Shown one piece after another: positions 1 through 64,000 of a DNA stretch of 64,000 nt (positions are counted from its first letter, which is position 1; each line of letters begins with the position of its first letter). Made by a program: the position numbers and the translations under genes. The stretch comes from Lachnospiraceae bacterium. GTDB lineage: Bacteria > Bacillota > Clostridia > Lachnospirales > Lachnospiraceae. A model generated the notes under the pieces. It was not told where the DNA came from, did not search any database, and saw only the letters and a list, made by a program, of their open reading frames with translations. Location of the stretch: positions 30,100-94,099 of the forward strand of contig JAIDOW010000054.1 of assembly GCA_029063085.1 (NCBI GenBank). The letters are read 5' to 3'.

Positions 1-1
1 T

Positions 2-412
2 GCTAAAACCTATAATACGGCACTTGCAAAGATGGGAGATTCTAATCCTGATTTCTTGGAAGCAGTCAATGATTTAAGAGCAAGTACATGCAGGGAACGG
101 AATGAGAAGTTGCCTGATGTGCCGGGGGTTTATTATCAGAGTGTGGGTTCTAAGTTAAATACAGCTGCCGGTGGGCGATTCCCCCTTAATTTCTCTTATC
201 AGCTGGTTAATTATTTTGACGGTCCCAATGACGGATTGGTAGGGCAGAATTCCTTCCGGTGGGGAGAACGGTTTCAATTTCTTACGGTAAAGGGAAAACG
301 AGGAATTTCCCATGGGGACATGATTGACTTAAACAGAGAAAATTTTGACGGATTTGATGTAAGGGAATTTTTTGTGCAATTGGTTGCGGATTTGAAGAAA
401 AGAGGATATTAG
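2..412 (+). CDS. Lipase/esterase, C-terminal part (cut by window start)
   Basis: The reading frame is open to the window edge, so the ATG at 32 is internal and only the last ~136 residues are visible. They resemble the C-terminal part of triacylglycerol-lipase-type alpha/beta hydrolases: 'NDGLVG' would carry the catalytic acid and 'SHGDMIDL' the catalytic histidine. The nucleophile serine lies outside the window. Such enzymes hydrolyse ester bonds of lipids and are often exported, but the N-terminus needed to judge a signal peptide is missing. Family call is from motif recall; the exact substrate is unknown. Confidence 0.7.
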   Translation, partial: AKTYNTALAKMGDSNPDFLEAVNDLRASTCRERNEKLPDVPGVYYQSVGSKLNTAAGGRFPLNFSYQLVNYFDGPNDGLVGQNSFRWGERFQFLTVKGKRGISHGDMIDLNRENFDGFDVREFFVQLVADLKKRGY

Positions 413-547
413 GAACGATTGGAAAAATTGCCTGAAAATTTGTTGAAAATTTATGCCGGAATAATAGGGTAAATATATGCAAAAGATGGATTTATTATAT
501 TGTACCGAAAAAAAGACAAAATCAACTGTTTTTTTGTTAAAAATCAC

Positions 548-575
548 TTGAGAATTTATTAAAAAAATATATAAT
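548..575 (+). promoter_or_regulatory. Sigma-A type promoter of pta
   Basis: TTGAGA and TATAAT separated by 16 bp, ending 42 bp before the pta start. The surrounding 413-617 gap is AT-rich and holds no ORF that looks real. Confidence 0.6.
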
Positions 576-617
576 AAAATTAGACTGTATACAAAAAGAA
601 AATGGAGGAGCAAAGTA

Positions 618-1601
618 ATGTTTGGTTTTGGTCAGTTAATTGATATTTTGAAGAAGAATCCAAAGACAATCGTGTTAACGGAAGGTAATGATCCACGTAT
701 TCTGGAAGCTTCCTCAAGACTTTTGGCAAGTAATTTTTTACATCCGATTTTGATTGGGGATCCGGATGAGATTTATGATGTGGCAGAGGAGAGCGGATTT
801 AATATCAGGGGATCAGAGATTATTAATCCTGCAGCATTTGAGGATATGGATAAAATGGTTGAAGAGTTCTGCCGCCTTCGCAAGCATAAGGGGGTAACTC
901 CGGAACAGGCCAAAGAATATCTGTTACAGAATAATTATTTTGGAACCATGCTGGTAAAGATGGGATATGCTGATGCACTGTTAGGTGGTGCAACATATTC
1001 AACGGCAGATACGGTAAGACCGGCACTACAGCTTATTAAAACAAAGCCTGGTAATACATTGGTATCTTCCTGTTTTATTTTAGTAAGACCATTGGCAACT
1101 GGTGGTAATGAGGTATTGGCAATGGGGGATTGTGGAATTATTATTCGTCCCAACGAGGATGAACTGGTGGAGATTGCAGAAGAGATTATCCGCTGTGCAA
1201 AGATTTTCGGTGTAGATCCGAAGGTTGCATTTTTGAGTTATTCTACAGACGGTTCCGGTCATGGTGAGGATGTGGATAAGATGCGAAATGCAGCAAGGAA
1301 AACAAAAGAGCGTAATCCGGATATTCCGATTGCAGGAGAAATGCAGTTTGATGCAGCAGTTTCCCCATCTGTCTCTAAGAAAAAATGTCCGGATTCTGAG
1401 GTTGCTGGTCACGCAAACACCTTTATTTTCCCGGATATCAATGCGGGTAATATCGGGTATAAGATTGCACAGAGAATGGGTAATTTTGAAGCATATGGAC
1501 CGATTTTGCTGGGATTGAATTCCCCGATTAATGATTTGTCGAGAGGCTGTACTGCTACAGAAGTATATTCCATGGCGATTATTACTGCGGCACTTTCATA
1601 A
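618..1601 (+). CDS. pta: Phosphate acetyltransferase
   Basis: Cytosolic enzyme that interconverts acetyl-CoA plus phosphate and acetyl-phosphate plus CoA, the first step of the acetate/ATP-yielding branch of fermentation. The 327-residue length is that of the short, single-domain Pta class. Family motifs include 'TEGNDPRILEAS' near the N-terminus, 'GGATYSTADTVRP' mid-protein and 'NLSRG'-like 'NDLSRGCTATEVY' at the C-terminus. Start chosen at the ATG preceded by GGAGGAGC. The gene is monocistronic between its own promoter and a hairpin terminator. Acetate kinase, often the next gene, is not downstream here and must be elsewhere if present. Confidence 0.95.
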   Translation: MFGFGQLIDILKKNPKTIVLTEGNDPRILEASSRLLASNFLHPILIGDPDEIYDVAEESGFNIRGSEIINPAAFEDMDKMVEEFCRLRKHKGVTPEQAKEYLLQNNYFGTMLVKMGYADALLGGATYSTADTVRPALQLIKTKPGNTLVSSCFILVRPLATGGNEVLAMGDCGIIIRPNEDELVEIAEEIIRCAKIFGVDPKVAFLSYSTDGSGHGEDVDKMRNAARKTKERNPDIPIAGEMQFDAAVSPSVSKKKCPDSEVAGHANTFIFPDINAGNIGYKIAQRMGNFEAYGPILLGLNSPINDLSRGCTATEVYSMAIITAALS

Positions 1602-1661
1602 GTAATATGGATTGGCAGGCTGCCTTCTATTGCATAATGTTATAAAGAATGAAACAATGGG

Positions 1662-1702
1662 AATCCCTGCGAGGATGCAGATTGCAGAATCGCAGGGATT
1701 TT
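1662..1702. terminator. Bidirectional terminator between pta and the DtxR gene
   Basis: Perfect 10 bp stem AATCCCTGCG / CGCAGGGATT with T-rich flanks, lying between two convergent genes. Confidence 0.75.
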
Positions 1703-1710
1703 AATCTGTA

Positions 1711-2082
1711 TTACTTTTGACAATTTGGAATATGATTTTTAATAGCTTCAAAGCTTTCCTTGCTGATTACGTGCTCCATCCGGCAGGCATCTTCGGAAGC
1801 GATTTTTTCATCAACTCCCAGACTGATCAGCCAGGAAGTGAAAAGTTCGTGGCGTTCATATATCATATCCGCTATTTCTTTGCCTGACTCCGTTAAAGTA
1901 ATATAGCCGGCTTCCGAAACGGTTATATATTTTTTTTCACGCAGATTCTTCATGGCAATACTGACACTGGATTTCTTAAATCCCAGCTCTGTTGCAATAT
2001 CTACAGACCGGACCACGGGTAAGGTTTTACTAAGGATTAATATGGTTTCTAAATAATTTTCCGCAGATTCATTTATATTCAT
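1711..2082 (-). CDS. DtxR/MntR-family metal-dependent repressor
   Basis: Transcription factor of 123 residues with an N-terminal winged helix ('SVDIATELGFKKSSVSIAMKNL', recognition helix) followed by the metal-binding/dimerisation part ('ERHELFTSWLISLGV', 'ACRMEHVISKESF'), whose His/Glu/Cys pattern fits the DtxR iron-sensing fold. It lacks the C-terminal SH3 domain of full-length DtxR, like MntR. The ORF track starts at a TTG (2094), but that codon lies within the Shine-Dalgarno region; the ATG at 2082 with GGAGG just upstream is the better start. It is divergent from the feo operon, so it is very likely its iron-responsive repressor. Inference: iron rather than manganese, from context. Confidence 0.85.
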   Translation of the reverse strand: MNINESAENYLETILILSKTLPVVRSVDIATELGFKKSSVSIAMKNLREKKYITVSEAGYITLTESGKEIADMIYERHELFTSWLISLGVDEKIASEDACRMEHVISKESFEAIKNHIPNCQK

Positions 2083-2191
2083 GGTAACCTCCAATTTTTA
2101 GTCATAATCGTAATAAAATTTCCAGATATTTATTTTGATTGTAACATAAATGAGAAAAAATTCAATGAAATAAAAATTTATCAATAAGTTA

Positions 2192-2223
2192 TTGACAACT
2201 AATAGAAATTAGAATAAACTAAC
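2192..2223 (+). promoter_or_regulatory. feo promoter with overlapping candidate DtxR operator
   Basis: TTGACA and TAAACT with 17 bp between them. Inside the spacer is CTAAT-AGAA-ATTAG (2199-2212), a perfect inverted repeat, and AACTAAT (2197) and AACTAAC (2217) form a direct repeat with 20 bp start-to-start spacing. A repressor bound here would block RNA polymerase. The same direct repeat with the same spacing recurs at 47848-47874. Confidence 0.6.
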
Positions 2224-2283
2224 ATATAAGAAAAGGGTTGTGCATATTTAAAAAATCATATCATTATGGAAGGAGATGGTTAT

Positions 2284-2493
2284 ATGCCGCTTACGATGGT
2301 AAAAGAAGGAGAAGCTAATGTGATTAAGAAGGTGGGAGGAAAGGAAGAAACCAGAAAATTTCTGGAGAACCTTGGTTTTGTATCAGGAGGAACTGTTACA
2401 GTGATTTCCATGTTAAATGGCAATGTGATTGTAAATGTAAAGGATTCCAGAGTTGCGATTGGCAGGGATATGGCAAACCATATTATTGTGTAA
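2284..2493 (+). CDS. feoA: FeoA domain protein, first copy
   Basis: Small cytosolic SH3-like protein (69 residues) that acts with FeoB in ferrous iron import. The typical FeoA pattern is visible: 'KFLENLGFVSGGTVTVIS', then 'NVIVNVKDSRVAIGRDMANHI'. The ORF track begins at an ATG at 2266, but that overlaps the GGAGAT ribosome binding site; the ATG at 2284 sits at the right distance. First gene of the feo operon, followed by a second FeoA gene and feoB. Two FeoA genes in tandem are common in clostridia; which copy is the functional FeoB partner cannot be told from sequence. Confidence 0.9.
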   Translation: MPLTMVKEGEANVIKKVGGKEETRKFLENLGFVSGGTVTVISMLNGNVIVNVKDSRVAIGRDMANHIIV

Positions 2494-2522
2494 TAAAAAA
2501 CATCAGTTAAAGGAGAATTGTG

Positions 2523-2744
2523 ATGAAAACATTAAAAGAAGTGCCCTGTGGGCAGAATGTTACGGTGAAAAAACTGACCGGTGATGGACCAGTAAAAAGA
2601 AGGATTATGGACATGGGGATTACAAAAGGTGTCGATATTTATGTCAGAAAGGTCGCTCCGTTAGGGGATCCTGTGGAAGTAACAGTAAGAGGATATGAAT
2701 TGTCCCTTCGGAAAGCGGATGCACAAATGATTGAGGTGGAATAA
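2523..2744 (+). CDS. feoA: FeoA domain protein, second copy
   Basis: A 73-residue SH3-like FeoA protein with the hallmark 'KRRIMDMGITKGVDIYVRKVAPLGDPVEVTVRGYELSLRK'-type architecture: a helix ending in M-D-M-G, then a beta barrel with a G-D-P turn. This copy is closer to the canonical FeoA consensus than the first copy. AAGGAGA lies 7 bp before the ATG at 2523; the GTG at 2520 used by the ORF track is less likely. It lies 29 bp after the first feoA and 127 bp before feoB, in the same transcription unit. Confidence 0.92.
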   Translation: MKTLKEVPCGQNVTVKKLTGDGPVKRRIMDMGITKGVDIYVRKVAPLGDPVEVTVRGYELSLRKADAQMIEVE

Positions 2745-2871
2745 GAGATAAAATTTTACCCATTGGTTAGTTATGGCTAATCAAAGATAGAAGATACAAA
2801 CAAAAGAGTTTAGAGAAACAGGAAGTTGTTTCACTAAAAATGAAGAAAGGATAAAAGAAGGGAGAATAGAA

Positions 2872-5253
2872 ATGTCAGTAAAAATAGCATTAGCAGGTAA
2901 TCCAAACTGCGGGAAGACAACATTATTTAATGCATTGACCGGTTCCAATCAGTTTGTTGGAAACTGGCCGGGTGTTACGGTAGAAAAAAAGGAGGGTAAA
3001 TTAAAGGGGCATAAGGATGTTACGATTATGGATCTTCCGGGGATTTATTCGTTATCACCATATACTTTAGAGGAGGTAGTTGCCCGTAATTATCTGATCT
3101 CTGAAAGACCGGATGCGATTATTAATATTGTTGATGGGACTAATATCGAAAGAAACCTTTATTTGTCCACGCAGATTATGGAATTGGGAATACCGGTTGT
3201 GATGGCAGTCAATATGATGGATATACTGGAAAAAAACGGTGACAGAATCTATATTGACAAATTAAGTGAAAAATTGGGATGTGAAGTGATCGAAATTTCA
3301 GCTTTGAAAGGAAGTGGAATTGAAAAACTGGCAGAAAAGGCAGTAGAACTTGCAAGAAAAAGCAATGTTTCATTGCCGGTGCATGAATTTGCTCCTGAGG
3401 TGGAAACGATCATTCAGGCTGTGGAAGAGAAAATAGACGGAGTTCCAGAAATGCAGAAACGCTTTTTTGCGATCAAACTGCTGGAAAAGGATGATAAGAT
3501 TTTAAGTCAGATGAAGAATGCTCCGAATGTGTCGCTTGAAATTAATAAGTTAGAAGATGCAATGGATGATGATACGGAAAGTATCATTACAAATGAGAGG
3601 TATGTCTACATTTCTTCTATTATTGGGGAGTGTGTAAAGAAAGCACAGGGGGAAAAGTTAACGGGCTCCGACAGGATTGATAAGATTGTAACAAATAGAT
3701 GGCTTGCCCTGCCCATTTTTGCAATCGTTATGTTTCTGGTTTATTATGTTTCCGTTACCACTGTGGGCGGATGGGCTACGGATTGGGCCAATGATGGTGT
3801 GTTTGGTGACGGATGGCATTTGTTTGGGATAGGCACATCTGCTTATGAGGAAGATGCGGCAACATATAGTCGTGCAGATCAGATTATGGCAGCCTTCGAA
3901 GAAGGAACTGTGACAGTTGATATCGTAAATGAGGAAGATGAAGTAATTGAGAAAGTTCAGATATCGGACAGTGTTGTAGAAGAAGCAAGGAATGTGGTAG
4001 AGACAGGAGAACCGGATACCTCCGAATATGGTGTGTGGGTTCCGGGAATACCGGTGTTGGTGGAAAAAGGTCTTGATGCCATGAACTGTGCAGACGGTTT
4101 GAAGAGCTTGATTTTGGACGGTATCGTAGCTGGTGTGGGTGCTGTTTTAGGCTTTGTGCCACAGATGCTGGTGTTGTTTATTTTTCTTGCATTTTTGGAA
4201 GCGTGTGGTTATATGGCCAGAGTTGCATTTATCATGGACCGTATTTTCCGTAAATTTGGTCTTTCCGGAAAATCTTTTATTCCGATGCTGATAGGAAGCG
4301 GCTGTGGGGTTCCCGGAATCATGGCTTCCCGTACCATTGAAAATGACAGGGATCGTAAGATGACTATTATGACGACTACTTTTGTTCCTTGTGGAGCCAA
4401 ATTACCAATTATTGCATTGGTTGCCGGTGCATTTTTTGATAATTCGGGCTGGGTTTCATGGAGTTCGTATTTTGTAGGGATTGCAGCAATTATCTGTTCC
4501 GGTATTATTTTAAAGAAGACAAAGATGTTTGCAGGAGATCCGGCACCGTTTGTTATGGAGCTTCCGGCATATCATATGCCGACGGTTGGAAATGTTTTGA
4601 GAAGTATGTGGGAACGCGGCTGGTCCTTTATTAAGAAGGCGGGAACGATCATCCTGCTCTCTACTATTGTTCTATGGTTTTTACAGGGATTTACATGGGA
4701 TGGAGGTTTGACAATGCTGGAAGCGGAAGAGCTTGACCGGAGTTTCCTTGCTTCTATCGGAAATGTGATTGCACCACTTTTTGTACCTCTTGGATTTGGT
4801 GACTGGAAAATGGCAGTTGCTACTGTGACAGGACTTATTGCAAAAGAAAATGTTGTGGCAACCTTTGGTGTCTTATTTGGGTATGCCGAAGTTGCCGAGG
4901 ATGGTGCAGAAATATGGGGACAGCTTGCCGGAGCGATCACACCAGTTGCAGCTTATGCATTTTTGGTATTTAATCTTCTTTGTGCACCATGTTTTGCAGC
5001 AATGGGAGCCATAAAGAGGGAAATGAATAATGTGAAATGGTTCTGGTTTGCTATTGGATATCAGACTATACTTGCCTATATTGTTGCTCTTTGTATTTTT
5101 CAGATTGGAACATGGATTGTGGAAGGGATTTTTGGTGCAGGAACAATAATTGCAATTTTATTTGTGCTGGGATTCATTTATCTGTTATTTAGACCTTATA
5201 GAGAAAGTAAGACACTAAACGTAGATATGAAAAGAGTTGTCGGTACCAAATAG
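2872..5253 (+). CDS. feoB: Ferrous iron transport protein B
   Basis: Inner-membrane Fe(II) transporter of 793 residues. The N-terminal cytosolic G domain shows the P-loop 'GNPNCGKTT' (about residue 9), 'DLPGIYSL' (G3) and 'NMMD' (G4), followed by the helical spacer domain and then a membrane domain containing two Gate motifs ('GSGCGVPGIMASRT', 'FVPCGAKLPI'). Between the first membrane helix and the next there is an acidic loop of roughly 100 residues rich in Glu and Val ('VNEEDEVIEKVQ') that is predicted to be outside the membrane; clostridial FeoB proteins vary in this loop. Start has GGGAGA upstream. The operon partners are the two FeoA genes before it and the Cys-rich peptide after it. Confidence 0.96.
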   Translation: MSVKIALAGNPNCGKTTLFNALTGSNQFVGNWPGVTVEKKEGKLKGHKDVTIMDLPGIYSLSPYTLEEVVARNYLISERPDAIINIVDGTNIERNLYLSTQIMELGIPVVMAVNMMDILEKNGDRIYIDKLSEKLGCEVIEISALKGSGIEKLAEKAVELARKSNVSLPVHEFAPEVETIIQAVEEKIDGVPEMQKRFFAIKLLEKDDKILSQMKNAPNVSLEINKLEDAMDDDTESIITNERYVYISSIIGECVKKAQGEKLTGSDRIDKIVTNRWLALPIFAIVMFLVYYVSVTTVGGWATDWANDGVFGDGWHLFGIGTSAYEEDAATYSRADQIMAAFEEGTVTVDIVNEEDEVIEKVQISDSVVEEARNVVETGEPDTSEYGVWVPGIPVLVEKGLDAMNCADGLKSLILDGIVAGVGAVLGFVPQMLVLFIFLAFLEACGYMARVAFIMDRIFRKFGLSGKSFIPMLIGSGCGVPGIMASRTIENDRDRKMTIMTTTFVPCGAKLPIIALVAGAFFDNSGWVSWSSYFVGIAAIICSGIILKKTKMFAGDPAPFVMELPAYHMPTVGNVLRSMWERGWSFIKKAGTIILLSTIVLWFLQGFTWDGGLTMLEAEELDRSFLASIGNVIAPLFVPLGFGDWKMAVATVTGLIAKENVVATFGVLFGYAEVAEDGAEIWGQLAGAITPVAAYAFLVFNLLCAPCFAAMGAIKREMNNVKWFWFAIGYQTILAYIVALCIFQIGTWIVEGIFGAGTIIAILFVLGFIYLLFRPYRESKTLNVDMKRVVGTK

Positions 5254-5330
5254 GGAAGGTACCTGCAAGCCAGAGATTAATTTGTGAGATGACGAGCCGG
5301 GGGTGGCTGCAAATATAGGAGGTGCGAAAA

Positions 5331-5465
5331 ATGGGAACAGTTTTAGTGGGAGCAGTTTTAGCTGGAATAGTTGCTTTAAGTATCCGCAGTATGGTTCTTG
5401 ATAAGAAAAAGGGAAAATCATTACAATGTGGTGGTGATTGTTCAAAGTGCAGGGGTTGTCATTAA
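5331..5465 (+). CDS. FeoB-associated Cys-rich membrane protein
   Basis: A 44-residue protein that is too short for the ORF track. It has one membrane helix at the N-terminus ('VLVGAVLAGIVALSI'), a lysine-rich stretch and a C-terminal cluster of four cysteines plus histidine, 'CGGDCSKCRGCH'. This matches the family found directly after feoB in clostridia, thought to serve as a FeoC-like accessory or metal handler; its mechanism is not established. GGAGGTG lies 7 bp before the ATG. It is 77 bp downstream of feoB and most likely cotranscribed. Confidence 0.88.
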   Translation: MGTVLVGAVLAGIVALSIRSMVLDKKKGKSLQCGGDCSKCRGCH

Positions 5466-5545
5466 ATCTGATTGAATCAGACAGTTCCTGTAAATGTGCA
5501 ATTAAAAAACATGTTTTTGCCTTTGGAAAAACATATTCGTAAGCA

Positions 5546-5573
5546 TTGACTAATATTCAATATGGGATATAAT
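5546..5573 (+). promoter_or_regulatory. Promoter of the GlsB-like gene
   Basis: TTGACT and TATAAT with a 16 bp spacer, 78 bp before the ATG at 5652. The palindrome AAAAACATGTTTTT just upstream (5505-5518) may help end feo transcription. Confidence 0.6.
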
Positions 5574-5651
5574 AGATACTAATGTACTGACACATTGATA
5601 ATCATGCAAACTACTTATTTTGCATGTGGAACAGCACAAAAAGGAGGAAAT

Positions 5652-5900
5652 ATGATTAGTATATTTAGTTTACTCATAAGTTTAGTAGTCGGTGCCATAT
5701 CGGGATGGATTGCCGGTCAGATCATGCATATGGAAGGCAGCTGGCTGAAAAATATGATTTTAGGAATTGTCGGAGGCGCAGTAGGAGGTTTTATACTTAG
5801 AATTATTGGCATATCCGGACATGGTTTTATAGGGAATATCATTGTTTCCGTGATTGGTGCATGCATTCTGATAGCAGTTGCAAGGGCAGTCGCAAAGTAA
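5652..5900 (+). CDS. GlsB/YeaQ/YmgE-family small membrane protein
   Basis: An 82-residue protein with three hydrophobic segments rich in glycine ('GAISGWIAGQIM', 'GIVGGAVGGFIL', 'IVSVIGACILIAVARA'), the signature of the transglycosylase-associated / GlsB stress membrane family. Members are linked to general stress or cell envelope responses, with no known enzymatic activity. The ORF-track start at 5595 overlaps the promoter region; AAGGAGG before the ATG at 5652 decides the start. The gene stands alone between its own promoter and a strong terminator. Confidence 0.85.
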   Translation: MISIFSLLISLVVGAISGWIAGQIMHMEGSWLKNMILGIVGGAVGGFILRIIGISGHGFIGNIIVSVIGACILIAVARAVAK

Positions 5901-6020
5901 AATGTTTTTTTGCAGGCAGGGATAATATGACTGTCATTGTATGGGATGCTCCTGTATAGGGATTGACCATGGATGAATTGTGGAAAAACAGAATATTCTG
6001 GATAAAAAGGGACAGCATAT

Positions 6021-6059
6021 AAGAAGTGGAAGAGAATATTTCCACTTCTTATTTTTTTA
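6021..6059 (+). terminator. Rho-independent terminator after the GlsB-like gene
   Basis: Perfect 11 bp stem AAGAAGTGGAA / TTCCACTTCTT with a 7 nt loop, followed by A and seven T. Repeat B1 starts at its T-tract. Confidence 0.88.
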
Positions 6060-6151
6060 TATCATAGAAAACTGCACCGCATTTCCTATGATATAAAAAA
6101 CAGTTATGCATACTCATGCGAGAAGATAATATCACTGCGTGACCGCACTCG
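6059..6151 (+). repeat. Dispersed intergenic repeat B, copy 1
   Basis: A 93 bp sequence that recurs at 22887-22979 without any gap and with about 13 mismatches, nearly all transitions. It opens with a hairpin (ATATCATAG...CTATGATAT) and ends in GTGACCGCACTCG. Both copies begin directly at the T-tract of a terminator. No coding potential. It fills most of the 5901-6219 gap together with the terminator. Confidence 0.75.
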
Positions 6152-6198
6152 GCGCAGCAAATAAAGGAAAGTCTTGGAAATGTCTCAACGAATAATGA

Positions 6199-7524
<1,326 letters not shown>

Positions 7525-7540
7525 CAGAAAAATTATATTG

Positions 7541-7771
7541 TTAAGAAAAAACGTATAGCAGGATGAATATAACAGCTAATATCAGCAGCAAAATAAAATG
7601 CTGTCCGAGTACAATGCTGGCAATCCAGGCAAGGATTAGTAATATGATCAAAACCAGCATGATAAAACGGAATATAATAAGCATTTTATTTTGCTTGGTT
7701 GATAAAGCTATAAAATATATGATGATCATAATGGCAGCAAGTGCGATGATTGTTATAAGTAAAATATTCAT
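7541..7771 (-). CDS. Small hydrophobic membrane protein, unknown function
   Basis: A 76-residue protein that is almost entirely hydrophobic, with an estimated three closely packed membrane helices ('LLITIIALAAIMIIIYFIA', 'LIIFRFIMLVLIILLILAWIAS', 'FILLLILAVIFILLYVF'). No recognisable family. AGAGGTG precedes the ATG at a proper distance. It lies convergent to eno with 16 bp between the stops. The overlapping plus-strand ORF 7563-7832 has no ribosome binding site and a less protein-like composition, so I prefer this strand. Confidence 0.6.
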   Translation of the reverse strand: MNILLITIIALAAIMIIIYFIALSTKQNKMLIIFRFIMLVLIILLILAWIASIVLGQHFILLLILAVIFILLYVFS

Positions 7772-8073
7772 GTGGTCACCTCTTGATTTTGAACGGATTT
7801 GGAATTGTATATATACATCATGTAAATTGTAATATGGCGGCTGTGAAGATTCAAACTTTGTTAGAATATATGTAATTATTTCTATATTTGGTTAATCTTA
7901 CTAAATTATCTTATAGTATATCACAAAACGTTTGTTCGCACTAGTCCTTAGTTTTTATATATGCATATAAAATTCTTATAGAAGTCGACAGAATTTAACA
8001 AATTTGTTTTAAAACATATTATTTTATATGGGAACTGCAATTACTTAGGGCATCAGGAAAGAGGAGATGGAAA
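7772..8073. other. AT-rich divergent intergenic region
   Basis: About 300 bp between the small membrane gene and the DUF3793 gene. It contains many TATA-like stretches but no promoter pair I would commit to. A palindrome AACAAATTTGTT lies at 7997-8008, about 65 bp before the DUF3793 start, and could be an operator. Confidence 0.4.
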
Positions 8074-8685
8074 ATGCCGGTACAAGAAATTATAAAACTG
8101 GGGGATATCACAGATGAGGAAAAGAGACTGTCGTTACTGCTAGCCATTCATTGTGCCCCGGTTTTATCTGGAATTAAGGCTGCTAATATGGTTACAGTGA
8201 CGCAAAATGAATACATTGGTATAAAATATATCCTTCAGGGAACAGATATTTCCTGCCGCTTTCTAAAAACAGGAAAGGACAGGGGAATCTTATATCTTTA
8301 TCGGGAAAAGGAACTTGTAAGCTATCTGCATTTAAAAGAAATAGAGATATTTTTAGAGGAATATGGTTATCTTTCAAATGATCTTGATGTAATGCTTGGA
8401 CATCTGGAAAAGAGAATGGATTCTTATTGCAAAGGAGAAATATTATTTCCGCATGAAATAGGAGTTTTTTTGGAATATCCGCTGACCGATGTTACAGGTT
8501 TTTTAGAAAATAAGGGGAAAGATTTTATCTATTCGGGTTATTGGAAGGTTTATCATGATGCTCCAAAGGCTGTCAGAAAATTTACGCAGTATGATACTGT
8601 AAGATATCGGATGGTCAGGGCAGTTGCTTCCGGTTGGAATATACAGGAGATTATGGAAATCTCTGCTTCCTGGCGAAACTTGTAA
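8074..8685 (+). CDS. DUF3793 family protein
   Basis: A 203-residue soluble protein of a clostridial family with no known biochemical function. Homologues, as I recall them, begin with 'LAIHCAPVLSGIKAANMV' and contain 'FPHEIGVFLEYPLTDVTGFLENKG', both clearly present here. The family is often encoded near iron uptake or flavodoxin genes, which fits the Feo operon a few kilobases upstream. GAGGAGA precedes the ATG. The nitroreductase gene follows 55 bp later on the same strand and may be cotranscribed. Confidence 0.72.
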   Translation: MPVQEIIKLGDITDEEKRLSLLLAIHCAPVLSGIKAANMVTVTQNEYIGIKYILQGTDISCRFLKTGKDRGILYLYREKELVSYLHLKEIEIFLEEYGYLSNDLDVMLGHLEKRMDSYCKGEILFPHEIGVFLEYPLTDVTGFLENKGKDFIYSGYWKVYHDAPKAVRKFTQYDTVRYRMVRAVASGWNIQEIMEISASWRNL

Positions 8686-8740
8686 AGTCCAGATAGAAAT
8701 GATATACTTTGATCTGATAATGATAAAAGGAGCATGGACT

Positions 8741-9331
8741 ATGGACGAAATTTATACCAGAAGAAGTATTAGAAAATATAAACAAGAGCCGGTTTCGGAG
8801 AATATTTTAGAACAGATCCTGGATGCGGGAAGAGTGGCGCCTTCCGGGAAAAATAAGCAGCCATGGAGATTTCTTGTATATGGGGGAGAGAGAAAAGCAC
8901 AATTGCTGGCGGTCATGCAAAAAGGACTGGAACGCGAACAAAAAAAAGAGGCAAGGCTTCCGGCATCAGGATATGGTCTTCCGGACGCTTTTCATACACT
9001 TCAGATTATGAAAAAGGCACCGGTCATTATTATGGTGGTGAATCCTTACGGAAAAAACCCTTTTAGCAATATTACAGCGGATGAGCGGTTTACGGAAATT
9101 ATTGATGCTCTGTCTGTTGGAGCATCCATTCAAAATATGCTTTTAAAAGCACAGGCATTAGGTCTTGGAACATTATGGGTAGGCAATACGTGTTTTGCAT
9201 ATGCAGAGCTTATGGAGTATATGGAGATAGAAGGACAGCTGATGGGAGCGGTTGTTCTTGGTTACGCAGATGAGGAACCGGTTGCAAGACCCAGAAAAGA
9301 ACTTGCAGAGTTAGTGACATATTATTTGTGA
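8741..9331 (+). CDS. Nitroreductase family protein
   Basis: FMN-dependent NAD(P)H oxidoreductase of 196 residues. 'RRSIRKYKQEPVSENILEQILDAGRVAPSGKNKQPW' carries the FMN phosphate-binding arginines and serine; 'LSVGASIQNMLLKAQALGLGTLWVG' and 'VVLGYADEEP' are the C-terminal FMN/dimer motifs. The natural electron acceptor is unknown. The ORF track starts at 8624 inside the upstream gene; the ATG at 8741, 9 bp after AAGGAG, is far better and gives the normal family length. Confidence 0.9.
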   Translation: MDEIYTRRSIRKYKQEPVSENILEQILDAGRVAPSGKNKQPWRFLVYGGERKAQLLAVMQKGLEREQKKEARLPASGYGLPDAFHTLQIMKKAPVIIMVVNPYGKNPFSNITADERFTEIIDALSVGASIQNMLLKAQALGLGTLWVGNTCFAYAELMEYMEIEGQLMGAVVLGYADEEPVARPRKELAELVTYYL

Positions 9332-9407
9332 TGATATTTTTAAGAAAATAGGGAGGTTCATTTTGCAAATGGGTGCACAAGGGAGAATGGGATGAAGGAG
9401 TCAGGAT

Positions 9408-9941
9408 ATGGAGTATAGCAGATTAAAAGATAATATGATAGAAGTAATAGAGGAGCAGCAGTTAAAACTAGGATATCTAAAGGAGACGGTAAGGTTATAT
9501 TATCCATTGTCCTCTTTGAACCGCTTTCTTGGTGTAAAAGAAGGGGTAGAGGAAATGCAGCAGCTTTTACAGGATTTTGTGATGGATGTAAAAGATTGCT
9601 TTGGGAAAGTTGTAGTTACAAATGAGGGGGAACGGTTTTGTATAGCCATACCGCCAAAAGGAGCGGAATATATTCATGATCATATGGATGCTGATGGCTT
9701 CCTTTGTGATTTGATCGCAACGGTAGCGAGACATGGAAGTACTTTGGAAGATGTGTTGGCACAGTTTTACAAACATTCAGGACATGTTCGGGTAGAAGAA
9801 ATAAGAAATGGAGAATTTGATTATCTGGTATATTTTGAAAACGGAGAGCCAGATAGTTATCGTTATTGTATTACAGTAGAGGCAGATCATATTATTTATC
9901 ACCGGTATACAAAAGAAGATTATGCTGAGTTCGAATTTTAA
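9408..9941 (+). CDS. DUF3877 family protein
   Basis: A 177-residue soluble acidic protein with an N-terminal helical part ('VIEEQQLKLGYLKETVRLYYPLSSLNRFLG') and a C-terminal mixed part ('FCIAIPPKGAEYIHDH'). I recognise it as a Lachnospiraceae-restricted family without known function; the family label is from memory. No membrane segment or signal. GAAGGAGT lies 9 bp before the ATG. It is 76 bp after the nitroreductase gene on the same strand. Confidence 0.65.
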   Translation: MEYSRLKDNMIEVIEEQQLKLGYLKETVRLYYPLSSLNRFLGVKEGVEEMQQLLQDFVMDVKDCFGKVVVTNEGERFCIAIPPKGAEYIHDHMDADGFLCDLIATVARHGSTLEDVLAQFYKHSGHVRVEEIRNGEFDYLVYFENGEPDSYRYCITVEADHIIYHRYTKEDYAEFEF

Positions 9942-10002
9942 CTGTTTCCTTCCAGAGATTGGGCAATGGTAATCATTTATGTCTCAAAATTCACTTAAAG
10001 AC

Positions 10003-10030
10003 TTGCATTCTGAAAAATATTTGATATAAT
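10003..10030 (+). promoter_or_regulatory. Promoter of the radical SAM / TIGR03915 operon
   Basis: TTGCAT and TATAAT with a 16 bp spacer. Transcription would begin near 10037, so the ORF-track ATG at 10038 would be leaderless; this supports the start at 10071. Confidence 0.65.
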
Positions 10031-10070
10031 AGAATATATGTTCGGAACTAATGTTTGGAGGCGGGCTGTT

Positions 10071-11591
10071 ATGGTGATTACGGAAGATTTATCAATAGAG
10101 GAAAAGCTTACAATTTTAACGGATGCAGCAAAGTATGATGTTGCCTGTACCTCCAGTGGCGTTGACCGTAAGGGAAAGGCGGGCGGAATGGGGAATACTG
10201 CAGCCTGCGGAATCTGTCACAGTTTTGCAGCTGATGGAAGATGTATTTCCCTGTTAAAGATTTTGTATACGAATGAATGTATTTATGATTGTAAGTACTG
10301 TATTAACCGGATATCCAATGATACACAAAGAACTTCTTTTACACCGGATGAGATATGTGAACTGACAATGCAGTTTTATCGCCGCAATTATATTGAGGGA
10401 TTATTTTTAAGTTCCGGTATTCGGAAGAATCCTACAAGCACAATGGAGGAGATTTATATTGCCCTGTACCGGCTTAGGGAGATTCATCATTTTAATGGTT
10501 ATATACATGTTAAAGCCATACCTGGGGCGGATTCTGGTATTATTGAGAGGATAGGTTATCTGGCAGACCGCATGAGCACTAACTTAGAACTTCCTACAGC
10601 GGCAGGATTACAGGAAATGGCACCTAATAAGACAAGGAAAATCATTTTAGCACCTATGAAGCAGATACAGCGTGGGATTGGGGAACGGAATAGAAGCGGT
10701 ATACATAGGATAGGTGCAGGAAGGAAGAATGATAGAGCGATTGGCAAAGAACCATTGACAGGTAACACAGGAACAGATAAGAAAGTGAGACAGGATGGAT
10801 GGGGATTGGAACCTTTGCCTTCTGCCAGAGAGAAGGAAAGGAAGGATATGCTACTGTATCATGGCAGTCAGGATCTGCTGATGGAGCAGGAGGATAACAG
10901 GCAGATTATCCTGCCCTCTTCTGATCATAAGAATTTTGTTCCCGCAGGGCAGAGTACGCAGATGATTGTAGGAGCGACACAAGAAAATGATTATCAGATT
11001 CTTACGGTGGCACAGGCGTTATATCATAAGTATGACATGAAAAGAGTGTTTTATTCTGCTTATGTGGCATTGAATGAAGACAGTAAGCTGCCGGCGTTGG
11101 GAACAAAGCCGCCATTGCTTAGGGAACACCGGTTATATCAGGCAGATTGGCTTTTGCGGTTCTATGGATTTACGGCGGAAGAACTGCTTACGGAGGATCG
11201 CCCCAATTTCAACGTTTATTTGGATCCTAAGTGTGAATGGGCCTTACGGCATCTTGAATATTTTCCGGTTGAGATTAACCAGGCGACTTATCAGATGCTG
11301 CTCAGGATTCCGGGGATTGGAGTGAAATCTGCAAGACGTATTATAATGGCAAGGAAAAGTGCCAGGCTGGATTTTGATAATCTGAAGAGAATCGGAGTGG
11401 TACTGAAACGGGCACATTATTTTATTACATGCAATGGGAAGATGATGTATCAGACGAAGATTGATGAAGATTATATTACGAGAAGGATATTGGAACTGGA
11501 CCGGAGAAAAAATTGGGAATTGGATTATAATGTAACGTTCCGGCAATTGTCACTGTTTGATGATATGGATGTAAGCGGAATTTTGACATAA
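10071..11591 (+). CDS. Putative DNA modification/repair radical SAM protein (TIGR03916 type)
   Basis: Radical SAM enzyme with the 4Fe-4S motif 'CIYDCKYC' (near residue 77), an upstream conserved Cys pair ('ACGICHSF'), 'FVPAGQSTQMIVGAT' and a C-terminal helix-hairpin-helix 'LLRIPGIGVKSARRI' that points to DNA binding. It pairs with the TIGR03915 gene just downstream, as in many bacteria; the pair is proposed to act in DNA repair or modification but the reaction is unknown. I place the start at the ATG after GGAGG (506 residues). Odd: about 80 residues of low-complexity, charged sequence ('GERNRSGIHRIGAGRKNDR') interrupt the conserved stretch after 'APMKQI', where homologues I recall are shorter. 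Confidence 0.85.
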   Translation: MVITEDLSIEEKLTILTDAAKYDVACTSSGVDRKGKAGGMGNTAACGICHSFAADGRCISLLKILYTNECIYDCKYCINRISNDTQRTSFTPDEICELTMQFYRRNYIEGLFLSSGIRKNPTSTMEEIYIALYRLREIHHFNGYIHVKAIPGADSGIIERIGYLADRMSTNLELPTAAGLQEMAPNKTRKIILAPMKQIQRGIGERNRSGIHRIGAGRKNDRAIGKEPLTGNTGTDKKVRQDGWGLEPLPSAREKERKDMLLYHGSQDLLMEQEDNRQIILPSSDHKNFVPAGQSTQMIVGATQENDYQILTVAQALYHKYDMKRVFYSAYVALNEDSKLPALGTKPPLLREHRLYQADWLLRFYGFTAEELLTEDRPNFNVYLDPKCEWALRHLEYFPVEINQATYQMLLRIPGIGVKSARRIIMARKSARLDFDNLKRIGVVLKRAHYFITCNGKMMYQTKIDEDYITRRILELDRRKNWELDYNVTFRQLSLFDDMDVSGILT

Positions 11592-11610
11592 GAATGGGGA
11601 AAGGAAGCGT

Positions 11611-12372
11611 ATGGAGAATCAGGTAATCTATTTATGTGAAGATACTCCGGACGGGATATTTTCAGCGATATATGATGCATGGGCAGCCGGTATTCCGGAA
11701 GAGAGAATGTCGATACAAGTGGAGAGGCTTCATGCAATGCAGTTGTTTACGGATTATGTATATGTGCAGACGGATTTGGACAAGGCGGTTAAAGTAGCAC
11801 GTTCCATAAAAGGTAAGATCAGCAAAGAGGTCTATGATATGATATACTGTGCATCATTGTCTTTTGAGGAAGATAAAATTGACGCGATTTACCATTTTTT
11901 AAAATTAGGCTTTCGGTATGGCGGTCAAGTGATTCAGATGCATGGAGAGGACGCGGTGTGCAGAGTATTTGAATTAAAGAGAAATGTATGGAATGAAACC
12001 CATTCTTTTCGGGAATTTGTCAGATTTCATGATTCAAAGGAAGGAATTTTAATTTCAAGAATCCGTCCCAAGAATCAGGTGCTGCCAATGCTGGCACATC
12101 ACTTTTCAGACAGGTTTCCGGAAGAGAATTTTGTTATATTGGATGAGGTTCATGAGATGGGAGTATTTCATGAGAGAGGGAAACAATGGTATCTTGCACC
12201 GTTAGAAAGTACTGTTCTTGACAGGATATGGTCACATAAAGCCTCTGAGGAGTATGAAAAGTTATGGAAAGTGTTTTTTCGGACAATTGCTATAAAGGAA
12301 CGGGAGAATTACAGATGCCAGCGTAATTTGTGTGCACTGCGATACAGGGACTATATGTTGGAATTTCATTAA
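11611..12372 (+). CDS. TIGR03915 / DUF4130 putative DNA repair protein
   Basis: A 253-residue protein, the invariable partner of the radical SAM protein encoded 19 bp upstream. Its start 'YLCEDTPDGIFSAIYDAW' and the end 'RYRDYMLEFH' are typical. In some bacteria the same domain is fused to a uracil-DNA glycosylase-like domain; here only the DUF4130 part is present. The role (substrate delivery, glycosylase, or scaffold) is not known. GGAAAGGAAG precedes the ATG. Cotranscription is near certain from spacing. Confidence 0.85.
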   Translation: MENQVIYLCEDTPDGIFSAIYDAWAAGIPEERMSIQVERLHAMQLFTDYVYVQTDLDKAVKVARSIKGKISKEVYDMIYCASLSFEEDKIDAIYHFLKLGFRYGGQVIQMHGEDAVCRVFELKRNVWNETHSFREFVRFHDSKEGILISRIRPKNQVLPMLAHHFSDRFPEENFVILDEVHEMGVFHERGKQWYLAPLESTVLDRIWSHKASEEYEKLWKVFFRTIAIKERENYRCQRNLCALRYRDYMLEFH

Positions 12373-12489
12373 CTTATGGAGAAGGCGGTATCTTACAGAA
12401 GATTAATCAGTCAGACTGTCATTTTGTATAATAGAATTGTGCAAATATACAACAAAACACTTTGTTTTTACAAAAAAAGGAAAATTTAA

Positions 12490-12618
12490 ATGAGAAACAG
12501 TGGTGTAAACGAAGAGATATTGTACAGGATTGACAAAGGCAAATGTGCAATGTGTACAAATAATGAGAAAAATGGCAGAAGTGCGGAAAAAATTGTTGAA
12601 CTTTACCAAAAGATATAG
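12490..12618 (+). CDS. Possible 42-residue protein, unknown
   Basis: Open frame below the ORF-track cutoff, in the 306 bp gap between the DUF4130 gene and the next small gene. It starts with ATG 9 bp after AAAAGGAAA and encodes a charged peptide with a 'CAMC' motif and a helix-like C-terminus. A TATAAT (12427-12432) lies 57 bp upstream. No family recognised; the chance of a spurious ORF is considerable. Confidence 0.3.
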   Translation: MRNSGVNEEILYRIDKGKCAMCTNNEKNGRSAEKIVELYQKI

Positions 12619-12624
12619 TACAAT
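12596..12624 (+). promoter_or_regulatory. Promoter of the 76-residue protein gene
   Basis: TTGAAC and TACAAT separated by 17 bp, 54 bp before the ATG at 12679. Confidence 0.6.
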
Positions 12625-12678
12625 GTGCATATGATGAATTAGGAAATGCTGACCGGAGTGAGAAAAGAGGGTGAGTAT

Positions 12679-12909
12679 ATGGGATTATTTGGAAAAAAGG
12701 AAGAGAAGAATTATATAGTGTTTGATCCATATACGGAAGAGGCAGTAGCTGCCTGTACCACAAAAGAGGTGAAACAGATTATTCAGGTTCAGCCTAAGGC
12801 AAAATTTGTGGAATGTACATCTTATGAGTTTTTTAAGTTTAAGGAACATAATGTACTTCCAGACAACATTTCCAGCAGACAGAAATTGGATGTGAAGGAT
12901 GTTAAGTAA
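12679..12909 (+). CDS. Small soluble protein, unknown function
   Basis: A 76-residue protein starting 'MGLFGKKEEKNYIVFDPYTEEAVAAC', with a mixed alpha/beta pattern and no membrane segment. I do not recognise a family. GAGGGTGAG before the ATG at 12679 is a better start signal than the upstream ATG at 12646. It is flanked by its own promoter and a rho-independent terminator, which supports it being a real single-gene unit. Confidence 0.6.
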   Translation: MGLFGKKEEKNYIVFDPYTEEAVAACTTKEVKQIIQVQPKAKFVECTSYEFFKFKEHNVLPDNISSRQKLDVKDVK

Positions 12910-12950
12910 ATTTGGAAAATGTGTGTTACATAGATACTCTTCTTAAATAG

Positions 12951-12990
12951 GGCAGGCGTGTCGCAATGCGGCATAGCCTGTCTTTTTTCT
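12951..12990 (+). terminator. Rho-independent terminator
   Basis: Stem GGCAGGC / GCCTGTC (one G-U pair) enclosing a smaller CGC-AAT-GCG hairpin, followed by a run of six T. Confidence 0.8.
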
Positions 12991-13020
12991 TTTTCTGGAA
13001 AAGGCATATATGGTATGATA

Positions 13021-13309
13021 TAATGAACGAAAAAGCGTGAACGCAGACTTCGAAAGAATATATCTGGGGCTTGCATCCGGATGTATTCTTAGAAGTCTAT
13101 GTGAGTGTAACGAACACCGATGCCTGAAACCTTGATGTATACGGGGGACTTAGTACATAACTTATTAAACCACTAGCCCTTTCACTTGCTGATTTTTCTG
13201 AGAGCACTATTTGCCAAGCCTCAGCGTAGCCACCCGCTGCGTCTGCATTTGTGAAGCAGCATTTTCGGAAAAATTTTCTACGCAAAAGAATCAGTTATTT
13301 AATGAACGA
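13021..13309. other. Non-coding insertion-like segment with 10 bp flanking duplication
   Basis: The gap 12991-13388 has no convincing gene. TAATGAACGA occurs at 13021-13030 and again at 13300-13309, bracketing 269 bp. The left copy belongs to a TGATATAAT extended -10 box and the right copy is followed by another TATAAT (13310-13315). Inside is a long hairpin: AGACTTC...AAGAATA against TATTCTT...GAAGTCT (about 13047-13100). This looks like an inserted structured element that may have duplicated its target, in front of the GTPase-nuclease gene. Confidence 0.4.
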
Positions 13310-13388
13310 TATAATAGTTTGAGGGTGTGCAAAGCAGAAACCGAAGGTTTGAGGTGAGAGGAATATCTATATTGAAGGAAAATGGAAG

Positions 13389-16019
13389 ATGAAACGATTG
13401 ACTGTTGGAATACTGGCCCATGTGGACGCAGGGAAAACTACATTATCGGAAAGTATGCTGTATGAAAGCGGGACTATTGAAAAACCGGGGCGCGTAGACA
13501 ATCAGAATGCTTTTTTGGACACAGAAGAATTAGAACGCGCAAGGGGAATTACAATTTTTTCTAAACAGGCAGTTATGGAGTGTGGGGATACGGTAATTAC
13601 ATTGTTGGATACACCGGGGCATGTAGATTTTTCGGCAGAAATGGAGCGTACTTTATGGGTTATGGATTATGCAGTTCTTGTAATCAGCGGGGCAGACGGT
13701 GTTCAGGGGCATACTGTGACGCTATGGAGGCTGCTGGAAAGATATCATATTCCGGTTTTTTTGTTTATTAATAAAATGGATCAGCCGGCGGCAGATAAAG
13801 ATAAATTGATACAGGATATACAAAAGCATTTCGGAGAGGGATGCATTGATTTTAGCAGCGAGGATTCCGAAGCGTTTCAGGAACAGATTGCTGTCTGTGA
13901 TGAAGCATTGCTGGAAAACTATCTTGAAAAAATGACTATTTCCAAAGAGGATATTTCACGTCTTCTTCATCAAAGGAAGATATATCCGTGTTATTTTGGT
14001 TCGGCATTAAAACTGGAGGGAACTGACATATTTATGCAGGGACTTTTACGATATATGGTGGAACCGGAATATAAAAAAGAATTTGGGGCAAGGGTTTTCA
14101 AGATTGCCAGAGACCGACAGGGCAGCCGTTTAACATATATGAAAATAACCGGAGGAAGCCTGAAAGTAAAAGACAGTATTTGCGGATATGGACGAAAAGG
14201 CTTACATCATATAGGTGGAGAAGAGGCAGCGGCAAAGTCATCTGCATATGACTGGGAAGAAAAAGTGAATCAGATTCGTATTTATTCAGGTGAGAAGTAT
14301 AAATCGGCAGAAGAAGCACTGCCAGGTATGGTATGTGCGGTAACAGGGCTGTCCCGGACCTATCCGGGAGAGGGACTTGGAGTGGAACCGCAGGCGGATA
14401 TCCCGATGTTAGAACCGGTTCTCACATATGCAGTAGAACTGCCGGAAGATATGGATGCAGCTAAGATGCTGCCGCTCTTGCGGGAATTGGAAGAAGAGGA
14501 ACCGGAGCTTCAGGTTTTATGGCAGGAAGAAACAGGAACGATACAGATAAAATTGATGGGGGAAGTACAGATTGAGGTCTTGAAAAAACGGATTTACGAC
14601 CGTTTTGGAGTTGTGGTGGGTTTTGGTGCCGGCAGTATTGTTTACAAAGAAACGATTGCAGATACTGTGGAAGGTGTGGGACATTTTGAGCCGTTAAGAC
14701 ATTATGCGGAAGTGCATCTTTTGCTGGAACCGGGAGAAGAAGGAAGCGGAATGCAGTTTTTGACGGATTGCAGTGAGGACATGCTGGATAGAAACTGGCA
14801 GAGGCTGATTCTGACACATTTGGAAGAAAAGGAACATATCGGAGTGCTTACCGGTTCCGTGCTTACGGATATGAGGATTACCGTGGTAGGAGGCAGAGCA
14901 CATACAAAACATACAGAAGGCGGGGATTTCAGGCAGGCAACCTACCGGGCAGTGCGTCAGGGACTAATGCAGGCGGGGAGTATTTTGCTGGAACCTTATT
15001 ATGAATTTTGTCTGGAAGTGCCAGTAGAAATGATTGGCAGGGCAATGACTGATATTGAGAATATGCGTGGAAGTTTTGAAGCACCGGTTTTGGAAGGGGA
15101 AACGGCAGTATTAAGAGGCAGTGCTCCGGTGGCCGCCATGCGGGATTATCAGATTACCATGAATTCCTATACTAAGGGCAGAGGGAATCTTTTGTGTTCG
15201 TTAAAAGGCTATGGTCCCTGCAGGAATTACAAGGAAGTGATAGAAAATATACAATATCATGCGGAACAGGATACGGAAAATCCGTCTTCTTCTGTATTTT
15301 GTGCTCATGGAGCGGGATTTATTGTGCCGTGGAATCAGGTAAAAGATTATATGCATGTGGAAAGCGGTTTTGGTAAGAACAGTGAATTATCGGCACTAGA
15401 AGAGCAGAAAGCAGATACATTGCAAGGATCTTTCGATTATTCTATTGATGAAGAGCAGATACAGGCAATCTTAAACCGTACGTTTCATGCCAACGAAAAA
15501 GCGTCCAAGCATATTTATAAAAAACGGGAAAAGATGCAGGCACCTGTATACAAAGGACAGGCGCCCCCCCAGTATAAGGAAAAATATCTGATTATTGATG
15601 GATATAATATTGTCCATGCGTGGTCTGATCTGAAATCCCTTATTGAAGATAACCTGGAAGGTGCCAGAATGAAACTTTTGGATATTCTTTGTAATTATCA
15701 GGCATATGTAAAATGCGAACTGATCGTAGTGTTCGATGCTTATAAAGTAAAAGGGAATCTGGGAGAAATGTTTGATTATCACAATATTCATGTTGTCTAT
15801 ACTAAGGAAGCGGAAACGGCAGATGCATATATAGAGAAACTCACCCATAAAATATCAAAAGATTATCATGTGACGGTTGCCACTTCGGATGGGCTGATTC
15901 AGCTGATCACCCGAGGGCAGAATTGTGTGGTGATGTCGGCGAGAGAATTAGAGGAGGAAGTGGAACGGGTTAATAATGAGCTCAGGGAATATATGGAACA
16001 TCAGGCCTTTAGGGACTGA
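13389..16019 (+). CDS. EF-G/Tet(M)-like translational GTPase fused to a C-terminal NYN (YacP/Rae1-like) RNase
   Basis: An 876-residue cytosolic protein. Residues 1-~650 follow the ribosomal-protection/EF-G plan: G1 'AHVDAGKTT', 'RARGITIF', G3 'LLDTPGHVDF', G4 'FINKMDQ', then domains II-V ending near 'LKGYGPCRNYKEV'. After a linker (about 650-730) a NYN/PIN-like domain begins at 'YLIIDGYNIVHAW', with the acidic residues expected for a metal-dependent RNase ('VVFDAY', 'ETADAYIEKL', 'ATSDGLIQL'). YacP/Rae1 in Bacillus cleaves mRNA in the ribosomal A site, the same site this GTPase class visits. The domain IV loop that evicts tetracycline in Tet(M) is not conserved. It overlaps maf by 19 bp at the 3' end. 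Activity is inference. Confidence 0.85.
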   Translation: MKRLTVGILAHVDAGKTTLSESMLYESGTIEKPGRVDNQNAFLDTEELERARGITIFSKQAVMECGDTVITLLDTPGHVDFSAEMERTLWVMDYAVLVISGADGVQGHTVTLWRLLERYHIPVFLFINKMDQPAADKDKLIQDIQKHFGEGCIDFSSEDSEAFQEQIAVCDEALLENYLEKMTISKEDISRLLHQRKIYPCYFGSALKLEGTDIFMQGLLRYMVEPEYKKEFGARVFKIARDRQGSRLTYMKITGGSLKVKDSICGYGRKGLHHIGGEEAAAKSSAYDWEEKVNQIRIYSGEKYKSAEEALPGMVCAVTGLSRTYPGEGLGVEPQADIPMLEPVLTYAVELPEDMDAAKMLPLLRELEEEEPELQVLWQEETGTIQIKLMGEVQIEVLKKRIYDRFGVVVGFGAGSIVYKETIADTVEGVGHFEPLRHYAEVHLLLEPGEEGSGMQFLTDCSEDMLDRNWQRLILTHLEEKEHIGVLTGSVLTDMRITVVGGRAHTKHTEGGDFRQATYRAVRQGLMQAGSILLEPYYEFCLEVPVEMIGRAMTDIENMRGSFEAPVLEGETAVLRGSAPVAAMRDYQITMNSYTKGRGNLLCSLKGYGPCRNYKEVIENIQYHAEQDTENPSSSVFCAHGAGFIVPWNQVKDYMHVESGFGKNSELSALEEQKADTLQGSFDYSIDEEQIQAILNRTFHANEKASKHIYKKREKMQAPVYKGQAPPQYKEKYLIIDGYNIVHAWSDLKSLIEDNLEGARMKLLDILCNYQAYVKCELIVVFDAYKVKGNLGEMFDYHNIHVVYTKEAETADAYIEKLTHKISKDYHVTVATSDGLIQLITRGQNCVVMSARELEEEVERVNNELREYMEHQAFRD

Positions 16020-16588
16020 TAAAGTTTTGCAATTGGAAGCCCCACTACATTATTGTAATCGCCTCTGATTTCTTTAACATGCACGGCAAATGTCCCCTGG
16101 ATACCGTAAGCACCGGCTTTATCTAAAGGATCGCCTGTGGCGATATATTTTTTTAGTTCATGGTCACTGATCGGATAAAAGGTAACATCGGTCCGTTCGT
16201 GCAACAACTGTGTCTGTTTTTCCCCATTTATCTTCCGGATAATGGCAATTCCGGTAAAGACCTGATGGGTGCGGTCGGACAGAAGCTTTAACATGTCAAA
16301 AGCTTCCTGATCATCAGCAGGTTTTCCAAGGATTTCCTTGTCATAATAGACAACGGTATCTGCACCGATGACCATATAATCTTTATCCTGATATTCTTTT
16401 TTTAAATGCAGATATACGTCATTGGCTTTCTGATATGCCAGATCTTCTGCAATTTTATCCGGCGGGGCCTCAGCTATGACTTCTTTTATATTAGAAGGTT
16501 TTACGGTAAAGGTAAACCCTGCTTGTTTTAATAATTCCACTCTGCGGGGGGAGGCAGAGGCAAGAATGATAGGAATATCTGTTTTCAT
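16001..16588 (-). CDS. maf: Maf-family nucleotide pyrophosphatase
   Basis: A 195-residue cytosolic house-cleaning enzyme that hydrolyses non-canonical or modified nucleoside triphosphates. Family motifs: 'LASASPRRVELLKQAG' at the N-terminus, 'VIGADTVVYYDKEILGKP' and 'SDRTHQVFTGIAII', and 'DPLDKAGAYGIQG' near the C-terminus. Last gene of the MoxR-DUF58-membrane protein operon: its ATG overlaps the stop codon of the preceding gene (TAATG). Its 3' end runs 19 bp into the convergent GTPase-nuclease gene. Confidence 0.93.
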   Translation of the reverse strand: MKTDIPIILASASPRRVELLKQAGFTFTVKPSNIKEVIAEAPPDKIAEDLAYQKANDVYLHLKKEYQDKDYMVIGADTVVYYDKEILGKPADDQEAFDMLKLLSDRTHQVFTGIAIIRKINGEKQTQLLHERTDVTFYPISDHELKKYIATGDPLDKAGAYGIQGTFAVHVKEIRGDYNNVVGLPIAKLYQSLKA

Positions 16589-17829
16589 TATAAAATACCT
16601 CCTTTTTGTACATCTTCATACGTGATTTCTTCATTACTGTAACGTGCCTTTTCATAAACTTCAGTGAGTTCGCTGATATCTTCATCATACACTTTAAGAA
16701 CCTTCTGTGCAATATCTTTTGGAGCATCATTTTTTTCGTAGACGGAATCTTTATAACTGTTAATTTTGATACGGTATGCATGCCTTATTTTGGCTGCATA
16801 GCCAGTGTCGAAATATTCTTTTAACTTTGATAATGCAGATGCATTATTTTTTTTCTTTTTTACGGTCTCCTTTTTTTGAATGCAAGGTACTATGATGTCG
16901 GAATCTGATGCATACCTTGTTAAAAGCAGGCTGATAAAGTATGAGATGATCCGGTATAGCAGGTATATGATAAAAATAATGACTGCAAGTTCAATTACAG
17001 TGGTCAGTATTTTTGCAAACAAAGAAGGTTCCGGTGGCAGTTTTTGTATTGCTTGTGAGAGTTCCTCTTTTTCTTTTGCGGTATCGTCAGTGCTGTTATC
17101 GGAGGAAAATAAAAGGCGTAATACCGCAGCAAGATACAGAATCAGCCGTATCACTGTCTGGAACAATTTTATAAGAAAATCACCGATAACATATAGAAGC
17201 TGGTCTAGTTCAAATATGCGTGCAAAAAATGCCAGCAGCAAAAATGCCAGCAGCAGGAATCCAAACAGAACTGAATTCGTTAACATAATTTTTTTGGTGG
17301 GCATTGTGGTAGTATGTTCGGATTGAGAAAAAAGGCAGCTGACTCCATATATGAAATACCTGATAAAATGGAGCATTAACAATAAGATCCCTATATAATA
17401 GACATAGTCTGCTAATTGCACCTGCTGAAATCCCAAGGCAGCAATATATAAGACTGCCACAAAGAAAAAAAGATACCAGGGAACTTCGGTATAAGGTTGA
17501 TCCGTGTTGTGAATCCAAATATGGATAGCATGTATATTTTCTAAAATGAGCATTATGATATAAAGTCCGGTATACCATTTGTTGGGGAAGGAAATCAGCA
17601 GTATGGGAACATAAAAGATGCCGTGCAGCAATATATATAATATTGGTTGATAGCAGTATCTCTGTATTATCAGATACCCCAGTAAAATAGCAGGTATGCC
17701 CAGCAGATACCTGGGATTTGTTATCTGTTTTTCATATATAGTGAGTACTGTGATAAATCCCAGCAGGTATACCAGGGTAACTGTTATCAGCCTGCTGATA
17801 TCTTTATATATGGTCAGATTATGCTTCAT
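16588..17829 (-). CDS. Membrane protein with DUF4129-like C-terminus, partner of MoxR/DUF58
   Basis: A 413-residue protein with an N-terminal half of about six membrane helices, then a loop rich in charged residues and another membrane helix ('IELAVIIFIIYLLYRIISYFISLLL'), and a cytosolic tail ending 'DISELTEVYEKARYSNEEITYEDV'. The tail has the pattern of DUF4129, which in related operons is the C-terminal part of a transglutaminase-like membrane protein. Here the transglutaminase domain itself is absent, though a secreted one is encoded divergently. It overlaps the DUF58 gene by 11 bp. Function unknown. Confidence 0.65.
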   Translation of the reverse strand: MKHNLTIYKDISRLITVTLVYLLGFITVLTIYEKQITNPRYLLGIPAILLGYLIIQRYCYQPILYILLHGIFYVPILLISFPNKWYTGLYIIMLILENIHAIHIWIHNTDQPYTEVPWYLFFFVAVLYIAALGFQQVQLADYVYYIGILLLMLHFIRYFIYGVSCLFSQSEHTTTMPTKKIMLTNSVLFGFLLLAFLLLAFFARIFELDQLLYVIGDFLIKLFQTVIRLILYLAAVLRLLFSSDNSTDDTAKEKEELSQAIQKLPPEPSLFAKILTTVIELAVIIFIIYLLYRIISYFISLLLTRYASDSDIIVPCIQKKETVKKKKNNASALSKLKEYFDTGYAAKIRHAYRIKINSYKDSVYEKNDAPKDIAQKVLKVYDEDISELTEVYEKARYSNEEITYEDVQKGGIL

Positions 17830-19009
17830 CAGGGGTCACCTCCCAGAAATGTGTGTTTAAAAGAACAGCGTTTTTGGGGTTAATGTGCCGGTTTTTATCG
17901 GAAAAACCGGATTGGTTTACATAAAAATCAGCTTCCGAACAATGGGAAGAAAATTCGGGACAGATAAAGTACAGGGAATATCCCTGCTGCTGTTTTTCCA
18001 GACACTGTGATAAAAGGTTTACTTTTCGGTAGTTAGAAATTAAAAGATAAGAGGTACTTTTATCTTTTTCTTCAAAAATGGAATTTTCTCCTTCAAAAAA
18101 CGCAGATATGTCCGTAAACTCTTTTGCGAGGTCCAGCCTTGCAAGTCCCTGGAATAGTGCCTGCAAATGCTCGTTTCCGGCTCCTGTTTCCACTAAAAGA
18201 GGTTTCCCTGTTAAGACATCCGGGGCATTGGCAGCCAGCCGGATTGAAAATCCTTTTGCAATCATGCTGTTTATCAGTGTAGCAGCAGTGCAGATCATAT
18301 ATTCCCTTAAAATATCCATCCGCTGCATGGTATGGGTATCCAGATTCAAAAGCAGGGTGATGCTGGTGTTTTGAGAGTCAAAATAGGTATTTACTTTAAG
18401 GCTGCCGTTTTTGGCAGTCGCTTTCCAGTTGATGACTCGCATGCTGTCCTGATTGGAATAATCTCGTATTCCGCGAAATGATAAAGGGTCTTCATAAAAG
18501 TCTTTTGTCAGAATATCTCCGATAACGGAATTGGTAAGCAGCAATGATTGTCTGTTTTTAAGCAGCTTGGGATACACATAAAGGACAGCGTGGTTATCCC
18601 GGATACCGGCATAGGTTTTTTGCATAAACAAATCATTTACAACCAGATTAACCGAATCCAGTGTAAAATAGCCTCTCTGCGTTGGACAAAACTTTAATTT
18701 TCTGGTAATGCGCTGGTTACCTAAAACGGAAAAGGCATCATTTCTGTAATAGTAATCTGAAATGGCGGCATTTTCTTCCGTATCATACAAAAAGGTGCGG
18801 GAAGTTTTAAATTTTACATACAGAACAGGGAGGGGAAGTTTTTTCCTATTTGTAATCTGTTCTGTTAATTCCACAGTATCACCTATATGTACATGGGATC
18901 GACTGTATGAGATATCCACAGTCAGTCCGTCAGACCAGTGGTTCCGGTAATAATGGGACTGAAACAGATATAGGAATACTGCAATTGCAATTGCGATAAG
19001 ATATTGCAT
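17819..19009 (-). CDS. DUF58 domain protein
   Basis: A 396-residue protein with one N-terminal membrane segment, an Ig-like part, and the DUF58 core 'DPLSFRGIRDYSNQDSMRVINWKATAK', followed by a degenerate VWA-like fold ('TSITLLLNLDTHTM'). DUF58 proteins work with MoxR AAA+ ATPases, probably in assembly or activation of envelope or metal-dependent enzymes; details are not settled. It sits between the moxR gene (47 bp upstream) and the membrane protein gene (overlap), so the three form one operon with maf. Confidence 0.85.
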   Translation of the reverse strand: MQYLIAIAIAVFLYLFQSHYYRNHWSDGLTVDISYSRSHVHIGDTVELTEQITNRKKLPLPVLYVKFKTSRTFLYDTEENAAISDYYYRNDAFSVLGNQRITRKLKFCPTQRGYFTLDSVNLVVNDLFMQKTYAGIRDNHAVLYVYPKLLKNRQSLLLTNSVIGDILTKDFYEDPLSFRGIRDYSNQDSMRVINWKATAKNGSLKVNTYFDSQNTSITLLLNLDTHTMQRMDILREYMICTAATLINSMIAKGFSIRLAANAPDVLTGKPLLVETGAGNEHLQALFQGLARLDLAKEFTDISAFFEGENSIFEEKDKSTSYLLISNYRKVNLLSQCLEKQQQGYSLYFICPEFSSHCSEADFYVNQSGFSDKNRHINPKNAVLLNTHFWEVTPDEA

Positions 19010-19056
19010 GGTTTACTCCTTTAACTTTATGGGCAAAAAGCCAGGTGGTATGTCTG

Positions 19057-20022
19057 TTATAAGGTATTTGGCTTTTCAAAATTTTCTGTAGGAACAGGTA
19101 TGGAATCCAGTATCTGTTCTATAATGGAGACAGCAAATGCCTGGCTTCCCGAACCGGTAAAGGAAAGTAACCTGTGGCAGAGGCAGGGAATGGCAAGATA
19201 TTTGATATCTTCCGGAATAACATAAGAACGGCCGTTTAAATAGGAATATGCCTGGGCACACCGCATAAGACTTAAGGTTCCACGGGGATTTATGCCAAGA
19301 GCAACCTGTTCGTGGGTTCTGGTGGCATGGATAATCTGTATGATATATTTTTTGATATCCTCATGAATAAATACTTTTGCAGTCTCTGTCTGAAAAGCTT
19401 CAATATCGGAAAGTGTACATACCGGAGCAAGCTGTTCCATGGGATTATTCAGGATATAGCGGTTCATAATTTCAAGTTCTTCTTCAGCGGTTGGGAATCC
19501 CAGGGAGATTCTCATGGAAAAGCGATCTAACTGTGCTTCGGGCAGCGGGAATGTTCCGGCAGTTTCTATGGGGTTTTCGGTGGCGATCATAAAAAAAGGT
19601 TTGTGAAGTGTGCGGGTAGTTCCGTCGGTCGTCACCTGTCCTTCTGCCATCGCTTCTAAAAGACAGGATTGTGTTCTGGGAGTTGCACGGTTGATTTCAT
19701 CTGCCAGTAAAATATTTGTAAATACTGGACCGGCTATAAATTCAAATTCCTGATTTTTCTGATTATAGATATTGATACCTGTAACGTCAGATGGCAGCAG
19801 ATCGGGAGTGAACTGGACTCTTTTATAGATACCGGAAATGGAGGCTGCTAATGCTTTTGCCAGCATGGTTTTTCCAGTACCGGGCGTATCCTCCAGTAAA
19901 ATATGCCCATTTGCCAGCAGGGCAGTAAGCAAAAGACGGATTTCATTATCTTTTCCGATGATGATTTTTCCAATGTTTTTTTCTAAATCCTGTAACTTGT
20001 TAAAATCAGTATGCTGTTCCAT
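19057..20022 (-). CDS. MoxR-family AAA+ ATPase
   Basis: A 321-residue cytosolic AAA+ chaperone-like ATPase. Walker A 'EDTPGTGKTMLAKALA', Walker B 'NILLADEINRATPRTQ', sensor 1 'FFMIATENPIE' and the arginine-rich 'LPEAQLDRFSMRI' are all visible, and the C-terminal lid follows. First gene of a four-gene minus-strand operon (MoxR, DUF58, DUF4129-like, Maf). AAAGGAG precedes the ATG. The likely job is remodelling of the DUF58 partner or its client. Confidence 0.93.
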   Translation of the reverse strand: MEQHTDFNKLQDLEKNIGKIIIGKDNEIRLLLTALLANGHILLEDTPGTGKTMLAKALAASISGIYKRVQFTPDLLPSDVTGINIYNQKNQEFEFIAGPVFTNILLADEINRATPRTQSCLLEAMAEGQVTTDGTTRTLHKPFFMIATENPIETAGTFPLPEAQLDRFSMRISLGFPTAEEELEIMNRYILNNPMEQLAPVCTLSDIEAFQTETAKVFIHEDIKKYIIQIIHATRTHEQVALGINPRGTLSLMRCAQAYSYLNGRSYVIPEDIKYLAIPCLCHRLLSFTGSGSQAFAVSIIEQILDSIPVPTENFEKPNTL

Positions 20023-20058
20023 TTTTTTCTTCTCCTTTACCCCGGTTATCGTATTATT

Positions 20059-20087
20059 ATCATAATATAATTTGTCAAATTACTCAA
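20059..20087 (-). promoter_or_regulatory. Promoter of the MoxR operon
   Basis: On the minus strand, TTGAGT and TATGAT with 17 bp between them, 36 bp before the moxR start. Confidence 0.5.
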
Positions 20088-20149
20088 CCGTTCCGGAATT
20101 ATTTTTCATAAGTTTGGCAGGATTTTTGGGTTCGGAGAAAAATTAAAGT

Positions 20150-20178
20150 TTGCAAGGAAACGCTAACAATGATACAAT
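20150..20178 (+). promoter_or_regulatory. Promoter of the transglutaminase-like gene
   Basis: TTGCAA and TACAAT with a 17 bp spacer, 51 bp before the ATG at 20230; back to back with the MoxR promoter. Confidence 0.6.
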
Positions 20179-20229
20179 CTAACAATACTGATTATATAAG
20201 CTTAGAAACTGTAGTGTGAGGAGATAGCT

Positions 20230-21339
20230 ATGAATAAGAAAATAAGTGTGTTCGCTGTTATTTTTATTTTGGCAGGTCTGGCTACATATCTTTATTTAAG
20301 TGTTCCGTCAGTTCAGGAAAAAATTGCTTTTTATACGGAAGAGGATTTTAGGGAAGAAAATATATATTCTGATATTACCAGTCTTGCAGAGCGGTTAGAT
20401 GAAGAAATTTTAAAAGGTGCAGAATCCTTTACTGTTTACCTGAAAGATATTGATGTGAATGAGATTAACCAGATTAATGCAACTCTGAACGGAATATTTG
20501 GAAGTGGATCAACTTATCAGCAGGTTGGAATGGTAGGAAATTCTTATAAAAAGGTAACGATTACGATCAAACGGACTACCAATTATTATGCGTTTCAGGC
20601 ATATTTGAACCATACACCAATTCCGGATACTGAAAAAAAGGCACAAAAGCTATACGAAACGATAAGAAATATTCTGGATTCCCATATTACAGAAAATATG
20701 ACAGATTATGAAAAGGAACTGGTGCTGCATGATTATCTGGTAACACATTGTCAATACAGTAAAGATACACAGCAGAACTCGGAAAGCGATATATACAGAG
20801 CATATGGAGCCTTGGTAAATCAGGATGCAGTCTGTAACGGTTATGCGGAGGCATTGCAGCTTCTGTTCATGTGTGTCGGGATACGATCTGAGTTTGTGAT
20901 CGGTACGGCAGATGAGATTGATCATGCATGGAATCTGGTAGAATTGGATGGAAAATGGTATCATTTGGATGCTACGTGGGATGATCCGATGCCGGATCAG
21001 GGAGAAGATGCATTACATGCATATTTTAATGTATCGGATGACATTATAAAAGGAAGCCATGAATGGGAAAAGGAGAACTATCCAGTGGCGGATAGTATGG
21101 ATAACAATTATTATGTAAGGAATCATCTGTACTTTAGTGATTTTGATGAGTATAAGGAGCAGGCGTATGAGGCGATGATTTATCACGGCAATTACAGGTA
21201 TGAAGCGGTAATTGAAACTTATCAGGAAAATGAGGAGGATATGCAGTTCCTTTTTCAGGATAATTACCGTTATGACAGTGTGAATTGGCAGACGTTTGGA
21301 GAAGAAGGATATAATGTGCTGGTATTAAAAGCCGAATAG
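20230..21339 (+). CDS. Secreted transglutaminase-like protein
   Basis: A 369-residue protein with an N-terminal membrane anchor or signal ('ISVFAVIFILAGLATYLYLSV') and a transglutaminase/protease-like core: Cys in 'NQDAVCNGYAEALQLL', His in 'EIDHAWNLVEL' and Asp in 'WYHLDATWDDP' form the triad. It is expected to act outside the membrane on cell-surface proteins or peptides, as a protease, amidase or crosslinker; the family is mixed. Divergent from the MoxR-DUF58 operon, whose relatives often include such a domain. The DUF1700 gene follows after 24 bp. GAGGAGA precedes the ATG. Confidence 0.85.
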   Translation: MNKKISVFAVIFILAGLATYLYLSVPSVQEKIAFYTEEDFREENIYSDITSLAERLDEEILKGAESFTVYLKDIDVNEINQINATLNGIFGSGSTYQQVGMVGNSYKKVTITIKRTTNYYAFQAYLNHTPIPDTEKKAQKLYETIRNILDSHITENMTDYEKELVLHDYLVTHCQYSKDTQQNSESDIYRAYGALVNQDAVCNGYAEALQLLFMCVGIRSEFVIGTADEIDHAWNLVELDGKWYHLDATWDDPMPDQGEDALHAYFNVSDDIIKGSHEWEKENYPVADSMDNNYYVRNHLYFSDFDEYKEQAYEAMIYHGNYRYEAVIETYQENEEDMQFLFQDNYRYDSVNWQTFGEEGYNVLVLKAE

Positions 21340-21363
21340 AAAGAATTGATTTAGGAGGAAATA

Positions 21364-21846
21364 ATGACGAAACAGGATTTTTTAGAGGAATTGAAAAATG
21401 CATTATCTGGAGAAGTTCCGGCAGAGGTGTTGATGGATTCTTACCGTTATTATGCTAATTACATTGAAGAGGAATTAAGGAATGGCAGGAGAGAAGAGGA
21501 GATATTGGAAGAACTTGGGAAACCGTCTTTGATTGCCAGATCCATTATTGCAGCACAGGCAGGAGAACGTGTTGCAGATGTAGAATATATGGAGGATGGA
21601 ACTACAAGAAAGGTAAGGAGAAGGGACACGGCCGGGAAGCAGGAAAAAACTACCCGGGTACACAGGGAGTTTGTTTTTGATTTTAATTCGTGGTATGCGA
21701 AGATATTATATATAGCGGTTATTGTTCTTGTACTTATGATCGTGCTTTCTTTATTAAAATTTGGTTTATGGATACTGGTTACTTTTGGGATTCCGATTTT
21801 GATTATTCTTGGAATTATTTATTTAGTGATGTATTTCCTGCGTTAA
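21364..21846 (+). CDS. DUF1700 (HAAS-type) membrane protein
   Basis: A 160-residue protein whose N-terminal ~65 residues form the helical HAAS/DUF1700 module ('KQDFLEELKNALSGEVPAEVLMDSYRYYANYIEEELRNGRREEEILEELGKP' region), followed by a basic linker and two membrane helices at the C-terminus. Such proteins often partner with PadR regulators or act as membrane-bound accessory factors; no PadR gene is next to it here. AGGAGGAAATA precedes the ATG. Probably cotranscribed with the transglutaminase-like gene. Confidence 0.8.
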   Translation: MTKQDFLEELKNALSGEVPAEVLMDSYRYYANYIEEELRNGRREEEILEELGKPSLIARSIIAAQAGERVADVEYMEDGTTRKVRRRDTAGKQEKTTRVHREFVFDFNSWYAKILYIAVIVLVLMIVLSLLKFGLWILVTFGIPILIILGIIYLVMYFLR

Positions 21847-21864
21847 AATTTTTTAAAAAAGTTC

Positions 21865-21893
21865 TTGACAAACATATCTGTTTTTTATATACT
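21865..21893 (+). promoter_or_regulatory. Strong promoter of the tRNA cluster
   Basis: Consensus TTGACA, 17 bp spacer, TATACT, ending 23 bp before the first tRNA. Confidence 0.8.
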
Positions 21894-21916
21894 ATGATTC
21901 GTGTCAAGCACACAAT

Positions 21917-21989
21917 GGAATCTTAGCTCAGCTGGGAGAGCATCTGCCTTACAAGCAGAGGGTCACAGGTTCGAGCCCTGTAGGTTCCA
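21917..21989 (+). tRNA. tRNA-Val (TAC), copy 1
   Basis: 73 nt cloverleaf; anticodon loop CTTACAA gives TAC; T-arm GGTTCGAGCCC; acceptor GGAATCT / AGGTTCC. CCA is not encoded. Identical to the copy at 22531. Confidence 0.96.
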
Positions 21990-22126
21990 TTTTTTACAAT
22001 ATGCCGATAAGGCTGGCATTGAACACTTGGTGAAGCTTGCTGATCCTAGTGCAAAAGCCCACCTGAGACCTTAACGAGTAAAGCAAGTTTAGTTCGAATG
22101 GTGCAATTGATAAGTGAAGAAAATAT
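21990..22126 (+). other. Structured spacer between tRNA-Val and tRNA-Thr
   Basis: A 137 bp spacer, long for a tRNA cluster. It begins with TATGCCGATAAGGCT, close to the first bases of the following tRNA-Thr (TATGCCGATATGGCT), and can form a long imperfect hairpin (GGCATTGAAC...AAGCTTGCT with AGCAAGTTT...GTTCGAATGGTGC). It may be a processed small RNA or a relic of a duplicated tRNA; it does not fold as a tRNA. Confidence 0.35.
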
Positions 22127-22199
22127 GCCGATATGGCTCAATTGGCAGAGCAGCTGATTTGTAATCAGCAGGTTGAGGGTTCGAGTCCCCCTATCGGCT
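22127..22199 (+). tRNA. tRNA-Thr (TGT)
   Basis: 73 nt; anticodon loop TTTGTAA gives TGT; acceptor GCCGATA / TATCGGC; T-arm GGTTCGAGTCC. Confidence 0.95.
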
Positions 22200-22202
22200 T
22201 AT

Positions 22203-22276
22203 GGACCATTAGCTCAGCTGGTTAGAGCAATCGGCTCATAACCGATCGGTCCCGGGTTCGAGTCCCTGATGGTCCA
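22203..22276 (+). tRNA. tRNA-Met (CAT), elongator type
   Basis: 74 nt; anticodon loop CTCATAA gives CAT; acceptor GGACCAT / ATGGTCC. A lysidine-modified tRNA-Ile2 also carries CAT and cannot be wholly excluded, but the body resembles elongator tRNA-Met. Confidence 0.9.
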
Positions 22277-22310
22277 TTATATAAAATGATAATTGTTTAT
22301 CAACAGCTCT

Positions 22311-22339
22311 TTTACAAATGGGTAAACTTGTGATATAAT
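22311..22339 (+). promoter_or_regulatory. Internal promoter of the tRNA cluster
   Basis: TTTACA and TATAAT with a 17 bp spacer, 57 bp before tRNA-Asp, so the last four tRNAs can be transcribed separately. Confidence 0.65.
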
Positions 22340-22396
22340 AGAAAAAGATTATTTACTTGTAACGGTGAGTTTCATTGTAATAAAATAAAAATATAT

Positions 22397-22470
22397 GGCC
22401 TGGTGGCTCAGTTGGTTAGAGCGCCGCCCTGTCACGGCGGAGGTCGTGGGTTCGAGTCCCATCCGGGTCG
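22397..22470 (+). tRNA. tRNA-Asp (GTC)
   Basis: 74 nt; anticodon loop CTGTCAC gives GTC; acceptor GGCCTGG / CCGGGTC with G-U pairs; T-arm GGTTCGAGTCC. Confidence 0.95.
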
Positions 22471-22530
22471 TTTGTGAGTAATCATATACAAAAGAAGAGA
22501 CAAGTTCTCAATAAATATTGCTCCCAATAT

Positions 22531-22603
22531 GGAATCTTAGCTCAGCTGGGAGAGCATCTGCCTTACAAGCAGAGGGTCACAGGTTCGAGCCCTGTAGGTT
22601 CCA
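22531..22603 (+). tRNA. tRNA-Val (TAC), copy 2
   Basis: Same 73 nt sequence as at 21917, so a recent duplication inside the cluster or gene conversion. Confidence 0.96.
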
Positions 22604-22638
22604 TTATTTATCGGTTTACATAGTGAATCGATAAGTAT

Positions 22639-22725
22639 GCCGGCGTGGCGGAACTGGCAGACGCACAGGACTTAAAATCCTGCGGGACTTATACTCCCGT
22701 ACCGGTTCGATTCCGGTCGCCGGCA
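22639..22725 (+). tRNA. tRNA-Leu (TAA)
   Basis: 87 nt with a long variable arm (GCGGGACTTATACTCCCGT); anticodon loop CTTAAAA gives TAA; acceptor GCCGGCG / CGCCGGC. Confidence 0.95.
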
Positions 22726-22767
22726 TTAAAGCCTGCTTTTTTTAGTAGGTTTTCTTTAACTTCATAT

Positions 22768-22841
22768 GTGTGTGTAGCTCAGCTGGATAGAGCACTTGGC
22801 TACGGACCAAGGTGTCGGGGGTTCGAATCCTCTCACGCACG
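22768..22841 (+). tRNA. tRNA-Arg (ACG)
   Basis: 74 nt; anticodon loop CTACGGA gives ACG (wobble inosine expected); acceptor GTGTGTG / CACGCAC with G-U pairs. Confidence 0.94.
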
Positions 22842-22848
22842 TACTCGT

Positions 22849-22887
22849 AAAACTCTTAAAATATATATTTTAAGGGTTTTATTTTTA
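22849..22887 (+). terminator. Terminator of the tRNA cluster
   Basis: Stem AAAACTCTTAAAATAT / ATATTTTAAGGGTTTT followed by ATTTTT. Confidence 0.85.
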
Positions 22888-22979
22888 TATTATAGGAAAC
22901 TGCTTCGCATTTCCTATGATATAAAAAACAATTATGCACATTCGTGTGAGAGGATAATGTTACTGTGTGACCGCACTCG
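22887..22979 (+). repeat. Dispersed intergenic repeat B, copy 2
   Basis: Gapless match to 6059-6151 with about 13 transition-biased differences over 93 bp. As with copy 1 it starts in the T-tract of a terminator. The rest of the 22842-23149 gap holds only an extended -10 promoter. Confidence 0.75.
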
Positions 22980-23108
22980 CATGACAAAGCAGTCAAGGTC
23001 TGTGAGTTTTTATAGAATACCTCTATTTTAACTTGGAATTACTTATGCATAAGAAAGATTCATAAAGTATATTTTATGCCATTTATTATGTATAAATAGA
23101 TATATATT

Positions 23109-23117
23109 TGGTATAAT
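23109..23117 (+). promoter_or_regulatory. Extended -10 promoter of the GH3 gene
   Basis: TGGTATAAT, 33 bp before the ATG at 23150; no good -35 box at the expected distance. Confidence 0.5.
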
Positions 23118-23149
23118 CAAAAAAGAATATAGATAATAGGAGATTTTGT

Positions 23150-25606
23150 ATGGTGGAACAGTTTTTAAATATTTTGGATATAGTGGAAAAAATGACATTA
23201 GAAGAGAAAGCAGCATTAGTGAATGGTGCTACTTTTTTTGGAATGGCCCAGATAGAGAGACTGGGAATTCCCAGACTACAGTTATTAGATGGTGGAACGG
23301 GAATGAATTTTGAGCAGTTGTTTGGTGATTTTTATTCACAGCTGGAAAAGGACACAAACAGTACTAATGGAATGATGGGTTCCACTACATTGACAAAAGT
23401 GATAGAGAATTATTATACTCCGGATAAGTTGCAAGGTGAAGAGAAAGAAGTATATCAGTGGATTAAAACAAATTTAGAAGAGAGAGTGGGAAGTGACTAT
23501 GCTCCGGGCTGCTTTCCTTCAGGAATGCTGCTGGGAGCAACATTTAATAAGAAGATTGTTCATGCAATAGGGCAGGCTCTGGGGGCAGAGGCAAGGTTAT
23601 TTGGAGTAGATATTCTGTTGGGAAGTCCGAATGTAAATATCCATAGAGATCCTTTGAATGGACGTTTGTTTGAGGGATATTCAGAGGATCCCTGTCTGGT
23701 ATCACAGCTTGCTCCTGAATTAGTAAAAGGAGTACAGGAGTATAATGTAGCTGCTAATGTAAAACATTTTGCAGCCAATAATCAGGAAACCAATAGAGTA
23801 GGCATTAATGAAACAATATCGGAACGTGCTCTGCATGAAATTTATCTGCCGGGATTTAAGGCTTGTGTGAAAGAAGGGCAGGTTCAGACTGTTATGAGTG
23901 CTTATAATGGAATTAATGGTACGCCGTGTACAGAAAACTACTGGCTTTTGACAAAAGAGCTGAGAGAAAATTGGGGATTTGAAGGAAGTGTGATTTCTGA
24001 TTGGGGAGCAGTTTATCATCCGGTAGAAGCAATTCAGGCAGGAAATGACTTAGCTATGCCGGGACCTATTTCCGCTGAACCGATTATAGAGGCAGTTGGA
24101 GAGGGAAAACTGTCAGAGGAGGTATTGAATCAGGCAGTAGAACGTCTGCTTAGAACAATTCAATATTGCAGGCAGGATGTGCTGGGGCAAAAACAAGAAG
24201 TGAGAATAGGAGAGTGCACAGTACCCTTGACAAAAGCATCAGATGGAAAACAAGTATTTTTGACAGATGCTCTTTTAGAAGCGACAAGGAAGGCGGCATA
24301 TGAAGCTGCGGTGGAGGGAATTGTGCTCCTTAAAAATGAAAAGAGAGCATTTCCATTGAAAAAAGATGAAAAAATTCTTCTTCTGGGCAGCGGTTCAGAA
24401 AGGCTTCTGGAGTGTGGAACCGGAAGTGCCGGAATTCATACCAACCGAACCTCTGATCTTGTAGAAGAATTGCGTACTGTATTAGGTTCTGATAGTGTTA
24501 TAGTGCATTCAGATTGCAGTTTTATATCCGACGATGAGAATTATTTGGATAAAAACGGAGTAGGTCATATAATTTATATTGCAAAAGTAGGAGGCATGGA
24601 AGGAAATGATCGAAAAGATTTAGAACTGGAAAAGGAGGATTTGGAACAGCTTTTACAATTAAAATGCCTAAAAAAGCAGTATTCATTCCGGCTGACTCTT
24701 GTATTAAATGTTTGTGGTCCGATAGATTTTTCTGAAGTCTCAGATGCTTTAGATGCTGTTTTTGTATGCTTCCTGCCGGGAATGGAAGGGGGACATGCTT
24801 TGGCAGATTTGATGACAGGAAAACGGAATCCGTCCGGTAAGCTTCCGTTGACTTTTCCAAAGCATTATGAGGACACTCCGACGTTTCTCAATTTTCCGGG
24901 AGAGGGATATGAAGTGAATTATGGAGAGGGAATTTATGTTGGATATCGCTATTATGATAAGAAGAAAGTTTTGCCGGCATATCCATTTGGATTTGGACTT
25001 TCTTATACGACATTTGAATTAAAGGATTTTCAAATAGAAGAAGAATGTTTCACCGATAATCTGCATTTTTCAATAGGACTAAAAAATAAGGGGGCGCTAG
25101 CGGGTTCAGAGGTAATACAGATCTATATATCGGATGTATGTTCTACGCTTCCGAAACCAGTTAAAGAGTTAAAAGCTTTTGAAAAGATCTTTTTAGAACC
25201 AGGAGAAGAAAAAAAGATAGGATTTAAATTAACCAAAGAGCAATTTGCATCATACGATTCTGATTTTCATTGTTGGATTGCAGAAGAGGGCTATTATGAT
25301 ATTATTGCAGCTGTTTCTTCTGATCTGAAGACTGGTTATGCTGTGAAGAGGGTTTATCTTCAAAATCACACACCGTATTCATACGGAATGGATTCTACGA
25401 TTAAAGTACTTTATGAACATGACCAATTAAAGGAGCACCTTTATCAATTGTGGAAAGAAAAAAATTGGGACTGGCAGATCATAGAGAGCAATTATCAGTA
25501 TACACCAAATCGGAAATTATTAGATGTTTTACCGGAAAATTGTGGAGAAAATGATAAGAATATCCTGAATTTTATAGAATGTATTCAATGGGTGAAAAAG
25601 AAATAA
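23150..25606 (+). CDS. Glycoside hydrolase family 3 protein (beta-glucosidase type)
   Basis: An 818-residue protein without a signal peptide, so probably cytosolic, hydrolysing beta-linked oligosaccharides or glycosides from the non-reducing end. Order: N-terminal TIM barrel with 'NIHRDPLNGRLFEGYSEDP', 'VKHFAANNQETNR' and the nucleophile Asp in 'GSVISDWGAVY'; GH3 C-terminal domain ('GIVLLKNEKRAFPLKKDEKILLLG', 'GNDRKDLELE'); then a fibronectin III-like domain ('FGFGLSYTTFELKDF', 'GSEVIQIYI'). No sugar transporter or regulator gene is adjacent. Substrate specificity cannot be given from sequence. TAGGAGA precedes the ATG. Confidence 0.93.
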   Translation: MVEQFLNILDIVEKMTLEEKAALVNGATFFGMAQIERLGIPRLQLLDGGTGMNFEQLFGDFYSQLEKDTNSTNGMMGSTTLTKVIENYYTPDKLQGEEKEVYQWIKTNLEERVGSDYAPGCFPSGMLLGATFNKKIVHAIGQALGAEARLFGVDILLGSPNVNIHRDPLNGRLFEGYSEDPCLVSQLAPELVKGVQEYNVAANVKHFAANNQETNRVGINETISERALHEIYLPGFKACVKEGQVQTVMSAYNGINGTPCTENYWLLTKELRENWGFEGSVISDWGAVYHPVEAIQAGNDLAMPGPISAEPIIEAVGEGKLSEEVLNQAVERLLRTIQYCRQDVLGQKQEVRIGECTVPLTKASDGKQVFLTDALLEATRKAAYEAAVEGIVLLKNEKRAFPLKKDEKILLLGSGSERLLECGTGSAGIHTNRTSDLVEELRTVLGSDSVIVHSDCSFISDDENYLDKNGVGHIIYIAKVGGMEGNDRKDLELEKEDLEQLLQLKCLKKQYSFRLTLVLNVCGPIDFSEVSDALDAVFVCFLPGMEGGHALADLMTGKRNPSGKLPLTFPKHYEDTPTFLNFPGEGYEVNYGEGIYVGYRYYDKKKVLPAYPFGFGLSYTTFELKDFQIEEECFTDNLHFSIGLKNKGALAGSEVIQIYISDVCSTLPKPVKELKAFEKIFLEPGEEKKIGFKLTKEQFASYDSDFHCWIAEEGYYDIIAAVSSDLKTGYAVKRVYLQNHTPYSYGMDSTIKVLYEHDQLKEHLYQLWKEKNWDWQIIESNYQYTPNRKLLDVLPENCGENDKNILNFIECIQWVKKK

Positions 25607-25623
25607 GTATTCCCAAATAATGG

Positions 25624-25640
25624 ATAGTATTGTATACTAT
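25624..25640. promoter_or_regulatory. Palindromic site before the 83-residue protein gene
   Basis: ATAGTAT-TGT-ATACTAT, a perfect 7 bp inverted repeat 31 bp before the ATG; candidate operator or -10 region (TATACT). Confidence 0.35.
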
Positions 25641-25671
25641 TAAGGGAATGAAAGGTGTGGAGGCGAGTATT

Positions 25672-25923
25672 ATGTTAGAAAGAACGGTTGGTCCATGGGA
25701 TTATAGGATGTTGCCTAATAAAATGCTGGAATTGGTAAAAAATGTTGGGAATATGGAACAGGAAGGAACAGGATACTTTGTTGATAGTGAATCGGAAATG
25801 CTTACCATATTAGCGTATTTGAATTATGGAGAAACCACTAACACAACGGATTCTATGCGGGAACAGATCGATCAGGCAGTAAAAAAATTAGAAGCAAGAC
25901 GTTTAATGGCAAGAGATGAATAG
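25672..25923 (+). CDS. Small soluble protein, unknown function
   Basis: An 83-residue acidic protein ('MLERTVGPWDYRMLPNKMLELVKNVG') that looks helical and ends with 'QIDQAVKKLEARRLMARDE'. I do not recognise a family. The ATG at 25672 follows GTGGAGG at good distance, whereas the ORF-track start at 25630 lies in the palindromic upstream site. It lies 65 bp after the GH3 gene and is closed by its own terminator. Confidence 0.55.
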   Translation: MLERTVGPWDYRMLPNKMLELVKNVGNMEQEGTGYFVDSESEMLTILAYLNYGETTNTTDSMREQIDQAVKKLEARRLMARDE

Positions 25924-25932
25924 GAAGATGTA

Positions 25933-25974
25933 AAATGGCTGTTTCTTAAGAATTTATGAAGAAATAGCCATTTC
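25933..25974 (+). terminator. Terminator after the 83-residue protein gene
   Basis: Fifteen-pair stem AAATGGCTGTTTCTT / AAGAAATAGCCATTT with one G-U pair; only a short T run follows. Confidence 0.7.
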
Positions 25975-26029
25975 TGTATGAATATGTTATGATAAATATA
26001 GTATGGGATAATCGGAGATGTGCAGTTGT

Positions 26030-26797
26030 ATGGAGGAAAAAGGAGTAAAAATACGGGGAATTGAAATTGGAAATGGGATGCCTAAAATATGTGTACCTAT
26101 TGTTGAAAAAAATAGAGAAAATATATTATTGCAGGCACAATTGGTTTCTAGAGAGTCCCCCGACATTGTCGAATTCAGGGCAGACTGGTATGAAGATATG
26201 GAGAACTGGGAGAAAATGGAAGGTCTGCTGATGGAATTGCGTCAGATTATAGGAAATATAGCATTATTATTTACCGTTCGGACTAAGCGTGAGGGAGGTA
26301 ATGCGGAAATTTCCAGTGGAGATTACAGATGTCTGTGTGAAAGAGTATGTAGGAGTGGTTACATAGATTTAATTGATGTAGAAGCTTATATGGAAGAGGA
26401 TTTGTTACGGCAAATTTGTAAAAATGCCCATGAAATTGGTGTATATGTGGTTGCCAGTAATCATGATTTTGATAAAACACCATCTGAAGAAGAGATTGTG
26501 GAGCGTTTATGTTTTATGGATCAAAATGGGGCAGATATTCCTAAGATAGCAGTTATGCCGCAAAGTGAGGGAGATGTTTTGACATTGCTTTGTGCAACGC
26601 AGAAGTATAAGACAACGGGAGGGATAAAGCCCGTGATTACTATGTCTATGAGCGGGAAAGGTGTAATTAGCCGGCTGGCAGGAGAGATATTTGGTTCAGC
26701 GGTTACATTTGCTTCTATAGGAAAGAGTTCAGCTCCGGGACAGATTCCTATTGATGAGGTGAGAAGAGTACTGGAAGTGATTCACATGTACTGTTAA
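26030..26797 (+). CDS. aroD: 3-dehydroquinate dehydratase, type I
   Basis: Shikimate pathway enzyme (3-dehydroquinate to 3-dehydroshikimate) using a Schiff-base lysine. Visible: 'DIVEFRADWYED' (substrate-binding Glu/Arg), 'LFTVRTKREGG', catalytic His in 'VVASNHDFDKTP', Schiff-base Lys in 'ADIPKIAVMP', and 'GSAVTFASIGKSSAPGQIP'. About 255 residues, typical. The start is uncertain: the ATG at 26018 lies directly against GGAG, so I prefer the ATG at 26030. Standalone aro gene; the other shikimate genes are not nearby. Confidence 0.93.
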   Translation: MEEKGVKIRGIEIGNGMPKICVPIVEKNRENILLQAQLVSRESPDIVEFRADWYEDMENWEKMEGLLMELRQIIGNIALLFTVRTKREGGNAEISSGDYRCLCERVCRSGYIDLIDVEAYMEEDLLRQICKNAHEIGVYVVASNHDFDKTPSEEEIVERLCFMDQNGADIPKIAVMPQSEGDVLTLLCATQKYKTTGGIKPVITMSMSGKGVISRLAGEIFGSAVTFASIGKSSAPGQIPIDEVRRVLEVIHMYC

Positions 26798-26826
26798 TAT
26801 GGGAAGAGGAAACTAGGAGGTTCTGT

Positions 26827-28410
26827 ATGGAAAATGAGGATAAGATTCTTACAGGAAGGAACTTGAATGAGGCAAAAGACAAAGTCAGAGACGAAGAAGT
26901 GGCAAAGGTATTAAGAGATGCACAAGAGCAGCTTAATAAAAAGGTGCAGGAAAAGAATGTCAGGACCGCTGAAGAAAAGAAAGACACGTTAAGAGAATCT
27001 GCTGAGAAAATAAAGAAGGAGCGGGAGAAAGAGGCAAAGCTTGCAAAAGAAAGGGAAGCAAAGGCGAGAGAAGAGGAGAGGCTTGCAAAGGAAAAAGCAG
27101 CAAAAGAGAAGAAAGAAGCAGAGATGCGAGCTGCGAAAGAAAAAGAAGCGAAAGAGAGAGAAGAGGCAAGACTTGCAAAAGAAAGGGAAGCAAAGGCGAG
27201 AGAAGAGGAGAGGCTTGCAAAGGAAAAAGCAGCAAAAGAGAAGAAAGAAGCAGAGATGCGAGTTGCAAAAGAAAGAGCTGCAAAAAAGCCGAAAGTAAAA
27301 GACGTAAAGAGAACGGAAACAGGGGAAAAATTAGAAAAAAGAGAAGATACTAAGGAAAAATCACTGGATTTAGAAGATAATACATATGTAGATAATAGCT
27401 TAAAGCCAATAGAAGTTGTCAAAGACAAAATTACAATAGGTCATGTTATCGGTACGATATTAGAAGGAATCTGGACTATCGTTAAACTGGCAGTGGTAAT
27501 TAGCATTGTTACCGCAGTAGCAGGCTTCTTGCTTTCCAGAAATATGATGATTCGGGGAAGAAACGGAAATCGTCAATGTCTTGCAGGTATGACGGTTTCA
27601 GGGGCTGTCAGTACAAATAAATCTAATGAGGACAGAAAGGTTAAGGACTGGCTGACGAAGGTAAAGAGGGAAAAGCTTACACTGGAAGCAGATGATAAGA
27701 GTATTTTAGTAGCGAGGCAGGTTGTGACGGATGCAGCTAATAACAAATGGGTGGTAATTTTACATGGTTATAATGGTAATATGGAAGATATTTATGATAT
27801 AGCCATGCATTATGATGGAGAAGGATATAACATTCTGATGCCGGACTTACGGGGGAACGGTGAAAGTGAAGGCTCTTTTCTTGGTATGGGCTGGCTTGAC
27901 CGTTTAGATGTAATTAATTGGATGGATGTTATTTTAGAGACAAATCCTTCTGCGGAAATAGTAATCCATGGAATAGATATGGGAGCTGATACTGCACTTA
28001 TGCTTTCAGGAGAGCCAATTAAAAGCTCTGTCAAGGCGATTGTGGCAGAGGGAGCCTATAACAATGCGTGGGAAGTGACTAAAAAGGAATACAAGACAAG
28101 ATATGAAAAATGGCCGGTATTTCCATTTTTACATATGATAAACCCCGTTATGAAAGTCTGGGCGGGATACAGTCTGAAAGAAGCGGATGCTGTAAAGCAG
28201 GTGAAGAAAACTTCCGTGCCTATTTTGCTGATCCGTGGACAAAATGATACCTATGTGACAGAGGATATGGCAAAGGAACTGGATCAGGCGATTGCTTCCC
28301 CTCATGAGGTACTGACCATTACAACAGGAACACATGAGGATTGCAGATATGCAGAACCGGATACCTATTATAATAAGATTTTTGATTTTATCGGTGGTTA
28401 CATAAATTGA
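26827..28410 (+). CDS. Membrane-anchored alpha/beta hydrolase with coiled-coil repeat domain and Asp at the nucleophile position
   Basis: A 527-residue protein in three parts. Residues 1-~200 are highly charged, Lys/Glu/Ala-rich coiled coil with a 44-residue unit repeated twice; ~204-238 is one membrane helix ('LAVVISIVTAVAGFLLS'); the rest is an alpha/beta hydrolase predicted outside the membrane, with 'ILHGYNGN' (oxyanion), 'MPDLRGNGESEG', acid 'RGQNDTYV' and histidine 'GTHEDC'. The nucleophile elbow, GxSxG in esterases of this family, reads 'HGIDMGAD', with GAT (Asp) at residue 384. So it is either inactive, a binder, or uses Asp chemistry. AGGAGG precedes the ATG. Function unknown. Confidence 0.8.
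   Translation: MENEDKILTGRNLNEAKDKVRDEEVAKVLRDAQEQLNKKVQEKNVRTAEEKKDTLRESAEKIKKEREKEAKLAKEREAKAREEERLAKEKAAKEKKEAEMRAAKEKEAKEREEARLAKEREAKAREEERLAKEKAAKEKKEAEMRVAKERAAKKPKVKDVKRTETGEKLEKREDTKEKSLDLEDNTYVDNSLKPIEVVKDKITIGHVIGTILEGIWTIVKLAVVISIVTAVAGFLLSRNMMIRGRNGNRQCLAGMTVSGAVSTNKSNEDRKVKDWLTKVKREKLTLEADDKSILVARQVVTDAANNKWVVILHGYNGNMEDIYDIAMHYDGEGYNILMPDLRGNGESEGSFLGMGWLDRLDVINWMDVILETNPSAEIVIHGIDMGADTALMLSGEPIKSSVKAIVAEGAYNNAWEVTKKEYKTRYEKWPVFPFLHMINPVMKVWAGYSLKEADAVKQVKKTSVPILLIRGQNDTYVTEDMAKELDQAIASPHEVLTITTGTHEDCRYAEPDTYYNKIFDFIGGYIN
27040..27262 (+). repeat. Tandem 132 bp coding repeat
   Basis: 27040-27130 and 27172-27262 are identical over 91 bp, with a unit length of 132 bp (44 codons), inside the coiled-coil part of the hydrolase gene. 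The lack of divergence points to a recent duplication; the locus may be length-variable between strains. Confidence 0.85.
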
Positions 28411-28452
28411 TGATAAGGTGATACTTAGTAATCATGAACGGAAGAGGAAAAA

Positions 28453-29667
28453 ATGAGCCAAAGAAAATATTATGATTTATCAAAGGAATTACAGGAAAGA
28501 ATTTTAGAGGATCGGAAAAAGGGATATCAGAATCCATACCGTACAAGGGATGAGGATGCAATTCGCAGAAAGCAGGACTGGGACCGGAATAAGCTGCTGA
28601 GACCGGCATATATCAGAGATTGTGAGAAAATTATGCATACGCCATATTATAACCGGTATGCGGATAAAACTCAGGTTTTTTCTTTTTATAAAAATGATGA
28701 TATTACAAGACGTGCATTACATGTTCAGCTGGTTTCGAGGATTGCCAGAAATATTGGCTTGTTACTGGGCTTAAATGTGGATTTGATCGAAGCGATTGCG
28801 CTTGGACATGATATTGGTCATACGCCGTTTGGTCATGCAGGAGAACGATATTTGAATGAGTGCCTGAAGGAACATACAGGAAAATATTTTAATCATAATG
28901 TTCATAGTGTCCGGGTTTTGGATGGGATTTTAAACCGGAATGTCAGTCTACAGACATTGGATGGAATTCTCTGCCATAATGGGGAGTTTGCCATGCAGGA
29001 ATACCGGCCGGCAGGAATGGGAGATTTCTCGGATTTTGAGAAAAAGTATAAGGAATGTTATGTAGACGAACAGGCAATTGGAAAGCTGGTGCCCTATACA
29101 TTAGAAGCATGTGTGGTTCGGATTTGCGATATGATTGCATATTTGGGGAAAGACAGACAGGATGCCAAACGGGCGAATCTGATTGAGGATGATAGTATTT
29201 TCGACGAACAGGCATTTGGGAAAAGCAATCCTGAGATTATTAATAATCTGATTGTAAATATTGTGGAGAACAGCTACGGAAGAGATTGTATCGTAATGGA
29301 TGATGAATATTACAGGGCGATTAAGGCAACAAAGAAAGAGAACTACCAGAAAATTTATTTTAATGAAGCAGTGGAAAAGACTTATAAAAACAGTATTCGC
29401 CCGATGTTTCATTTAATGTATGAAAGGCTTCTGAAGGATCTGCAATCAGGGGATCAAAATACGATTATTTATAAGCATCACATTCATTTTGTGAAAGAAA
29501 ATACAGCAACCTATGGAAATGAGGGTTATTTGGAGTTGACAGAGCCTGATCAGATTGTGGTGGATTTTATGGCCAGCATGACGGATGATTATTTTGTGGA
29601 TTTATTTACGTATCTGTTTCCAGATAGTAAACATGAGATTAAATATATCTCTTATTTTGAAGAGTGA
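28453..29667 (+). CDS. dGTPase-like HD-domain triphosphohydrolase
   Basis: A 404-residue cytosolic protein of the deoxyguanosinetriphosphate triphosphohydrolase group. HD-domain metal ligands are visible: His in 'RALHVQLVSRIARN', HD in 'EAIALGHDIGHTPFGHAGE', and the downstream Asp in 'VRICDMIAYLGKD'. Predicted to hydrolyse dNTPs to deoxynucleoside and triphosphate, controlling dNTP pools; the true substrate varies in this family. GGAAGAGGAAA precedes the ATG. Follows the hydrolase gene by 42 bp. Confidence 0.88.
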   Translation: MSQRKYYDLSKELQERILEDRKKGYQNPYRTRDEDAIRRKQDWDRNKLLRPAYIRDCEKIMHTPYYNRYADKTQVFSFYKNDDITRRALHVQLVSRIARNIGLLLGLNVDLIEAIALGHDIGHTPFGHAGERYLNECLKEHTGKYFNHNVHSVRVLDGILNRNVSLQTLDGILCHNGEFAMQEYRPAGMGDFSDFEKKYKECYVDEQAIGKLVPYTLEACVVRICDMIAYLGKDRQDAKRANLIEDDSIFDEQAFGKSNPEIINNLIVNIVENSYGRDCIVMDDEYYRAIKATKKENYQKIYFNEAVEKTYKNSIRPMFHLMYERLLKDLQSGDQNTIIYKHHIHFVKENTATYGNEGYLELTEPDQIVVDFMASMTDDYFVDLFTYLFPDSKHEIKYISYFEE

Positions 29668-29701
29668 TAAGGTAGTTTGCGTCGCAATGGCACGTGAGTA
29701 G

Positions 29702-29818
29702 ATAGGCGGGTAAGCAGGCAATCAATTTGTGCAAATAACGAACTGAACGTGGGTGTTTGCATGTACATTTGGTGATTATCGCAACAAACAGAGTTTGCAA
29801 AGTAAAATTGGTTACAAG
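29702..29818 (+). repeat. Intergenic repeat C, copy 1 (with internal insertion)
   Basis: Shares GTAAGCAGGCAATC-ATTT at its left and TTTGCAAAGTAAAATTGG-TTACAAG at its right with 62209-62258; here about 65 bp of extra sequence separate the two blocks. Both copies end a few bases before a ribosome binding site. Confidence 0.5.
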
Positions 29819-29834
29819 GGTGGAGGTGCAGGAG

Positions 29835-30380
29835 ATGAAATATATTCATCATTATAATTCACCTATCGGGGGAATTACTCTTGCAAGTGATGGAAAAGCA
29901 TTGATCGGATTATGGTTTGATGGGCAAAAATATTTTGGAACAACGCTTATAGGGGAATATCAGTTAAAGAATCTGCCGGTTTTTGAACAGGCAGATGAAT
30001 GGCTGGACATTTACTTTAGCGGAAAGGAACCTGATTTTATGCCATTATTATCTATGGAAACAACCCCTTTCCGTAAAGCTGTTTGGGAAATCATGCTTAA
30101 AATTCCCTTTGGTGAGACAATGACTTACAAGGAAATAGCCAATGAAATTGCAAAGCAAAGAGGGCAGGGGCATATGTCTGCCCAGGCAGTTGGAGGCGCA
30201 GTTGGTCATAATGCCATATCTTTGATGATACCATGCCACAGAGTGGTTGGAACGAAAGGGAATCTGACAGGATATGCAGGTGGTATCGATAAAAAGCTTT
30301 GGCTTCTTGAGATGGAGAAAGCGAATATGACAGCTTTTTTGTTCCCGCAAAAGGAACAGCATTATAGTAATTGGAAATAG
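29835..30380 (+). CDS. ogt: Methylated-DNA--protein-cysteine methyltransferase
   Basis: A 181-residue suicide DNA repair protein that takes the alkyl group from O6-alkylguanine onto its own cysteine. Active-site motif 'NAISLMIPCHRVVGTKGNLTGYAGG' is complete, with the HTH-like 'GETMTYKEIANEIAKQRG' before it. Start at the ATG following GGTGGAGGTGCAGGAG; the ORF-track start at 29757 runs through repeat C. The N-terminal domain is present, so the protein is full-length Ogt type. Confidence 0.94.
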   Translation: MKYIHHYNSPIGGITLASDGKALIGLWFDGQKYFGTTLIGEYQLKNLPVFEQADEWLDIYFSGKEPDFMPLLSMETTPFRKAVWEIMLKIPFGETMTYKEIANEIAKQRGQGHMSAQAVGGAVGHNAISLMIPCHRVVGTKGNLTGYAGGIDKKLWLLEMEKANMTAFLFPQKEQHYSNWK

Positions 30381-30424
30381 AACAGTTTAATAATATTTAT
30401 AATAATCAAAGAATGAGTGTATTT

Positions 30425-30790
30425 ATGAAATTAAAGAGACTGGATTATCATTTTAGTATTTGCAAAGTGAAAGATTTTTCAGAAATTGATTTAGAATCGG
30501 AATATTGTTTCATAGGGAAAACGGACGAAGAAAAATCTGTGGTATGTATTACCGAAAAATGTCCGGTTAATGTAATAGAACGAGAGGACGGATGGAATGC
30601 CTTTCGGATACAAGGAACTCTGGATTTTTCATTGATTGGTATTTTGTCAAAGATAGCTTTGCTGCTTGCAGAAAATGAAATAGGAATATTTGCAGTTTCA
30701 ACGTTTAATACCGATTATATACTGACAAAAAACGAGGACTATGAAAAAGCTTTGCAGGTGCTTTCTGAGGCAGGCTATCAAATCATATAA
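30425..30790 (+). CDS. ACT domain protein
   Basis: About 121 residues with two ACT-like modules as in the CASTOR-type family of small bacterial amino-acid sensors: 'MKLKRLDYHFSICKVKDF' at the start, then 'IQGTLDFSLIGILSKIALLLAENEIGIFAVSTFNTDYILTK', a classic ACT beta-alpha-beta. Likely an amino-acid-binding regulator, ligand unknown. Start choice is weak: no strong ribosome binding site, GAGTG lies before the ATG at 30425, and the ORF-track TTG at 30371 overlaps the ogt stop. Palindrome A1 begins 4 bp after the stop codon. Confidence 0.75.
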   Translation: MKLKRLDYHFSICKVKDFSEIDLESEYCFIGKTDEEKSVVCITEKCPVNVIEREDGWNAFRIQGTLDFSLIGILSKIALLLAENEIGIFAVSTFNTDYILTKNEDYEKALQVLSEAGYQII

Positions 30791-30793
30791 AGA

Positions 30794-31066
30794 AAATTCT
30801 TGTTTATCTTACGAAGGGGGACGCTTCCATGGCGGGTGAGGGCGGACGCAGGAATCTATGGATATAGGGTTCTACGAAAGACACGTTTGCACTCAATATT
30901 CCAACGTAACGGTACATAAGAGGCTATCCTGCAAGCAGGCTACCCTCTAAGTACCGACGTTTCCACAAGGTCTTTCTTAAGAACCCTATATCCATAGATT
31001 CCTGCTGGTCGGTGATACAATACAGGTGCCATGGAAGCTGTTACTTGGCAGAATGAACAAGAATTT
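30794..31066 (+). repeat. Fold-back element A1 (273 bp near-palindrome)
   Basis: Begins AAATTCTTGTT and ends AACAAGAATTT. Nested pairs follow inward: GCTTCCATGGC (30823) with GCCATGGAAGC (31028); a perfect 23 bp pair at 30851-30873 and 30980-31002 (GGAATCTATGG...); GGTACATAAGAGG with CCTCTAAGTACC; and CCTGC-AA-GCAGG at the tip. No ORF. It starts right after the stop of the ACT gene. The remaining 31067-31218 separates it from A2 and holds only a small GCCC-TGC-GGGC hairpin. Confidence 0.85.
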
Positions 31067-31218
31067 CTGCCCTGCGGGCGGCACAGCTGGTACTATTGTG
31101 ACCGGTTAGCTATTGGACTTTAAAATATTATTTATTACCATCCGGTAAGAAAAGCAATATTGGATACGAGACTACCTTCCACCCAGAACAAATATCCCCT
31201 ACCCCGCCGGAGGCAAAT

Positions 31219-31487
31219 AAATTCTTGTGTTGATTCTACCAGTAAACAGCTTTCAACATGAGTCTTTGAAGAGTCTAAGCTGTGGAGAAATACTTGCTGT
31301 TTCTCGGTAGGACTTTCGCACCCATCGGTACTTAACGATTGGATGTCGCAGACGTCCAAGAGTTTAGTACCGCTATGTGTGCGAAGGAGCGAAAGCGGGG
31401 ACGAACGAGAACAGCAAGTATTTCTCCACAGCGAACCCCACCAACCCCTCATGTTGAAAGCGTCCCTAGTAAGCCAAACAAGAATTT
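31219..31487 (-). repeat. Fold-back element A2 (269 bp near-palindrome)
   Basis: Same plan and size as A1 but in opposite orientation. Termini AAATTCTTGT / ACAAGAATTT; inner pairs CTTTCAACATGAG / CTCATGTTGAAAG, then an almost perfect 26-27 bp pair (CTGTGGAGAAATACTTGC...), then CGGTACTTA / TAGTACCG and TTGGA...TCCAA at the tip. Its right arm, reversed, matches A4 for about 50 bp without a change; its left arm matches A3. Confidence 0.85.
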
Positions 31488-31494
31488 TCCAAAG

Positions 31495-31523
31495 TTGTTT
31501 CTTTTGGGGTCCTGTGATATGAT
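31495..31523 (+). promoter_or_regulatory. Promoter of the DUF4317 gene
   Basis: TTGTTT and TATGAT with a 17 bp spacer, 33 bp before the ATG and directly after element A2. Confidence 0.5.
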
Positions 31524-31556
31524 AAAAAAGAGATTACTTAAGATTAGGAGAGAAGA

Positions 31557-32714
31557 ATGAATAAGAAAGAGATTAATGAAATAAAGAAACAGTTTACTCC
31601 GGAGAATTGTACGATTACAAGAATCTGTGGTTGTTATGTAGATGGAGATAAAAATAAGAAAACAGAACTGGCACAGACTTTTCTTACGTTAACGGAAGAG
31701 GAAAATTTTAAATATTTTACGATATTTAAGTCAACATTATCCGGTACATTGGGAAAAAATCTGTTGAATATGGAGTTTCCGGCTGTACAGGAGCAGGATG
31801 GCGGAACACAGGAATTTTTAATGAAGCTTAAGAATTCAAAATTGGAAGAGAATGCATTAGTAGAGGAATTTTATAATAAAGTCATTGATACATATCAGTA
31901 TGGAGAGAATTATTATATCATTCTGGTATATGGAGTGTATGATGTGCCAGGGCAGACTTTAGATGGAATAGAAAATGATGATGCGTCTGATTATGTATAT
32001 GACTACCTGCTCTGCAGTATCTGTCCTGTGAAATTGACAGATGCCGGATTATGTTATAATGAAAAGACAAATCATATAGAGAGCCGTATCAGGGATTGGG
32101 TGGTATCTGCTCCGGTACATGGATTCTTATTTCCTGCATTTAATGACCGTATGACAGATATACACGGACTTTTATATTACACGAAAAATTCGGAGTTAAT
32201 GCAGGAGGATTTTATAGACCGGACATTGGGCTGTGGTGCCCCATTGTCTTTTAAGGCACAGCAGGAGACATTTCAGGACATTATTGAGAATACATTAGGG
32301 GAACAGTGTGATTTTGAAACAGTAAAAACAATACATGAGAATCTTAATGAATATGTGGAAGTGAGAAAGGATGCACCGGAACCACCGGAACTGGACAAGC
32401 TGGATATGAAAAAGCTTTTAGAGGACAGCGGAGTAAAAGCTGAGGCTATAGAGAGTTTTGAAACGGCTTTTGACAGTATTGTATGCAATGAGGAAAAACC
32501 AAAGTTTTCTGCTGCAACGGTTGCGAGCACCAGAAGCTTTGATATTAAGATGCCGGATGTAGTGATTAAGGTAAAACCTGAACGGACCGATTTGGTAGAA
32601 ACCAGATATATTGATGGCAGACAATATATTATGATTGAAGTGAATGACAGCGTGGAGGTAAATGGAATTAATGTACGCAATGTAAACATGGATACCGGGG
32701 AGATAATGGAGTAA
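31557..32714 (+). CDS. DUF4317 family protein
   Basis: A 385-residue soluble protein. The start 'MNKKEINEIKKQFTPENCTITRICGCYVDGDKNK' and the segment 'YHILVYGVYDVPGQ'-like 'YYIILVYGVYDVPGQT' are characteristic of this clostridial family of unknown function. No membrane helices, signal or catalytic motif seen. TAGGAGAG precedes the ATG. It stands between the fold-back elements and the tcdA gene (134 bp downstream, with no clear terminator in between). Confidence 0.8.
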   Translation: MNKKEINEIKKQFTPENCTITRICGCYVDGDKNKKTELAQTFLTLTEEENFKYFTIFKSTLSGTLGKNLLNMEFPAVQEQDGGTQEFLMKLKNSKLEENALVEEFYNKVIDTYQYGENYYIILVYGVYDVPGQTLDGIENDDASDYVYDYLLCSICPVKLTDAGLCYNEKTNHIESRIRDWVVSAPVHGFLFPAFNDRMTDIHGLLYYTKNSELMQEDFIDRTLGCGAPLSFKAQQETFQDIIENTLGEQCDFETVKTIHENLNEYVEVRKDAPEPPELDKLDMKKLLEDSGVKAEAIESFETAFDSIVCNEEKPKFSAATVASTRSFDIKMPDVVIKVKPERTDLVETRYIDGRQYIMIEVNDSVEVNGINVRNVNMDTGEIME

Positions 32715-32848
32715 GGATGTACGATAATGACAGGTAAGCTATGATCAGTTAAATACATAAATGGCGAAAAAATGACTGTTAAGAGACAGAGCAAAGGCAG
32801 AAAACGGTTTTCAGAACAGGAAAACAATATATAAGGAATGACAGGAAA

Positions 32849-33601
32849 ATGGAAGTAGAAGGTGGAAAAGAACATAATAGAATGGAAAATGTGGCAATGG
32901 ATGCATCTGTGCTTCCAGAAGAGGATTTTTTATCCCGTACCAGAAGCCTGATTGGGACAGAAGGAATCAATGCACTAAAAGGGGCAAAGATTCTGGTATT
33001 TGGAGTCGGAGGCGTCGGTGGACATACAATAGAGGCATTAGTCAGAAGCGGTGTAGGCAGGGTGGATATCTGCGATAAAGATGTAGTAAGTGAAAGCAAC
33101 TGTAACCGCCAGATTATTGCTGTCAGAGAATCAGTGGGGATGTCAAAGGTAGACGTTATGAAACAGCGCGCACTGTCCATCAATCCTGATATTATAATGA
33201 ATACGTTTCAGTGTTTTTATCTTCCGGAAACAGCAGGTGTTTTTGATTTTTCCGGGTATGATTATATTGTGGATGCCATTGACAATGTGACGGCGAAGAT
33301 CAGTCTGATTGAACAGGCAAAGGCAGCAGCGACAAAAGTTATTTCCTGTATGGGAACCGGAAATAAACTCCATCCGGAATTATTTAGGATTGCGGATATT
33401 GAGAAAACATCTGTGTGCCCGCTGGCGAAGGTTATGCGGAAAGAACTGAAAAAACGGGGAATTCATAATGTGAAGGTATTATACTCTGAGGAAGAACCGG
33501 TAGTAAAGCAGAGAATTCCGGCAAGTATTGCATTTGTTCCGACAGTAGCCGGTCTGATGATTGCCGGAGAAGTGATTCGGGATATAATCGGACAAAACTA
33601 G
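32849..33601 (+). CDS. tcdA: tRNA threonylcarbamoyladenosine dehydratase
   Basis: A 250-residue E1-like ThiF-family enzyme that uses ATP to cyclise t6A37 in tRNA to ct6A. Nucleotide-binding 'ILVFGVGGVGGHTIEALVRSGVG', metal/ATP contacts 'DKDVVSESNCNRQI', 'YIVDAIDNVTAKISLI' and a conserved late Cys/Met segment 'CMGTGNKLHPE' are present. The first ~30 residues are not conserved in the family, so the true start may be the ATG at 32882. Upstream AGGAAA supports either. Confidence 0.88.
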   Translation: MEVEGGKEHNRMENVAMDASVLPEEDFLSRTRSLIGTEGINALKGAKILVFGVGGVGGHTIEALVRSGVGRVDICDKDVVSESNCNRQIIAVRESVGMSKVDVMKQRALSINPDIIMNTFQCFYLPETAGVFDFSGYDYIVDAIDNVTAKISLIEQAKAAATKVISCMGTGNKLHPELFRIADIEKTSVCPLAKVMRKELKKRGIHNVKVLYSEEEPVVKQRIPASIAFVPTVAGLMIAGEVIRDIIGQN

Positions 33602-33691
33602 ACTGCCAGGATATATGATTATGATTTTGTGATGAATATAGAAATTATAATAGTTAGATAGAATATGAAATGATTGAAAGAGGTAATAGAT

Positions 33692-35071
33692 ATGTATAAA
33701 CAGGTATCAAAGCTAATCGTTTACAGGGATTTGGGTGAAGATAGTATTTTAAAGCAGCTAGCAGGCATTTTTGAAGATTTTGACTGGTATAAGGATAATG
33801 TTCTTGGCAGTTCATCTGCATTTAGTGCATCAAAGCTGGAGGAAATGAAGGATAAGAAGCATATCAGCAGGGAAAGCCTGATTACCCGTATTTATGGTGA
33901 AATCAAGAGATTGTTGGATTTGGCGACTGATTATGGGTTTGATGATAATTTATGGCATAATTATCTGACTTTTGTGATGATGACCAATGAAAACTCATTT
34001 ACCCTTACCAGTGAAAAGGTTGGGGCAAATGAGGGCAGTGTTAATCATTTTGCAAAGAATGATTTTAAGATTTTTAAGGCATTATTTGATTATAATTTTT
34101 ATGAGATTGAAAAGGAGCTGGGGATTGACTGTTTTTCTACCATATCCAGCTATAAAGCAATTGGAAAAAAAGAGCGAATGTATAATTATAATGTTTCCTC
34201 CAAAGTTCGTGCTTTGTCAAAAAGATTGGAAAAATGTGAGGATGAAGAAGGCTTTTTTCAGGAAGTGACAAAATTTTATGCAGATTACGGAGTGGGGATG
34301 TTTGGTCTTAATAAGGCGTTTCGTATTCGTAATGTGGGGGAGCGGGTACATATTTACCCAATTAATAATACAGAAAATGTTGTTTTAAATGATTTGGTGG
34401 GATATGAGATTCAAAAAAAGAAGCTGATTGATAATACAGAAGCTTTTGTGGAGGGAAAACCCGCTAATAACTGTCTGCTGTTTGGTGATTCCGGTACAGG
34501 AAAGTCTACCTGCATTAAAGCAATTATTAACGAGTATTATGACAGGGGACTCCGTATGATTGAAATTTACAAACACCAGTTCAAAGATTTATCTACAGTG
34601 ATTTCTATGGTGAAAAACAGAAACTACAAATTTGTTATATATATGGATGATTTATCCTTTGAGGAATTTGAGATTGAATATAAGTTTTTAAAGGCAGTCA
34701 TAGAAGGCGGAGTGGAGACGAAGCCGGATAATGTATTGATTTATGCGACCTCTAACAGAAGGCATCTGATTAAGGAAACATGGAATGACAGAAATGATTT
34801 GGAACATGGGGACGGTGGGGAATTGCACCGGTCGGATACCATGCAGGAGAAGCTTTCCTTGGTAAACCGTTTTGGTGTTACCATTAACTTTTCCAGGCCG
34901 AACCAGAAAGAATATTTCCATATTGTTACCGAACTGGCAAAGAAGGAACCGGCAATCACTTTGTCAGAGGAAGAATTATGTGCAGAAGCTAATAAATGGG
35001 AGCTTTCCCACGGTGGTATTTCCGGGCGTACAGCACAGCAGTTTATTAATTATCTGGCCGGAAAGGTGTGA
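33692..35071 (+). CDS. DUF815-type AAA+ ATP-binding protein
   Basis: A 459-residue cytosolic protein with an uncharacterised N-terminal half and a C-terminal AAA+ module: Walker A '[17 protein letters not shown]', Walker B '[14 protein letters not shown]', '[13 protein letters not shown]' as sensor 1, and the DUF815 hallmark of a long '[17 protein letters not shown]' region. The client is unknown. The ATG at 33692 follows AAGAGGT; the ORF-track start six codons upstream lacks a site. The radical SAM gene follows after 47 bp. Confidence 0.85.
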
Positions 35072-35118
35072 ATCCTGTTTGAATCTGGAGAGTATAAGTC
35101 TGATGAAGGGGAGAAGGT

Positions 35119-37056
35119 ATGAAAATTATTCTGGCAGCATTAAATGCAAAATATGTACACTCTAATCTGGCTGTGTACAATCTGGAAGCCTATACAAAGC
35201 AGCAGTTTTATCAGGATTCTTTTTGGGGAAAACAGCAAAATGGGGATGATATGGTATTTTCAGATACCAAAGGACTGCCGGAGATTGTAGTTAGGGAGTA
35301 TACTATCAATCATAATCTGGATATGATTTTGCAGTCCATTTATCAGGAAAAGGCAGCGGTGGCTGCTTTTTCCTGTTATATTTGGAATATTCACGAGATT
35401 TTAACCATTGCAAAAGAACTTCATAAAGTTTTACCAGATATTCACATCTGGCTGGGAGGGCCGGAGGTGAGTTATGACAGCCTGAAGCTGTTGGAAGCAA
35501 ATACCTTTGTGGAAGGGATTATGCAGGGTGAGGGGGAAGCCGCTTTTTATGATTTGGTAAAGGTATGGCATATGATGGATAATAAGCATAATTATTATTC
35601 GGAAAATGTGACAGATGCTGCGGGTCAGCAGGGGGATGGAATATCAATAGATTTATACCGTAATGTGTCCGGCATTGTCTATCGTGACGGGTATAACCGG
35701 CTTCATCAAAACCATGTGCGAAAGCAGATGTTATTAGATGAAATTCCATTTATTTATTATGATTTGTCCCGTTTTCAAAATAAAATATTATATTATGAAA
35801 CCAGCAGAGGATGTCCGTTTTCCTGTAGTTATTGCCTATCTTCTATTGACAGGCAGGTAAGGTTCCGTAGTATGGAACTGGTAAAAAAAGAGCTTCAGTT
35901 TTTTCTGGATAACGGGGTCCCTCAGGTGAAGCTGATTGACAGGACCTTTAATTGTAACAAAGAGCATTCTCTTGCCATCTGGCGTTATATTCTGGAGCAT
36001 GATAATGGAGTGACAAATTTTCACTTTGAGGTGGCGGCAGATTTAATTGGAGAAGAAGAGCTTGCAATATTCAGGCAGATGCGTCCGGGACTGATTCAGT
36101 TAGAGATTGGTTTACAGTCTACTAATGATCAGACAATATGGGAAATCAGGCGGGTAATGAATATAGATAAGTTAAAGAAGACGATGTTGGCAATCAGGGG
36201 ATTTGGCAATATCCACCAGCATCTGGACTTGATTGCCGGGCTTCCATATGAAGATTTTATCACATTTAAAGAATCATTTAACAGAGCCTATGAAATGAAA
36301 CCGAATCAGTTGCAGCTGGGATTTCTCAAAGTGCTGAAAGGCTCTTACATGGAAGAGCAGACAGAGCAATATGAATTAAAACATCAGGACTTTCAGCCTT
36401 ATGAAGTGTTAAGCACAAAGTGGATATCTTATGATGAAATTCTCGGTTTGAAAAAAGTGGAGGAAATGGTGGAGGTTTATTACAACAGTGATCAGTTCGA
36501 ACATGTGCTTTCCTATTTGATACCATTTTTTGAATCGGCTTATGCATTTTATGAAGCATTGGGAAAGTATTATGAAGATAGGCAATTATATGGAATTGGT
36601 TTTAAGCGAGAGGCACGGTATGAAATATTAAGGGGTTTTTGTGAAGAATGGTTTTATAAATGTGATAAAAGCAGCATGGAGCAGAAACGATTTTCTTTTG
36701 ATATCTTGGATGATCTGTTAATTTATGATTACTATTTAAGGGAAAATGCCAAGAGTCGTCCTTCATGGGCAAAAACAGAGCCGATTGAAAAAGGAATATA
36801 TCAGACATTTTTCAAAAATGGAGGTACGGAAGAAATTTCCCTGCATCGGGAAGGATATGATTCGAAAGTGGCGGCAAGAGCCATGCATATTGAATCGGTG
36901 TCGTTTGAGACAGTAAAGTGGCTGTCACGGAATGGAGAGAATATTTCGAAACAACAGGTAAAGGAAAATAATGGAAAAATGTATTGCCTATTTGATTATG
37001 GGAATCGGAATCCTTTGTCAAAAGACGCAAAAGTGATCGTATTGTCCCATCTTTGA
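35119..37056 (+). CDS. B12-binding domain radical SAM protein with DUF4080
   Basis: A 645-residue protein: N-terminal cobalamin-binding-like Rossmann domain ('AAFSCYIWNIHEILTIAKELHKVLPDIHIWLGGPEVS'), radical SAM core with 'TSRGCPFSCSYCLSS' (CxxxCxxC) and 'HLDLIAGLPYEDF', then a C-terminal DUF4080 part. Substrate unknown; class members methylate or rearrange unreactive carbons, but many have no known product. No DxHxxG B12-ligand motif was evident, so base-off B12 binding is uncertain. AGAAGGT precedes the ATG. Confidence 0.87.
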   Translation: MKIILAALNAKYVHSNLAVYNLEAYTKQQFYQDSFWGKQQNGDDMVFSDTKGLPEIVVREYTINHNLDMILQSIYQEKAAVAAFSCYIWNIHEILTIAKELHKVLPDIHIWLGGPEVSYDSLKLLEANTFVEGIMQGEGEAAFYDLVKVWHMMDNKHNYYSENVTDAAGQQGDGISIDLYRNVSGIVYRDGYNRLHQNHVRKQMLLDEIPFIYYDLSRFQNKILYYETSRGCPFSCSYCLSSIDRQVRFRSMELVKKELQFFLDNGVPQVKLIDRTFNCNKEHSLAIWRYILEHDNGVTNFHFEVAADLIGEEELAIFRQMRPGLIQLEIGLQSTNDQTIWEIRRVMNIDKLKKTMLAIRGFGNIHQHLDLIAGLPYEDFITFKESFNRAYEMKPNQLQLGFLKVLKGSYMEEQTEQYELKHQDFQPYEVLSTKWISYDEILGLKKVEEMVEVYYNSDQFEHVLSYLIPFFESAYAFYEALGKYYEDRQLYGIGFKREARYEILRGFCEEWFYKCDKSSMEQKRFSFDILDDLLIYDYYLRENAKSRPSWAKTEPIEKGIYQTFFKNGGTEEISLHREGYDSKVAARAMHIESVSFETVKWLSRNGENISKQQVKENNGKMYCLFDYGNRNPLSKDAKVIVLSHL

Positions 37057-37089
37057 AAAATAAAAGGGAAGGAGTGTGGCCATACAAAG

Positions 37090-37440
37090 ATGATGAAAAC
37101 AAGAGAAGAAGTAATCAAATTTTGCAGCATTTTTTCGGATGTCATAGAGGATTACCCTTTTCATGATGCTAACTGGACGTTAATGCGCCATAGGAAAAAT
37201 AAAAAAACTTTTGTCTGTATTTATGAACGGCAGGGGAATATCTGGCTGAATGTAAAGTGTGATACTGAGTGGCGGGATTTCTGGCGGGATGCATTTGATG
37301 CGGTGATACCCGCATATCATATGAACAAGGAGCACTGGAATTCTATTATTCTCAATGGAACTGTGCCGGATGAGGATGTAAAACGGATGATAGAGGAAAG
37401 TTATGAACTTACAAAACCAAGACAAAAAAGAAGGAATTGA
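37090..37440 (+). CDS. MmcQ/YjbR family protein
   Basis: A 116-residue soluble protein of the double-wing DNA-binding-like MmcQ/YjbR family: 'SDVIEDYPFHDANWTLMRHRKNKKTFVCIYERQGNIWLNVKCD' and 'AYHMNKEHWNSIILNGTVPDEDVKRMIEESYELT' are clear. Function unproven; the fold suggests nucleic acid contact. The start is one of two consecutive ATGs. The 3' end overlaps the next gene by 38 bp. Confidence 0.87.
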   Translation: MMKTREEVIKFCSIFSDVIEDYPFHDANWTLMRHRKNKKTFVCIYERQGNIWLNVKCDTEWRDFWRDAFDAVIPAYHMNKEHWNSIILNGTVPDEDVKRMIEESYELTKPRQKRRN

Positions 37441-37753
37441 ATACGGGGAAATGTCACGAGCTGGAGTGGAGCGGAAAGTAAAGGCTGGTAGGTGGCGTTA
37501 TTTTGTTATATTTCTGCTGCTGTTGATTATTGAGGTGCTGATTGCACTATATGTTTTCTTTTTTGCAGCGGGAGTAGAAGGTTTGCAGTATTTTAATCTG
37601 GTAAGAGTTTTGGGGCTGGAAGAAAATGTGTTTTTACGGGTGCTGATCGGTTCTGTATTTGATTGGAAGGATATTTTGTGTTACGCAGCTGGGTGTGTGG
37701 TGCTTGAAGGGTATGAGAGGATAAAAAAGACGAATGCAACGTATAATTACTGA
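37403..37753 (+). CDS. DUF2809-like membrane protein, apparently internally shortened
   Basis: A 116-residue protein with an N-terminal hydrophilic stretch, a membrane segment 'YFVIFLLLLIIEVLIALYVFFFAAG' and then 'LQYFNLVRVLGLEENVFLRVLIGSVFDWKDILCYAAGC', which fits the C-terminal half of DUF2809. Homologues as I remember them have about 40-50 residues, including an 'FIRPYVGD'-type motif and another helix, where this protein runs straight from 'ALYV' into 'FFFAAGVE'. It may therefore be an in-frame deletion product. GAGGAAAG precedes the ATG at 37403, inside the previous gene; 37451 is an alternative start. Confidence 0.6.
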   Translation: MNLQNQDKKEGIEYGEMSRAGVERKVKAGRWRYFVIFLLLLIIEVLIALYVFFFAAGVEGLQYFNLVRVLGLEENVFLRVLIGSVFDWKDILCYAAGCVVLEGYERIKKTNATYNY

Positions 37754-37836
37754 ATTATATTTTGAAATATAGTTGAAAAAATAGTTGCACAATCACCAAA
37801 TAAATATAAGTTGGAAGGGGAAAAGGATACCCGAGA

Positions 37837-38526
37837 ATGACTAAAATAAAGTATGATAAAAAAGATAAAAGCTTATATATGAAAATGGCAGTGATTTTTT
37901 CGGTGTTGGCAGTCGTGGATTGGTGCATTTTTCTGAATGGTGAAGATATCCTGTGGTATTTTCCAGCTGAGGTGGAAGTAGTATTCATATGTGCCATCTG
38001 GCCGCTGGGTATGCTGACTGCTGGTTTATGGGTGGGATACATGGATGCAGTACTTTATTTGAAAAGGTTGTGGAAATACGGATATGAAGTACCAGTAGAT
38101 AAGCGGAATTTTAATAAGGATTTAGAACAGCTTCCCAGAACGGAAAATGTGGTGAGGAATGGGCAGATTAAGAACTATGACAGTATCATGCTGTCAGTAC
38201 TAACGGGTATTATTGTGATTGCCCTGCTTATTTATGATATCTGCTTTTTGTATCGGTATTCTGGTGTTGGGAAAGATATCCTGTTTTTTGAAGGGATGCT
38301 GGTTTTTGGTACATGTATATGGCTGTTTCTGGGGATTTTTTTCGCAAGGCAGATATCTGACCAGAGATATAAATGTGATGTGGAGATTGACAGCAGCCGG
38401 AAAAATAGAAGAAATCTGATAGACGGACTTGTGGAAATAGTCTTACTGCTTATATTTACTTTTCTGGCTATCAGAGCGATCAATGACACTGTACAGTATA
38501 TGATAAAAGCGAGAGCAGGACATTGA
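37837..38526 (+). CDS. Membrane protein, unknown function
   Basis: A 229-residue protein with an estimated five membrane helices (around residues 15-35, 45-70, 118-138, 150-172 and 200-220) and charged cytosolic stretches between them. I recognise no family or catalytic motif. 'GGAAGGGGAAAAGG' upstream gives a loose ribosome binding site. It lies 83 bp after the DUF2809-like gene and 129 bp before the acetyltransferase gene on the same strand. Confidence 0.6.
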   Translation: MTKIKYDKKDKSLYMKMAVIFSVLAVVDWCIFLNGEDILWYFPAEVEVVFICAIWPLGMLTAGLWVGYMDAVLYLKRLWKYGYEVPVDKRNFNKDLEQLPRTENVVRNGQIKNYDSIMLSVLTGIIVIALLIYDICFLYRYSGVGKDILFFEGMLVFGTCIWLFLGIFFARQISDQRYKCDVEIDSSRKNRRNLIDGLVEIVLLLIFTFLAIRAINDTVQYMIKARAGH

Positions 38527-38655
38527 TATGTGAGGGATTATGCCAATAAGAAATAAGGTGGAACGGGATGTAGCTGCTATTTGTAATATTGTCCGCAGTT
38601 TTTGCGGTACTTACGTTTATATTAGCTAAGGATTGTAAAATGGAAGGATGGTAAT

Positions 38656-39141
38656 GTGGGAATGGTTATTAGAAAATACAAATCACAGGATTGCGAACAA
38701 TTGGCGAAACTGTTCCATGATACCGTTCATTTTGTTAATGCAAAGGATTATACGAAGGAGCAGTTAAATGTATGGGCAACCGGATATGTGGATTTAGAGG
38801 CATGGGATAAATCATTTTTATCTCATTTTACGGTAGTTGCAGTTGAAGAGAATCAGATTATCGGTTTTGGTGACATAGCTATGGATGGATATTTAGATCG
38901 GTTATATGTTCATAAAGACTATCAGGGCAGAGGAACGGCATCGGTTATTTGCGATAAATTAGAACAGGTAGTTGGGAAGGAGAATATTACTACGCATGCA
39001 TCTATTACGGCAAAACCTTTTTTTGAAAAGAGGGGGTATAAAGTAGTCAGGGAACAGAGGGTAGAAAGAAATGGTGTTTTCCTGACGAATTATGTGATGG
39101 AGAAGATAGTGGAGGTAGGAAATGAAAAAGCAACAAAATGA
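38656..39141 (+). CDS. GNAT family N-acetyltransferase
   Basis: A 161-residue cytosolic acyltransferase. The acetyl-CoA pyrophosphate loop is 'LYVHKDYQGRGTASVICDKLE', preceded by beta strands 'FTVVAVEENQIIGFGDIA' and followed by 'SITAKPFFEKRGYKVVREQRVERNGVFLTNYVMEK', typical of the PA4866/YafP-like subgroup. Acceptor unknown. The start is GTG at 38656 (AAGG spacing) or ATG at 38662. The last 20 bp overlap kptA, implying translational coupling. Confidence 0.9.
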   Translation: MGMVIRKYKSQDCEQLAKLFHDTVHFVNAKDYTKEQLNVWATGYVDLEAWDKSFLSHFTVVAVEENQIIGFGDIAMDGYLDRLYVHKDYQGRGTASVICDKLEQVVGKENITTHASITAKPFFEKRGYKVVREQRVERNGVFLTNYVMEKIVEVGNEKATK

Positions 39142-39679
39142 TATAGAACTGGGAAAATTTATCAGCCTGATTTTACGGCATAAGCCGGAGGTCATTGGAA
39201 TCACGTTAGATGAAAATGGATGGGCAGATACACAAGAATTACTCTCTGGCATCAATGCTTCGGGACGTTATATTGACTTGACCGTTTTAGAGCGGATTGT
39301 CAGGGAAAATAATAAGAAGCGATATTCTTTTAATGAGGATAAAACAAAAATCAGGGCAAATCAGGGACATTCGGTTCATGTGGATGTAGAAATGAAAGAG
39401 ATGATGCCACCGGATGAATTGTATCACGGAACGGCTGAACGCTTTTTGAAAAGTATCAGAGAAAAAGGGATTTTAAAGATGAACCGGCAGTATGTACATT
39501 TATCAACAGATGTAGAAAGTGCGAAAGTAGTTGGAAAGCGTCATGGAAAGCCAGTTGTACTGGTAATTGATACAAAGAAAATGGTGGAAGACGGATACCA
39601 TTTTTGGCTGTCGGATAATGGTGTGTGGCAGTCGGAGGAAATTAAGTGGGAGTATGTGAAGGCAACATTGGCAGGGTGA
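39122..39679 (+). CDS. kptA: RNA 2'-phosphotransferase (Tpt1/KptA)
   Basis: A 185-residue enzyme that transfers a 2'-phosphate from RNA to NAD+. Motifs: 'GKFISLILRHKPEVIGI' with the catalytic Arg-His, 'DENGWADTQELL', 'RYSFNEDKTKIRANQGHSV', 'PDELYHGTAERF' and 'YVHLSTDVESAKVVGKRHGKPVVLVID'. Bacteria lack the fungal tRNA splicing ligase that makes 2'-phosphates, so its natural role in this organism is open. Overlaps the GNAT gene by 20 bp. AGGTAGGAA supplies the ribosome binding site. Confidence 0.93.
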   Translation: MKKQQNDIELGKFISLILRHKPEVIGITLDENGWADTQELLSGINASGRYIDLTVLERIVRENNKKRYSFNEDKTKIRANQGHSVHVDVEMKEMMPPDELYHGTAERFLKSIREKGILKMNRQYVHLSTDVESAKVVGKRHGKPVVLVIDTKKMVEDGYHFWLSDNGVWQSEEIKWEYVKATLAG

Positions 39680-39712
39680 ATATATAGGGAACAGCGTGAT
39701 AAAATTTGGTAA

Positions 39713-39841
39713 GAAAGAATCTTTGCAGCAGAAAAAGAGGTGTTTCTATGGGATGTAGGTCATTTTGGCGGGGATGAACAGTTTAACCTTGGCTTGGAGC
39801 AAATAGTTGATGATGCCAGACTATTAGATACTGGTGAATAA
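39713..39841 (+). pseudogene. Possible coding remnant, no start codon
   Basis: Between kptA and nth there is a frame open for 42 codons without a start that reads like protein ('EVFLWDVGHFGGDEQFNLGLEQ'). It could be the tail of a decayed gene. No family recognised. Confidence 0.25.
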
Positions 39842-39873
39842 AGTGCCTATTTAAAATGGTATTTTTTCGAATA

Positions 39874-40509
39874 TTATTTTCTCGATGGGCAGATCTCAGC
39901 CAGCGTACATTCCTCACATTTTGGTTTTCGTGCAATGCATACGGTTCTGCCGTGCTGGATAATCTGGATATTATATAAAATCCATTGCTCTTTTGGCAGA
40001 ATCTTCATCAATTCTTTTTCAATCGTGACAGGGTCTTCGCTGTCCGTAAGCCCCAGCTTGTTTGAAATCCGCTTTACATGGGTGTCCACAACGATGCTTG
40101 GCTCGTGGAAAATATTACCGCGGATGACGTTCGCAGTTTTTCTGCCTACACCGTCAAGGGCAGTCAGCTGATCGATATCAGAGGGAACTTCCCCATTATA
40201 AAGTTCTAATAGCTTCTTGGAACAGGCAATGATATTTTTTGCTTTATTCTTATAAAATCCTGTAGAGTATATATCTTTTTCCAATTCTGCTAAATCTGCA
40301 TTGGCAAAGCGTTCTACCGTTGGATATTTTGTAAATAAATCTTTTGTTACGATATTTACTCTGGCGTCGGTACACTGGGCACTTAACATAGTGGCAATCA
40401 GTAGCTGGAATGGTGTTTCATAGTTTAGGTAACATTTATATTTGGTTCCATAAGTTTCATTTAATAGTGTAATGAGACGGTTGACGTCTGCTTTTTTCTT
40501 ACGTGGCAT
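39874..40509 (-). CDS. nth: Endonuclease III
   Basis: A 211-residue base-excision repair DNA glycosylase/AP lyase. Helix-hairpin-helix with catalytic Lys in 'LTALDGVGRKTANVIRG', catalytic Asp in 'SIVVDTHVKRISNKLG', and the C-terminal 4Fe-4S ligands 'C-X6-C-X2-C-X5-C' ('CIARKPKCEECTLAEIC'). The ORF track extends 128 residues upstream, but AAGGAGG lies 9 bp before the ATG at 40509 and the protein then has the standard length; the extension reads through a decayed regulator. Confidence 0.95.
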   Translation of the reverse strand: MPRKKKADVNRLITLLNETYGTKYKCYLNYETPFQLLIATMLSAQCTDARVNIVTKDLFTKYPTVERFANADLAELEKDIYSTGFYKNKAKNIIACSKKLLELYNGEVPSDIDQLTALDGVGRKTANVIRGNIFHEPSIVVDTHVKRISNKLGLTDSEDPVTIEKELMKILPKEQWILYNIQIIQHGRTVCIARKPKCEECTLAEICPSRK

Positions 40510-40599
40510 AGTAAGCCTCCTTGTTTGGTTTTTATAATAATCATGGTACTGGTCTGCATGGCTGTTCTTCATGTGTTCGGCTGATTGGCCTGTAAAAGT

Positions 40600-40742
40600 A
40601 ACTATTGTTCTGTTCGTTGATAGAGTTCTGATGGAACTGTTTTCGGTTTTATTAATAAAAGTCTTACCAACCCCAAGTTTACGACCAAATTTTCTAATGT
40701 TAAACCTAAGGATTTTTTTAATATTTTCACACGTTCGTTCAC
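40600..40742 (-). pseudogene. Decayed XRE-family HTH regulator
   Basis: A GTG at 40742 with AAGGAGG upstream opens 'MNERVKILKKSLGLTLEN', and the neighbouring frame continues 'FGRKLGVGKTFINKTENS'. Together these read like the HTH of phage- or ICE-type XRE repressors. One missing T in AATTTGGT breaks the frame, and the C-terminal part is lost. The rest of the 40510-41067 gap holds only regulatory DNA. Confidence 0.5.
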
Positions 40743-40933
40743 CTGTTTTAAGCCTCCTTGTTACGAAAATATCACAATGTGAAATCTTAGTCAAGAAAGT
40801 AGCTGTAAGGAACAAAAAGAAAACTTCATAAGATATATCAGGATCCCCGCTTAGATAATTTTCCTCTATATTGCAGACAGTGCCATAAAACAAGTATTAT
40901 TAAGATATAATTTTGTTGTATAATTCATTTTAC

Positions 40934-40952
40934 TAGTGACATATTAGTGACA
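40934..40952 (+). promoter_or_regulatory. Direct repeat, candidate response-regulator site
   Basis: TAGTGACA at 40934 and 40945, 11 bp start to start, the arrangement bound by OmpR-type response regulators. It lies 115 bp before the permease gene, and an OmpR-type regulator is encoded three genes downstream. Confidence 0.4.
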
Positions 40953-41067
40953 ATGGCAGCGGGAAACTATTGAAAAATAAGCAATATTTACTCTTCTGTC
41001 ATTTAAGGATTTTTTAATAATTTACCACCTATACTATCAACAGAAACGAAAGGGAAAGGAGCAGAGT

Positions 41068-43461
41068 ATGAATCTGAAGATATTAAAAAAAGATTTAAAA
41101 CGCAAAAAGTCCATGAATCTGATTCTGTTGATTTTTATTTTTTTGGCGACCACCTTTATTGCAGGAAGCCTGAATAATCTGTTGGTTGTGATGAACGGAA
41201 CGGATTATTTTATGAAAGAATCCGGAATTTCGGACTTTATTTTTGTTACAATGGGGGGAAGTAAAGATGATTTATCCGAAGATGATAAAAAAGCGGAAGC
41301 ATTTTTAAAGGAATCGGACAGCGTGGAGAGTTATACAGTTGATGACATGCTCTATCTGTCAAAAAATCAGTTTAGTAAAGGGAAAAATGGGAAATTTGAG
41401 TTGGACAACACGGCAATGTTAAGCAGTTTTCATATTGCGCAGCAGAAATTTTTTGATACGGGCAATCACCAGATTACCGATATGGAGGACGGAACGATCT
41501 ATCTAAAGCGGCACACCATGCAGAGCAATGGTTTAAAGCCCGGAGATATGATATATATTCATACGGATAACGGATATCGGAAGAAGTTTGAGATTAAGGG
41601 CTTCTTTAAGGATGCCTTTATGGGATCGGACATGATGGGAGCAGAGCGTTACATCATAAGTGAGGCAGATTTTCGGGAAATGCTTTTAAAAAGCGGTCTG
41701 CCATATGGAAGGAATTATTCGGTGCTCTGGGACAATCAGGAAGCGTTTGAACAGGAGTATAATGATGTGGGCTTAAATGTGATGTTTGGAGGCAATCAGG
41801 CTTTAATCAAGACCACTTACATAATGGATATGATTGTAGCGGCAGTTTTGCTGGTAGTCAGCCTCTGTCTGGTGATCATTTCTGTCATTATGCTTCGGTT
41901 TATTATTATATTCACGATAAATGAGGACTACAAAGAAATCGGAATTATGAAAGCGATTGGGATGAAGGACATGGCAATCCGGAAGCTTTATCTATCAAAG
42001 TATTTTGTGATTGCCCTTTGCGGAAGCCTGTTTGGTTTTGCCGCCAGTATCCCATTTAGCAGGACACTGCTTATGCAGGTGACAGAGAATATTGTGATAG
42101 AAAATAAGGGGCAGGGAGTATGGCTGCAGGGGATGGTCAGCATCATGATTGTCGGCGTTGTGGTGACGTTTGGTTACTTTTCTACAGGAAAAATAAAGAA
42201 ACTGACACCAATGGATGCCATCCGCAGTGGAAACAATGGGGAGCGTTTTGGGAAAAAAGGACTGCTTAGGCTGTCCGGTTCTAAATGGAAACCAACTACA
42301 TTTCTGGCAGGAAATGATGTGTTTTGTGAGCTAAAGAAATATCTGGTTTTGTTGGTTACCAGTGCAGTTGGAGTGTGGCTTGTGGTTATGCCTGTCAATA
42401 CGATCAATACGCTTTGTTCTGAAAGTATAATTGCATGGTTTGGGGCAACGGACTGTGATTTTTGTATCAATGAGGAGGATAGGTTGTCAGAGCTGATTTT
42501 ATCCGGGGATAAGGATCAGTATTATACCTATATGAATGAGGTAAAAGACAGTCTGGAACAGGAAGGTATTGAGGTTTCCAAGGTCATGCAGGAGGCGGCG
42601 TTCCGCTTTAAGGTACGGAATGGAGAAAAGAGCTATAATTCTTTTTCTCTTCAGGGATTAGGTACGGATATCCACCAGTATTTTTATGATGAGGGAGAGC
42701 CTCCGGTATACGAAAATGAGATTGCAATTACGCATATTGTTGCGGAAAAAATTGATGCCCATATCGGGGACACGGTTTATATCACTATGGGGGAGGAAGA
42801 AAAACCCTATGTGATTACGGCGGTTTACCAGTCCATGAATAATATGGGAGAGGGAATCCGTTTTCCAGAGAAGACAGACATTGATTATTCGAGGGCAGCG
42901 GGCAGCTTTGGCATACAGGTAGTGTTAAAGGAAAGACCAGATAAAAAGCAGCTTTCAGAGATTATGAATAAGACAAAAAAGATTATGCCAGGTGCACGGG
43001 TGCAAACAGTAGTTGAATTTATTGACAGTATGATTGGAGGAATATCCGATCAGCTTAGGTCTTTAAAGTCACTGATTCTGGCAGTGGTTATCGTCATCAA
43101 TATTCTGGTTGTGGTGCTGATGCAGAAAATGTTTTTAATCAGAGAACAAGGGGAGATGGGTATGCTAAAAGCAATCGGTTTTTCTGACAGCAAACTGATC
43201 AGCTGGCAGACAAAGCGGATTATGCTAGTGCTGTTTGCCGGAATTTTGCTGGGAACCGTGACCGGAACGCCGTTTTCCCAGATTACTTCGGGACAGGTAT
43301 TTAAAATAATGGGAGCAAGTAAAATCGAATTTGAAATCAACATCCCGGAAGTGTACATTTTCTATCCGGTTATATTATTTATGGCGATTGTTGCAGCCTG
43401 CATAATTACGATGCAGAAGGTAAGAAAAATTTCCCCACAGGAAATGAATAATATAGAATAG
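41068..43461 (+). CDS. FtsX/MacB-like ABC transporter permease
   Basis: A 797-residue permease with two FtsX-type domains. After an N-terminal membrane helix come a large extracytoplasmic domain, three helices around 250-390 ('FTINEDYKEIGIMKAIGMKDMAIRKLYLSKYFVI', typical coupling segment), a helix near 430, a second extracytoplasmic domain, and three C-terminal helices with a second 'EQGEMGMLKAIGFSD' segment. Such permeases export or sense peptides or lipoproteins. Its ATPase follows after 40 bp and a two-component system after that, a layout seen in antimicrobial-peptide resistance modules. AAAGGAG precedes the ATG. Confidence 0.88.
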   Translation: MNLKILKKDLKRKKSMNLILLIFIFLATTFIAGSLNNLLVVMNGTDYFMKESGISDFIFVTMGGSKDDLSEDDKKAEAFLKESDSVESYTVDDMLYLSKNQFSKGKNGKFELDNTAMLSSFHIAQQKFFDTGNHQITDMEDGTIYLKRHTMQSNGLKPGDMIYIHTDNGYRKKFEIKGFFKDAFMGSDMMGAERYIISEADFREMLLKSGLPYGRNYSVLWDNQEAFEQEYNDVGLNVMFGGNQALIKTTYIMDMIVAAVLLVVSLCLVIISVIMLRFIIIFTINEDYKEIGIMKAIGMKDMAIRKLYLSKYFVIALCGSLFGFAASIPFSRTLLMQVTENIVIENKGQGVWLQGMVSIMIVGVVVTFGYFSTGKIKKLTPMDAIRSGNNGERFGKKGLLRLSGSKWKPTTFLAGNDVFCELKKYLVLLVTSAVGVWLVVMPVNTINTLCSESIIAWFGATDCDFCINEEDRLSELILSGDKDQYYTYMNEVKDSLEQEGIEVSKVMQEAAFRFKVRNGEKSYNSFSLQGLGTDIHQYFYDEGEPPVYENEIAITHIVAEKIDAHIGDTVYITMGEEEKPYVITAVYQSMNNMGEGIRFPEKTDIDYSRAAGSFGIQVVLKERPDKKQLSEIMNKTKKIMPGARVQTVVEFIDSMIGGISDQLRSLKSLILAVVIVINILVVVLMQKMFLIREQGEMGMLKAIGFSDSKLISWQTKRIMLVLFAGILLGTVTGTPFSQITSGQVFKIMGASKIEFEINIPEVYIFYPVILFMAIVAACIITMQKVRKISPQEMNNIE

Positions 43462-43501
43462 ACAGTATTGGAACCAGTAATTGATAAAAGGAGAATAAAT
43501 T

Positions 43502-44278
43502 ATGGCAGAAGCATTAAAAATAACGGATTTATGTAAAACGTATATCACGAATAAAAGGCAGAACAATGTATTAAAAAACGTCAGTTTTTCCATTGGAAAG
43601 GGAGAAATGACAGCAGTTATGGGTCCTTCCGGTTCCGGTAAATCCACGTTACTTTACAGTGTATCCGGTATGGATCGTCCTACAGCAGGTGAGGTGGTAC
43701 TGGCTGGTAAGAATATTACGGAGTTGAGTGAGAAGGAGCTCGCTGCAGTCAGACTGAATGATATGGGCTTTATTTTCCAGCAGATGCATATGTTAAAGAA
43801 TCTGTCGGTAATGGATAATATTCTGCTTCCGGCATATCAGTCGGATAAGGGAGACCGCACCAGACAGGAGATTGATGCATACTGCAAGGAATTGATGCGA
43901 AAATTAGAGATCAGTGAAATTGCGGATAACGATATTACAGAGGTTTCCGGTGGTCAGCTTCAGCGGGCATGCATCTGCCGGAGCTTAATGAACCGGCCGG
44001 AGGTAATTTTTGCAGATGAGCCCACAGGTGCATTGAACCGCAGTTCTTCTGAGGAAGTGATGAATATTTTGAATAAACTGAATGCAGAGGGGACGACGAT
44101 ACTGCTGGTGACCCATGATATGAAGGTTGCTGCAAAATGTAGTAGAATTTTATATATTGTTGATGGTAATATAAAGGGGGAGCTGAAGCTGGGAATTCTT
44201 GGAGAAGCATCAGAACAGGCAAATCTGAGGGACCGGGAACGGAAGGTGAATAACTGGCTTAACGAAATGGGATGGTAA
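43502..44278 (+). CDS. ABC transporter ATP-binding protein (MacB/SalX type)
   Basis: A 258-residue ATPase for the preceding permease: Walker A 'GPSGSGKSTLLYSVSG', Q-loop 'GFIFQQMHML', signature 'VSGGQLQRACICRSL', Walker B 'VIFADEPTGALN', H-loop 'LLVTHDMK'. The C-terminal 40 residues are an extra charged extension. AGGAGAATAAAT precedes the ATG. The gene ends in a hairpin rather than a clear terminator, so read-through into the response regulator gene is likely. Confidence 0.93.
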   Translation: MAEALKITDLCKTYITNKRQNNVLKNVSFSIGKGEMTAVMGPSGSGKSTLLYSVSGMDRPTAGEVVLAGKNITELSEKELAAVRLNDMGFIFQQMHMLKNLSVMDNILLPAYQSDKGDRTRQEIDAYCKELMRKLEISEIADNDITEVSGGQLQRACICRSLMNRPEVIFADEPTGALNRSSSEEVMNILNKLNAEGTTILLVTHDMKVAAKCSRILYIVDGNIKGELKLGILGEASEQANLRDRERKVNNWLNEMGW

Positions 44279-44289
44279 AATCCCATTTC
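44264..44289 (+). terminator. Hairpin over the ATPase stop codon
   Basis: Perfect 10 bp stem GAAATGGGAT / ATCCCATTTC with a 6 nt loop containing the stop codon. It lacks a T run, so it may pause, stabilise the mRNA or attenuate rather than terminate. Confidence 0.4.
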
Positions 44290-44443
44290 ATTAAATCGCA
44301 TTCTTAAGTTCCAACTGGCAAAGCAGCAGCACTTGTTCGAGTATTTGGAGGAAGCCACGAGGTTGTTGACCTGTCGATATTGTGCAACCAGTGTGACGAT
44401 TTGCCATTATCTGGCGATTATATTTGTAGCATGGAGGGAAGTT

Positions 44444-45106
44444 ATGGCAGACATTATCATAGTGGAGGATAACGAGGAAATTGGGGGCCTGCTGGCAGAT
44501 TTTCTGGAAGCAGAAGGATATGACACCTATCTTGCCCTGTCTGGTGAGGAAGCTTTGGAGGTTTATGCAGAAGAAACTGCAAAGCTTATCATTCTGGATA
44601 TTATGCTGCCGGGGATAGACGGTTTTGCAGTGTGTAGTAAGATCAGGGAACATGCCAATATTCCTATTATCATCGTAAGTGCAAAAGAGGGAAAAGAAGA
44701 TAAGCTAAATGGTCTTTTTCTGGGGGCAGATGATTATATCGAAAAACCATATGACATTGATATTTTGCTGGCAAAGGTAAAGGGTATTTTCAAGAGGAGA
44801 TACTCAACGGAAGAAATAATAGAAGGAAACATCCGTCTGGATAAAGTGGGGCGGCATTTATATGTAGATGGAACAGAAGTGGCTGTAACGGTAAAGGAAC
44901 TGGATTTGATGATTTATCTGATGGAAAACAAGGGTAAGGTGCTGACCAAAGATGAACTGTTTCACAAAATCTGGGGATTTGACAGTGACAGTGAGCCGCA
45001 GACGTTAACGGTGCATATTAAATGGCTGCGGGAAAAATTAGAGGAGGATCCGAAAAAGCCCCGGCATATACAGACTGTGTGGGGTGTGGGGTATCGCTTT
45101 GACTAA
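44444..45106 (+). CDS. OmpR-family response regulator
   Basis: A 220-residue regulator: receiver domain with acidic 'VEDNEE', phospho-Asp in 'LIILDIMLPGIDGFAV', Thr/Ser and Lys in 'IIIVSAKEGKEDKLNGLFLGADDYIEKPYD', followed by a winged-helix DNA-binding domain ending 'HIQTVWGVGYRFD'. The ORF track starts 37 codons early in the intergenic region; GGAGGGAAG before 44444 decides the start. Paired with the histidine kinase downstream and very probably controlling the ABC transporter upstream. Confidence 0.94.
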   Translation: MADIIIVEDNEEIGGLLADFLEAEGYDTYLALSGEEALEVYAEETAKLIILDIMLPGIDGFAVCSKIREHANIPIIIVSAKEGKEDKLNGLFLGADDYIEKPYDIDILLAKVKGIFKRRYSTEEIIEGNIRLDKVGRHLYVDGTEVAVTVKELDLMIYLMENKGKVLTKDELFHKIWGFDSDSEPQTLTVHIKWLREKLEEDPKKPRHIQTVWGVGYRFD

Positions 45107-45210
45107 CCTGATGGTAATAAGCAATACTATTTAACAATGTGTTGTATATTGGTGTATTGACATATAGTTGTTAATAATTTGGCACCGGTTGTAAAAGATA
45201 GGAATAGAAT

Positions 45211-46521
45211 ATGAAGCAAGTGAACAGACTCATTTTTCTGGTTGTTTTTGTTTTTTTATTGCTGATGTGTGCAGTCAATATTTATCTTACACAGAAAAGC
45301 TTTCAGAATGCAGACAGTCAGTACAGAGTATCCATTAATAGAATAGAGAAGGCTGTTATAGCGTTTGAGAAGGAAAAAAAGCGGGCACCGGTCAATCTGG
45401 AGGAACTGATACAGTATACAGGTATGGGAGAGTATTCACAGGTGACGGGCTTGTATAGTATTGCACCTGCTGACCATACAAAGCAGGATGTGGACGATTT
45501 TTTACGGGAAGAAATGTCAGATTATGCAATGTTTGCGACGGGAGAATATTATTACAAAATAACCTATCGTTCAGATAAACAGATAAAGGGGCAGATGCTC
45601 CTGCTGGTAAACACGATGGGTTTTGTCATGTTGGCAGTGGTTTTGATATTTTTGTTTTATATCAAACAAAAGATTCTCATGCCTTTTTACTGTCTTTCGG
45701 AGGTTCCTTATGAGCTGTCAAAAGGGAATCTGACAATTCCCCTTAAAGAAAATAAAAACAGGTTTTTTGGCAGATTCGTATGGGGGCTGGATTTGCTCAG
45801 GGAAAATCTGGAGGAGCAAAAGGCAAGGGAACTGGAACTGCAACGGGAAAAGAAAGTTCTTTTATTATCATTATCCCATGACATTAAAACACCTCTTAGT
45901 GCAATCAAGCTGTATGCCAGGGCATTAAGTAAAAATCTTTATCATGAGGAGTGCAAAAAATTAGAGGTTGCATGCAATATCAATGATAAAGTAGATGAAA
46001 TAGAGGGTTACATTTCAGAAATCGTAAAAGCTTCCAATGAGGATTTTCTTCATTTTGAAGTGACAAATGGGGAAGTTTATATAAAGGAAGTGCTAGAACA
46101 AATCAGGGAGTATTATGAAGATAAAATGGTATTAAACCAGATAGAATTCAGCATGGGAGATTACAGGAACTGTCTGGTATACGGTGATAAAGACCGACTC
46201 ATAGAGGTTTTACAAAATATTATCGAAAATGCGATCAAATATGGTGACGGGAAGAAAATCTGGCTGGAGATGGAGCGGGAGGATGAAGAATATAAAATTT
46301 GGATTTGTAATACGGGTTGCAAACTTCCGAATAAGGAGCTGCCGCATATTTTTGACAGTTTTTTTAGGGGAAGCAATGTAGAAAAAAGGCCGGGAAGCGG
46401 TCTTGGACTTTATATCTGTCGGCAGCTTATGCATTTGATGGAAGGGGAGATTACCTCAGCGATTGTTCCTGAGGAAAATGACCATATAATGAGCATTTGT
46501 GTGGTAGTGCATTTAATTTAA
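45211..46521 (+). CDS. Sensor histidine kinase
   Basis: A 436-residue membrane kinase: N-terminal helix, an extracytoplasmic sensor region of ~110 residues, a second helix ('MLLLVNTMGFVMLAVVLIFLFYI'), HAMP-like linker, H-box 'LSLSHDIKTPLSAIKLYARAL', N-box 'QNIIENAIKYGDG', and 'FRGSNVEKRPGSGLGLYICRQL'. Ligand unknown; the neighbouring FtsX-type transporter suggests sensing of an envelope-active compound. Follows its response regulator by 104 bp. Confidence 0.93.
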   Translation: MKQVNRLIFLVVFVFLLLMCAVNIYLTQKSFQNADSQYRVSINRIEKAVIAFEKEKKRAPVNLEELIQYTGMGEYSQVTGLYSIAPADHTKQDVDDFLREEMSDYAMFATGEYYYKITYRSDKQIKGQMLLLVNTMGFVMLAVVLIFLFYIKQKILMPFYCLSEVPYELSKGNLTIPLKENKNRFFGRFVWGLDLLRENLEEQKARELELQREKKVLLLSLSHDIKTPLSAIKLYARALSKNLYHEECKKLEVACNINDKVDEIEGYISEIVKASNEDFLHFEVTNGEVYIKEVLEQIREYYEDKMVLNQIEFSMGDYRNCLVYGDKDRLIEVLQNIIENAIKYGDGKKIWLEMEREDEEYKIWICNTGCKLPNKELPHIFDSFFRGSNVEKRPGSGLGLYICRQLMHLMEGEITSAIVPEENDHIMSICVVVHLI

Positions 46522-46649
46522 TAAAAAATAGAATTCATCATTTTATATCGTTTCCCTCATGATTACAAGTGCAGAGAAGGGCAAAGAGGGAAAGAAAAAA
46601 CTATAATAACAGATAAAAAAACCGAAAAAAATACTACTGCAATAATGTC

Positions 46650-46975
46650 CTATTTTTCATCGAGGATTCTCTCAACTATTTCCAGTTGCTCTGTTTCCTG
46701 CTGCACTTGATATTCCGTAACAGTCAGGTCATGATTTTTTCCTTTCTGCTGCTCCCGCACAAGTACACCGTAATGAATAAGCATTTCTATACTTTCTGTT
46801 TGCCTTAGACGGTTTTGCAGGATGTTCTCCAGTGCCTTAGGTGTGAATACAGAGCGTTTAGAAGCCTGCGTTTCCAGCCTTCGCTTAGAGCCCCTGCCTA
46901 CGGGAACAACCACCACATGCATTGCGGGCTTGCCTCATCGAAATGGACAAATCTTTTTGGAGTCATTGACAAATT
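46650..46975 (-). pseudogene. MobV-type relaxase remnant, frameshifted
   Basis: On the minus strand one frame reads 'RFVHFDEASP' and the next 'MHVVVVPVGRGSKRRLE', continuing to 'SVFTPKALENIL'. Together they form the HxDExxPHxH metal-binding motif of Mob/Pre relaxases, interrupted by loss of one base (CAC to CA). Both ends of the gene are missing. It marks a former mobilisable element at the left edge of the TetR/ABC/MATE module. Confidence 0.7.
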
Positions 46976-46982
46976 CCACGGC

Positions 46983-47021
46983 TTGCTGTATTATATAACG
47001 GTGATATATAACAGTGTTATA
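46983..47021 (+). promoter_or_regulatory. Promoter and operator of the TetR gene
   Basis: TTGCTG and TATATA with a 16 bp spacer; a perfect palindrome TATAAC-AGT-GTTATA (47007-47021) covers the -10 and a further TATAAC lies 13 bp upstream. This fits autorepression by the TetR protein. Confidence 0.55.
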
Positions 47022-47036
47022 AATGGAGATAACCCA

Positions 47037-47660
47037 ATGAGTGAAGCAGAACAGACAACATTAAACTTAATTCTTTCGGCTGCCATGCAGGAATTTCTTG
47101 ACAAGGGCTTCAAATCTGCTTCCTTGCGGAATATTGTCAAAATGGCAGGTGTGACAACAGGTGCGTTCTATGGTTACTATGACAGTAAGGAAGATTTATT
47201 TGAAGCACTGGTAGGTGAACAGTACGACTATTTTATGGACTGCTTTTGCAAGGCACAACGCAAGTTCGCAGAAATTCCGCCAGAGGAACAACCAAACAAT
47301 CTTAGCAATATTTCCGGTGAGTGTATGTATGAAATGCTTTTATATGCCTATAAACATTTGAATGAATTTAAGCTCATTCTTTGCCATTCAGAGGGAACAC
47401 GTTTTTCAAAACTGATTGATGCAATGGTAGAGATAGAAACAAAAGGAACACATGATTATTTAGCGGTTCTTAAAAAGATAGGCAGACCGGCTCCACCCAT
47501 TGATGAACGGTTAGAGCATATATTGATTACGGGAATGTTTAACACATATTTTGAGTTGATTATACATGAAATGCCACTTGAAGAAGCAAAGCATTATCTA
47601 ACAGAAATGAGAGCTTTTTATACTGCCGGCTGGTTGAAAATTATGGGGCAGTCAAATTGA
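47037..47660 (+). CDS. TetR/AcrR-family regulator
   Basis: A 207-residue repressor: N-terminal HTH 'ILSAAMQEFLDKGFKSASLRNIVKMAGVTTGAFYGYYDSKEDLFEAL' and an all-helical ligand-binding C-terminus. The start is the ATG after TGGAGAT; the ORF-track frame upstream runs into the relaxase remnant. It is followed on the same strand by the two ABC half-transporter genes, 285 bp away, and probably controls them together with itself. Ligand unknown. Confidence 0.92.
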   Translation: MSEAEQTTLNLILSAAMQEFLDKGFKSASLRNIVKMAGVTTGAFYGYYDSKEDLFEALVGEQYDYFMDCFCKAQRKFAEIPPEEQPNNLSNISGECMYEMLLYAYKHLNEFKLILCHSEGTRFSKLIDAMVEIETKGTHDYLAVLKKIGRPAPPIDERLEHILITGMFNTYFELIIHEMPLEEAKHYLTEMRAFYTAGWLKIMGQSN

Positions 47661-47827
47661 CTTTTGCGGCAGTTGCCAAATAGCTATGCTTGCATAGATA
47701 TTTGGTTCAATGCTTGTAGAAATAAAAACGGAAGACTTGTCGGGGGAATCTGCCAGTAATTTATGTTGCTTGAACATTAGTAGTTCAAGCAGATATGATA
47801 ATGGAAAGCATGTGCTTTCCATTATAT

Positions 47828-47874
47828 TTGACATGTAGGTTAGTTGAAACTAACAAAAAGAAGGATGAACTAAC
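47828..47874 (+). promoter_or_regulatory. ABC operon promoter with candidate metalloregulator operator
   Basis: TTGACA at 47828; in its spacer the inverted repeat GTTAGTT-GA-AACTAAC (47839-47854), and AACTAAC again at 47868, 20 bp after the first. The -10 (TAACAA) is weak. The AACTAAC pair with 13 bp between copies is the same arrangement as at the feo promoter. A hairpin (GATAT...AGG / CCT...ATATC, about 47884-47918) follows in the leader. Confidence 0.5.
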
Positions 47875-47945
47875 TGAGAAGGGGATATCCGAGGGCGGCT
47901 ATTTTGTCCTCATATCATAAAAATTTTTCAAGGAGGTTTTTTTCA

Positions 47946-49799
47946 ATGAAAAAACAGTCTAATTTATCAAGATTGATGACCTATGCCGGTGGGCATAGGA
48001 TATTAACCTATCTTTCTTGGATACTGTCTGTGATGAGTGCGCTGTTGGCTCTTGTGCCTTTTTGGTATATATGGCGTATCATTCACGACATACTGGAAGT
48101 TTCACCGGACTTTGCACAGGCTGGGGATGTCACACGCTATGGCTGGTCCGCTGTACTATTTGCGGTTATATCTATTGTTGTATATATAGCCGCTTTAATG
48201 TGTTCGCATATAAGTGCGTTCCGGGTTGCTGCTAATATCCGAAAAGAGCTTATGCGGCATATTACTGCGTTACCGCTTGGAGTAACAGAAAAGTATGGAA
48301 GCGGGAAATTGCGGAGAATAGTTAATAATTCCAGTACCGCCACGGAAACGTACCTTGCACACAGGCTGCCTGATAAAGCAGGTGCAATTGCCACACCCAT
48401 AGGACTGCTCTTTTTACTGCTTGCGTTTGATTGGCGGTTAGGGCTTTTAAGCCTTGTTCCCGTCTGCCTCGGTTTTCTCATTATGATGAAAATGACTGGA
48501 AAAGATATGGAACAGAGGATGGAACAATACCAAAATGCACTTTCCGATATGTCAAATGAAGCAGTTGAATATGTAAGGGGCATTCCTGTAGTAAAGACTT
48601 TCGGGCAGACAATTTTTTCTTTTAAGCGTTTCAAAGATGCGATTGACAATTACGAAAAATGGGTAATCGCATATACAAAAGGATTGCGTTTGCCTATGAT
48701 GCTCTATACGACGGCAATCAATGGTGTATTTGCGTTTTTGATTGCGGGAGGTCTTATCTTTACAAGAGGTGGTGTGACAAATGAATTGCTGCTAAATCTT
48801 ATCTTCTATATTGTGATTACACCCGTTATCGGTACAACACTCACAAAAATCATGTTTATGAGTGAGGACTCAATGATCGTAGGAGACGCAATTAACAGGA
48901 TTGATGAAGTGCTGAACGAAAAGCAATTATCTGAAAGCAAGGTGAATAATGTACCGAATGACAATGGGGTTACATTAGAACATGTTAGTTACAGCTACAA
49001 GGGAAGTTCGACAGGGCAGAAAGGCGGTCTGGCCCATGACGGTGAGAAAAACGCGCTCAATGATGTGTCATTGAGAGTTAAGCCAGGACAGGTGGTAGCA
49101 TTAGTAGGTGCATCTGGCGGCGGTAAAACGACCCTTGCAAATATCGTTGCTAGATTTTTTGATCCCGGGGAGGGGCGCATACTGATAGGAAATATTGACA
49201 TACGCGATATTCCGAAAGAAACATTGATGAATAAGGTATCTTTTGTATTTCAGAACAGCCACCTTATCAAAGCGTCTATATTGGAAAATGTGCGTATGGC
49301 AAAACCAGCCGCAACACGTGAAGAAATCGTCCATGCTCTGGAAGCTGCACAGTGCCTGGATATTATTGAAAAATTACCGAATGGCATAGATACGGTTATT
49401 GGAACAAAAGGCGTATATCTGTCTGGTGGTGAACAGCAGCGAATTGCGATTGCCCGTGCGATTTTGAAAAATGCACCTATCCTGATTCTTGATGAGGCCA
49501 CGGCATTTGCTGATCCCGATAATGAGGTACGCGTTGGGCAGGCTTTATCTGCTCTTTCTAAAGGGGACCCACAGAGCAATTGCTCTAGAAAAACGGTTAT
49601 TATGATTGCACACAGATTATCGTCAATCACAGATGCAGATTGCATTTATGTACTGCAAGACGGTGAGATTGTCGAAAGTGGCACTCATAGTCAACTGCTA
49701 GAGAAAAACGGAACATTTACACGTATGTGGAAAAATTATTCTGAAGCGGCAGAATGGAAAATCTTTAATGAGAATAAGGGATTGGAGGTTAAAGCATGA
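47946..49799 (+). CDS. ABC half-transporter (permease-ATPase), subunit 1
   Basis: A 617-residue exporter-fold half-transporter: about six membrane helices, then the ATPase with Walker A 'GASGGGKTTLANI', signature 'YLSGGEQQRIAIARAIL', Walker B 'ILILDEATAFADPDNE' and 'VIMIAHRLSSI'. The D-loop reads 'AFADPDNE' instead of the usual 'SALDxxxE', hinting at an asymmetric heterodimer with the next gene. Type is that of YbtP/IrtA-like proteins that import metal chelates or export drugs. AAGGAGG precedes the ATG at 47946. The last 4 bp overlap the partner gene. Confidence 0.92.
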   Translation: MKKQSNLSRLMTYAGGHRILTYLSWILSVMSALLALVPFWYIWRIIHDILEVSPDFAQAGDVTRYGWSAVLFAVISIVVYIAALMCSHISAFRVAANIRKELMRHITALPLGVTEKYGSGKLRRIVNNSSTATETYLAHRLPDKAGAIATPIGLLFLLLAFDWRLGLLSLVPVCLGFLIMMKMTGKDMEQRMEQYQNALSDMSNEAVEYVRGIPVVKTFGQTIFSFKRFKDAIDNYEKWVIAYTKGLRLPMMLYTTAINGVFAFLIAGGLIFTRGGVTNELLLNLIFYIVITPVIGTTLTKIMFMSEDSMIVGDAINRIDEVLNEKQLSESKVNNVPNDNGVTLEHVSYSYKGSSTGQKGGLAHDGEKNALNDVSLRVKPGQVVALVGASGGGKTTLANIVARFFDPGEGRILIGNIDIRDIPKETLMNKVSFVFQNSHLIKASILENVRMAKPAATREEIVHALEAAQCLDIIEKLPNGIDTVIGTKGVYLSGGEQQRIAIARAILKNAPILILDEATAFADPDNEVRVGQALSALSKGDPQSNCSRKTVIMIAHRLSSITDADCIYVLQDGEIVESGTHSQLLEKNGTFTRMWKNYSEAAEWKIFNENKGLEVKA

Positions 49800-51526
49800 T
49801 TAAGACATTGCAAAGACGCTTTGCGTTATCAAGACAAGGGGCTGTTGATTTGATAAAAGGTTGTATTGCTTGTGCTCTTCAGGATATATCCTTTATGTTT
49901 CCTGTCGGGCTTCTGTATTACTTTGTGATTGATACAATGAATGGAGGTGTAAATGGAAATCGCGTTGTTTTCTATGTAACTGCAGCTTTGGTTTGCTTAT
50001 GCCTGATATTTATTGCAACTTGGTTTCAATATAACGCTACTTATTTAGCTACTTATGTGGAAAGCGGGGTAAGGCGTATTTCTTTAGCGGAAACTTTACG
50101 TAAAATCCCATTGTCTTTTTTTGGTAAAAAAGACCTTGCCGATTTGACAAATTCTATCATGGGAGATTGTGCAACACTTGAAACAGCATTTTCCCATTAT
50201 GTACCCGCTTTGGCAGGTTCCCTTATTTCAACAACACTGATTGCAATCTGCCTTTTTGCTTATGACTGGCGTATGGCTCTTGCAGCAGTTTGGGTTTTGC
50301 CAATTGCGTTTACAATCACGTTCTTTTCAGCCCGTATACAGGAATATTTCAACCATAAATCTGTAACGGCAAATGTTGCACTTGAAAGCGGTGTGCAGGA
50401 GTGTATCGAATGTTTACAGGATTTAAAGGCGAATAATGCAGAAGAAAGCTATTTGAAAGGACTTGATAAAAAAATAGATTATGTGGAAAAAAGGCATATT
50501 ATTACAGAATTTGGAACAGCCTTGTTTGTTGTTTCATCAACACTGATATTAAAGTTCGGGATTGCTACAGTTGCGCTTGTAGGTTCTACCCTGCTCATTC
50601 GTGGAGAGATTACTATTCCCTTGTTTTTTATGTTTTTGCTTGTTGCTTCCAGGCTGTATGCTCCGCTTGAGGGAGCATTACAAAATCTTGCTGCGGTGAT
50701 TTCCACCAAAACAAACATAAACCGTATGAATGAAATTTTTGATCAGCCCATTCAGACAGGCAGCAACAGGGTCACGAATAAAGGCTATGATATTGTGTTT
50801 GACCATGTAGGTTTTGCCTACAACACTGGAGAAACCGTATTGAAAGATGTGTCCTTTACGGCAAAACAAGGGGAAGTTACCGCCTTAGTCGGACCGTCTG
50901 GCGGTGGCAAAACTACGGTATCGCGTCTTGCTGCGAGGTTTTGGGATATAAGCAGGGGCAAAATCACTGTCGGAGGTATGGACATATCGAAGATAGAGCC
51001 GGAAACATTATTATCACTGTACTCTATTGTGTTTCAAGATGTAACGCTGTTTAACAATACAATCATGGAGAATATCAGAATAGGCCGAAAGGATGCTACG
51101 GATGAAGAAGTGATTGAAGCAGCAAGGTTAGCAAATTGTGAGGAATTTGCAGCAAAGCTTCCGGATGGTTATAACAGTATGATTGGTGAAAATGGTTGTG
51201 AACTTTCAGGTGGTGAAAGGCAGCGTATTTCTATCGCCCGGGCATTCCTCAAAAATGCACCTATTATTTTACTGGATGAAGCAACGGCAAGCCTTGATGT
51301 GGAAAATGAAACATTGATACAGTCCGCTTTGTCAAGGCTGATAAAGGATAAGACTGTACTTGTTATCGCTCACCGTATGCGAACCGTAAGCGGTGCAGAT
51401 AAAGTTGTTGTACTTTCTGACGGTACGGTTGCAGAGCAGGGGGAACCGGGGGAACTGATGAGTACAGGCAAGATTTACCCGCACATGGTAAAGCTGCAAA
51501 TGATTAGTGAGGAATGGGGTATTTAG
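49796..51526 (+). CDS. ABC half-transporter (permease-ATPase), subunit 2
   Basis: A 576-residue partner of the preceding gene: six membrane helices, ATPase with Walker A 'GPSGGGKTTVSRLAARF', Q-loop 'YSIVFQDVTLF', signature 'ELSGGERQRISIARAFL', Walker B 'IILLDEATASLDVENE', 'VLVIAHRMRTV'. This half has the canonical D-loop and so likely carries the consensus catalytic site. ATGA overlap with subunit 1 indicates coupled translation of a heterodimer. Substrate unknown; iron-chelate import and drug export both fit. Confidence 0.92.
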   Translation: MIKTLQRRFALSRQGAVDLIKGCIACALQDISFMFPVGLLYYFVIDTMNGGVNGNRVVFYVTAALVCLCLIFIATWFQYNATYLATYVESGVRRISLAETLRKIPLSFFGKKDLADLTNSIMGDCATLETAFSHYVPALAGSLISTTLIAICLFAYDWRMALAAVWVLPIAFTITFFSARIQEYFNHKSVTANVALESGVQECIECLQDLKANNAEESYLKGLDKKIDYVEKRHIITEFGTALFVVSSTLILKFGIATVALVGSTLLIRGEITIPLFFMFLLVASRLYAPLEGALQNLAAVISTKTNINRMNEIFDQPIQTGSNRVTNKGYDIVFDHVGFAYNTGETVLKDVSFTAKQGEVTALVGPSGGGKTTVSRLAARFWDISRGKITVGGMDISKIEPETLLSLYSIVFQDVTLFNNTIMENIRIGRKDATDEEVIEAARLANCEEFAAKLPDGYNSMIGENGCELSGGERQRISIARAFLKNAPIILLDEATASLDVENETLIQSALSRLIKDKTVLVIAHRMRTVSGADKVVVLSDGTVAEQGEPGELMSTGKIYPHMVKLQMISEEWGI

Positions 51527-51651
51527 CATAATGCGGCTTAAGGATTGAGAGTCTGGAGAATCAGAAAAAGAATATTGGAAGAAAAATGGTTGGCTGGGCA
51601 AGAAACGATCTTGGAAATAATATAATGTAGATAGGTTGTATTCAATAATTG

Positions 51652-51699
51652 TAACAGTAGGATTTCGGGTGGTTTTATTCGGATTCTACTGTTATTTTT
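51652..51699 (+). terminator. Terminator of the ABC operon
   Basis: Stem TAACAGTAG / CTACTGTTA followed by five T, with a 25 nt loop. Confidence 0.8.
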
Positions 51700-51700
51700 G

Positions 51701-51748
51701 TTGACAGATGATATATAACATGTTACCTTTTGAAAGGTAACATGTTAC
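51701..51748 (+). promoter_or_regulatory. MarR promoter with paired operator
   Basis: TTGACA at 51701; TAACATGTTA (51716-51725) and GTAACATGTTAC (51737-51748) are two palindromes 22 bp centre to centre, and the whole block is also a larger inverted repeat (ACATGTTACCTTT / AAAGGTAACATGT). Arrangement fits two MarR dimers on one face of the DNA. Confidence 0.65.
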
Positions 51749-51763
51749 ATACTGGAGGGTTTT

Positions 51764-52234
51764 ATGAATATAAAAGATGTAATAAATAATGAAAATGTAG
51801 ATTTTTCAGGAATTGAATTGTCATACTTTTTGCTAGGATTATTGAGTGCTTTTGATAATCGTTTTCAAGCTATGGCAGATAAGACTATGGGAGAAATCAG
51901 TTGGAAGCAATTTTTTGCTATTATCTGCATTAATCTTTGCAAGGAGAATCCTACCATTAAAGAACTTGCGGAAATATTAGGCAGCTCTCATCAAAATGTG
52001 AAGCAGATTCTTCTGAAACTTGAGAAAAAAGGCTTTGTGAACATTTATGCTGATGCAGAAGACAGAAGAAAACAGCGAATTGAGCTGACTGACTATTGCA
52101 GGGACTTCTGTGAAAAAAATGATGAAATGAGCACGAAAATTATGACAAAGATGTTTGAAGGTATCTCCCCGGAACAATTGCAGTTGACTATTCACACCAT
52201 CATACAGATTGATAACAATTTAAAAGAAATATAA
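51764..52234 (+). CDS. MarR-family regulator
   Basis: A 156-residue winged-helix repressor: 'ITWKQFFAIICINLCKENPTIKELAEILGSSHQNVKQILLKLEKKGFVNIYADAEDRRKQRIELT'-type core, with the wing 'DAEDRRKQRIELTDY'. Cysteines in the HTH-flanking helix could make it redox-sensitive, but this is speculation. CTGGAGGG precedes the ATG. The flavodoxin gene follows after 12 bp, so the regulator and a flavoprotein form an operon behind the double palindrome. Confidence 0.93.
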   Translation: MNIKDVINNENVDFSGIELSYFLLGLLSAFDNRFQAMADKTMGEISWKQFFAIICINLCKENPTIKELAEILGSSHQNVKQILLKLEKKGFVNIYADAEDRRKQRIELTDYCRDFCEKNDEMSTKIMTKMFEGISPEQLQLTIHTIIQIDNNLKEI

Positions 52235-52246
52235 GGAGTACTTTTT

Positions 52247-52777
52247 ATGAATAAAGGAATTATTTTATATCAGTCAAAATATGGTGCGACTAAGAAGTAT
52301 GCACATTGGTTACAGATAGAAACTGGATTTGATTGGTCAGAGACTAAATCCGCAAGCCTGCAACAACTTTGTGAATATGATACCATAATCCTTGGTGGTG
52401 GAGTATATGCATCTGGGATTGCAGGATTGTCCTTCTTAAAGAAAAATATTCATAATTTGGAAGATAAAAAAATACTTGTATTTTGTGTAGGAGCATCACC
52501 GTATGATGAGAGTGCCATTGCCCAGATTAGGAAGCTGCATTTTAAGGATGGACTAAGTGAAGTTCCATTAGTATACTGTCGAGGAGCATGGGACGAGGAT
52601 GCAATGACATTTAAGGATAGAACTTTATGTAAGATGCTGCAGAAGGTTGTGGCAAAAAAAGATCCTGCTGAATATGAGGTTTGGGAAAAAGCTTTAATGT
52701 GTGCTGTGGGTCAAAAGTGTGACTGGACAGACAAAAAGTATTTGGAACCAGTCATGGAGTATCTGCAAAAGGAATAA
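52247..52777 (+). CDS. Flavodoxin domain protein
   Basis: A 176-residue protein of the flavodoxin_5/HemG-like group: 'GIILYQSKYGATKKYAHWL' (FMN phosphate loop), 'YDTIILGGGVYASGIAGLSFLKKN' and 'KILVFCVGASPYDE'. It carries electrons through FMN; in other bacteria relatives oxidise protoporphyrinogen, but here haem synthesis genes are not nearby. TAAGGAG precedes the ATG. Cotranscribed with marR. Confidence 0.85.
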   Translation: MNKGIILYQSKYGATKKYAHWLQIETGFDWSETKSASLQQLCEYDTIILGGGVYASGIAGLSFLKKNIHNLEDKKILVFCVGASPYDESAIAQIRKLHFKDGLSEVPLVYCRGAWDEDAMTFKDRTLCKMLQKVVAKKDPAEYEVWEKALMCAVGQKCDWTDKKYLEPVMEYLQKE

Positions 52778-52795
52778 TACATGAAAATCTGTTAT

Positions 52796-54142
52796 TTATG
52801 CGTAATGGTACTTTTTCCTGTTCTGATTAAGAAGAATCAATGATACGATCATTGTAAGCAATTCCGCTATCGGTACTGCAAGCCACACACCTGTTACACC
52901 TAAAAGATTAGGCAACGTAAGCAACAGCACTGTGATCAATCCGAAGGTCCGCAGGAATGACAAGATTGCTGAAAGCTTCCCATTTGATAATGCTGTAAAT
53001 GTGGCAGAAGTAAAAATATTCAGTCCGCAGAATAGAAAACTAAAGGGGAAAATTAAAAATCCATTTCTTGCTATTTCATAAACGGGTGTCCCTCTTTCTG
53101 AAAAAATATGAACTAATGGAGAGCCCAAAATAAAGGCTATCGCAAAAACAGAGACAGAAACAAAGATAATGAACTGCATACAAATAGAAAATACGTTCTT
53201 TAGCTGTTTTCTGTCCCGTTTCCCATAGTTATAGCTGATGACAGGAGCTACCCCCATAGAAAAACCTATGTAAAGGGTGCTCAATAAAAACTGCGTATAA
53301 ATAATGATTGTGATTGCTGCAACTCCATTCTCACCAAGCAGTTTCATCATAATTTGGTTAAAAAGAAATGTTGTAACTGCTGTTGCTGCTTGACTTACCA
53401 TTTCCGAAAAACCATTCGTACAGCTTTTGACCAATACGGAAATGTCTATGACGGGCTTTCTAAAATGCAAGCTGCTTTTCTTTGAGGAAAAGAATAGTAC
53501 ACCTATTACCGCCGGTATCATATAGCCGATACCTGTACCAAATGCAGCACCTTTAATTCCCATTTGCAATGGCACCATAAAAATATAGTCTAACAAGGTA
53601 TTTGCAATTCCTGCACTTACACCAAGCACCATACCAATTCCGGGACGCCCCGCTGTTATGACTAAATTTTGAAAAAGCACTTGCAATATGCTTGCAGGTG
53701 TGAATAACAGCAGAATAAAAAGGTATTCTTTGCAGTATGGAAATAGAATACTGCTCGCCCCAAGTCCCCAGATAATCCTGTCAACAAAAAACATTCCAAA
53801 GATTGCAATCAATGTGCCTGATAGAATTCCCACGCCGATAATCAGCGTAAAAACCTGTGCTGCCCGCGTATGTTCCCCCGCCCCCATTTTGCGGGCGACG
53901 ATTGCGCTTCCGCCTGTTGCAAGCATGGTTCCAAGACCTACAATCAGATTGACAACAGGGCAGACGATATTCAATGCTGAAAGTGCATTGGTATCTACAA
54001 AGCGAGCTACAAAAATACTGTCCACAACTGTATACAGGCCCATGAATATCATCATTAAAATTGTTGGAAATGCAAATTTCAACAACGATTTTATCGTAAA
54101 GTTTTGTGATAAGGGATTTTCTGCCTGCTGACTATCATTCAT
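52796..54142 (-). CDS. MATE-family efflux transporter
   Basis: A 448-residue membrane protein with about twelve helices, in two homologous halves. 'KFAFPTILMMIFMGLYTVVDSIFVARFVDTNALSALNIVCPV' and 'GTMLATGGSAIVARKMGAGE' are the typical N-terminal MATE motifs. Exports cationic drugs or metabolites using a Na+ or H+ gradient; substrate unknown. TAGGAGGG precedes the ATG. It lies 24 bp downstream of the AraC-GNAT gene on the minus strand, so both are one operon. Confidence 0.93.
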   Translation of the reverse strand: MNDSQQAENPLSQNFTIKSLLKFAFPTILMMIFMGLYTVVDSIFVARFVDTNALSALNIVCPVVNLIVGLGTMLATGGSAIVARKMGAGEHTRAAQVFTLIIGVGILSGTLIAIFGMFFVDRIIWGLGASSILFPYCKEYLFILLLFTPASILQVLFQNLVITAGRPGIGMVLGVSAGIANTLLDYIFMVPLQMGIKGAAFGTGIGYMIPAVIGVLFFSSKKSSLHFRKPVIDISVLVKSCTNGFSEMVSQAATAVTTFLFNQIMMKLLGENGVAAITIIIYTQFLLSTLYIGFSMGVAPVISYNYGKRDRKQLKNVFSICMQFIIFVSVSVFAIAFILGSPLVHIFSERGTPVYEIARNGFLIFPFSFLFCGLNIFTSATFTALSNGKLSAILSFLRTFGLITVLLLTLPNLLGVTGVWLAVPIAELLTMIVSLILLNQNRKKYHYA

Positions 54143-54166
54143 TTTTTTGCCCTCCTATTTTTCATT

Positions 54167-55027
54167 CTAAAATGCGTGATTACAGGGATTGCACAGTGAT
54201 TCCTGCAATATAAAACGCTGTGTCGGATAACCGAACTCAACCAACAGTTCCTCTTCAGCAAAACCAAGACTTCCCCACATTTCACGATAACCAGTATCTG
54301 CTTTATCCCCCGCCCTAAAAGTTGTGACGCTGATCTGTGCAGAACGTGCAAGTTCATACAATACCTTTTCACAAAATGCTTTTGCTATCCCCCTTTTTCG
54401 ATATTGCGGGTGTACTCCAAAGAAATCAATACTTCCGGTTATTTCATTAAATGCCATAATCCCTATTGCAGTTTCAGCGTCTTTCAAAATTAATGCCTGT
54501 TTATTTTTGATGTATTCCTGCAACTGTTCAAGGTATTGGTTCTCGTCCAAATACGGGAAACCGTCAATGACAAGATGGACCAGTTCTATCCATTTGGGTA
54601 TATCTTCTTTTGTTGCAAAAACAATTTTATCCTGCCAATTCTTCTCCTTCAAACTTGTAGGGTTCTCGTTCAAAACATATCTTAGCTGCAATGGATAAAA
54701 TTCTTCTTCCTCCCTGTATTGGTTGGGGGATTTTTTATACATGGCTTTGAAAATATCCGAAAAGGATTGTTGACTTTCATATCCGGCAGAGAGTGCAATT
54801 TCCAAGATTGGTTTGTCAGAAAGAACAAGCAGCTTTGCAGCTTCGGTCAACTGACGACGCTGTACGTAAGTTTGGATTGTCAAACCTACTGAACCTGTGA
54901 ACATTCGGTGCAAATGATATTTTGAATAATGTACAGCTTTTGCAATTGTTTCTAAGTCCAGTTTTTCATGCAGGTGGCTTTCGATATAGTCGATTGCCGC
55001 CATTACATTTTTGATATTTCCTAGCAT
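54167..55027 (-). CDS. AraC-type HTH fused to a GNAT acetyltransferase
   Basis: A 286-residue fusion. Residues 1-~105 are an AraC double HTH ('AAIDYIESHLHEKLDLETIAKAVHYSKYHLHRMF', 'ILEIALSAGYESQQSFSDIFKAMYKKSPNQYR'). Residues ~130-275 form a GNAT fold with acetyl-CoA loop 'DFFGVHPQYRKRGIAKAFCEKVL'. In place of the sugar- or effector-binding domain typical of AraC proteins there is an enzyme, which may detect or acetylate the ligand. Upstream of, and likely controlling, the MATE gene. AAGGAGG precedes the ATG. Confidence 0.9.
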   Translation of the reverse strand: MLGNIKNVMAAIDYIESHLHEKLDLETIAKAVHYSKYHLHRMFTGSVGLTIQTYVQRRQLTEAAKLLVLSDKPILEIALSAGYESQQSFSDIFKAMYKKSPNQYREEEEFYPLQLRYVLNENPTSLKEKNWQDKIVFATKEDIPKWIELVHLVIDGFPYLDENQYLEQLQEYIKNKQALILKDAETAIGIMAFNEITGSIDFFGVHPQYRKRGIAKAFCEKVLYELARSAQISVTTFRAGDKADTGYREMWGSLGFAEEELLVEFGYPTQRFILQESLCNPCNHAF

Positions 55028-55136
55028 TGCCCTTCCTCCTTTCTCTATATATTATAACAGGATATTTTATTTTTCTTTTCATATATCTTGCGGTTTTAAT
55101 GGCAATTTTTTTCTGACACGTAGATCATTAGGGCAC

Positions 55137-55182
55137 ATAAAAAGGAAAAGACGGTACAGCCCTTATATTGGGATATACCGCC
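55137..55182 (-). terminator. Terminator of the beta-propeller gene
   Basis: On the minus strand, stem GGCGGTA / TACCGTC (one G-U) with an inner CCC / GGG pairing, then TTTTCCTTTTT. The rest of 55028-55299 holds element A3. Confidence 0.7.
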
Positions 55183-55215
55183 TTACTATAGAAAATCTTT
55201 CCTATGACTAAAAAT

Positions 55216-55303
55216 AAATTCTTGTGTTGATTTTACCAGAAACAGCTTTCAACATGAGCCTTGAAAAGTGTAAGCTGTGGGAAAATACTTTGCTGTTTCT
55301 CAA
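55216..55303 (-). repeat. Fold-back element A3 (half copy)
   Basis: Matches the left arm of A2 from AAATTCTTGTGTTGATT through CTTTCAACATGAG and AAGCTGTGG to CTGTTTCTC; the opposite arm is missing. Its inner edge overlaps the stop codon of the beta-propeller gene (TCA on the plus strand at 55300-55302). Read in the direction of that gene it lies in the same orientation as A1 and A4. Confidence 0.75.
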
Positions 55304-57516
55304 TTAAAGTACACAAGGGCGATTGGGTTCTCGGAACCGATTTTGTAGCTGGAGATGGATTTGTTGGTTGCAAGGTAGAAATAATCTCCTATATACAGTC
55401 CTCTTACAGCATCAGATTCATACTCTGAGCCGTCATTTACTTCATACGAGGCGGTTTGAATAAATCCATCTTTCGCGTCATAGGTGTAGGTTGCATAATA
55501 ATAACCGTATTGATAATCCTTTGTTTTTGATCCGTAATACAGGAATCCAAAGATATTCTTTTCAGGATCGATCATAATGGCTTTATGGTTGTAAAGAGCA
55601 TAGCTAAAATCGGAGTTTTCTATGATATATTTATCTTTTTCCTTCACATCGGAAGGATTGCTGATATCAAACATGGAAAGCTTAAGTCCTAAAAATTCCT
55701 GAGTATTGGGATCCGTTTCTTGACCGATACCAAGCAGCATATCTTTGCTATAAAAATGCAGATAATTTGAAAATCCGGGGATTTTTAATGCACCCAGAAT
55801 TTTTGGCTCTGCCGGGTCTGATAAATCTACCGAAAAGAGCGGATCGGTATTCCTGTAGGTGACAAAATATCCGATATCGCCCATAAATCTTGCTGAATAA
55901 ATTTGTTCTCCTGGGGCAAGACCGGTCAGTTTTCCGGTTAATTCCATTTTTTCATCCAGAATGTATAGTGCATTTACATCCTCAACTATCGGATTATTTG
56001 CGGTATTATCGGATGCTATATCAATATTACTGCGAAGCAGGGAAATGTTGTTCGCCGGTATTGTGGCAACAATTCTCAAATGTCCATTATATTCACTAAG
56101 AGCAAAAGAGTCATACAGATATCCGGTAACAACAGCACTGTTTCCTACTGTAAGTTTGCCTTTTTCATACCCAAGCTTCATAATTTCCGTTTTTGTTATG
56201 TCTGAATAAATGGTGGCATAAAAGTAAATGGAAGAATCACTGACATAAGAGGAACCGCCTGCGGTTGGAATCGCTTTGGTGTCTGTAAAATCTTCAGGAT
56301 TCTTTAAATTTAAACTGGTTACCACATAAGTTGTCTGCATGACTACATCTTTTGGATAATAGATGTTACGGCATGCAATAGTTTCTCCGTTGATTGATGG
56401 AATATATTTTTCATATTCTTTCTTGTCAGCCAGAGAAGTATCGGAAAAATTGCTGATGGTATAAAGATATCCGTTACTGATGCGGGAACTTTCATACCAG
56501 CCTGATTGGGTCAGTGTCTTAATTTTTTGGGGTTTTGATTTGTCTTTTAGGTCATATATTACAATTACGCTGTCATTTTTAGCAGGAACTGCGGTATAGT
56601 TGCTTTTTGAATACATCAGTATCAGTTTGTCGTTATAAAGATAAAACTCATGGAACTGGATATGGTCATCATTGTCTTTTTTCGTTATAATATCGTCTAA
56701 ATCAAATGAGGTAACGGCACTGAGATTCCCATTTTCAGCTTTTGTGATGGTAAGACGATAGGTAGTGTATCCTGTAGCATTATCGAAACCGGATATGACT
56801 TTATAAATGTAGGTTCCGTCTGTTTTAATGATATCGCCTTCATCAACATTTTTTTCCTGCGTATTAGTGGCAGAATAATCTTTTTCTGATTTGGCACTAC
56901 TTGATTCTTTCATTTCCGCAGAATTAGTGATAGCACTGCGGTCATTAAATCCACCGCCAGATTGTTCTGAAAAATCACTGACAGATTCTGCTGCATCTTC
57001 TTCAATAGCCCCCGTTATATTATCATAAGTTGTAACATCGGAAATGCTGTCATAGTAAGCGTCATATGCGGATTTTAGTGTATCATAATAATCATCATAG
57101 CTGGAAGGGGACTGTAGGTTAGCCTGATAGGCAATCTCTTTTTCAGGGTCCTTGTTTCCTTTACTGTTTGAGGTATTATCATCGGTCTCAGAAGTGGTGG
57201 TATCTACAGAGTTAAAATCCTCATGCTGATCAGAACGCAGCCGGAAAATGCTAAAGCTGCTAACTAAGCATAGAATTACACAGGCAGCAGCGGTAAAACG
57301 GCGGATAAAGCGAGGGCTGGGAGCAGGTGCTTTTGAAATGCTATTGACTCCGGATGCTTTGCTGTGCTCTGTGTGATTTGTGGATTGTGATGTATGTTTA
57401 TTCCATTCTATATTTTCGTCCAGCATCTTTTTCATTGAATCAGGAGAAATGCTGTCCGGGATAGGTAAATCTTTAGTTTTTTCTTCAATGTTATGAATGA
57501 TATCCTGTTCTTTCAT
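55300..57516 (-). CDS. Membrane-anchored beta-propeller protein, probable anti-sigma partner
   Basis: A 738-residue protein: about 70 cytosolic residues ('MKEQDIIHNIEEKTKDLPIPDSISPDSMKKML'), one membrane helix ('FTAAACVILCLVSSFSIF'), a Ser/Asp-rich linker, and a large extracytoplasmic domain of the secreted C-terminal beta-propeller family (PF09826 as I recall), with 'TYIYKVISGF', 'YFVTYRNTDPLFSVDLSDPAEPKILG' and similar blade repeats. Its start overlaps the ECF sigma gene by 4 bp (ATGA). This position and topology are those of an anti-sigma factor whose propeller senses an outside signal. No zinc HxxxCxxC motif is present in the cytosolic part. Confidence 0.82.
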   Translation of the reverse strand: MKEQDIIHNIEEKTKDLPIPDSISPDSMKKMLDENIEWNKHTSQSTNHTEHSKASGVNSISKAPAPSPRFIRRFTAAACVILCLVSSFSIFRLRSDQHEDFNSVDTTTSETDDNTSNSKGNKDPEKEIAYQANLQSPSSYDDYYDTLKSAYDAYYDSISDVTTYDNITGAIEEDAAESVSDFSEQSGGGFNDRSAITNSAEMKESSSAKSEKDYSATNTQEKNVDEGDIIKTDGTYIYKVISGFDNATGYTTYRLTITKAENGNLSAVTSFDLDDIITKKDNDDHIQFHEFYLYNDKLILMYSKSNYTAVPAKNDSVIVIYDLKDKSKPQKIKTLTQSGWYESSRISNGYLYTISNFSDTSLADKKEYEKYIPSINGETIACRNIYYPKDVVMQTTYVVTSLNLKNPEDFTDTKAIPTAGGSSYVSDSSIYFYATIYSDITKTEIMKLGYEKGKLTVGNSAVVTGYLYDSFALSEYNGHLRIVATIPANNISLLRSNIDIASDNTANNPIVEDVNALYILDEKMELTGKLTGLAPGEQIYSARFMGDIGYFVTYRNTDPLFSVDLSDPAEPKILGALKIPGFSNYLHFYSKDMLLGIGQETDPNTQEFLGLKLSMFDISNPSDVKEKDKYIIENSDFSYALYNHKAIMIDPEKNIFGFLYYGSKTKDYQYGYYYATYTYDAKDGFIQTASYEVNDGSEYESDAVRGLYIGDYFYLATNKSISSYKIGSENPIALVYFN

Positions 57517-58046
57517 GCGAAATCCTCCTTTAAATAGTGTGACATTTTAGTAAAAGCACGGCTTTTGGCAGAGCGTATTGTACCCTCAGTACTTTTCAAA
57601 ATTTTTGCTGTTTCACGGCTGGTATAGCCGGCAAAGACCATAAGGGAAATTATCATTTTCTCAGTTTCGTTGAGGGCGGAAAAAGCCGCCTGAACATCTA
57701 ACATTGCTGCATAAGGGCAGTCTTCCTTTATAAGATTACTTTCAGTTATATCCTGTTTGATATGCTCCCTGTCTTTGATATATGCTGCCTGCTGGCGTTT
57801 ACATTTAATCGCCAGTATCCGAAAAATCCAGGATTTAAATTTGGAAGGCTGTTTTAGATTTTTAATACCGGTAAAAGCATCTAAAACTGTTTCACTGATG
57901 ACATCTTCCGCATCCTGTTCATTTCCAAGTATATAGTAGGCAAATCGGTACATATCCTTGTAATATAGTTCATATAATTTGCAAAATGAAGAGGAATCTC
58001 CATTTCTGGCGAGCAAGACATGAGCTTTGATTTCTTCATTATTCAA
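57513..58046 (-). CDS. ECF-type RNA polymerase sigma factor
   Basis: A 177-residue sigma-70 family protein with region 2 ('CKLYELYYKDMYRFAYYILGNEQDAEDVISETVLDAFTGIKNL') and region 4 ('LNETEKMIISLMVFAGYTSRETAKILKSTEGTIRSAKSRAFTKM'); no region 3, hence ECF. Translationally coupled to the beta-propeller gene. The promoter it reads and its regulon are unknown; autoregulation is likely. GGAGGTG precedes the ATG. Confidence 0.92.
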   Translation of the reverse strand: MNNEEIKAHVLLARNGDSSSFCKLYELYYKDMYRFAYYILGNEQDAEDVISETVLDAFTGIKNLKQPSKFKSWIFRILAIKCKRQQAAYIKDREHIKQDITESNLIKEDCPYAAMLDVQAAFSALNETEKMIISLMVFAGYTSRETAKILKSTEGTIRSAKSRAFTKMSHYLKEDFA

Positions 58047-58129
58047 TCGCTTTTCACCTCCGTTAGTTATATCTGGTGTTGATTCCTGCGGGCAATGAGC
58101 CGGATAGCTGTACTTGTAACAGATAATTG

Positions 58130-58178
58130 GCGACTGCCGCGAGGGTCACATGCCCCGTTGCTTGCAGCGGGGTTGTCG
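58130..58178. other. Structured GC-rich element before the ECF sigma gene
   Basis: In the 298 bp gap 58047-58344: GCGAC...GTCG enclose CCCCGTTG-CTTG-CAGCGGGG (58153-58172). The G+C-rich block stands out from the AT-rich surroundings and lies 85 bp upstream of the sigma gene start. Could be a leader structure or a small repeat. Confidence 0.4.
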
Positions 58179-58333
58179 ATTAAGAGTACTCACTTATTAG
58201 TGTAAAAAAATGATTCAGGTGTTGCATGAAATTTTACAAATTGTTCCCGGCCAATCTGAATATATGCAAAGGAAGCAAATTTATATATTCATGGAAAATT
58301 TGTGATATGGACTTCGTAAGAAAATATATAAGG

Positions 58334-58366
58334 AAACCCTGAAATCACGGTTCGGAATCAGGGTTT
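58334..58366 (-). terminator. Terminator overlapping the end of the 210-residue protein gene
   Basis: Stem AAACCCTGA / TCAGGGTTT; the stop codon lies in the loop. T-rich sequence flanks it on both sides. Confidence 0.6.
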
Positions 58367-58977
58367 TTCAGATTACTAAGTTTATTGAGGATTACTTTGC
58401 CGCTGATAGAGCTTTTGTCAGGAATCTTATCATATAACGCTGTGAAATGCTCGGTATCATTATGGTTCAGGTAGTATTGTCCCAGCAGATAATAGGTGCC
58501 TGAAATATCGGTTCCTATGGAAATGCAATATTCCAGTACGGCAACGGCCTTATCAGGGTATTCCTCGTAGATACATTCTGCCAGCAGCTGAAGGGTTCGG
58601 ATGTAACGGGAATAATTCTGGTCGTAAATGGAAAGCAGTTCAAGGTTGGCGGGACCATAAGCTTTTTTTAAATCCGTATTGGAGATTCCGATCAGATTTA
58701 ACATGCGTTTTTCGGCAAGGCTTAAAATTTCTTTTTTATATTCAGCAATCTGTAATTGCTTTTTTGCGTCATTTAAGGTAATATCAAAGGGAAAAGACTG
58801 GACGGGAACTTCAATATAAGGAAGATCTGAGATGTCTTTTTTACGGGTGCTGTTTGCCTCATCTTCATGGGCAAGATAGGAACTAACGGATTCCTTAAAA
58901 GTACTCTTGCTTTTTTTGATATTATGGCTCAGAACCCATAATAATATTAATATAATTGGAATAAGTACAATTCTCAT
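58345..58977 (-). CDS. Membrane-anchored TPR-like protein, unknown function
   Basis: A 210-residue protein with an N-terminal membrane helix ('IVLIPIILILLWVLS') and a helical soluble part that looks like degenerate tetratricopeptide repeats ('LLAECIYEEYPDKAVAVLEYCISIGTDISGTYYLLGQYYLNHND'). No catalytic motif. It may act as a scaffold at the membrane. AAAGGAT precedes the ATG. Divergent from a 37-residue membrane peptide gene. Confidence 0.65.
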   Translation of the reverse strand: MRIVLIPIILILLWVLSHNIKKSKSTFKESVSSYLAHEDEANSTRKKDISDLPYIEVPVQSFPFDITLNDAKKQLQIAEYKKEILSLAEKRMLNLIGISNTDLKKAYGPANLELLSIYDQNYSRYIRTLQLLAECIYEEYPDKAVAVLEYCISIGTDISGTYYLLGQYYLNHNDTEHFTALYDKIPDKSSISGKVILNKLSNLKNPDSEP

Positions 58978-59008
58978 AGTATGATCCTTTCAGAAAAGAG
59001 GTGTAAGT

Positions 59009-59122
59009 ATGTTTAATTTCAGTAACAAAAAGAAACAGCGCATTATATCTTCAGTTATTGCTATTGTACTGGTATTAGCAATGGTAATAAGCTGTATTGT
59101 TACAACTGTTGGTGGTTTCTAG
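59009..59122 (+). CDS. 37-residue single-span membrane peptide
   Basis: Below the ORF-track cutoff. AGAGGTG lies 8 bp before the ATG. The peptide has a basic N-terminus ('MFNFSNKKKQRIISS') and one membrane helix ('VIAIVLVLAMVISCIVTTV'), and a rho-independent terminator follows 21 bp after the stop. I recall similar small peptides in Lachnospiraceae, but no function. Confidence 0.65.
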   Translation: MFNFSNKKKQRIISSVIAIVLVLAMVISCIVTTVGGF

Positions 59123-59143
59123 TGTAATTGGAAAACAGCAGAA

Positions 59144-59178
59144 AGAAGTGTATATATCTTGATATACGCTTCTTTTTA
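59144..59178 (+). terminator. Terminator of the membrane peptide gene
   Basis: Twelve-pair stem AGAAGTGTATAT / ATATACGCTTCT (one mismatch or G-U) followed by TTTTATTT. Confidence 0.82.
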
Positions 59179-59179
59179 T

Positions 59180-59255
59180 TTGCGAGGAAGGCATAAGCCA
59201 AGCTGGAATGCCTGCATTCCGTTTGGTACCGTCTTCGGACGCGAGGAACTCGCAA
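59180..59255. other. Hairpin-rich non-coding segment
   Basis: In the 436 bp gap 59179-59614: TTGCGAG (59180) pairs with CTCGCAA (59249), enclosing the perfect hairpin GGAATGC-CT-GCATTCC (59205-59220). The remainder of the gap holds one doubtful small ORF and the VanW promoter. Confidence 0.45.
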
Positions 59256-59361
59256 AGTGTGTTTCTCATCGTTATTCATAGAATATACAGAATCAGCAGG
59301 AAAAAGTCAAATCATTACCAGGGGAATTAAATGAAAGGATGAAAAGGAGGATGAAGAAATA

Positions 59362-59451
59362 ATGAACAGGTATTTTAAAGGATCTGCTAAGATTAAACAA
59401 CAGATTCAGGGAAAAGAAAAGGCCTGTAAAAGGGTGGGAGATGCTGGATAA
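59362..59451 (+). CDS. Doubtful 29-residue ORF
   Basis: Basic peptide 'MNRYFKGSAKIKQQIQGKEK...' preceded by AAGGAGGATGAAGAAATA, which supplies a strong Shine-Dalgarno, although that site could equally serve a two-codon ATGAAGAAATAA. Nothing recognised. Confidence 0.25.
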   Translation: MNRYFKGSAKIKQQIQGKEKACKRVGDAG

Positions 59452-59539
59452 GAATAAATAAAAGTTTTTATCATATTGCTGAATAGAGTCGGAAAAAATT
59501 CAAAATCTTAGTAAAATATGACAGAATTCGGATAAAGCC

Positions 59540-59567
59540 TTGAAAAGATATAGGTTTGTGTTAAAAT
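59540..59567 (+). promoter_or_regulatory. Promoter of the VanW gene
   Basis: TTGAAA and TAAAAT with a 16 bp spacer, 56 bp before the ATG at 59624. Confidence 0.5.
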
Positions 59568-59623
59568 AATTCATGTATAAAATTAAGGTTAGCTAAGAAT
59601 ATATAATTTGAGGAATGATTGCT

Positions 59624-61153
59624 ATGAAGAGACGAAATATTTTAAAGGTATTTTTATTTTTGTTATTAGCGGGAACAGTTTCCGCATCGGCTTATCATGT
59701 TGCTGCGGCCCAGTCAGATAAGGATAAGCAGACAATATATGCTGGGGTGTATTTGGATGGGGTATATGTAGGAGGCTTGACCAAGGAAGAGGCAATGGAA
59801 GAATATGACAAGTATATTGACGGAGTGGAGGATTTGAAGTTAACCTTTACTACAAAAGCGGGTTCCTATGCCACTACATTAGATGAGATTGGTGTTTCCG
59901 TATCTGTTGAGAATGCGGTGAATACGGCGTTTAATTATGGTCGTCAGGGTAATATATTAACCCGGTATAAAGAGATTAAGGCATTAGAAGAAGAGAATGT
60001 TGTATTGATTCCTGAAAAGGAGTTTGATGAAGAGAAATTAAGGGACAAGCTGGAGAATGAAACCGGTGATATTGTAACAGAGCCCAAGAATGCGTCCATT
60101 GCAAGACAGGATGGAGAATTTATTGTATATGCCGGCGAAGTTGGAACAACGATTAAGATTGATGAGACTATAAAAGAGGTAAAAGATATTTTTGCCAAGG
60201 AATGGGAGCAGAAGGATATTAAGCTTTCGGCAGTAGTGGAAGAGAAACAGCCCCAGTATACAACGGAAGATTTTAATAAAATAGAACATGTGCTGGGACA
60301 GGCAGTAACCGGCTATAATTCGGGACAGACTAACCGGTCTAAGAATCTGGCAACAGGCGCAAGCAAGATAAGCGGAACAGTGTTGATGCCAGGAGAGCAG
60401 TTTTCTATGTATAATACAGTATCACCATTTACGGAGGAGAATGGTTATGCGGATGCCGGGCAATATGTGAACGATGAACTGGTAGAAGGTATGGGTGGAG
60501 GAATCTGTCAGGTATCTACCACGTTATATAATGCAGTGTTGAAAGCGGAACTTCAGGTAGATGAGAGATATCCACATTCCCTTACTGTCAGTTATGTGGA
60601 TTTGTCTAAAGATGCTGCAATTGCCGGAGACTATATGGATTTTAAGTTTACAAATGACACAGAATATCCGATTTATATAGACGGATATGCAGGCGGAGGA
60701 TCTATTTCTTTTGCCATTTATGGTCATGATGACAGACCGGCTAATCGTACGATTTCATTTGAATCCAAGGTTATAGAGACAAAGGAGCCGGGCGAACCGG
60801 AAGAAATAGAAGATGATACGTTAGAAGAAGGAAAGACCGTGACAGAGCAGTCAGCACATACCGGTTATTATGCAGAACTTTGGAAGCATATTTATATTGA
60901 CGGAGAGTTGACGGATTCTGTTAAAGTAAATGGCAGCCAGTATAGGGCGACAGCGGCTAAGATTCGGGTAGGAACGAAGAAAGTGGAAAAGAAAGACGAC
61001 AAAAAGAAAGACGACAAAAAGAAAGATGATGATCCAGATAAAACACCAGCTACATCGGAAGAACCCACTACATCGGAAGAACCGACAGATACCCCGGACA
61101 CGCCTGAGGGTATTGCGATGCCGATAGGAGCAAGGAAAGAGGAAAAAGAATGA
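59624..61153 (+). CDS. Secreted VanW-family protein
   Basis: About 509 residues: signal peptide ('ILKVFLFLLLAGTVSASAYHVAAA'), a YoaR-like putative peptidoglycan-binding domain ('YAGVYLDGVYVGGLTKEEAMEE'), the VanW domain ('FSMYNTVSPFTEENGYADAGQYVNDELVEGMGGGICQVSTTLYNAVLKAE'), a G5-like part and a low-complexity Lys/Asp then Thr/Ser/Glu/Pro tail that would span the wall. Function in peptidoglycan is presumed, not shown. The TTT/GAGGA site favours 59624 over the ORF-track ATG at 59615. Overlaps the next gene by 4 bp. Confidence 0.88.
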   Translation: MKRRNILKVFLFLLLAGTVSASAYHVAAAQSDKDKQTIYAGVYLDGVYVGGLTKEEAMEEYDKYIDGVEDLKLTFTTKAGSYATTLDEIGVSVSVENAVNTAFNYGRQGNILTRYKEIKALEEENVVLIPEKEFDEEKLRDKLENETGDIVTEPKNASIARQDGEFIVYAGEVGTTIKIDETIKEVKDIFAKEWEQKDIKLSAVVEEKQPQYTTEDFNKIEHVLGQAVTGYNSGQTNRSKNLATGASKISGTVLMPGEQFSMYNTVSPFTEENGYADAGQYVNDELVEGMGGGICQVSTTLYNAVLKAELQVDERYPHSLTVSYVDLSKDAAIAGDYMDFKFTNDTEYPIYIDGYAGGGSISFAIYGHDDRPANRTISFESKVIETKEPGEPEEIEDDTLEEGKTVTEQSAHTGYYAELWKHIYIDGELTDSVKVNGSQYRATAAKIRVGTKKVEKKDDKKKDDKKKDDDPDKTPATSEEPTTSEEPTDTPDTPEGIAMPIGARKEEKE

Positions 61154-62151
61154 GAACTGGTAAATTGCCAGAGCATACATTCAAGCGTTCTGTAATGAAT
61201 CCAATCCGATACCGTCTGCCGGATGTTTCATTTCGGGCAGCAGTAGGACATGATGGGGCAGTGTTTGGCGATATGGTAACTTCCATGGCCAGCACTGCCT
61301 TTTGTTATACAGGCAATGAATTATATGCTCTTGATAATGCACTTAACAATATAATAGCAGCTGGAGGAAATCCATATGGTGTATCGACAGCAATTTTGCT
61401 GCCGGAGCATAGTGAGGAAGCTGAGTTAAGAAGAATTACGGGAAATCTTGCAGGAAGGGCAGAAGAATATCAGATAGAGATTCTTGCAGGGCACACGGAA
61501 TTAGTTCCGTCTGTGGTATGTCCTACTATTACGGTTACGGCATATGGAAAGAAAGTATGGGAAAACAGGCATAAACAGGTGGTTGCCGGTATGGATATCG
61601 TTATGACAAAGTGGACAGGACTATATGGTGGAGCGATTCTTGCCAGGCTTAAGAAAGAGGAACTGATAACCAGGTATCCCGAAAGCTATATTGAAACAGC
61701 TGCCGGATATCTGACATATACCACGCTGATGCCTGAACTTAGGGCATTGGAGGCGGCAGTCGCGGAGAATCCTGATTGCATTTATGCTGCCCATGATGTA
61801 TCAAACGGAGGAGTATTTGGTGCTTTGTGGCAGATGTTGTCAGCCTGCAACTGTGGGGCAGAAGTTCCTGTAGAAGGAATACCAATGAAGCAGGAAATTA
61901 TTGAAATATGTGAATATTTTGACATTAATCCTTATATGATGAATGGACAGGGCAGCCTACTGTTGGTAACGGATAATGGAGATTATCTTGTAAGAATGAT
62001 GGAAAAAGCAGGTGTAAAAGCGAGTGTGATCGGGAAAACAACCAAGTCAAAAGAGCGTAAAATAATAATAGCAGGGGAAGAACGTTTTTTGGTGCCCCCA
62101 AAGGGTGATGCATTAAATGCTGTTTTTTATGGTCAGCCCCTGCCGGTGTGA
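61150..62151 (+). CDS. AIR synthase-related (PurM/HypE-fold) protein
   Basis: A 333-residue cytosolic protein with the PurM-type ATP-binding fold: N-terminal 'AAVGHDGAVFGDMVTSMASTAF', central 'GMDIVMTKWTGLYGGAILA' and C-terminal 'IYAAHDVSNGGVFGALWQMLSACNCGAEV'. It resembles HypE-like proteins but no hydrogenase maturation genes are near and the C-terminal carbamoyl-accepting Cys of HypE is not seen ('YGQPLPV' end). It overlaps the VanW gene by ATGA, an unexpected partner for a cytosolic enzyme. Reaction unknown. Confidence 0.82.
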   Translation: MRTGKLPEHTFKRSVMNPIRYRLPDVSFRAAVGHDGAVFGDMVTSMASTAFCYTGNELYALDNALNNIIAAGGNPYGVSTAILLPEHSEEAELRRITGNLAGRAEEYQIEILAGHTELVPSVVCPTITVTAYGKKVWENRHKQVVAGMDIVMTKWTGLYGGAILARLKKEELITRYPESYIETAAGYLTYTTLMPELRALEAAVAENPDCIYAAHDVSNGGVFGALWQMLSACNCGAEVPVEGIPMKQEIIEICEYFDINPYMMNGQGSLLLVTDNGDYLVRMMEKAGVKASVIGKTTKSKERKIIIAGEERFLVPPKGDALNAVFYGQPLPV

Positions 62152-62208
62152 GGTTTGTGAATCAGATTGGTTACAAGCTGGTAGTGTCAAGCGGATTATG
62201 AAAAGCAA

Positions 62209-62258
62209 ATAAGTGGGCAAGCAGGCAATCTATTTTGCAAAGCAACATTGGTTACAAG
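62209..62258 (+). repeat. Intergenic repeat C, copy 2
   Basis: Compact version of 29702-29818: GGGCAAGCAGGCAATCTATT joined directly to TTGCAAAGCAACATTGG-TTACAAG. ATTGGTTACAAG also occurs at 62166-62177, so the region has a 12 bp direct repeat with 81 bp start-to-start. Ends 6 bp before AGGAGG of the Lrp gene. Confidence 0.5.
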
Positions 62259-62275
62259 CAATAGGAGGTCTCGAT

Positions 62276-62767
62276 ATGGAGAATACAAGAATAAAGATAT
62301 TAAAATTATTAGAGAATAATTCTAAAATGAGTACTAAGGATATGGCTGTTATACTTGGAGAAGAGGAGTCGGTTATTAAGAATATTATCAGTGATATGGA
62401 ACAGGAACAAATTATCTGTGGATATAATACTGTTATTAATTGGGATAAGACAGATGATGAGAGAGTAACGGCACTAATTGAGGTAAAAGTGGTTCCCCAG
62501 CGTGGAGAGGGATTTGACCGTATTGCAGAGAGGATTTACAATTATGAGGAGGTAACCTCTCTTTATCTGATGTCGGGCGGTTTTGATATGACAGTGTTTA
62601 TCGAGGGAAAGACAATGAAAGAAGTAGCACAGTTTGTTTCTCGAAAGCTGGCTCCCATGGATGGGATTCTCAGCACTTCGACACATTTTGTTCTTAAGAA
62701 ATATAAGGAGACAGGTACAAAACTCGAACAGCGTAAAAAAGACGAGAGGTTGGTGGTTACCGCATGA
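62276..62767 (+). CDS. Lrp/AsnC-family regulator
   Basis: A 163-residue regulator: N-terminal winged HTH ('ILKLLENNSKMSTKDMAVILGEEESVIKNIISDMEQEQIICGY') and C-terminal RAM ligand-binding domain ('VTALIEVKVVPQRGEGFDRIAERI', 'LYLMSGGFDMTVFIEGKTM'). The effector is probably an amino acid. The ATG at 62276 follows AGGAGG. Translationally coupled (ATGA overlap) to the aminotransferase gene, which suggests a local circuit sensing that enzyme's substrate or product. Confidence 0.93.
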   Translation: MENTRIKILKLLENNSKMSTKDMAVILGEEESVIKNIISDMEQEQIICGYNTVINWDKTDDERVTALIEVKVVPQRGEGFDRIAERIYNYEEVTSLYLMSGGFDMTVFIEGKTMKEVAQFVSRKLAPMDGILSTSTHFVLKKYKETGTKLEQRKKDERLVVTA

Positions 62768-63927
62768 GAAATCCATTATCTGATAAAGTGATTAAAATGA
62801 AACCATCAGGAATCCGTAAATTTTTTGATATTGTAAGTGAAATGCCAGATGCAATCTCCCTCGGTGTAGGAGAGCCGGATTTTGATACTCCGTGGAGTGT
62901 CAGGGAAGAGGGAATCTATTCTCTTGAAAAGGGGCGTACTTTTTATACTTCCAATGCAGGCCTGTTAGAACTCCGGGAGGCGATATGTGAGTATACAGAC
63001 AGACGTTTTCATATCGCATATAATCCCAAAAGTGAAGTATTGCTTACAGTTGGCGGCAGTGAGGGGATTGATGTGGCATTACGTGCAATGTTAAATCCGG
63101 GAGATGAAGTCATTATTCCAGAACCCTGTTTTGTTTCCTATGTCCCATGTGTGGAATTGGCAGACGGTATTCCTGTTATCATTTCTTTGAAAAATGAGAA
63201 TCGGTTTCGTCTGACAAAAGAAGAATTGGAGAATGCCATTACCGATAAAACGAAAGTATTAATGTTGTCCTATCCGAACAATCCGACAGGTGCAGTTATG
63301 GAACGTGAAGATTTAGAGGCAATTGCCGAAGTTGTAATTAAACATGATATTTATGTGATTTCCGACGAAATCTATGCTGAACTTACATATAATAGTGGAC
63401 ATGTCAGTATTGCATCTCTTCCGGGCATGAGAGACAGAACTATTGTAATTAATGGATTTTCCAAAGCCTTTGCAATGACAGGCTGGCGGCTTGGATATGC
63501 ATTAGGACCGGCAATGATTATGGAACAGATGACCAAAATTCACCAGTTTGCAATTATGTGTGCACCAACTACAAGCCAGTATGCAGCTATTGCGGCACTT
63601 CGTGAGTGTGATAAAGATGTGGAGCGTATGAGGGAATCTTATGATCAGAGAAGAAGATATCTGCTGAATGAATTTAAGGAAATGGGACTATCCTGTTTTG
63701 AACCGTACGGAGCATTTTATATATTTCCATGTATTAAGGAGTTTGGCATGACTTCGGAGGAATTTGCCACAAAACTCTTAAATGCTAAGAAGGTAGCAGT
63801 GGTTCCGGGCAGTGCTTTTGGAGAATGCGGGGAAGGATTTTTACGCATTTCTTATGCATACTCCCTGGAAGAATTAAAGGTTGCGATTGGGCGTCTCAAA
63901 TCCTTCATAGAGGAGATTAGGGGATAA
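62764..63927 (+). CDS. Class I/II aminotransferase (PatA/AspC-like)
   Basis: A 387-residue PLP-dependent aminotransferase. Substrate and PLP motifs: 'LGVGEPDFDTPWSV', 'NPKSEVLLTVGGSEGIDVALRA', 'SYPNNPTGAVMERE', 'DEIYAEL', Schiff-base lysine in 'NGFSKAFAMTGWRLGYALGP', C-terminal Arg in 'GEGFLRISYAYS'. Probable amino donors include aspartate, aromatic or branched-chain amino acids; not decidable here. Its stop codon TAA is the first part of fold-back element A4 (TAAATTCTTG). Confidence 0.93.
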   Translation: MRNPLSDKVIKMKPSGIRKFFDIVSEMPDAISLGVGEPDFDTPWSVREEGIYSLEKGRTFYTSNAGLLELREAICEYTDRRFHIAYNPKSEVLLTVGGSEGIDVALRAMLNPGDEVIIPEPCFVSYVPCVELADGIPVIISLKNENRFRLTKEELENAITDKTKVLMLSYPNNPTGAVMEREDLEAIAEVVIKHDIYVISDEIYAELTYNSGHVSIASLPGMRDRTIVINGFSKAFAMTGWRLGYALGPAMIMEQMTKIHQFAIMCAPTTSQYAAIAALRECDKDVERMRESYDQRRRYLLNEFKEMGLSCFEPYGAFYIFPCIKEFGMTSEEFATKLLNAKKVAVVPGSAFGECGEGFLRISYAYSLEELKVAIGRLKSFIEEIRG

Positions 63928-64000
63928 ATTCTTGTTTGGCTTACTAGGGACGCTTTCAACATGAGGGGTTGGTGGAGTCCGCTGTGAAGATATCATAGGA
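63926..64000 (+). repeat. Fold-back element A4 (cut by window end)
   Basis: AAATTCTTGTTTGGCTTACT...CTTTCAACATGAGGGGTTGGTGG is the reverse complement of the right end of A2, identical for about 50 bp, after which the two diverge at the variable stem (GCTGTGAAGATATC here). The other arm lies beyond the window. Confidence 0.8.

Follow-up and report, generated by a model that had tools for sequence, protein, structure and literature searches.

A predicted DtxR-type operator shared by feo and a YbtPQ-like ABC pair in a Lachnospiraceae bacterium

Introduction

Most low-GC Gram-positive species control iron through Fur and keep DtxR-type proteins for manganese (PMC10317159). The window analyzed here, a 64,000-nucleotide stretch from a Lachnospiraceae bacterium, raises the question of whether a DtxR-type protein could take charge of iron in such a host. 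A gene of this family adjoins feo, as the original prediction had said, and a short repeated word at the feo promoter recurs before a pair of ABC half-transporter genes. Which protein recognizes this shared element, which metal it senses, and what the ABC pair carries are considered in turn. It is highly probable, judging from the sequences compared below, that the DtxR-family protein binds a palindrome at both places with Fe2+ as co-repressor, and represses both feo and an ABC importer resembling YbtPQ/IrtAB.

The two loci

The dtxR-feo locus contains the following features:

1711..2082, minus strand: DtxR-family metalloregulator of 123 aa, divergent from feo; both Pfam domains (PF01325, PF02742) pass the cut-off, the sole match in the genome
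2192..2197, plus strand: -35 box TTGACA of the feo promoter (TTGACA-17-TAAACT, 10 of 12), kept in relatives
2197..2203, plus strand: accessory half-site AACTAAT, 20 bp from the operator right arm on the 5' side; CTAAY kept in relatives, offset enriched
2208..2223, no strand assigned: predicted feo operator ATTAGAATAAACTAAC, over the -10 box TAAACT (2215-2220); footprinted at dtxR-feo loci, with the same spacing in 40/40
2284..2493, plus strand: feoA-like gene 1, from sequence reading
2523..2744, plus strand: feoA-like gene 2, from sequence reading
2766..2781, no strand assigned: second predicted feo operator GTTAGTTATGGCTAAT, in the feoA2-feoB gap; comparable sites in several relatives
2872..5253, plus strand: feoB; TIGR00437 above cut-off

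The features around the ABC pair are these:

47034..47660, plus strand: TetR-family regulator gene (PF00440), upstream of the ABC pair
47798..47825, plus strand: hairpin 3' of tetR, the likely end of the tetR transcript; an inverted repeat read from the sequence, not reported by the terminator scan
47839..47854, no strand assigned: predicted ABC operator GTTAGTTGAAACTAAC, footprinted in 21/34 ABC1 relatives
47868..47874, plus strand: accessory half-site AACTAAC, 20 bp from the operator right arm on the 3' side; retained at the closest ABC loci, L062 and L063
47946..49799, plus strand: ABC1, YbtP-like half-transporter; PF00664 and PF00005, best half-size PDB match YbtP
49796..51526, plus strand: ABC2, YbtQ-like half-transporter; PF00664 and PF00005, best half-size PDB match YbtQ

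The palindrome behind the repeats

The directly repeated words on which the original prediction was built are where it had placed them: AACTAAT at 2197-2203 with AACTAAC at 2217-2223 before feo, and AACTAAC at both 47848-47854 and 47868-47874 before the ABC pair, with 20 bp from start to start in each case. The inverted half-sites it had described are also found, as ATTAG at 2208 and GTTAG at 47839. When the 3.34-Mb genome is scanned for exact AACTAAY-N13-AACTAAY, only these two copies, both inside the window, turn up, where the dinucleotide composition of the window would predict 0.19. AACTAAY by itself shows no enrichment in the window (12 seen vs 22 expected), and the signal is thus carried by the spacing rather than by the word.

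As a candidate operator, the direct repeat gives way to a 16-bp palindrome, RTTAG-N6-CTAAY, because GTTAG-N6-CTAAC is the unit conserved in relatives; the direct repeats are its edge. Arms and gap read ATTAG-AATAAA-CTAAC at feo (2208-2223) and GTTAG-TTGAAA-CTAAC before the ABC pair (47839-47854). At feo, the right arm of the palindrome is formed by the second repeat, AACTAAC at 2217, with the extra half-site 20 bp to its 5' side; before the ABC pair it is formed by the first repeat, AACTAAC at 47848, with the extra half-site 20 bp to its 3' side. The claim that the arrangement is the same at the two places therefore fails, and the palindrome starts 16 nt from the start of TTGACA at feo vs 11 nt at ABC. 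The TTGACA said to lie upstream of both repeats is indeed present (2192-2197 and 47828-47833), but it is kept in relatives at feo and not at ABC. A third site in the window, GTTAG-TTATGG-CTAAT at 2766-2781, had been absent from the original prediction; through it feoB might be controlled separately, or elongation might be blocked.

The more extended form GTTAGTT-N2-AACTAAC has two exact copies in the whole genome (0.009 expected), one before the ABC pair and the other on contig C23. When all unique sites are aligned on the right arm, another CTAAY is most strongly enriched at offsets -20 and +20. It is feo that accounts for the main part of the -20 peak, since many of the “other loci” are also dtxR-feo loci, and the +20 peak is small, with 8 sites that include ABC and other loci. 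A distance of 20 bp corresponds to two full helical turns, which would put a second dimer on about the same face of the DNA, and we infer that this dimer binds cooperatively at the half-site.

Conservation of the site at feo and ABC

The feo site was followed in a sample of 80 further public-genome loci, 77 of them with enough upstream DNA. Of these loci, 41 carry it no more than 450 bp from the dtxR start, and in all 40 of the relatives' dtxR-feo loci that have TTGAC it starts exactly 16 nt after that box. This fixed spacing places the -10, usually TATACT or TAAACT, inside the operator. At dtxR-feo loci the palindrome arms are invariant save for the first base, in a search that itself demanded the core letters. 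Of the 41 feo-side sites, 28 have the CTAAY half-site at 20 bp from the right arm on its 5' side, where the original prediction had its AACTAAT. Within the genus, the DtxR-type protein was detected in 25 of 26 genomes, and where feo adjoins dtxR the intergenic DNA usually has exact GTTAG-N6-CTAAC.

For the other locus, ABC1 relatives were taken from the family and the genus, and the DNA upstream of them was inspected. RTTAG-N6-CTAAY lies within 300 bp upstream of the start codon in 21 of the 34, while the same search in coding DNA of equal length returns 0/34 and a Markov model predicts 0.0016 per locus (0.16%). The other 13 lack a site within 300 bp, and some have one further upstream. At the ABC1 loci the site is kept and the flanking DNA is not; likewise, the extra CTAAC 20 bp 3' is retained in the three closest ABC loci even though the surrounding DNA differs. 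The promoter scan gave no acceptable sigma-70 -10 for the unconserved TTGACA at 47828, and no operator was found before the MarR-type and Flavodoxin_5-type genes that follow the ABC pair (51764-52777).

Distribution of the site and its neighbors

In the genus, 17 sites were found vs 0 controls, and in 200 Lachnospiraceae genomes 614 sites vs 84 controls. Nearly all sites returned as loci (43 of 45) are intergenic, so the outcome that would have undermined the original prediction, a pattern as frequent in coding DNA as in promoters, is not what is seen. The Pfam neighbors of the site are DUF3793 (7), FeoB (4), FeoA (4) and DtxR itself (4), together with flavodoxin, ABC, ZIP, HMA, NifH-type, heme-binding Shp and periplasmic-type binding proteins. 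Sites before dtxR genes, which suggest autoregulation, recur in other families of Clostridia (e.g., genomes G257, G272, G295, and G309).

The site also follows the protein. Among Lachnospiraceae, 7 of the 12 genomes without a DtxR match are free of sites, vs 26 of the 188 others (p=0.0008, kinship ignored). Among Clostridia, sites occur in 45 of 58 genomes having a strong DtxR match vs 9 of 50 lacking one (p=7e-10, again with kinship ignored), and the latter do not rise above the controls, with 17 sites vs 16. Exceptions exist: one genus genome, G020, has a site and no detected DtxR, and DtxR is likewise undetected in two nearly complete genomes of the family, G170 with one site and G220 with two. 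In G020, three operator-like palindromes stand in a row near a contig end (L014:1440-1580).

Several other loci of the genome and its relatives carry the operator. On contig C23 (L003:1501-2593; C23:16585) an exact copy precedes genes for an HMA-domain protein and a ZIP transporter, which suggests that this control extends to one more operon for metal uptake. Operators also lie beside a small ORF and a MacB/FtsX-type ABC gene on contig C56 (L149:5357, 5403), and before an ABC/FtsX pair on contig C35 (L151:3474); one of these FtsX-type loci has a tetR gene nearby and the other a MATE gene. DUF3793, often followed by flavodoxin, is the commonest neighbor of the operator (L006, L007, L009, L016, L104, L105, L115) and looks like an iron-starvation gene; the open-licence papers searched give no function for it.

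The DtxR-type protein and its metal

The gene at 1711-2082 has both the winged-helix domain (PF01325) and the metal-binding dimerisation domain (PF02742) above the gathering cut-off, which makes its product a member of the DtxR/MntR family. The protein ends at 123 aa with no further Pfam domain, and no SH3-like C-terminal domain is present. Its length and its best PDB sequence matches are those of MntR. Against the NCBIfam MntR equivalogs, however, it scores 78.7 bits vs a cut-off of 153, and 67.3 vs 138.

Alignment to MntR and DtxR predicts N9, E12, H78, C100, E103, and H104 as metal ligands. MntR has Asp or Asn for Met10 and Glu for Cys102 (PMC10317159; metal-site definitions also in PMC2628430). 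Here C100 aligns with C102 of DtxR, the cysteine characteristic of IdeR/DtxR, in the place of E99 of MntR, and it is invariant in 58/58 and 80/80 relatives. The Met10 of the IdeR/DtxR type is absent, Asn9 occupying its position as in some MntR, and Met is found there in just 6 of 58 relatives. The predicted metal site is thus an Asn/Cys hybrid. The operator, a 16-bp two-arm palindrome with an optional half-site, does not have the 19-bp four-repeat form. Sulphur ligands raise Fe2+ selectivity (PMC10317159), and given a predicted regulon that includes FeoAB and flavodoxin, iron is more likely than manganese to be the signal. The sole Fur-family protein found in the genome, whose assembly is 96% complete, is closest to PerR, so that no clear Fur is present.

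The ABC pair

ABC1 and ABC2 are both ABC_membrane plus ABC_tran half-transporters, encoded by overlapping genes in one operon, which is the layout of a two-subunit importer of this class. Compared with solved half-size proteins, ABC1 scores 314 bits against YbtP, 279 against IrtA, and 219 against the lipid A flippase, while ABC2 scores 282 bits against YbtQ and 275 against Sav1866, a narrow margin. Both subunits are nearer to YbtP/YbtQ than to exporter half-transporters. The nearest solved half-transporters being the yersiniabactin importer subunits, the idea that the pair is an iron-chelate importer rather than a drug pump is favored, and its sequence agrees with a putative iron-controlled importer of the YbtPQ/IrtAB kind, for a siderophore or iron chelate.

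The operon had also been called acquired. ABC1 (L061-L064) is about 90% identical to proteins in three other genera, and at most 55% identical to those of the other genus genomes with a match. This pattern suggests transfer between genera and makes that part of the claim plausible; no integrase or element boundary was seen.

A model for shared iron control

A model can be proposed in which the DtxR-family protein (1711-2082), loaded with ferrous iron, would bind the 16-bp GTTAG-N6-CTAAC element, present here as RTTAG-N6-CTAAY. As the feo operator covers the -10 box, this binding would block RNA polymerase. A second dimer is probably recruited or stabilized by the half-site, which lies at a distance of two helical turns. 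Because a palindrome of the same form stands before the ABC pair, the repressor would leave both places when iron becomes scarce, and the cell would then make the ferrous importer FeoAB together with the YbtPQ/IrtAB-like iron-chelate importer. The proposal that feo and the ABC pair are both under the resident DtxR-type regulator has withstood each computational test able to overturn it, and gains support, as a prediction, from the footprints at both loci, the sites before dtxR, and the co-occurrence with DtxR.

Alternative explanations

The binder could be a different protein. The TetR-family protein encoded at 47034-47660 might bind 47839-47854 and, sensing a drug or substrate, repress the ABC pair, in which case the likeness to feo would be due to chance or convergence. 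The palindrome does lie between tetR and the ABC genes, it is short and perfect, and tetR is found upstream of many ABC1 relatives. However, some ten genomes of the genus have the feo operator but no close ABC1, the palindrome precedes many iron genes that have no tetR, and several ABC1 relatives still have it with no tetR just upstream, so that the operator does not co-occur with tetR as a TetR operator would. This highly improbable binder was set aside in view of the exact copy before the HMA/ZIP genes and of the sites at feo and other iron genes. The chances of a third regulator are slighter still; the genome's one Fur-family protein could play this part, but it resembles PerR, and the sites adjoin dtxR genes and track the presence of DtxR. 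That feo and ABC look alike through mere coincidence has a negligible probability: the words are short and AT-rich and single AACTAAY is unenriched, but footprints exist at both places in many genomes.

If the DtxR-type protein is indeed the binder, it might still sense manganese as MntR does, and govern a manganese or mixed Mn/Fe regulon. Its length, its best PDB matches, the Asn at the Met10 position, and the ZIP transporters among the site neighbors all point this way. Yet an invariant Cys replaces Glu99 of MntR, the scores fall below the MntR equivalog cut-offs, and the neighbors include FeoA/FeoB, flavodoxin, and heme- or siderophore-type binding proteins, which makes a manganese sensor unlikely. 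The direction of transport bears some doubt too, since the ABC pair might be iron-controlled and yet export a siderophore, heme, or a drug. Its half-transporters have the exporter fold, ABC2 scores nearly equally against Sav1866 and YbtQ, and tetR and MATE genes lie nearby. On the other hand, YbtP and YbtQ are the best half-size matches, in the expected order, and ABC1 is far nearer to YbtP and IrtA than to MsbA; we regard export as rather unlikely, though worth keeping in mind. Repression of feo and of a probable importer by an iron-loaded DtxR-type protein is accordingly the reading preferred here.

Significance

A broader proposal, for and against which we see the balance as even, is that the master iron regulator of Lachnospiraceae, and of Clostridia beyond that family, is not Fur but a small DtxR-type protein of MntR size with a hybrid Asn/Cys metal site, acting through GTTAG-N6-CTAAC and a second dimer on a half-site 20 bp off. 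Mobile siderophore-type ABC operons would carry the operator with them and join the new host's iron control on arrival. The open-licence literature, to which the search was confined, yielded no description of this regulon. If the proposal is true, it is a DtxR-type protein, with an operator of its own, that governs iron in a dominant family of gut bacteria. Iron-regulated genes could then be listed directly and genome-wide from the motif, among them the uncharacterised ABC system and the DUF3793-flavodoxin operon, and the motif would also offer a simple test of how mobile transporter operons enter host regulation.

Comparison with known systems

The predicted system resembles IdeR/DtxR in several respects: a DtxR-family protein with a metal-binding cysteine, TTAG/CTAA half-sites, an operator over the -10 of iron-uptake genes, and the possibility of two dimers (PMC10317159). 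It differs in that the IdeR/DtxR box is a 19-bp element of four repeats, TTAGGTTAGSCTAACCTAA, rather than the 16-mer GTTAG-N6-CTAAC (PMC10317159), and in the protein itself, which has 123 aa, no SH3 domain that could be found, and Asn at the Met10 position. IdeR/DtxR also belongs to the Actinobacteria, whereas the host here is a member of the Clostridia. MntR of Bacillus subtilis and Escherichia coli is alike in length and two-domain layout, and supplies the closest solved structures by sequence, but its Glu99 is replaced by Cys here, and genes for Feo, flavodoxin, and iron-chelate-type transporters adjoin the operator. TroR of Treponema denticola is another DtxR-family repressor with a dyad operator near the promoter, and responds to both Mn2+ and Fe2+; its target is the tro ABC operon, and it has an SH3-like domain and an 18-bp operator (PMC2628430).

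On the transport side, the siderophore importers YbtPQ and IrtAB share the exporter-fold half-transporter pair and the iron-type regulation predicted here. IrtA has an extra siderophore-interaction domain, while Pfam lists none in the ABC pair of the window, which, unlike YbtPQ/IrtAB, is preceded by a tetR gene. Finally, Clostridioides difficile offers an iron-limitation regulon in another member of the Clostridia, where it is Fur, and not a DtxR-type protein, that is used (PMC6311696).
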